From Betaproteobacteria bacterium (lineage in GTDB: Bacteria; Pseudomonadota; Gammaproteobacteria; Burkholderiales; SG8-39), in contig JAFARH010000246.1 of assembly GCA_019245555.1 (NCBI GenBank), positions 1 through 14,945 of the forward strand: a stretch of 14,945 nt of DNA, written 5' to 3'. Under the pieces are notes generated by a model. That model had not been told where the DNA came from and made no database searches. It worked only from the letters and a program-made list of their open reading frames with translations. Positions 1 through 14,945 of this stretch are shown here, in pieces. Positions within the stretch are counted from its first letter, which is position 1, and each line of letters opens with the position of its first letter. The translations under genes and the position numbers were made by a program.

Positions 1-929
1 ACGACCGCCCTCGCCCACTTCTCGCCTTCGGCGGCGACGAAGCGCGAGGCTTCGTCCAGCGTCTGCGGCCTGGGCACGAGTCCCATTTTCTCGATGCGCT
101 CGCTCATCTCGCGCTCGCTGACCGCGGCCACGATCGACGCATTCAGTCTCTGCAGCGCTTCGCGCGGCGTCCCCGCGGTGGTAAAGAAACCGTACCAGCC
201 GGTCGCCTCGAAGCCGGGCACCCCGGATTCGGCGATGGTTGGCAGATCGGGCAGCGACGCAATGCGGTGCGACGCGCTCGTCGCCAGCATCTTGATGCGC
301 CCGCTCTGCACGAATTGCGCGAGCGGGCCATAGGCATTGAACGTAAGGTGCACGCTCCCCGCGACCATATCCGGCGCTATCTGCTGGATGCCCTTGTATG
401 GCACATGCGTCATCTGCAGGCCGGCGGCGAGTGTGAAGAGGACGGCGGCGAGATGCGTGCCGCTGCCGACGCCGACCGACGCATAGTTCAGCTCGCCCGG
501 CTTGGCCTTCGCATACTTGATCAGCTCGGCCATCGAGTTCACCGGCAACGTGCCGCTCGCATAGACGATGTAAGGGCCCCACGCGGCAAGACCGAGCGCT
601 GCCAGGTCCTTCAGGGGATCGTAGGAAAGCTGCTTGTAGAGCTTGCCGTTGATCGCGACCGCCGGTGTACCAAAGACGAGCGTGTACCCGTCGGCGGGCG
701 CTTTCGCTGTCGCTTCCATCGCCAGGTTGCCACCCGCGCCCGGTTTGGGCTCGATGATGATGGGCTGGCCGAGCGTGGTGCGCATCTTGTCCGCCACGGT
801 GCGCGCAAGGACATCGGCCTGACCGCCCGACGAGAACGTCAGCAGCAGCCTGATGGGCTTGTTCGGGTACGACTGCGCGAGCGCGGTGCTCGCGAGTACC
901 GCTAGAAGAGCAGCGAGCGCGCCTCTCAG
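1..929 (-). CDS. TctC/Bug-family tripartite tricarboxylate transporter substrate-binding protein (3' end cut by window)
   Basis: Periplasmic solute-binding receptor of the Bug family, which captures carboxylates or related small molecules, often for a TctAB-type membrane transporter. The minus-strand reading frame is uninterrupted from 929 to the window edge (about 309 codons). It begins with a lipophilic signal peptide ending ALA-QS, then SYPNKPIRLLLTFSSGG, LGQPIIIEPKPGAGG and APADGYTLVFG, the usual N-terminal Bug signatures. Near the end are LPTIAESGVPGFEATGWYG and GTPREALQRLN, also typical. Bug proteins are about 320-330 residues, so probably only 10-20 C-terminal residues are missing. No ATG, GTG or TTG lies in frame before the signal peptide. 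The most sensible start is CTG at 929-927, overlapping the TGA of the upstream VOC gene (CTGA) and giving M-RGALAALLAVL. No TctA or TctB gene is visible. The ligand is unknown. Family call is confident; start is inferred. Confidence 0.9.
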   Translation of the reverse strand, partial: MRGALAALLAVLASTALAQSYPNKPIRLLLTFSSGGQADVLARTVADKMRTTLGQPIIIEPKPGAGGNLAMEATAKAPADGYTLVFGTPAVAINGKLYKQLSYDPLKDLAALGLAAWGPYIVYASGTLPVNSMAELIKYAKAKPGELNYASVGVGSGTHLAAVLFTLAAGLQMTHVPYKGIQQIAPDMVAGSVHLTFNAYGPLAQFVQSGRIKMLATSASHRIASLPDLPTIAESGVPGFEATGWYGFFTTAGTPREALQRLNASIVAAVSEREMSERIEKMGLVPRPQTLDEASRFVAAEGEKWARAV

Positions 930-1531
930 GCGTTGACGATGGTGCTGTCCGCCGGCATCGCCGGGATATCGTCGACCGCTTTCGGCAACGGTCCGTACTT
1001 GCGGCGCTTGAGCTCGTTCCAGCGCATCAGCTCCTTCGTCGCGTCTTTCTCGAGCTTCGGCCAGGTCTCCTTGGTCTCCGTTCGCACCGCCATCTCCAGG
1101 CGATGTCCATCCGGATCCATGAAGTAGATCGACTGGCACAGGCCGTGGTCCTTGGGACCGAGCACCTGGACGCCGTGCGCTTCCAGACGGGCCTTGCCGT
1201 CGAGGAGCGCCTTCATGTCGGCGACCTCGAAGGCGATGTGCTTCACCCACCACGGCGTCGGGTCCGCGCTGTCGTCGCCGCCGCCGGGCACGTCGAAGAA
1301 GGCGAGATAGCTGCCGTCGCCGAGCTCGAAAAAGATGTGGATCGAGTCGGCTTCCTCGCCGACCACTTTGCGCGCCGGCTGGCCCGGCTCGTTGAGCGGC
1401 CAGGTCGGCTTGTTGTTCTCCGGCGGCATCAGCCCGGCCACGTATTTCAGGCCGATAACGTTCGTGTAGAAGTCGACGGTGCGCTGCGCGTCCTTGCAGC
1501 GGTATGCGATGTGGTGCAGGCGTCCGAACAT
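926..1531 (-). CDS. VOC-family (glyoxalase/extradiol dioxygenase fold) enzyme
   Basis: Vicinal-oxygen-chelate protein of 201 residues, likely a cytoplasmic metal-dependent dioxygenase, lyase or isomerase of unknown substrate. The N-terminal module starts HHIAYRCKDAQRTVDFYTNVIGL (read as HHIAYRC then a DFYTNVIGL helix), the second starts WWVKHIAFEV, and the fold ends FMDPDGHRLEM. Likely metal ligands are His7, His98 and Glu146 in this numbering. The last 50 residues are a charged extension beyond the fold. I chose the ATG at 1531 because a strong GGAGG (minus strand, 1540-1536) sits five bases before it; a longer reading from 1570 adds 13 residues without such a site. The gene is first in a two-gene unit: its TGA overlaps the proposed start of the TctC-like gene, so enzyme and binding protein may serve the same compound. 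That link is inference. It diverges from the BON gene across 68 bp. Confidence 0.88.
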   Translation of the reverse strand: MFGRLHHIAYRCKDAQRTVDFYTNVIGLKYVAGLMPPENNKPTWPLNEPGQPARKVVGEEADSIHIFFELGDGSYLAFFDVPGGGDDSADPTPWWVKHIAFEVADMKALLDGKARLEAHGVQVLGPKDHGLCQSIYFMDPDGHRLEMAVRTETKETWPKLEKDATKELMRWNELKRRKYGPLPKAVDDIPAMPADSTIVNA

Positions 1532-1535
1532 GAAG

Positions 1536-1540
1536 CCTCC
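1536..1540 (-). promoter_or_regulatory. Shine-Dalgarno site fixing the VOC start
   Basis: The plus strand reads CCTCC, i.e. GGAGG on the minus strand, inside AAGGAGGCTTC directly before ATG at 1531. It is the clearest ribosome binding site in the window. It decides the start in favour of Met14 of the longest reading. Confidence 0.8.
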
Positions 1541-1599
1541 TTGCTTAGGTGCGATGGTAGCAAACGACATGCGGGAACGGCGTTTGCCTCTCCCCGATC

Positions 1600-1881
1600 A
1601 TGAGACTTCTGCTCTTTGGCGCGGTGCTCGCGGTGGCGGCCTACGTACTGCGTGACCAGGCCCGCCGTGAATCGGTGCCCGACGACGTGCTGATCACGCG
1701 GGTGCGGCTGAAACTGGACCGGCTCCTGGCGCAGCCGGGGTCGGTCAACATCGAAGTGCATGAAGGCACGGTCAGCCTGACCGGACCGGCCGCCGAGCGC
1801 GAGGTGCGCAAGGTCATCCGGGCGCTCCGCGCGCTGCCGGGTGTCCGTGGCCTGAACTGCAGATTGACCGCGCACGCGTAG
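1600..1881 (+). CDS. BON-domain protein with N-terminal membrane anchor
   Basis: Small protein of 93 residues. Residues about 3-16 (LLLFGAVLAVAAYV) form one hydrophobic segment, consistent with a membrane anchor or an uncleaved signal. Residues about 27-90 match a single BON domain: an amphipathic helix (DDVLITRVRLKLDRLL), then a beta pair with VNIEVHEGTVSLTGPA, then a helix REVRKVIRALRALPGV and a final strand. BON domains are known for binding phospholipid or envelope surfaces, as in OsmY and several periplasmic proteins. Only one domain is present here. The gene is 12 bases before the ArnT-like gene and on the same strand, so it is probably the first gene of the envelope operon. There is no clear Shine-Dalgarno site. 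Function beyond membrane association cannot be read from the sequence. Confidence 0.85.
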   Translation: MRLLLFGAVLAVAAYVLRDQARRESVPDDVLITRVRLKLDRLLAQPGSVNIEVHEGTVSLTGPAAEREVRKVIRALRALPGVRGLNCRLTAHA

Positions 1882-1893
1882 AATCCGCGCCGC

Positions 1894-3429
1894 ATGAGGG
1901 AAGGTGCGGCGCGGTGGCTGACGGTGGCAGCGGTACTGGCGAGCTTCTTCTGGATGCTCGGCACGGCGCCCCTTTTCGATGTCGACGAAGGCGCCTTCAG
2001 CCAGGCCACGCTCGAGATGTTCCAGCGCGGCGACTTCCTCTCGACCTACCTTAACGGTCAGCCGCGCTACGACAAGCCGATCCTCGTCTACTGGCTCCAG
2101 GCGCTCGCGGTCGCGGCCCTAGGGCCCACTGAGTGGGCGTTCCGCCTGCCTTCCGCGCTCTGCGCGACGGCCTGGGCTTGGCTCACCTACCTCTTTACAC
2201 GCCGCCACTATGGCGTCGATCGCGGCCTCTTCGCCGCCGCGTTGCTCGCGACCTCGCTCGGTGTCTACATCATCGGCCGCGCAGCCACCGCCGATGCACT
2301 CCTCAACATGCTCTTGGCAGCGTCCATGTTCGCCGCCTGGCTGCATCTCTCGACCGGCGAGCGCAAGTGGCTCTATGCGACGCACGCGGCCGTCGGCCTC
2401 GGCGTGCTTGCGAAGGGACCGATCGCCATCCTGATCCCGTTCGTCGTCACCTTCATCTTCTGCTGGCTACGACGCGATGTGCGTACCTGGTTTCGCGCCG
2501 TGTTCGATTGGCGCGCCCTCCTTCTGCTTATCGCCATCGCAGCGCCGTGGTACGTAGTGATTCTGCTGAAGGAAGGCCGCGCCTTCATCGACGGCTTCAT
2601 CATGAAGCACAACGTCGGTCGGTTTTCCGGTCCAGTCTCGGGGCACACCGGCAGCCTCTTCTATTACGTCCCGGTGATCGTCCTCCTCACGGTGCCGTTC
2701 ACCGCGCTGCTTGTGCCCATCGCGCAGAAGGTCAAGACCATCTGGCGCGATGAGCTGCAGCTCTATCTCCTCGTCTGGTTCCTCTTCGTGTTCCTGTTCT
2801 TCTCCCTGTCCGGGACGAAGCTCCCGCATTACCTGCTTTACGGGTACACAGGGCTCGTCATCCTCATGGCGGTGTACGGCTTCGACATCAAGGCGGCGTT
2901 CTGGCCGATGGTGCCGGTGCTCGGCCTCTTCATCGCGCTCCTCGCCCTGCCCTACCTCGTGAACTACGGGATGTGGCATGTGGCGGACGCCTTCTATCGC
3001 GAAGTGCTCGCGGCCGCGCTCGAGCGCTTCGACACGTTCTATTTCGGTTTCTTTTCGGTGCTGGCCGCGCTCGTCATGTTTGCGATGCTCGAGCAAACAA
3101 CCCCGCTACCACGCAAGTTCGCCGTGTTCGGCCTTGCAGCCGTCGCGTCGCTCTCCACGCTCGTCGTGCCGACGATCGGCTTCGCCCAGCAGAGCTCGCT
3201 CAAGGAGGCAGCGATCCTCTGCCGCGAGCGGCACTTCGAGCCGATCCTATGGCACCTGAATGCGCCGAGCTTCAGCGTCTATCGCGGCGCGCCGACGGCG
3301 AGCCGCGATCCAAAGCCGGGGGACGTGGTCGTGACGCGATCGAATCGGCTGACCGAGCTGCCGAAGGGCCTCAGCTACGACCTGCTTTACTCGAAGCGCG
3401 GCATCGTGCTCGCGAGAATCCACACTTGA
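1894..3429 (+). CDS. ArnT/PMT-like lipid-linked glycosyltransferase (GT83-type)
   Basis: Polytopic inner-membrane glycosyltransferase of 511 residues, related to ArnT, which moves aminoarabinose from undecaprenyl phosphate to lipid A on the periplasmic face. Motifs in order: DVDEGAF at 29-35 in the first periplasmic loop (the acidic catalytic loop of GT-C enzymes), RYDKPILVYWL at about 58-68, an AKGPIA motif near 174-179, and SGTKLPHYLLY near 306-316, corresponding to the conserved KLP loop of ArnT. Many hydrophobic helices lie between. The C-terminal part from about 420 is soluble and periplasmic in this family. Length is slightly below E. coli ArnT (about 550). The stop codon overlaps the start of the PAP2 gene (TTGA). 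With the downstream GtrB/ArnC-like enzyme it forms a donor-acceptor pair, but no arnA, arnB or arnD equivalent is present, so the sugar need not be aminoarabinose. Confidence 0.88.
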   Translation: MREGAARWLTVAAVLASFFWMLGTAPLFDVDEGAFSQATLEMFQRGDFLSTYLNGQPRYDKPILVYWLQALAVAALGPTEWAFRLPSALCATAWAWLTYLFTRRHYGVDRGLFAAALLATSLGVYIIGRAATADALLNMLLAASMFAAWLHLSTGERKWLYATHAAVGLGVLAKGPIAILIPFVVTFIFCWLRRDVRTWFRAVFDWRALLLLIAIAAPWYVVILLKEGRAFIDGFIMKHNVGRFSGPVSGHTGSLFYYVPVIVLLTVPFTALLVPIAQKVKTIWRDELQLYLLVWFLFVFLFFSLSGTKLPHYLLYGYTGLVILMAVYGFDIKAAFWPMVPVLGLFIALLALPYLVNYGMWHVADAFYREVLAAALERFDTFYFGFFSVLAALVMFAMLEQTTPLPRKFAVFGLAAVASLSTLVVPTIGFAQQSSLKEAAILCRERHFEPILWHLNAPSFSVYRGAPTASRDPKPGDVVVTRSNRLTELPKGLSYDLLYSKRGIVLARIHT

Positions 3430-4163
3430 AGCGCTGGCTCGTGCCGGCGGTCGCGGCGGCACTCTTCATCGCTGTCGCAGCGCTGGGCGCGAACGCGCCG
3501 CTATTCCTGGCGCTCAACAAGCTGGGCCCCGCGACGAGCGATTGGCTGTGGACGAACATCACCATGCTCGGCGATGGCATGGCGGCTTTTGCGCTCTGCC
3601 TCCCGCTTTGGCGTCGGCGCCCCGATCTCCTGTGGGCGCTCGCGTTCCTCGCCGTGCTGGGAACGCTGTGGGTGCACGGCATGAAGCCGCTCATGGACAT
3701 CGCGCGGCCCCCGGCGGTGCTCGGCGATCAGGTGCACGTCATCGGCCGGCTCTACAAAGCACACTCGTTCCCCTCGGGTCATGCGACCACCGCGTTCTCG
3801 CTCGCTGGACTTATCACGCTCGGCATTACGTCGCGCGCATGGATTACCGCATTGGTTGTGCTCGCGACGCTCGTGGCGCTCTCGCGCTCGGTGGTCGGCG
3901 TGCACTGGCCGCTCGACATACTGGCCGGTGCCTTCGGCGGCTGGCTCTGCGCGGTCGCTGCGCATTGGCTGGGAAACCGCACGCGCAGCTTCGGCGAACG
4001 GGAGTGGGTGCAATGGATCCTCGGTGCGCTGCTGGCAGCTTGCGCGGTGGCGATGACGCTCGGCTTCCCGGATGAGTACCCGCAGGCGGTCTATTTTCAG
4101 CGCGCCATCGGCATTTGCTGCCTTGTGGCTGCGGCGCTTAGACTGAGGCGTGCGAGCAGATAG
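3426..4163 (+). CDS. PAP2-family membrane phosphatase
   Basis: Integral-membrane phosphatase of 245 residues, probably acting on a lipid phosphate or diphosphate such as undecaprenyl diphosphate, phosphatidylglycerol phosphate or lipid A. The three PAP2 motifs are complete: K87-x6-R94-P95 (KPLMDIARP), SFPSGHA with Ser117-Gly-His119, and SRSVVGVHWPLD with Arg154, His160 and Asp164. Hydrophobic segments flank them. The start is TTG at 3426, overlapping the TGA of the ArnT-like gene. It gives MKRWLVPAVAAALFIAVAAL, a plausible N-terminus; longer readings in the same frame run inside the ArnT-like gene and are unlikely. The 3' end overlaps the next gene by 14 bases. In this operon it plausibly recycles the polyprenyl carrier or prepares a lipid acceptor; which substrate it uses is not visible. 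Confidence 0.9.
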   Translation: MKRWLVPAVAAALFIAVAALGANAPLFLALNKLGPATSDWLWTNITMLGDGMAAFALCLPLWRRRPDLLWALAFLAVLGTLWVHGMKPLMDIARPPAVLGDQVHVIGRLYKAHSFPSGHATTAFSLAGLITLGITSRAWITALVVLATLVALSRSVVGVHWPLDILAGAFGGWLCAVAAHWLGNRTRSFGEREWVQWILGALLAACAVAMTLGFPDEYPQAVYFQRAIGICCLVAAALRLRRASR

Positions 4164-5121
4164 CCCGCTCCAAGTATCGATCGTCATCCCCGTGTACAAC
4201 GAGGAGGCGAACATCGTTGATCTCGTCGAGCGCGTGGGCGTGGCGCTGAAGAAGTCGGGCAAGAGCTTCGAGCTCGTCTGCGTCGACGATGGCTCGCGCG
4301 ACGGCTCCGCGGCAGCGCTGGAACGCTTGACGGCCGAGCGGCCGTGGCTGAAGCCGCTCTACCTCATTCGCAACTACGGCCAGTCGGCCGCGCTGCAGGC
4401 GGGATTCGACGCCGCCCAGGGCGAGCTCATCGTCACGCTCGATGGCGACCTGCAGAACGATCCGGACGATGTGCCCGGGCTCCTGAAGATGATGGACCAG
4501 CATCCCGAGATCGACGTCATCTCGGGCTGGCGCAAGGACCGGCAGGATCGGGCGTTGTCGCGGAAGGTCCCCTCGGTCATAGCCAATCGCGTCATCTCCA
4601 AGGCGACCGGGGTCGAGCTGCACGACTACGGCTGCGCGCTGAAGGTCTATCGTGCCGATGTGATTCGAGGCCTGCGGCTTTATGGCGAGTTGCACCGATT
4701 CATCCCGGCGCTTGCCGCCGAAGTGGGCGCGAAGATCGTCGAGGTGCCGGTGCGCCACCACGCGCGCACGCGCGGCGAATCGAAATACGGCATCGATCGC
4801 ACGTTCCGCGTGCTGCTCGACCTCCTCTGGATCAAGTTCCTGATGCGCTTCCTGCACCGGCCGCTGCAGGCGTTCGGCGGCGTCGGGCTCGGCCTGGGAG
4901 CGATTGGCTTCGTAATCCTCGCCTGGCTCACGTTCGAGAAGCTCGCGCTGGGCAGAGACATCGGCGGCCGACCGCTCCTCCTCCTCGGCATGCTGCTCGC
5001 GCTGATCGGCGTCCAGCTCATCGCCACCGGTCTCATCGGCGAGCTCCTCACCCGCATCTACCACGAGCCCCAGGGCCGGCCGCAATACCTGCTGCGGCGC
5101 CAGCCCCGTAAGAGCCTCTGA
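4150..5121 (+). CDS. GtrB/ArnC-like polyprenyl-phosphate glycosyltransferase (GT2)
   Basis: GT2 enzyme of 323 residues, expected to load a sugar from a nucleotide donor onto undecaprenyl phosphate at the cytoplasmic membrane face, like ArnC, GtrB or DPM1. The GT-A domain has VSIVIPVYNEEANI at about 9-22, CVDDGSRDGS at 44-53 and the metal-binding TLDGDLQNDP at 96-105 (Asp98 and Asp100). HDYGCALKVYR near 158-168 and RGESKYG near 208-214 are typical of this subfamily. Two hydrophobic C-terminal segments (about 243-263 and 275-298) anchor it. The start is GTG at 4150, the first start after the in-frame TGA at 4144-4146; GAGG at 4145-4148 lies close upstream. It overlaps the PAP2 stop by 14 bases. 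The TGA stop overlaps the proposed CTG start of the next gene. The product would be the natural donor for the ArnT-like enzyme. Confidence 0.92.
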   Translation: MRADSPLQVSIVIPVYNEEANIVDLVERVGVALKKSGKSFELVCVDDGSRDGSAAALERLTAERPWLKPLYLIRNYGQSAALQAGFDAAQGELIVTLDGDLQNDPDDVPGLLKMMDQHPEIDVISGWRKDRQDRALSRKVPSVIANRVISKATGVELHDYGCALKVYRADVIRGLRLYGELHRFIPALAAEVGAKIVEVPVRHHARTRGESKYGIDRTFRVLLDLLWIKFLMRFLHRPLQAFGGVGLGLGAIGFVILAWLTFEKLALGRDIGGRPLLLLGMLLALIGVQLIATGLIGELLTRIYHEPQGRPQYLLRRQPRKSL

Positions 5122-6014
5122 AGACCGCGGCGCGCATCGCGCTAGGCGTCGTCCTCCTCGCCGCCGTCGTCTGGTATGTCGATCCGGCAAAGCTCGGCCG
5201 CGAGCTGGCAGCGATCGATGTACGCTGGTTTGCCGCGGCCGCAATCGCCTCCATCGTTTCCAACGTCTTTTCGGCCGCGCGTTGGGCGGCGATTGCGCGC
5301 GGGCTTGGTCTCACGGCGCCGCTCGCGCCGCTCGTGCGCATGTATTTCCGCGGCATGACGATGAACGTGCTCCTGCCCGGCGCGACGGTGTCGGGCGACC
5401 TGTTGCGCGCCTACCAGCTCGCCCAGCAGCAGGGCAATCCGCTGCTGCGATCGGGACTCTCGGTGCTCCTCGATCGGCTGAGCGGACTCTGGATCTTGTG
5501 CGCGGCGTCGCTCGCATCACTGCTCGGCGCACTAGCTCTGGGCATCGTCCCGGCGGGCAAAGAGATCTGGGCCTATATCGCGGGCCTGGTCGTCGCGCTA
5601 GCCATGCCCTGGATACCGCTGCCTGTCGAGCGCGTTGAGAACGCCCGGCGCCAGGCGCTGGAATCGGAAGGACCGATCCTGCGCTCCGTGTGGCTCTCGG
5701 TGCTGGTGCAGATCTTCTCCGCCATGGCCCTCTGGTTGGGCGCATTTGCAGCGGGGGTGAGCCTCTCGTACCCGGCGATGCTCGCCGCCGCGGCGCCGAT
5801 TTTCATCATGGGCGCCCTGCCGCTCGGCTGGGGCGGATTCGGCGCGCGAGAGCTAGGGGCGGTGGTGGTGCTGGGGGTGCTAGGCGTAGCGCCTGAGCAG
5901 GCAACGGTGACGGGTTTACTTTATGGCCTCTCGGCCGTACTGCAGGGACTGGGAGCGGCGCCGCTATTTGTCCTCAGGGAAGGCGGTGCGCCATCCCGTT
6001 CCGGAGGCGCATGA
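5118..6014 (+). CDS. LPG-synthase-TM / UPF0104-type membrane protein, apparent CTG start
   Basis: Polytopic membrane protein of 298 residues matching the transmembrane part of lysylphosphatidylglycerol synthase (AglD/UPF0104 family), often found beside polyprenyl-sugar transferases and thought to act in lipid translocation. Signatures: PGATVSGDLLRAY near 88-100, SVLLDRLSGLW near 115-125, and LPLGWGGFGARELGAV near 234-249. No soluble aminoacyl-transfer domain follows. The start is deduced. The frame has a TAA at 5109-5111, and no ATG, GTG or TTG until 5334, yet 5118-5333 encodes a classic family N-terminus, KTAARIALGVVLLAAVVWYV then DPAKLGREL. CTG at 5118, inside the CTGA overlap with the previous stop, is the best start; AAGAG at 5110-5114 may be a weak ribosome site. 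The 3' end overlaps the convergent methyltransferase by 41 bases. Confidence 0.87.
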   Translation: MKTAARIALGVVLLAAVVWYVDPAKLGRELAAIDVRWFAAAAIASIVSNVFSAARWAAIARGLGLTAPLAPLVRMYFRGMTMNVLLPGATVSGDLLRAYQLAQQQGNPLLRSGLSVLLDRLSGLWILCAASLASLLGALALGIVPAGKEIWAYIAGLVVALAMPWIPLPVERVENARRQALESEGPILRSVWLSVLVQIFSAMALWLGAFAAGVSLSYPAMLAAAAPIFIMGALPLGWGGFGARELGAVVVLGVLGVAPEQATVTGLLYGLSAVLQGLGAAPLFVLREGGAPSRSGGA

Positions 6015-6600
6015 CGCGCCAGAAGTAATTGATACGTGACAGTTCGGTGACTTCGTCGGCGCTCGAGACCATGTCGCGCAACTCGAAGTCGGCATGGAAG
6101 CCGATGGTGTCGGAGAAGCGCGCGAGGCCCTTCTCGAAGGCGGCGATCAGGCGGTTATCCGAGCGGACGTGGTTGACGATGAAGATGTCCCCGTCGGCAC
6201 GGCATACGCGGTGCAGCTCGTGCAGGAGCTTCTGCGGGTTCTCCACCACCGGAAGCACGTACATCGCGACGATCTTGTCGAAGCTTGCATCGGGGAACGT
6301 CATGTTCTCCGCATCCATCTCGAGCAGCGCCTCGACGTTCGGGAGGTGGCGGCGCTCCACGCGGCGGCGCGCCTTCTCCAGCATCTCGCGCGAAAGGTCG
6401 ATGCCGGTGATCTTCACGTCGCGGGGATAAAGCGGGAGCGAGAGGCCGGTGCCGACGCCGACCTCGAGCACGCGGTCGCCGGGGCGCAGCCCCAGTGCCT
6501 GCATCACCGCCTTGCGACCGGGCTGCAAGACCGGTCCGAACACGGCGTCATACACGGCCGCATAGCGGCGGTAAGCGGTTTTTACCGCCTCGATCTGCAT
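5974..6600 (-). CDS. pmtA: PmtA-like phospholipid N-methyltransferase (class I SAM)
   Basis: SAM-dependent methyltransferase of 208 residues resembling bacterial PmtA, which methylates phosphatidylethanolamine towards phosphatidylcholine. The N-terminus has the PmtA-like YAAVYDAVFGPVLQPGRKAV (about 13-32). Motif I is LEVGVGTGLS at 45-54, the ribose-binding Asp is in TGIDLSREML (Asp68), and DAENMTFPDASFD (96-108) precedes strand 4. I chose ATG at 6600 because this reading begins directly at the family N-terminus (MQIEAVKTAYRRY); the 51 extra residues obtained from 6753 look non-coding and cover the divergent promoter region. A UbiE-like quinone methyltransferase is the main alternative. It is transcribed towards the envelope operon and overlaps its last gene by 41 bases. 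A membrane-lipid role would fit that neighbourhood, but no shared pathway is shown. Confidence 0.85.
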   Translation of the reverse strand: MQIEAVKTAYRRYAAVYDAVFGPVLQPGRKAVMQALGLRPGDRVLEVGVGTGLSLPLYPRDVKITGIDLSREMLEKARRRVERRHLPNVEALLEMDAENMTFPDASFDKIVAMYVLPVVENPQKLLHELHRVCRADGDIFIVNHVRSDNRLIAAFEKGLARFSDTIGFHADFELRDMVSSADEVTELSRINYFWRVMRLRNGMAHRLP

Positions 6601-6631
6601 CGTGGGTCCGAAGACGAGTCCTTTTTTGGCA

Positions 6632-6646
6632 GCGGCATTATGCCGC
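6632..6646. promoter_or_regulatory. 15-bp perfect palindrome between divergent pmtA-like and GT4 genes; candidate operator
   Basis: GCGGCAT-T-ATGCCGC is a perfect 7+1+7 inverted repeat in the 106-bp divergent spacer. On the minus strand it contains CATAAT (6642-6637), a good match to a sigma-70 -10 box for the pmtA-like gene. A weak TGGCTT lies 17 bases upstream as a possible -35. An operator overlapping the -10 is an inference. No T-tract follows in either sense that would suit a terminator. Confidence 0.4.
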
Positions 6647-6706
6647 AGACCCCGCGAGCAAGCCACGCGCCCGGCACGCGGATTGCAAACCAGATGCGGG
6701 TCCCGG

Positions 6707-7765
6707 ATGAAGATCGCGCAGATCGCACCGCTTGCGGAGAGCGTGCCGCCCAAGCTTTATGGCGGTACGGAGCGCGTCGTGTCCTATCTGACCGAAGAGC
6801 TCGTGCGCCTGGGGCACGACGTGACGCTTTTCGCGAGCGGGGATTCCGAGACTCGGGCCACCCTCGTTGACTGTACGCCGCGCGCGCTGCGTCTCGACCC
6901 AGGCATCCGGGATCCGCTCGCGCCGGTCACGTTGATGCTCGAGCAGGTCCGCCGCCGGGCGGGCGAGTTCGACATCCTGCACTTCCACGTCGAGCACGTG
7001 CATTTCCCGCTCTTCCGGCCGCTCTCGCGCAAGACGGTGACCACCGTGCATGGCCGCCTCGATCTCCCCGAGGTGGCGCCGCTTTACCGGGAGTTCAGCG
7101 ACATGCCGCTCGTCTCTATCTCGGCGAGCCAGCGCGCGCCCTTGCCGTTCGGGAACTGGGTCGGCACCGTGCATCACGGCCTCGCCGGTGAGATCTGCCC
7201 CTTCAATCCCGCCTTCAACCAATCGGCGCGCCACGGCTATTTCGCCTTCCTTGGTCGCGTCTCGCCCGAGAAGGGCCTCGAGCGCGCGATCGAGATCGCG
7301 CGGCGCGCGGGGGTCCGCCTGCGCATCGCGGCGAAGGTGGACCGGGACGACGAGGAATACTTCCGCACGAAAATCGTGCCGCTCCTCGCGGCACCGGGCA
7401 TCGAGTTCATCGGCGAGGTGCGCGAGGAGCAGAAGCCCGCATTCCTCGGCAATGCCACGGCCCTCATCTTCCCGATCGACTGGCCAGAGCCGTTCGGGCT
7501 CGCCATGATCGAGGCGATGTCCTGCGGCACACCCGTGATCGCATGGCCGCACGGCTCGGTACCGGAAGTGATCGAGGACGGCCGCACCGGCTTCATCGTC
7601 GACTCCGTCGAGGCGGCTGTCGCCGCGATCGAGCGCTCGCCGCGGCTGAATCGCCTCGCCGTGCGCACGCGCTTCGAGGAGCGCTTCTCCGCGACGCGCA
7701 TGGCCCAGGACTATCTGTCCGTCTATCGCGCACTCGGCCGCCGTCGGGCGATTGCTGCCGTATGA
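6707..7765 (+). CDS. GT4-family (GT-B) glycosyltransferase
   Basis: Cytoplasmic GT-B glycosyltransferase of 352 residues. The N-terminal Rossmann domain starts MKIAQIAPLAESVPPKLYGG then TERVVSYLTEELVRLGHDVT, typical of GT4 enzymes with a glycine-rich acceptor loop (GG at 19-20). The second domain opens with YFAFLGRVSPEKGLERAIE near 178-196, and the donor-binding E-x7-E motif is Glu261 to Glu269 in EPFGLAMIEAMSCGTPVIA. ATG at 6707 gives the family N-terminus; the 35 residues possible upstream are in the promoter region and do not fit. The TGA stop overlaps the ATG of the debranching-type enzyme (ATGA), indicating translational coupling. That partnership suggests a role in making or remodelling a glucan or a small glucosylated compound. 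Donor and acceptor cannot be told from sequence. Confidence 0.9.
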   Translation: MKIAQIAPLAESVPPKLYGGTERVVSYLTEELVRLGHDVTLFASGDSETRATLVDCTPRALRLDPGIRDPLAPVTLMLEQVRRRAGEFDILHFHVEHVHFPLFRPLSRKTVTTVHGRLDLPEVAPLYREFSDMPLVSISASQRAPLPFGNWVGTVHHGLAGEICPFNPAFNQSARHGYFAFLGRVSPEKGLERAIEIARRAGVRLRIAAKVDRDDEEYFRTKIVPLLAAPGIEFIGEVREEQKPAFLGNATALIFPIDWPEPFGLAMIEAMSCGTPVIAWPHGSVPEVIEDGRTGFIVDSVEAAVAAIERSPRLNRLAVRTRFEERFSATRMAQDYLSVYRALGRRRAIAAV

Positions 7766-9945
7766 AAAGAGATGCCGGGCATGCCGCCCCCCTGTTTGTT
7801 CCCGGTGTCGTCTCGCTCGCCGCGTCGAGCCGGCGCACGCTCAAGCACGGTGCGACCTTCGCCATGTTCGATGAGTTCGGCGATGTCTTCGAGGTCGAGC
7901 ACAGCCCAGCGGGGCTCTTTCACCACGACACGCGCTTCCTCTCCCGCCTGCACTTCACGCTGGAAGGACACCGTCCGATGGTGCTTTCGTCGACGGTGCA
8001 GCCCGACAACGTCATGCTCGACGGGGATCTCACGAATCCCGACCTCTTCGACGCCGAGGGTCACCTGGTCCTGGCCAAGGACACCTTCCACATCGCGCGC
8101 GCCAAGTTCCTGTGGGAGGCGGCTTGCTATGAGCTCTTCACCGTCGCGAGCTACAGCGATTCGTCCCGGCAGCTGCACCTCGCCATCGACTTCGCCGCCG
8201 ACTTCGCGGATCTCTTCGAGGTGCGCGGCTACCGGCGCTCGCGGCGCGGCACGGTGAGAGCGCGAGTCGAGGCGCCCTCCGAAGTGCGCTTCGACTATGA
8301 ATCGCTCGACGGTCTGCCGCGCGCGACGCGCATCTCGTTCGCGCCGCGCCCGGCGCGGCTGGTAGCCGACGGCACCGAAGGCCGCGCCGAGTTCGACCTG
8401 CGTCTCGCCTCGCGCGAGCGTCGCCCGATCGCGCTCACCGTGCAATGCCTCGAAGGCGAGGCTCCGCCTGCCACGGAGAGGCGCTTCTTCGTCATGAAGC
8501 GCGTGGCGCGGCGCTCGCTCCTCGCCGCCCGCGAGGATGCGCCGGCGATCGAGACGTCGAATGCCGCCGTGAACAGCGTGCTCGAGCGCTCGAGCGCAGA
8601 CCTCGCGATGCTCATGACGCGGACGCCCGAGGGTCCTTATCCCTGCGCCGGCGTGCCCTGGTTCTCGACGCCGTTCGGCCGCGACGGGCTGCTGACGGCG
8701 CTCGAGATGCTATGGATCGAGCCTGCGATAGCCCGCGGCGTCCTGCGCTATCTCGCCGCCCACCAGGCCGACCGCGAGGACGAGGGTGCCGACATGGAGC
8801 CCGGCAAGATCCTGCATGAGCTCCGCGAATGCGAGCTTGCGCGGCTCGGCGAAGTGCCGTTCGGGCGCTATTACGGCTCGATCGACTCCACGCCCCTGTT
8901 CGTCGCGCTCGCCGGGCTTTACTGGGAACGCACGCGCGACAAGGAGATGGTCCAGGCGCTCTGGCCGAATGTACTGGCCGCGCTCGACTGGATCGAGCGC
9001 TGGGGCGATCGCGACGGCGACGGCTTCGTCGAATACGACCGCCGCCGCTCGAGCGGGCTGCGCAACCAGGGGTGGAAGGACTCCGACGACGCCGTGTTCC
9101 ACGCCGACGGCAGCCTCGCCAGCGGCCCGATCGCGCTCTGCGAGGTGCAGGGTTATGTCTATCTCGCCTACCGGGTGGCGGCGCGGCTCGCCGCCGACAT
9201 GGACGACGTACGGCGCTCGGCGGGCCTGACGCTCAAGGCGGAGACGCTGCGACGAAAGTTCGAGGAGACCTACTGGGACGACGAGATCGGCACCTACGCG
9301 CTCGCGCTCGATGGCGACAAGCGACCCTGCGCGGTGCGGACGTCGAACGCGGGGCAGCTGCTCTTCACCGGCATCTGTGCACCCGAGCGTGCCGCGCGCG
9401 TAGTCGAAGGTCTTTTCGATCCCGATTTCTTCACCGGCTGGGGCATTCGCACCGTCAATCGGCGCGAGCGGCGCTATAACCCGGCCTCGTACCATAACGG
9501 CTCGGTCTGGCCGCACGACAACGCGCTCATCGGCCTCGGGCTCGCACGCCACGGTCACTGCAGCGAGGCGCTTTCCCTCACGAGCGCACTTTTCGATGCC
9601 GCTTCGCATATGCACCTGCGGCGACTACCCGAGCTTTTCTGCGGCTTCGAAAGAAAGCGCGGCAAGGCGCCGACCCTCTATCCAGTGGCTTGTGCGCCGC
9701 AGGCGTGGGCCGCAGTCGCGCCCTACGCCCTTCTGCAGGCGTGCCTCGGCATCGAGGTCGATTGCGCCGCAGCGAAGCTGAAATTGCGCAAGCCCAGGCT
9801 GCCGCACGCTATTGATTGGATGACGGTTAAGCGCCTTTCCGTGGGCGGCGCGAAAGTCGATCTCCTGCTGCGGCGGCACGACTCGAGCGTGGCGGTAAAC
9901 CTCCTGGCTCGAAATGGCGGCGCCGAGGTGGAAGTCATGCTCTAG
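7762..9945 (+). CDS. Amylo-alpha-1,6-glucosidase / glycogen-debranching-type glycoside hydrolase
   Basis: Protein of 727 residues with the two-part layout of bacterial amylo-alpha-1,6-glucosidase-like enzymes. An N-terminal beta domain (about 25-215) contains LKHGATFAMFDEFGDVF, AGLFHHDTRFLSRLHF and DLTNPDLFD. The catalytic (alpha/alpha)6 barrel (about 270-715) contains PFGRDG at 304-309, EPGKILHE at 346-353, YYGSIDSTPLF, DGDGFVEY, and GWKDSDD at 437-443; SYHNGSVWPHDNALI lies towards the C-terminus. Conserved acidic residues in these motifs (Asp308, Glu346, Asp440) are candidates for the active site. ATG at 7762 overlaps the GT4 stop. No glycogen synthase, branching enzyme or phosphorylase is in view, so the true substrate may be another alpha-glucoside. 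The family call is solid; the name glycogen debranching enzyme is only a family label. Confidence 0.92.
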   Translation: MKRDAGHAAPLFVPGVVSLAASSRRTLKHGATFAMFDEFGDVFEVEHSPAGLFHHDTRFLSRLHFTLEGHRPMVLSSTVQPDNVMLDGDLTNPDLFDAEGHLVLAKDTFHIARAKFLWEAACYELFTVASYSDSSRQLHLAIDFAADFADLFEVRGYRRSRRGTVRARVEAPSEVRFDYESLDGLPRATRISFAPRPARLVADGTEGRAEFDLRLASRERRPIALTVQCLEGEAPPATERRFFVMKRVARRSLLAAREDAPAIETSNAAVNSVLERSSADLAMLMTRTPEGPYPCAGVPWFSTPFGRDGLLTALEMLWIEPAIARGVLRYLAAHQADREDEGADMEPGKILHELRECELARLGEVPFGRYYGSIDSTPLFVALAGLYWERTRDKEMVQALWPNVLAALDWIERWGDRDGDGFVEYDRRRSSGLRNQGWKDSDDAVFHADGSLASGPIALCEVQGYVYLAYRVAARLAADMDDVRRSAGLTLKAETLRRKFEETYWDDEIGTYALALDGDKRPCAVRTSNAGQLLFTGICAPERAARVVEGLFDPDFFTGWGIRTVNRRERRYNPASYHNGSVWPHDNALIGLGLARHGHCSEALSLTSALFDAASHMHLRRLPELFCGFERKRGKAPTLYPVACAPQAWAAVAPYALLQACLGIEVDCAAAKLKLRKPRLPHAIDWMTVKRLSVGGAKVDLLLRRHDSSVAVNLLARNGGAEVEVML

Positions 9946-9954
9946 AATCGGCCA

Positions 9955-10170
9955 ATGCTCTCCTCCACCACTAGCAGCAAGACATTTCCCCCGGTCGGCT
10001 CGACCTGGAAGGACCTCGACCGGCGCGTGAAGCGGACCATCCAGGTCGTGCGCCTCGATGCGGACAAAAAGCGCGTGCGCATCCACTGCATCGAGACGGA
10101 CGTCCTCTCTTGGGCGAAGCCGGAGCGCTTCGGCAAGAGCGGCGGCTACATCCGCATTCAGTCCAAGTAA
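9955..10170 (+). CDS. Small hypothetical protein, basic, probably beta-rich
   Basis: Reading frame of 71 residues starting at ATG 9955, nine bases after the debranching-type gene and on the same strand. The core WKDLDRRVKRTIQVVRLDADKKRV then RIHCIETDVLSWAKPERF looks like a short beta-rich domain; the protein is basic (many Lys and Arg). Codon use is like the neighbours. I recall similar short conserved hypothetical proteins but cannot name a family. No good Shine-Dalgarno site is present. Its end overlaps the convergent HTH gene by 13 bases. It may be the tail gene of the GT4/debranching transcript. Moderate confidence that it is expressed. Confidence 0.6.
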   Translation: MLSSTTSSKTFPPVGSTWKDLDRRVKRTIQVVRLDADKKRVRIHCIETDVLSWAKPERFGKSGGYIRIQSK

Positions 10171-10418
10171 CGCCGCGAAGGGCCCGCCGCGTCGCGTGAC
10201 GGCGGCGGCTCCGCCTCGCCGTCGTTGCCGGCATGGCGCGTCTCGTCGAGGATCAGGTCGACGATACGCAGGAATACCTCGCGCGGCGGCTTCGCCTGGT
10301 CGGCAATCCACTTGTCGATCTCGGTGGTCGATACCTGCAATACCTTCGCAAGCTTTCCCCGTCCGCCGACGAGATCGGCGGCCCGGCTCAATGCTCTGCT
10401 GTAAACGCTGAAGCTCAT
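10158..10418 (-). CDS. Stand-alone YdaS-like helix-turn-helix protein (paralog 1)
   Basis: Small protein of 86 residues. Residues 5-59 form a compact helical domain: YSRALSRAADLVGGRGKLAK, then VLQVSTTEIDKWIADQ (recognition helix region) and PPREVFLRIVDLILDE. The pattern of a helix, a small-residue turn, LA-x2-L-x-V, then a W-containing helix and PP matches YdaS/Cro-type HTH domains. The tail from about 60 is Pro- and charge-rich, and looks disordered. It aligns directly with residues 21-75 of the gene at 10497-10745 and residues 12-63 of the gene at 10850-11878, so these are three paralogs on one strand. ATG at 10418 gives a clean N-terminus (MSFSVYSRAL); an 11-residue longer form from 10451 is possible. 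Likely DNA-binding or partner-binding regulator; the target is unknown. Confidence 0.72.
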   Translation of the reverse strand: MSFSVYSRALSRAADLVGGRGKLAKVLQVSTTEIDKWIADQAKPPREVFLRIVDLILDETRHAGNDGEAEPPPSRDAAGPSRRYLD

Positions 10419-10496
10419 GCGCCCATCATTCCGCAACTGGCCGCCGCGCACAATCGCTCCGCTCCCGACAGCGAAGCGCGAGAAATTCCGACAGTC

Positions 10497-10745
10497 CTAG
10501 TTGGAGCGCGTCGACTGGTCGACGTGGAGCAATACGATCTCGACGGCGGCGAGGAACACCATTTGCGGCACCTCCTCGCGCCCCTCGAGCCAAGCCTGCA
10601 GAGTGGCCTCCGGCACCCCGAGGTGCGAAGCGAGCTGCGCGGCGCCGCCGAGGATGAGGCACGCGCGATGCAGCGTGCGCGCCTGCGTGCTCTCGCGAGA
10701 AGGAGGCGGCGTCGGACACTCGGCTCTTGCTGCGGAGATGCGCAT
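10497..10745 (-). CDS. Stand-alone YdaS-like helix-turn-helix protein (paralog 2)
   Basis: Protein of 82 residues. A short Pro-rich leader is followed by an HTH domain at about 21-75: QARTLHRACLILGGAAQLAS, HLGVPEATLQAWLEGREEVP and QMVFLAAVEIVLLH. Shared positions with its two neighbours include the R-x-L-x-RA start, LA-x2-LGV, the Trp in the recognition helix, and VFL-x3-E. Located 78 bases upstream of paralog 1 and 104 bases downstream of the HTH-receiver gene on the same strand. The start is uncertain. ATG at 10745 is used here, but another frame (10819-10746) carries a plausible helical leader, so an N-terminal frameshift or a longer leader peptide is possible. Probable small transcriptional regulator; no target known. 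Confidence 0.65.
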   Translation of the reverse strand: MRISAARAECPTPPPSRESTQARTLHRACLILGGAAQLASHLGVPEATLQAWLEGREEVPQMVFLAAVEIVLLHVDQSTRSN

Positions 10746-10753
10746 GCCGCATC

Positions 10754-10786
10754 TTGCGATGACTCGAGGAGTCTCTCAAGTCGCAA
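10754..10786. promoter_or_regulatory. Nested inverted repeats upstream of HTH paralog 2
   Basis: An outer repeat TTGCGA (10754-10759) and TCGCAA (10781-10786) encloses an inner hairpin GACTC-gag-GAGTC (10761-10773). The element begins nine bases upstream of the ATG at 10745. It could be an operator or an RNA leader structure. Stems are short, so chance occurrence is possible. Confidence 0.3.
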
Positions 10787-10849
10787 AGTGGCATTCATTC
10801 TTGTCGGAATTTCCGCCACAACCTGCGGGAACGTCCTTTGCTCGCTTGC

Positions 10850-11878
10850 CTATTTCGCTCGACGCGAGAGCAGCTCGAGCAGCACGTCGACTGCGACCGG
10901 CTTGATGAGGTGGTGCGCGAAGCCTGCTGCGCGGCTGCGCTCGATGTCTTCAGGCGCCCCGTATCCGGTGACCGCAATGAGGGTCACGTCGGCCCCCCAC
11001 GGGGCGCGCCGGATTTCCTGCGCGAGCGCATGGCCCGACATATCGCGCAGGCCTATGTCGAGCACCGCGGCGTCGGGCTTGAGCTGTGCTCCGATGCGCA
11101 GCGCCGCCGCGCCGCTCGCCGCCTTATGCACCTCGTGTCCCGCCATGCGCAAGAGCGCCGTCAGCATGTGCGCGGAATCGGCGTTGTCGTCCACCACCAG
11201 CACGCGCAGGCGTTGCGCCGCCGCCTGCATCTGCACCGCCGCGCGCACAGCCTCGCGAAACTCGACCGCGGCCTTTTCCGCGCCGGCGCGGCTCTGCAGC
11301 TCGGGCAGGTCGATGAATGCGATTGCGCCGAGTGCCTCGCACGCCTCGCGCATGGCGGCGAGCGAAGGATCGCGCAGCGCGGTCGCGAGCGCCCGGCAGC
11401 CGATGAAGGGTATCGCCTGCGTCGGCCGGTAGGCCTTCACGCACTCCAGGAAGCGCAGCATCTGCGAGCCTTCGAAATGCAGGCCGCACACGATCGCATC
11501 GATGCGCCGATTGCGCGCGACGGCCGCGTTCTGCAGGAGATCGAGCGCCTCGGTGAGCGTGTAGACGGGCACCAGCGTGAATTCATTGCCCAAGACGAGC
11601 GCCAGTGCCGCGTAGCCCGCTGGATCATCGGCGATCAGCACCCTCCGGCGCCCGTCCGCGTCCGGGGCCGCGCTCGGTGCCGCCCGCTCGTCCAGCACGA
11701 CCTCGAGCACGCGCTCGAACACCGCTTCAGGCGGCGAGCCCTTGCCCGCGAGCCAGAGCGCCAGGTCGTGCGGATGCACGCCGAGCGAGTCGGCGAGCTT
11801 CTCCCGCGATCCCTTGATGGTCAGCGCGCGCTTGAGGAGGCGCGCTGAAGTCTGTGCATCGGGCCGATCGTTCCCCAC
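10850..11878 (-). CDS. HTH - pseudo-receiver - receiver regulator (paralog 3 fused to two REC domains)
   Basis: Protein of 342 residues with three domains. Residues 12-63 are a YdaS-like HTH (SARLLKRALTIKGSREKLAD, then SLGVHPHDLALWLAGKGSPP). Residues about 78-200 have the receiver fold with Asp84-Asp85, but the phospho-acceptor position is Cys131/Gly132 (AIVCGLHF) and the conserved Lys-Pro is absent, so it is a pseudo-receiver. Residues 223-340 are an intact receiver: Asp230-Asp231, phospho-acceptor Asp274 (AVLDIGL), Thr304 and Lys326 (IKP). The start is GTG at 11878; an in-frame TAG lies 12 bases upstream, so no longer form exists. HTH at the N-terminus and REC at the C-terminus reverses the usual response-regulator order. 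The receiver likely gates DNA binding upon phosphorylation by an unlinked kinase; this is inference. Confidence 0.87.
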   Translation of the reverse strand: MGNDRPDAQTSARLLKRALTIKGSREKLADSLGVHPHDLALWLAGKGSPPEAVFERVLEVVLDERAAPSAAPDADGRRRVLIADDPAGYAALALVLGNEFTLVPVYTLTEALDLLQNAAVARNRRIDAIVCGLHFEGSQMLRFLECVKAYRPTQAIPFIGCRALATALRDPSLAAMREACEALGAIAFIDLPELQSRAGAEKAAVEFREAVRAAVQMQAAAQRLRVLVVDDNADSAHMLTALLRMAGHEVHKAASGAAALRIGAQLKPDAAVLDIGLRDMSGHALAQEIRRAPWGADVTLIAVTGYGAPEDIERSRAAGFAHHLIKPVAVDVLLELLSRRAK

Positions 11879-11881
11879 GGA

Positions 11882-11899
11882 GCGATTCTAAAAAATCGC
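11882..11899. promoter_or_regulatory. Inverted repeat directly before the HTH-REC-REC start
   Basis: GCGATT (11882-11887) and AATCGC (11894-11899) form a 6-bp perfect inverted repeat with a 6-base AT-rich spacer. On the minus strand it ends three bases before the GTG start at 11878, where a ribosome site is expected, and none is obvious. It may be an operator or a hairpin limiting initiation. Confidence 0.35.
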
Positions 11900-11932
11900 C
11901 GGCGCAGACTTGTTCGACTCTTCGATACGCCC

Positions 11933-11949
11933 GTCGGGACAAGCCCGAC
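11933..11949 (-). other. GC-rich hairpin just after the small-protein gene stop
   Basis: GTCGGG and CCCGAC form a perfect 6-bp stem with a 5-base loop, five bases past the stop of the gene at 11955-12173. No U-tract follows in the transcript, so it is not a standard intrinsic terminator. It may protect the 3' end or attenuate read-through into the HTH-REC-REC gene. Confidence 0.35.
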
Positions 11950-11954
11950 AGCCA

Positions 11955-12173
11955 CTACTGCTGCGGCCGCGGCCTCGGGCCTCGGGACTCAGGGATGCTC
12001 TGCTCGACCGTCGCGTCGAGGTCGATCTGGTGGCGGACGAACTTCGCGAGTGCCAGCGCGAACTTCAACCGGTCGACCGCAATACGCTCCGGAAAATCCT
12101 GAATCGCCAGCTGCAGCTGCTCTTCGATCTGCAGGAGCTTGCCCTTGATCTCCGGCGAGGGCGGCGGATACAT
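11955..12173 (-). CDS. Small helical protein of unknown function (tandem paralog B)
   Basis: Protein of 72 residues that I do not recognise. Residues about 8-53 are predicted helical and amphipathic: EIKGKLLQIEEQLQLAIQDF then PERIAVDRLKFALALAKFVRHQI. The tail (about 60-72) is Pro/Arg-rich and low complexity. It is clearly paralogous to the gene immediately upstream. Both share K-L-x-QIEEQ-x-QL, a Phe-Pro turn, and a second helix ending in (A/R)L-x-(K/R)-(F/Y)-(V/I)-R. Its ATG at 12173 lies two bases after the stop of that paralog, so they are co-translated. Two short helices joined by an FP turn suggest a small helical hairpin, perhaps a partner or dimerisation module. The function is unknown. 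Confidence 0.68.
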   Translation of the reverse strand: MYPPPSPEIKGKLLQIEEQLQLAIQDFPERIAVDRLKFALALAKFVRHQIDLDATVEQSIPESRGPRPRPQQ

Positions 12174-12175
12174 GG

Positions 12176-12382
12176 CTACACGCTGCGCAGGCGTGTGCCC
12201 GCTTCGCCATCGCCGGATTTCGGCAAAGTGCCGCTGCGTTCGGCTTCGGCGCGGATATAGCGCACCAGCGCGATGATCATGCGCTGGCGTTCCTTGGTCA
12301 GCGTCTTCGGGAACTCGGCGAGCGTGAGCTGCGCCTGCTCCTCGATCTGGTCCAGCTTCTGGTTGAACTCGTCGATGTCCAT
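12176..12382 (-). CDS. Small helical protein of unknown function (tandem paralog A)
   Basis: Protein of 68 residues without a recognised family. It starts MDIDEFNQKLDQIEEQAQLT (1-20), has an FPKTLTKERQR turn, and continues MIIALVRYIRAEAERSG. The two predicted helices and the QIEEQ-x-QL motif match the following gene at 11955-12173, so the pair arose by duplication. The tail after residue 52 is polar and probably unstructured. ATG at 12382 is chosen because residues upstream in the same frame are incoherent and cross the divergent promoter region. It diverges from the response regulator at 12545 across 162 bp holding a palindrome. Context (HTH-receiver genes downstream, receiver gene opposite) suggests a regulatory accessory role, which is inference only. 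Confidence 0.7.
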   Translation of the reverse strand: MDIDEFNQKLDQIEEQAQLTLAEFPKTLTKERQRMIIALVRYIRAEAERSGTLPKSGDGEAGTRLRSV

Positions 12383-12460
12383 TGTTTTTGGGACGGCCGG
12401 AGAACAGGCGAACAGTAGTCCAGCCCCTAAGCTGGCGCAGTCGTCAGCCCCAGCGTCATC

Positions 12461-12480
12461 TTGTAGTAAGAGCACTACAA
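12461..12480. promoter_or_regulatory. 7-6-7 inverted repeat in the divergent spacer; candidate operator
   Basis: TTGTAGT (12461-12467) and ACTACAA (12474-12480) are perfect inverted repeats separated by six bases. They lie in the 162-bp spacer between the small-protein pair (minus) and the receiver gene at 12545 (plus). The position, about 65 bases before the receiver ATG and 79 before the small-protein ATG, suits a regulator controlling both directions. The rest of the spacer (12383-12544) shows no clear gene or terminator; AATAAT at 12524-12529 could be a -10 box for the receiver gene. Confidence 0.4.
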
Positions 12481-12544
12481 CACCTTGATTCGTAGGCGGA
12501 TATCGCTGCGCTAGACGCATCCGAATAATCGGCGGTTTACTCGC

Positions 12545-12901
12545 ATGATGCAGACCCGTTGCGTACTGATCGTCGAAGACAACTTCGACCACGCGCAGAC
12601 GCTTTGCCTGTTCCTCGGCATGAAGGGGCATCGGCTCCAACATGCCCCGACCGGGCCGCTCGCGATCGAGATGGCGCGCCGCGTGCGTCCCGATGTCGTG
12701 CTCCTGGATATCGGGCTGCCGGGTCTCGACGGCTTCGAGGTGGCGCGGGAGCTGCGCCGCGAGCACGGCGACGCCGTGCGCATCATCGCGGTGAGCGCTT
12801 ATGGCAGCGATACCGACCGCCAGCAGTCCCTCGAAGCAGGATGCGAGCTGCACCTCGTGAAGCCGGCGGACCCGCGCTTCATCGAGTCCTTGCTCGGCTA
12901 G
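12545..12901 (+). CDS. Single-domain response regulator (CheY-like receiver)
   Basis: Receiver domain of 118 residues with no output domain. Key residues are present: acidic pair Glu11-Asp12, phospho-acceptor Asp55 in VVLLDIGLPGLDGFEVA, Ser84 in IAVSAYG, and Lys106 in LVKPAD. The sequence resembles receivers found as C-terminal domains of hybrid kinases, and also the receiver of the HTH-REC-REC protein nearby. As a free receiver it could be a phosphate shuttle or sink. ATG at 12545 is used; a second ATG follows at once (12548). No histidine kinase is in the window. Its TAG stop interlocks with the TAG stop of the convergent UbiD-like gene through the shared palindrome CTAG. Confidence 0.9.
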   Translation: MMQTRCVLIVEDNFDHAQTLCLFLGMKGHRLQHAPTGPLAIEMARRVRPDVVLLDIGLPGLDGFEVARELRREHGDAVRIIAVSAYGSDTDRQQSLEAGCELHLVKPADPRFIESLLG

Positions 12902-14328
12902 AAAAGCTCCTTCCACTTCGCGCGGATCTTGTCCTGCAGCTCACGGCTCGCCTCCGCGACCGGCGGGAATTCGTCGATGTGGTCCCAGGGCCGGCACGCA
13001 TCGATGATGGCCTTGGAGCTGAATGGCGCGTCATACGGGTAGGCGACGAACATCGGATCGTTCTTCGAGCCCATGCCGCGCTGGATGATGTCGATGTCGA
13101 CCGATGGGTCGCTCCGCGTCGCCACTGCCCACATCACTTCCTGGAGGTTGGACGGATCGATGTCCTCGTCAACCACCACCGAGTAGCGCGACATGTACGC
13201 GCCGACGCCGCACTGGCTGAGGATGTGCCCCGCCTGGCGCGAATGGCCGGCATAACGCTGCTTGATGGAGACGACGTTGAACATGCGCGCCCCGCCGATC
13301 TCGTGCGCCCAAACGGCCTTTATCTCCGATACACCCGCGGCAACGAGCGCGTCATGCAGCAGCGCTGAGCGCATCACTGCCTTCGAATACGAGTAATCGT
13401 TCGGTGGCTTCGCCGGTGGACTGCCGATCATGATCGGATCGGTGCGGTGGTATACGCGCTCCACCGTGACGCCTGGCGCTTTACCGGCCTTTCCCGGGTA
13501 ATAGCCATGGAATTCGCCGAACGGCCCCTCCGTGCGCTCGTCATTCGGCGCAATGAAACCTTCGAGCACGATCTCCGACGCCGCCGGAAAAGGCAACCCG
13601 GTGATCTGCCCTTCGATGACGGCGACCGGCTCCCCGAGGATCGCGCCGATGTAGCTGTACTCGCACATGCCGAAGGGAACTTCGATTCCGGAGATGAGAT
13701 AGCCGAGCGGATCGGCGCCGAGCACGATCACCACCGGGAACGGCTTTCCGGCAGCCTTGTATCTTTCGTAATGGATGCGGCCGTGCTTGCCGGCCACCAT
13801 ATCGAGCGCGACGTGGTTCTTGTCCAGCGCCTGCACGCGATAGGTGCCGACGTTGATCCAGTCCGTATCGAGGTCACGTGTCACCACCGAGCAGCCGGTG
13901 CCGATGTAGCGACCGCCGTCCATCTCGTGCCAGAGCGGCGACGGGAATTTGTCGATGTCTACTTGTTTCTGCGTGTGCTCGAGCGCCGGACCACCTGCGA
14001 CGGCCGCGGCAGGGAACTTGGCTGCCGCCGCCTTCCACTGCGCCGGCTTGCCGCGGAGCGCCTCGACTAGGTCGCGGTGCGTCTTCTGCAGCGGCAGCCG
14101 AAGGATGGAAGAAAGGCGCAGCGGACTGCTCGTGCTGCACGTCAGCACGCGATAGCCCTTCGGATAGCCCTTGATCTCGTCGAAGAGGAGCGCCGGCGGC
14201 AGCTCCTTCTTCACGTTCATCTCGCTGATCGCGCCGAGCTCGAGGTTCCAGTCGGCGCCGCGCACGTGTTTCAGTTCGCCAAGCGTTTCCACCTGGCCGA
14301 GCCATGCGCGCAAGTCGAGCGGGTTCAC
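12898..14328 (-). CDS. UbiD-family prenylated-FMN-dependent decarboxylase
   Basis: Protein of 476 residues matching UbiD-type (de)carboxylases, which use prenylated FMN and a divalent metal to decarboxylate aromatic or alpha,beta-unsaturated acids. The catalytic Arg-Glu-Glu set is present by motif and spacing: Arg164 in INVGTYRVQ, and Glu267 and Glu272 in EGPFGEFHGYY. Asn159, His182 and Glu223 fall where metal and cofactor ligands lie in Fdc1. Other hallmarks are GGRYIGTGCSVVTRD (138-152), PPAKPPNDYSYSKAV and SRYSVVVDEDIDPSN. The length is normal. The start is GTG at 14328; a nearby upstream ATG is out of frame. No UbiX (prFMN synthase) is adjacent, so cofactor must come from elsewhere. Substrate is not predictable; being away from other ubi genes, a catabolic role is at least as likely as ubiquinone synthesis. 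Confidence 0.93.
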   Translation of the reverse strand: MNPLDLRAWLGQVETLGELKHVRGADWNLELGAISEMNVKKELPPALLFDEIKGYPKGYRVLTCSTSSPLRLSSILRLPLQKTHRDLVEALRGKPAQWKAAAAKFPAAAVAGGPALEHTQKQVDIDKFPSPLWHEMDGGRYIGTGCSVVTRDLDTDWINVGTYRVQALDKNHVALDMVAGKHGRIHYERYKAAGKPFPVVIVLGADPLGYLISGIEVPFGMCEYSYIGAILGEPVAVIEGQITGLPFPAASEIVLEGFIAPNDERTEGPFGEFHGYYPGKAGKAPGVTVERVYHRTDPIMIGSPPAKPPNDYSYSKAVMRSALLHDALVAAGVSEIKAVWAHEIGGARMFNVVSIKQRYAGHSRQAGHILSQCGVGAYMSRYSVVVDEDIDPSNLQEVMWAVATRSDPSVDIDIIQRGMGSKNDPMFVAYPYDAPFSSKAIIDACRPWDHIDEFPPVAEASRELQDKIRAKWKELF

Positions 14329-14443
14329 TGCGGGGCATGGTACCCGCTGGACGCGATTGCGCCATTTCGCACGTCGATCCTTTGCGACGCGCTGTGCCTG
14401 AAGCGGTGATCCGGAGGGCTGGCGTGACCTCCTTCACTGCGGT

Positions 14444-14457
14444 TTTCCCGCGGGAAA
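14444..14457. promoter_or_regulatory. 14-bp perfect palindrome upstream of the second receiver gene
   Basis: TTTCCCGCGGGAAA is a perfect, spacer-free palindrome ending 13 bases before ATG 14471, in the 142-bp spacer dividing the UbiD-like gene from the receiver gene. Further upstream, GGAGG (14413-14417) and CCTCC (14428-14432) form a second weak hairpin. An operator role is inferred; the rest of the spacer (14329-14470) shows nothing else I can name. Confidence 0.4.
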
Positions 14458-14470
14458 GCATGATGGCGCG

Positions 14471-14851
14471 ATGGAGATGAAGGCTCTCCGCGTAGTCGTC
14501 GCCGACGACGATCCTGACACCGTGCTCAGCCTCCGGCTCCTGCTGGAGCACGAGGGGCACATCGTGCGGGGTGTGGAAAGCGGCGCTGAAGCGCTCGGCG
14601 CCGTGCGCGATTTCGGCGCCGACGTCGTGCTGCTCGACATCGGCATGCCCGGAATGACCGGCTTCGCGGTCGCGCACACCCTGCGCGAGCGCTACGGCAG
14701 CGCGAAGCCGCTTCTTATCGCGGTGACCGGGCGCAATGCGAGCGCCGACCGCTGGCTCGCGCGCAGCATGGGCTTCGACCATTACGTCGCCAAGCCCTAC
14801 AGTCCGAATGAGGTACTCGCCCTGCTGGGCGTCAGACGAGTTTCGAAATGA
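14471..14851 (+). CDS. Single-domain response regulator (CheY-like receiver)
   Basis: Receiver-only protein of 126 residues. Acidic cluster Asp12-Asp13-Asp14, phospho-acceptor Asp56 in VVLLDIGMPGMTGFAVA, Thr86 in IAVTGRN and Lys108 in VAKPYSP are all present, so it should be phosphorylatable. No output domain follows. It is similar in type to the receiver at 12545 and to the C-terminal receiver of the HTH fusion. ATG 14471 is used; ATG 14477 (giving MKALRVVV) is an alternative with GGAG just before it. It diverges from the UbiD-like gene, and its last 20 bases overlap the convergent partial gene. The partner kinase is not in the window. Confidence 0.9.
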   Translation: MEMKALRVVVADDDPDTVLSLRLLLEHEGHIVRGVESGAEALGAVRDFGADVVLLDIGMPGMTGFAVAHTLRERYGSAKPLLIAVTGRNASADRWLARSMGFDHYVAKPYSPNEVLALLGVRRVSK

Positions 14852-14945
14852 CGGGGAAGTATTCGGTGGTGTGACCGGCCGCGGCCGCTTTCTCGAGCGC
14901 CGCCTTCGCGTTCTTGAGGCCGGTCAGGTCGATCTTCGCGAGCTT
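14832..14945 (-). CDS. C-terminal end of an unidentified gene (5' part outside window)
   Basis: The minus-strand frame is open from the right edge to a TGA at 14834-14832. It encodes 37 residues: KLAKIDLTGLKNAKAALEKA, then AAAGHTTEYFPVISKLV. Codon use (G/C third positions, GCG/GCC/CTC rich) fits a real coding end, and the peptide looks like a helical C-terminus of a soluble enzyme. I cannot name the family from so little. It converges with the receiver gene and overlaps its end by 20 bases. Confidence 0.6.
   Translation of the reverse strand, partial: KLAKIDLTGLKNAKAALEKAAAAGHTTEYFPVISKLV

Follow-up and report, generated by a model that had tools for sequence, protein, structure and literature searches.

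Three consecutive minus-strand genes in the 14,945-nucleotide stretch of DNA analysed here (the window) carry one Cro/C1-type, YdaS-like helix-turn-helix (HTH) domain, and in one of them the domain is joined to receiver-like domains. This raises the question whether a small repressor-type gene multiplied on the spot and one copy then came under phospho-control, as a sequence-only reading had proposed, or whether the arrangement has another origin. HTH1 (10158..10418, minus) encodes a stand-alone YdaS-like HTH protein of 86 aa counted from ATG; the opening codon of its ORF is a GTG at 10451, upstream of that start. HTH2 (10497..10745, minus) encodes a second stand-alone YdaS-like HTH protein of 82 aa, and HRR (10850..11878, minus) an HTH-pseudoreceiver-receiver protein of 342 aa. 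The C-terminal tail of HTH1 (consensus PPxRDAAGxSxRYLD) and the N-terminal peptide of HTH2 (consensus DCPxPPPSR) are conserved. The best explanation, to which we assign a probability of about 0.6, is that HRR is an orphan response regulator that begins with its HTH, carries tandem receivers resembling those of PleD, and belongs to an HTH-plus-receiver toolkit specific to the genus; for this reading we infer phosphorylation, dimerisation, DNA binding and crosstalk among the three proteins.

The homology of the three HTH domains is established. Pairwise BLASTP, in which each E-value refers to a single comparison, gave identities of 33% (54 aa, E 6e-10), 40% (53 aa, E 2e-12), and 43% (53 aa, E 2e-11). 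Against the whole of its own assembly, the HTH1 query retrieved HRR at E 1.3e-7 and HTH2 at 1.8e-4, and the HTH2 query retrieved HRR at E 3.1e-6 and HTH1 at 2.2e-4; judged by these scores, the similarity exceeds chance. The aligned ranges given in the sequence-only reading (residues 5-59, 21-75, and 12-63) are correct with the 86-aa start for HTH1. Its claim of a single family also holds, and the profile search did not disperse the domains over unrelated families: PF15943 (YdaS_toxin) is the top Pfam HTH match for all three genes, with 26.9, 27.2, and 16.5 bits, none of which reaches the curated cut-off of 30 bits. At E <= 0.01 this profile matches all 34 rows of the HTH2 alignment and 9 of 15 HTH family members. 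A Cro/C1-type helical bundle with a helix-turn-helix, comprising four helices, is present in the AlphaFold2 model of HTH2 (mean pLDDT 88.7) and in the model of HRR, where the HTH domain spans residues 8-66 (11681..11857, minus) and has the recognition helix HPHDLALW. The HTH2 model had no match in the PDB at E <= 0.001 and weakly resembles Aca7, Aca2, 434 Cro (rank 17), and other Xre-type repressors, with a best E of 0.11. DNA binding by the HTH proteins is predicted from fold and family.

The domain make-up of HRR agrees in part with the earlier assignment of two receiver domains. REC2 (residues 224-340; 10859..11209, minus) is a canonical receiver (Pfam E 4.3e-20) with the complete set of response-regulator residues, i.e. 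acidic pair, phospho-Asp, Thr/Ser, and Lys. Residues D230, D231, D274, and K326 are invariant across the 28 aligned rows, one of which is the window's, and T304 is found in 27, with Ser in one. REC1 (residues 79-216; 11231..11644, minus) is a pseudoreceiver. Pfam Response_reg did not match it, and its receiver fold is predicted by the model, which has five alternating β strands (residues 79-83, 101-105, 128-132, 158-162, and 187-190) with helices between them. The phosphosite Asp is replaced by Gly132 in all 28 rows, and His134 is present in 27; both lie in a conserved motif that comes after strand β3, C-G-x-(H)-F-E-G-S-Q-M (residues 131-140; 11459..11488, minus). REC1 is degenerate and REC2 intact, and only the latter looks functional; REC1 looks phospho-dead. 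Given this conservation in REC2, with the Asp-Asp pair, phospho-Asp, and Lys kept in every row and Thr in all but one, phospho-control of HRR is plausible, and to this extent the idea of one signal-responsive member stands. The receivers would probably let a cell signal switch HRR.

A Foldseek search with the whole HRR model returned tandem-receiver structures at all of ranks 1-13, each a chain of 3mf4 or 3luf (REC-REC-GGDEF) or of PleD, over 269-285 alignment columns. The TM-scores by query were 0.30-0.37 and the rmsd 8-13; the domains align but their arrangement does not, and the domain placement in the HRR model is itself unsure (pTM 0.54). VIA-align covered essentially REC2 only and was uninformative on REC1 or the HTH. 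PleD and REC-REC-GGDEF proteins (1w25, 3luf), the best whole-model structural match, share the tandem receivers with HRR, and in PleD one receiver is degenerate. The output of PleD is a C-terminal GGDEF domain, whereas that of HRR is an N-terminal HTH; moreover, the first receiver of HRR is dead and the second is the phospho-acceptor, and the relative domain placement matches poorly. In OmpR/NarL response regulators the receiver comes first and the HTH after. HRR shares with them a receiver and a DNA-binding HTH, but has the reverse domain order, another HTH family, and an extra pseudoreceiver. The hybrid kinase ShkA (6qrj), at Foldseek rank 14, likewise has a pseudoreceiver directly before an active receiver, and this pseudoreceiver is reported to bind c-di-GMP (PMC7010744). 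HRR differs in lacking a kinase core, and its conserved motif follows strand β3 rather than lying on the β5-α5 surface. The DDR motif of the ShkA linker, as given in that paper, occurs in none of the 28 aligned HRR rows. Among the matches listed from the open-licence literature, no title or abstract opening was recognised as describing an HTH-pseudoreceiver-receiver architecture.

As an orphan response regulator, HRR would have its output first, with a Cro/YdaS-type HTH followed by the phospho-dead REC1 and the phospho-accepting REC2. Residue D274 in REC2 would be phosphorylated by a kinase not found in the window, where a Pfam scan of 20 ORFs assigned none to a kinase family. Phosphorylation of D274 probably alters the packing of REC1 against REC2 and dimerisation, in the manner of the tandem receivers of PleD, and would thereby bring a pair of HTHs onto an operator. 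REC1 probably uses its conserved surface as a dimer adaptor, or else to bind a second input. HTH1 and HTH2 would be separate small DNA-binding regulators, each probably with its own promoter; both are members of the one genus-specific family, yet they probably differ in DNA specificity.

The genus-specific spread of this family is established. Using A2, an in-genus alignment that favours the genus because it was built from the own genome and genome G077, the HTH was found at 114 places in 10 of the 11 genomes of the genus, against three among the family's remaining 87 genomes, with 0-23 copies detected per genome. As far as such searches tell, the expansion is genome-wide and genus-specific. 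As a control, the Pfam YdaS model was run against the family's 98 genomes and had matches in 81 of them. Outside the genus these were mostly one per genome and in an ORF of ~505 aa that the genus genomes have too, and are therefore not the small HTH family. The Pfam model found 0-9 matches per genome in the genus (five in the own genome, nine in G077, and seven in G079) and at most four elsewhere; with this model alone, the genus contrast is weaker than with A2.

The alternative that survives best is that response regulators are split throughout the genus: receiver proteins would bind HTH proteins encoded apart from them and so control them, with HRR as the single-chain form. That HTH genes adjoin receiver genes is established. 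Among the 107 HTH copies without a fused receiver, 22 have a receiver within 600 bp, where 3.4 were expected, although a p-value for this excess is too optimistic because orthologous loci were counted and because the receiver models differ between expected (Pfam) and observed numbers. Four of the 22 copies adjoin HRR itself; the other 18 lie <=600 bp from 15 receivers, 12 of them in ORFs of <200 aa and one of them a pseudoreceiver. Relatives of REC1 exist as stand-alone proteins within the genus and adjoin HTH genes at two loci, at one of which the two share a reading frame and are separated by a single stop, and HRR joins the same modules in one chain. On the other hand, for 85 of the 107 copies the surrounding stretch examined holds no receiver at such a distance, and co-transcription is not general because gene orientations are mixed, often divergent or convergent. 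Split regulation on a genus-wide scale is possible but doubtful. It may likewise be suggested, tentatively, that the genus holds a toolkit of three modules, namely expanded YdaS-like HTHs, a new family of pseudoreceivers whose hallmark is an F(D/E)xS-type motif following strand β3, and ordinary receivers, which occur side by side as split regulators or fused and are mixed by neighbourhood, not by covalent linkage.

Three homologous HTHs side by side suggest local tandem expansion, with one copy gaining receivers and now heterodimerising or competing with its siblings at shared operators. The proposed co-occurrence of such HTHs with HTH-REC-REC proteins elsewhere was indeed seen: 28 of 104 metagenomic HRR contigs, one of them the window, were matched by length in the HTH1 or HTH2 lists, with ~1 match per list pair in length-shifted controls. 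The two stand-alone genes occur as an HTH2-HTH1 pair in five further genomes of the genus. Genome G077 also has an apparent true local duplicate of HTH1 (support 97/74). Yet the claim that a local expansion gave one copy its phospho-control is unsupported, as the family is scattered across the genus and HTH1, HTH2, and the fused HTH form three separate orthogroups, the last clustering with stand-alone copies at other loci (support 100/94). In AU tests, made like the tree on 41 of 106 rows picked after a quick tree and on only ~64 columns, a clade of all three was rejected (p=0.003), as was fused plus HTH2 (p=0.022), whereas fused plus HTH1 was not (p=0.058). The established gene order also argues against local expansion: G076 and G079 have the HTH2-HTH1 pair in the same order, with the flanking genes kept, but lack HRR. 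A scan of genome contigs for HRR returned three loci, one of them a close relative and the other two matches at 27-29% identity.

The three HTH groups resemble one another least in the recognition helix, where mean identity is 0.22-0.35 between groups and 0.54-0.71 within them, which weakens the case for competition at one operator; the margin for HTH2 versus the fused HTH is small (0.35 against 0.37). Part of this difference may be plain variability, because the recognition helix also varies within groups: no segment of HTH1 is less conserved (0.54), and HTH2 conserves it (0.63) about as little as helix 2 (0.64). BldM and WhiI are both response regulators with receivers. Their heterodimer (PMC4125116) is a precedent for heteromeric regulators, from which the present case differs in that HTH1 and HTH2 have no receiver. 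Taken with the dissimilar recognition helices, local expansion is unlikely.

The sequences upstream of the small genes were inspected for shared regulatory elements. The block upstream of HTH1 (10418..10457, minus; GCGATTGTGCGC ... TTGCGGAATGAT ... ATG) is largely common to five of six aligned HTH1 loci, G078 deviating, and read by eye it appears promoter-like (TTGTGC - 17 - AATGAT). A 34-nt element upstream of HTH2 (10751..10784, minus; GCGACTTG ... TCG ... GAT) has equal length in five of six aligned HTH2 loci, is absent in G078, and is a candidate operator or leader hairpin. Folding of the five sequences with the element, leaving out G078, gave z-scores of -2.26, -2.01, -1.01, -0.25, and -1.34, too weak to claim a structured leader. 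A palindromic operator suggested by eye, TGTCGG(N3-9)CCGACA, had no exact match in the window or the own genome. Within the window the half-site TGTCGG shows no excess over chance, and it occurs in 15 of 103 stretches upstream of HTH copies outside the window versus 14 of 101 downstream stretches. No family-wide operator was established either: most top words in 106 upstream stretches came from orthologous HTH1 (GATTGTGCG) or HTH2 (GCGACTTGA) loci, and gapped palindromes in these stretches yielded nothing strong. Two candidate words are spread over several groups, TGTCGGG (8/103 upstream stretches outside the window versus 0/101 downstream on that strand) and CATTGAC (7/103 upstream versus 0/101 downstream), an excess uncorrected for their choice from all 7-mers.

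The surroundings bear on a prophage origin, in which the HTHs are mobile or prophage-derived Cro-like leftovers without coordinated function and their clusters are insertion hotspots. Phage-type repressors are among the best matches, genomes carry anything between 0 and 23 copies, and HTH genes come and go at the locus. Tandem paralogs of 72 and 68 aa (11955..12382, minus) flank the HTH/HRR cluster, the latter recurring in G076, G077, and G079 and the former in G076 and G077. A stand-alone receiver gene (12545..12901, plus) lies nearby, and a relative, 68% identical, of a second one (14471..14851, plus) occupies the place of HRR in G076. The best explanation, too, treats the cluster as a site of gain and loss of HTH and receiver genes. 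Nevertheless, the position of HTH1 and HTH2 beside the debranching-enzyme gene is kept in three other genomes with matching gene order, and their upstream blocks and tails are conserved. The named neighbours among the 20 window ORFs are cellular (glycosyltransferases, glycogen debranching enzyme, UbiD, receivers, and others), in keeping with the earlier remark that the neighbourhood holds no phage or toxin gene: no such family reached the Pfam cut-off in these ORFs. Two window ORFs carry weak viral Pfam names (E 0.078 and 0.19). Like YdaS/Cro phage regulators (PF15943) and small Xre/Aca repressors, the three genes have a small lambda-repressor-like HTH; unlike YdaS, they score below cut-off, show neither a prophage immunity-region nor a toxin-antitoxin setting in the window, and belong to a family of up to 23 copies per genome with one copy fused to receivers. 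Leftovers of this kind are quite improbable. The name YdaS_toxin, the sub-threshold PF15943 matches, and two 2017 papers and an author reply treating YdaS as a toxin (PMC5700373, PMC5700377, PMC5917430) might imply that HRR carries an antitoxin- or toxin-like HTH. This is hardly credible: the Pfam scan of 20 window ORFs named no toxin-antitoxin partner gene, and according to a letter in the literature YdaS is a Cro-like phage regulator, merely toxic on overexpression (PMC5917428).

If HRR is indeed an orphan response regulator within a genus-specific toolkit, the locus would document how one lineage multiplied a phage-type repressor domain and coupled it to two-component signalling. It would also point to an unannotated pseudoreceiver family that may have a ligand or partner of its own. 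With the fused HRR beside split HTH and receiver genes, the assembly of new response regulators would become directly testable.

Three consecutive minus-strand ORFs encode two small stand-alone HTH proteins, HTH1 (86 aa, 10158-10418) and HTH2 (82 aa, 10497-10745), and the fused protein HRR (342 aa, 10850-11878), with the domain order HTH, REC1, REC2. That all three carry homologous YdaS-like HTHs, as the sequence-only reading had it, is confirmed by pairwise domain identities of 33% over 54 residues, 40% over 53 and 43% over 53 (E 6e-10, 2e-12 and 2e-11, each a single-comparison value) and by a shared top Pfam HTH match, PF15943 YdaS (26.9, 27.2 and 16.5 bits). None of the three reaches the PF15943 cut-off of 30 bits; at E <= 0.01 the model is matched by all 34 rows of the HTH2 alignment and by 9 of 15 HTH family members. 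The HTH2 structure model has four helices (mean pLDDT 88.7), and its closest structures are Aca7, Aca2 and other Xre-type repressors, none at E <= 0.001. Because of the sub-cut-off Pfam scores and the Xre-type structural neighbours, the three HTHs are classed as YdaS-like, Cro/C1-type domains and not as certified PF15943 members. HTH1 homologs mostly end, after a variable linker, in a conserved RYLD-type tail (window 10158-10170, minus strand); this tail may be a docking or turnover signal.

REC2 is a canonical receiver (Pfam Response_reg, E 4.3e-20). In an alignment of 28 rows, the HRR of the window and 27 homologs picked from the 120 best-listed matches, its residues D230, D231, D274 and K326 are kept throughout and T304 in 27 rows. 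REC1 has no Pfam receiver match, but its residues 79-216 form five strands alternating with helices in the AlphaFold2 model of HRR (mean pLDDT 83.8, pTM 0.54). Its phosphosite position is Gly132 in all 28 rows, in which C131, F135, E136, G137, S138, Q139 and M140 are likewise invariant (H134 in 27), which marks REC1 as a pseudoreceiver, and a highly conserved one. The observation of two receivers is upheld with this one reclassified. A Foldseek search with the whole HRR model returned the tandem-receiver proteins 3mf4/3luf and PleD at ranks 1-13, with TM by query of 0.30-0.37 and rmsd of 8-13; the individual receiver domains are therefore alike, whereas their relative placement differs.

An alignment of REC1 found matches at E <= 0.01 in 6 of the 11 genus genomes. 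Ten relatives outside HRR were read: F-D replaces the F-E of HRR in all ten, S stands two residues further along in eight, and the His before F-D is present in six. A second alignment, made of these ten and the REC1 domains of the window and of the congeneric genome G077, matched 7 of the 11 genus genomes and, with no E-value better than 9.5e-7, 6 of the 87 remaining genomes of the family; the top matches were its own rows, the best other match being 1.6e-30. Of eight sequences scanned with Pfam, none scored above a family's cut-off; one gave Response_reg at E 0.13. Stand-alone pseudoreceivers come after an HTH gene at two loci (genomes G074 and G078), and in G074 the two are in frame, separated by a single stop.

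Most likely, HRR is a DNA-binding protein switched by phosphorylation, in which the tandem receivers would control HTH dimerisation and REC1 may act as an adaptor or second sensor. Phosphorylation, dimerisation, DNA targets and crosstalk of the three proteins are what we infer; a Pfam scan of 20 window ORFs named no kinase. ShkA shows that a pseudoreceiver can bind c-di-GMP (PMC7010744); the DDR linker motif, there a feature of ShkA, is absent from all 28 HRR rows.

The recognition helix is the segment in which HTH1 and HTH2 differ most from the HTH of HRR (identity 0.22-0.35 between groups versus 0.54-0.71 within them), and HTH1 and HTH2 therefore probably have other operators than HRR; within these two groups, too, the helix is among the least conserved segments. 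HTH1 and HTH2 each have a conserved upstream block of their own in 5 of 6 loci, suggesting separate promoters. A 34-nt element beginning GCGACTTG precedes HTH2 (window 10751-10784, minus strand) and recurs at orthologous places in four loci (L036, L077, L087, L107); it has the same length in 5 of 6 loci, with weak hairpin support. The word GACTTGAG precedes 7 of the 106 HTH copies, of which three are not among the aligned HTH2 loci. TGTCGGG and CATTGAC occur more often in front of HTH genes from several groups than behind them or at randomly chosen places, an excess uncorrected for their selection from all 7-mers, and are possible operator or promoter words; no family-wide operator was established among the words enriched upstream of HTH copies.

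Co-occurrence of fused and stand-alone genes in metagenomes was supported when the sizes (at least 1500) of the longest contigs were compared between the match lists of HRR, HTH1 and HTH2 (best 120 listed each). HRR and HTH2 share 15 sizes, HRR and HTH1 16, and HTH2 and HTH1 12, against averages of 0.6-1.0 (largest 5) in size-shifted controls; among the matches listed, 28 of 104 HRR contig sizes recur in the HTH1 or HTH2 lists, one (14945) being the window itself. This evidence is indirect, coming from contig sizes and not from gene order. In one MAG, HTH2 and HTH1 are VE085_02725 and VE085_02730, tags five apart, and so apparently neighbours.

In G076, G077 and G079, as in the window, the genes run GT4 glycosyltransferase, debranching enzyme, small ORF, HTH1, HTH2. 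In the window HRR adjoins HTH2; in G077 the two are separated by an additional HTH1 copy. HRR is absent in G079 and in G076, where a receiver gene takes its place. The HTH2-HTH1 pair also occurs in G072 and G078, with no debranching or GT4 gene found on the short stretches covered there. The locus looks like a hotspot of HTH and receiver turnover. Two mutually similar tandem paralogs of 72 and 68 aa lie at 11955-12173 and 12176-12382 (minus strand); both also adjoin the HTH cluster in G076 and G077, the 68-aa one does so in G079 as well, and a Pfam scan gave a sub-threshold coiled-coil match only, for the 68-aa protein. At the place of the receiver gene that the window has between the 68-aa gene and UbiD, G076 (L087, 3513-3674) and G079 (L107, 4473-4634) carry a further HTH gene, from a different orthogroup.

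The proposed origin of the three genes by local expansion was not supported. A tree was built from 41 rows selected out of 106, on a domain of only about 64 columns; in it the fused HTH groups with four stand-alone HTHs of other loci (support 100/94). A clade of the fused HTH with HTH1 and HTH2 was rejected (p=0.003), as was one with HTH2 (p=0.022), and one with HTH1 was not (p=0.058). The sister copies of G074 and G078 have recognition helices near-identical to that of HRR (HPHDLALW, HPHELALW), unlike those of G076 and G077.

HRR was found at E <= 1e-40 in 2 of 98 family genomes, both belonging to the genus (11 genomes); the protein database gave 499 matches at E <= 0.001 after scoring of the 7999 best-sharing candidates, the best 120 with 57-100% identity. 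An HTH alignment built from the window's own genome and G077 found 114 places in 10 of the 11 genus genomes (0-23 per genome, 11 in the window's own), and beyond the genus a single place in each of 3 among 87 family genomes (E 1.3e-11, 9.1e-5 and 7.9e-4). Order-wide, 2 of 399 sampled genomes, one of them the window's own, matched at E <= 1e-8 (at most 14 candidates scored per genome). With the independent Pfam YdaS model, genus genomes had 0-9 matches versus at most 4 elsewhere, most of the latter falling within a single ORF about 505 aa long; the genus-level expansion therefore stands, less sharply. By eye, some members have a cysteine-rich, zinc-ribbon-like C-terminal part (L009:6867-7379, plus strand; also L093, L112 and L115), and one (L090, ORF 2924-4417, minus strand) a long GAF-like C-terminal region.

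The genus has 711 Pfam receivers in about 34.6 Mb. In 87 loci with 109 HTH copies (out of 117 HTH places), 22 of 107 copies lacking a fused receiver have one within 600 bp, against 3.4 expected; the binomial p of 2.5e-12 is too optimistic because orthologous loci were counted separately and the receivers of the loci were found with a separate in-house model. Four of the 22 adjoin HRR itself, and the remaining 18 have 15 receivers between them, of which 12 are in ORFs below 200 aa and one is a pseudoreceiver. In place of a local expansion, the history of these genes is read as that of an HTH family spread through the genus and tied to receivers.
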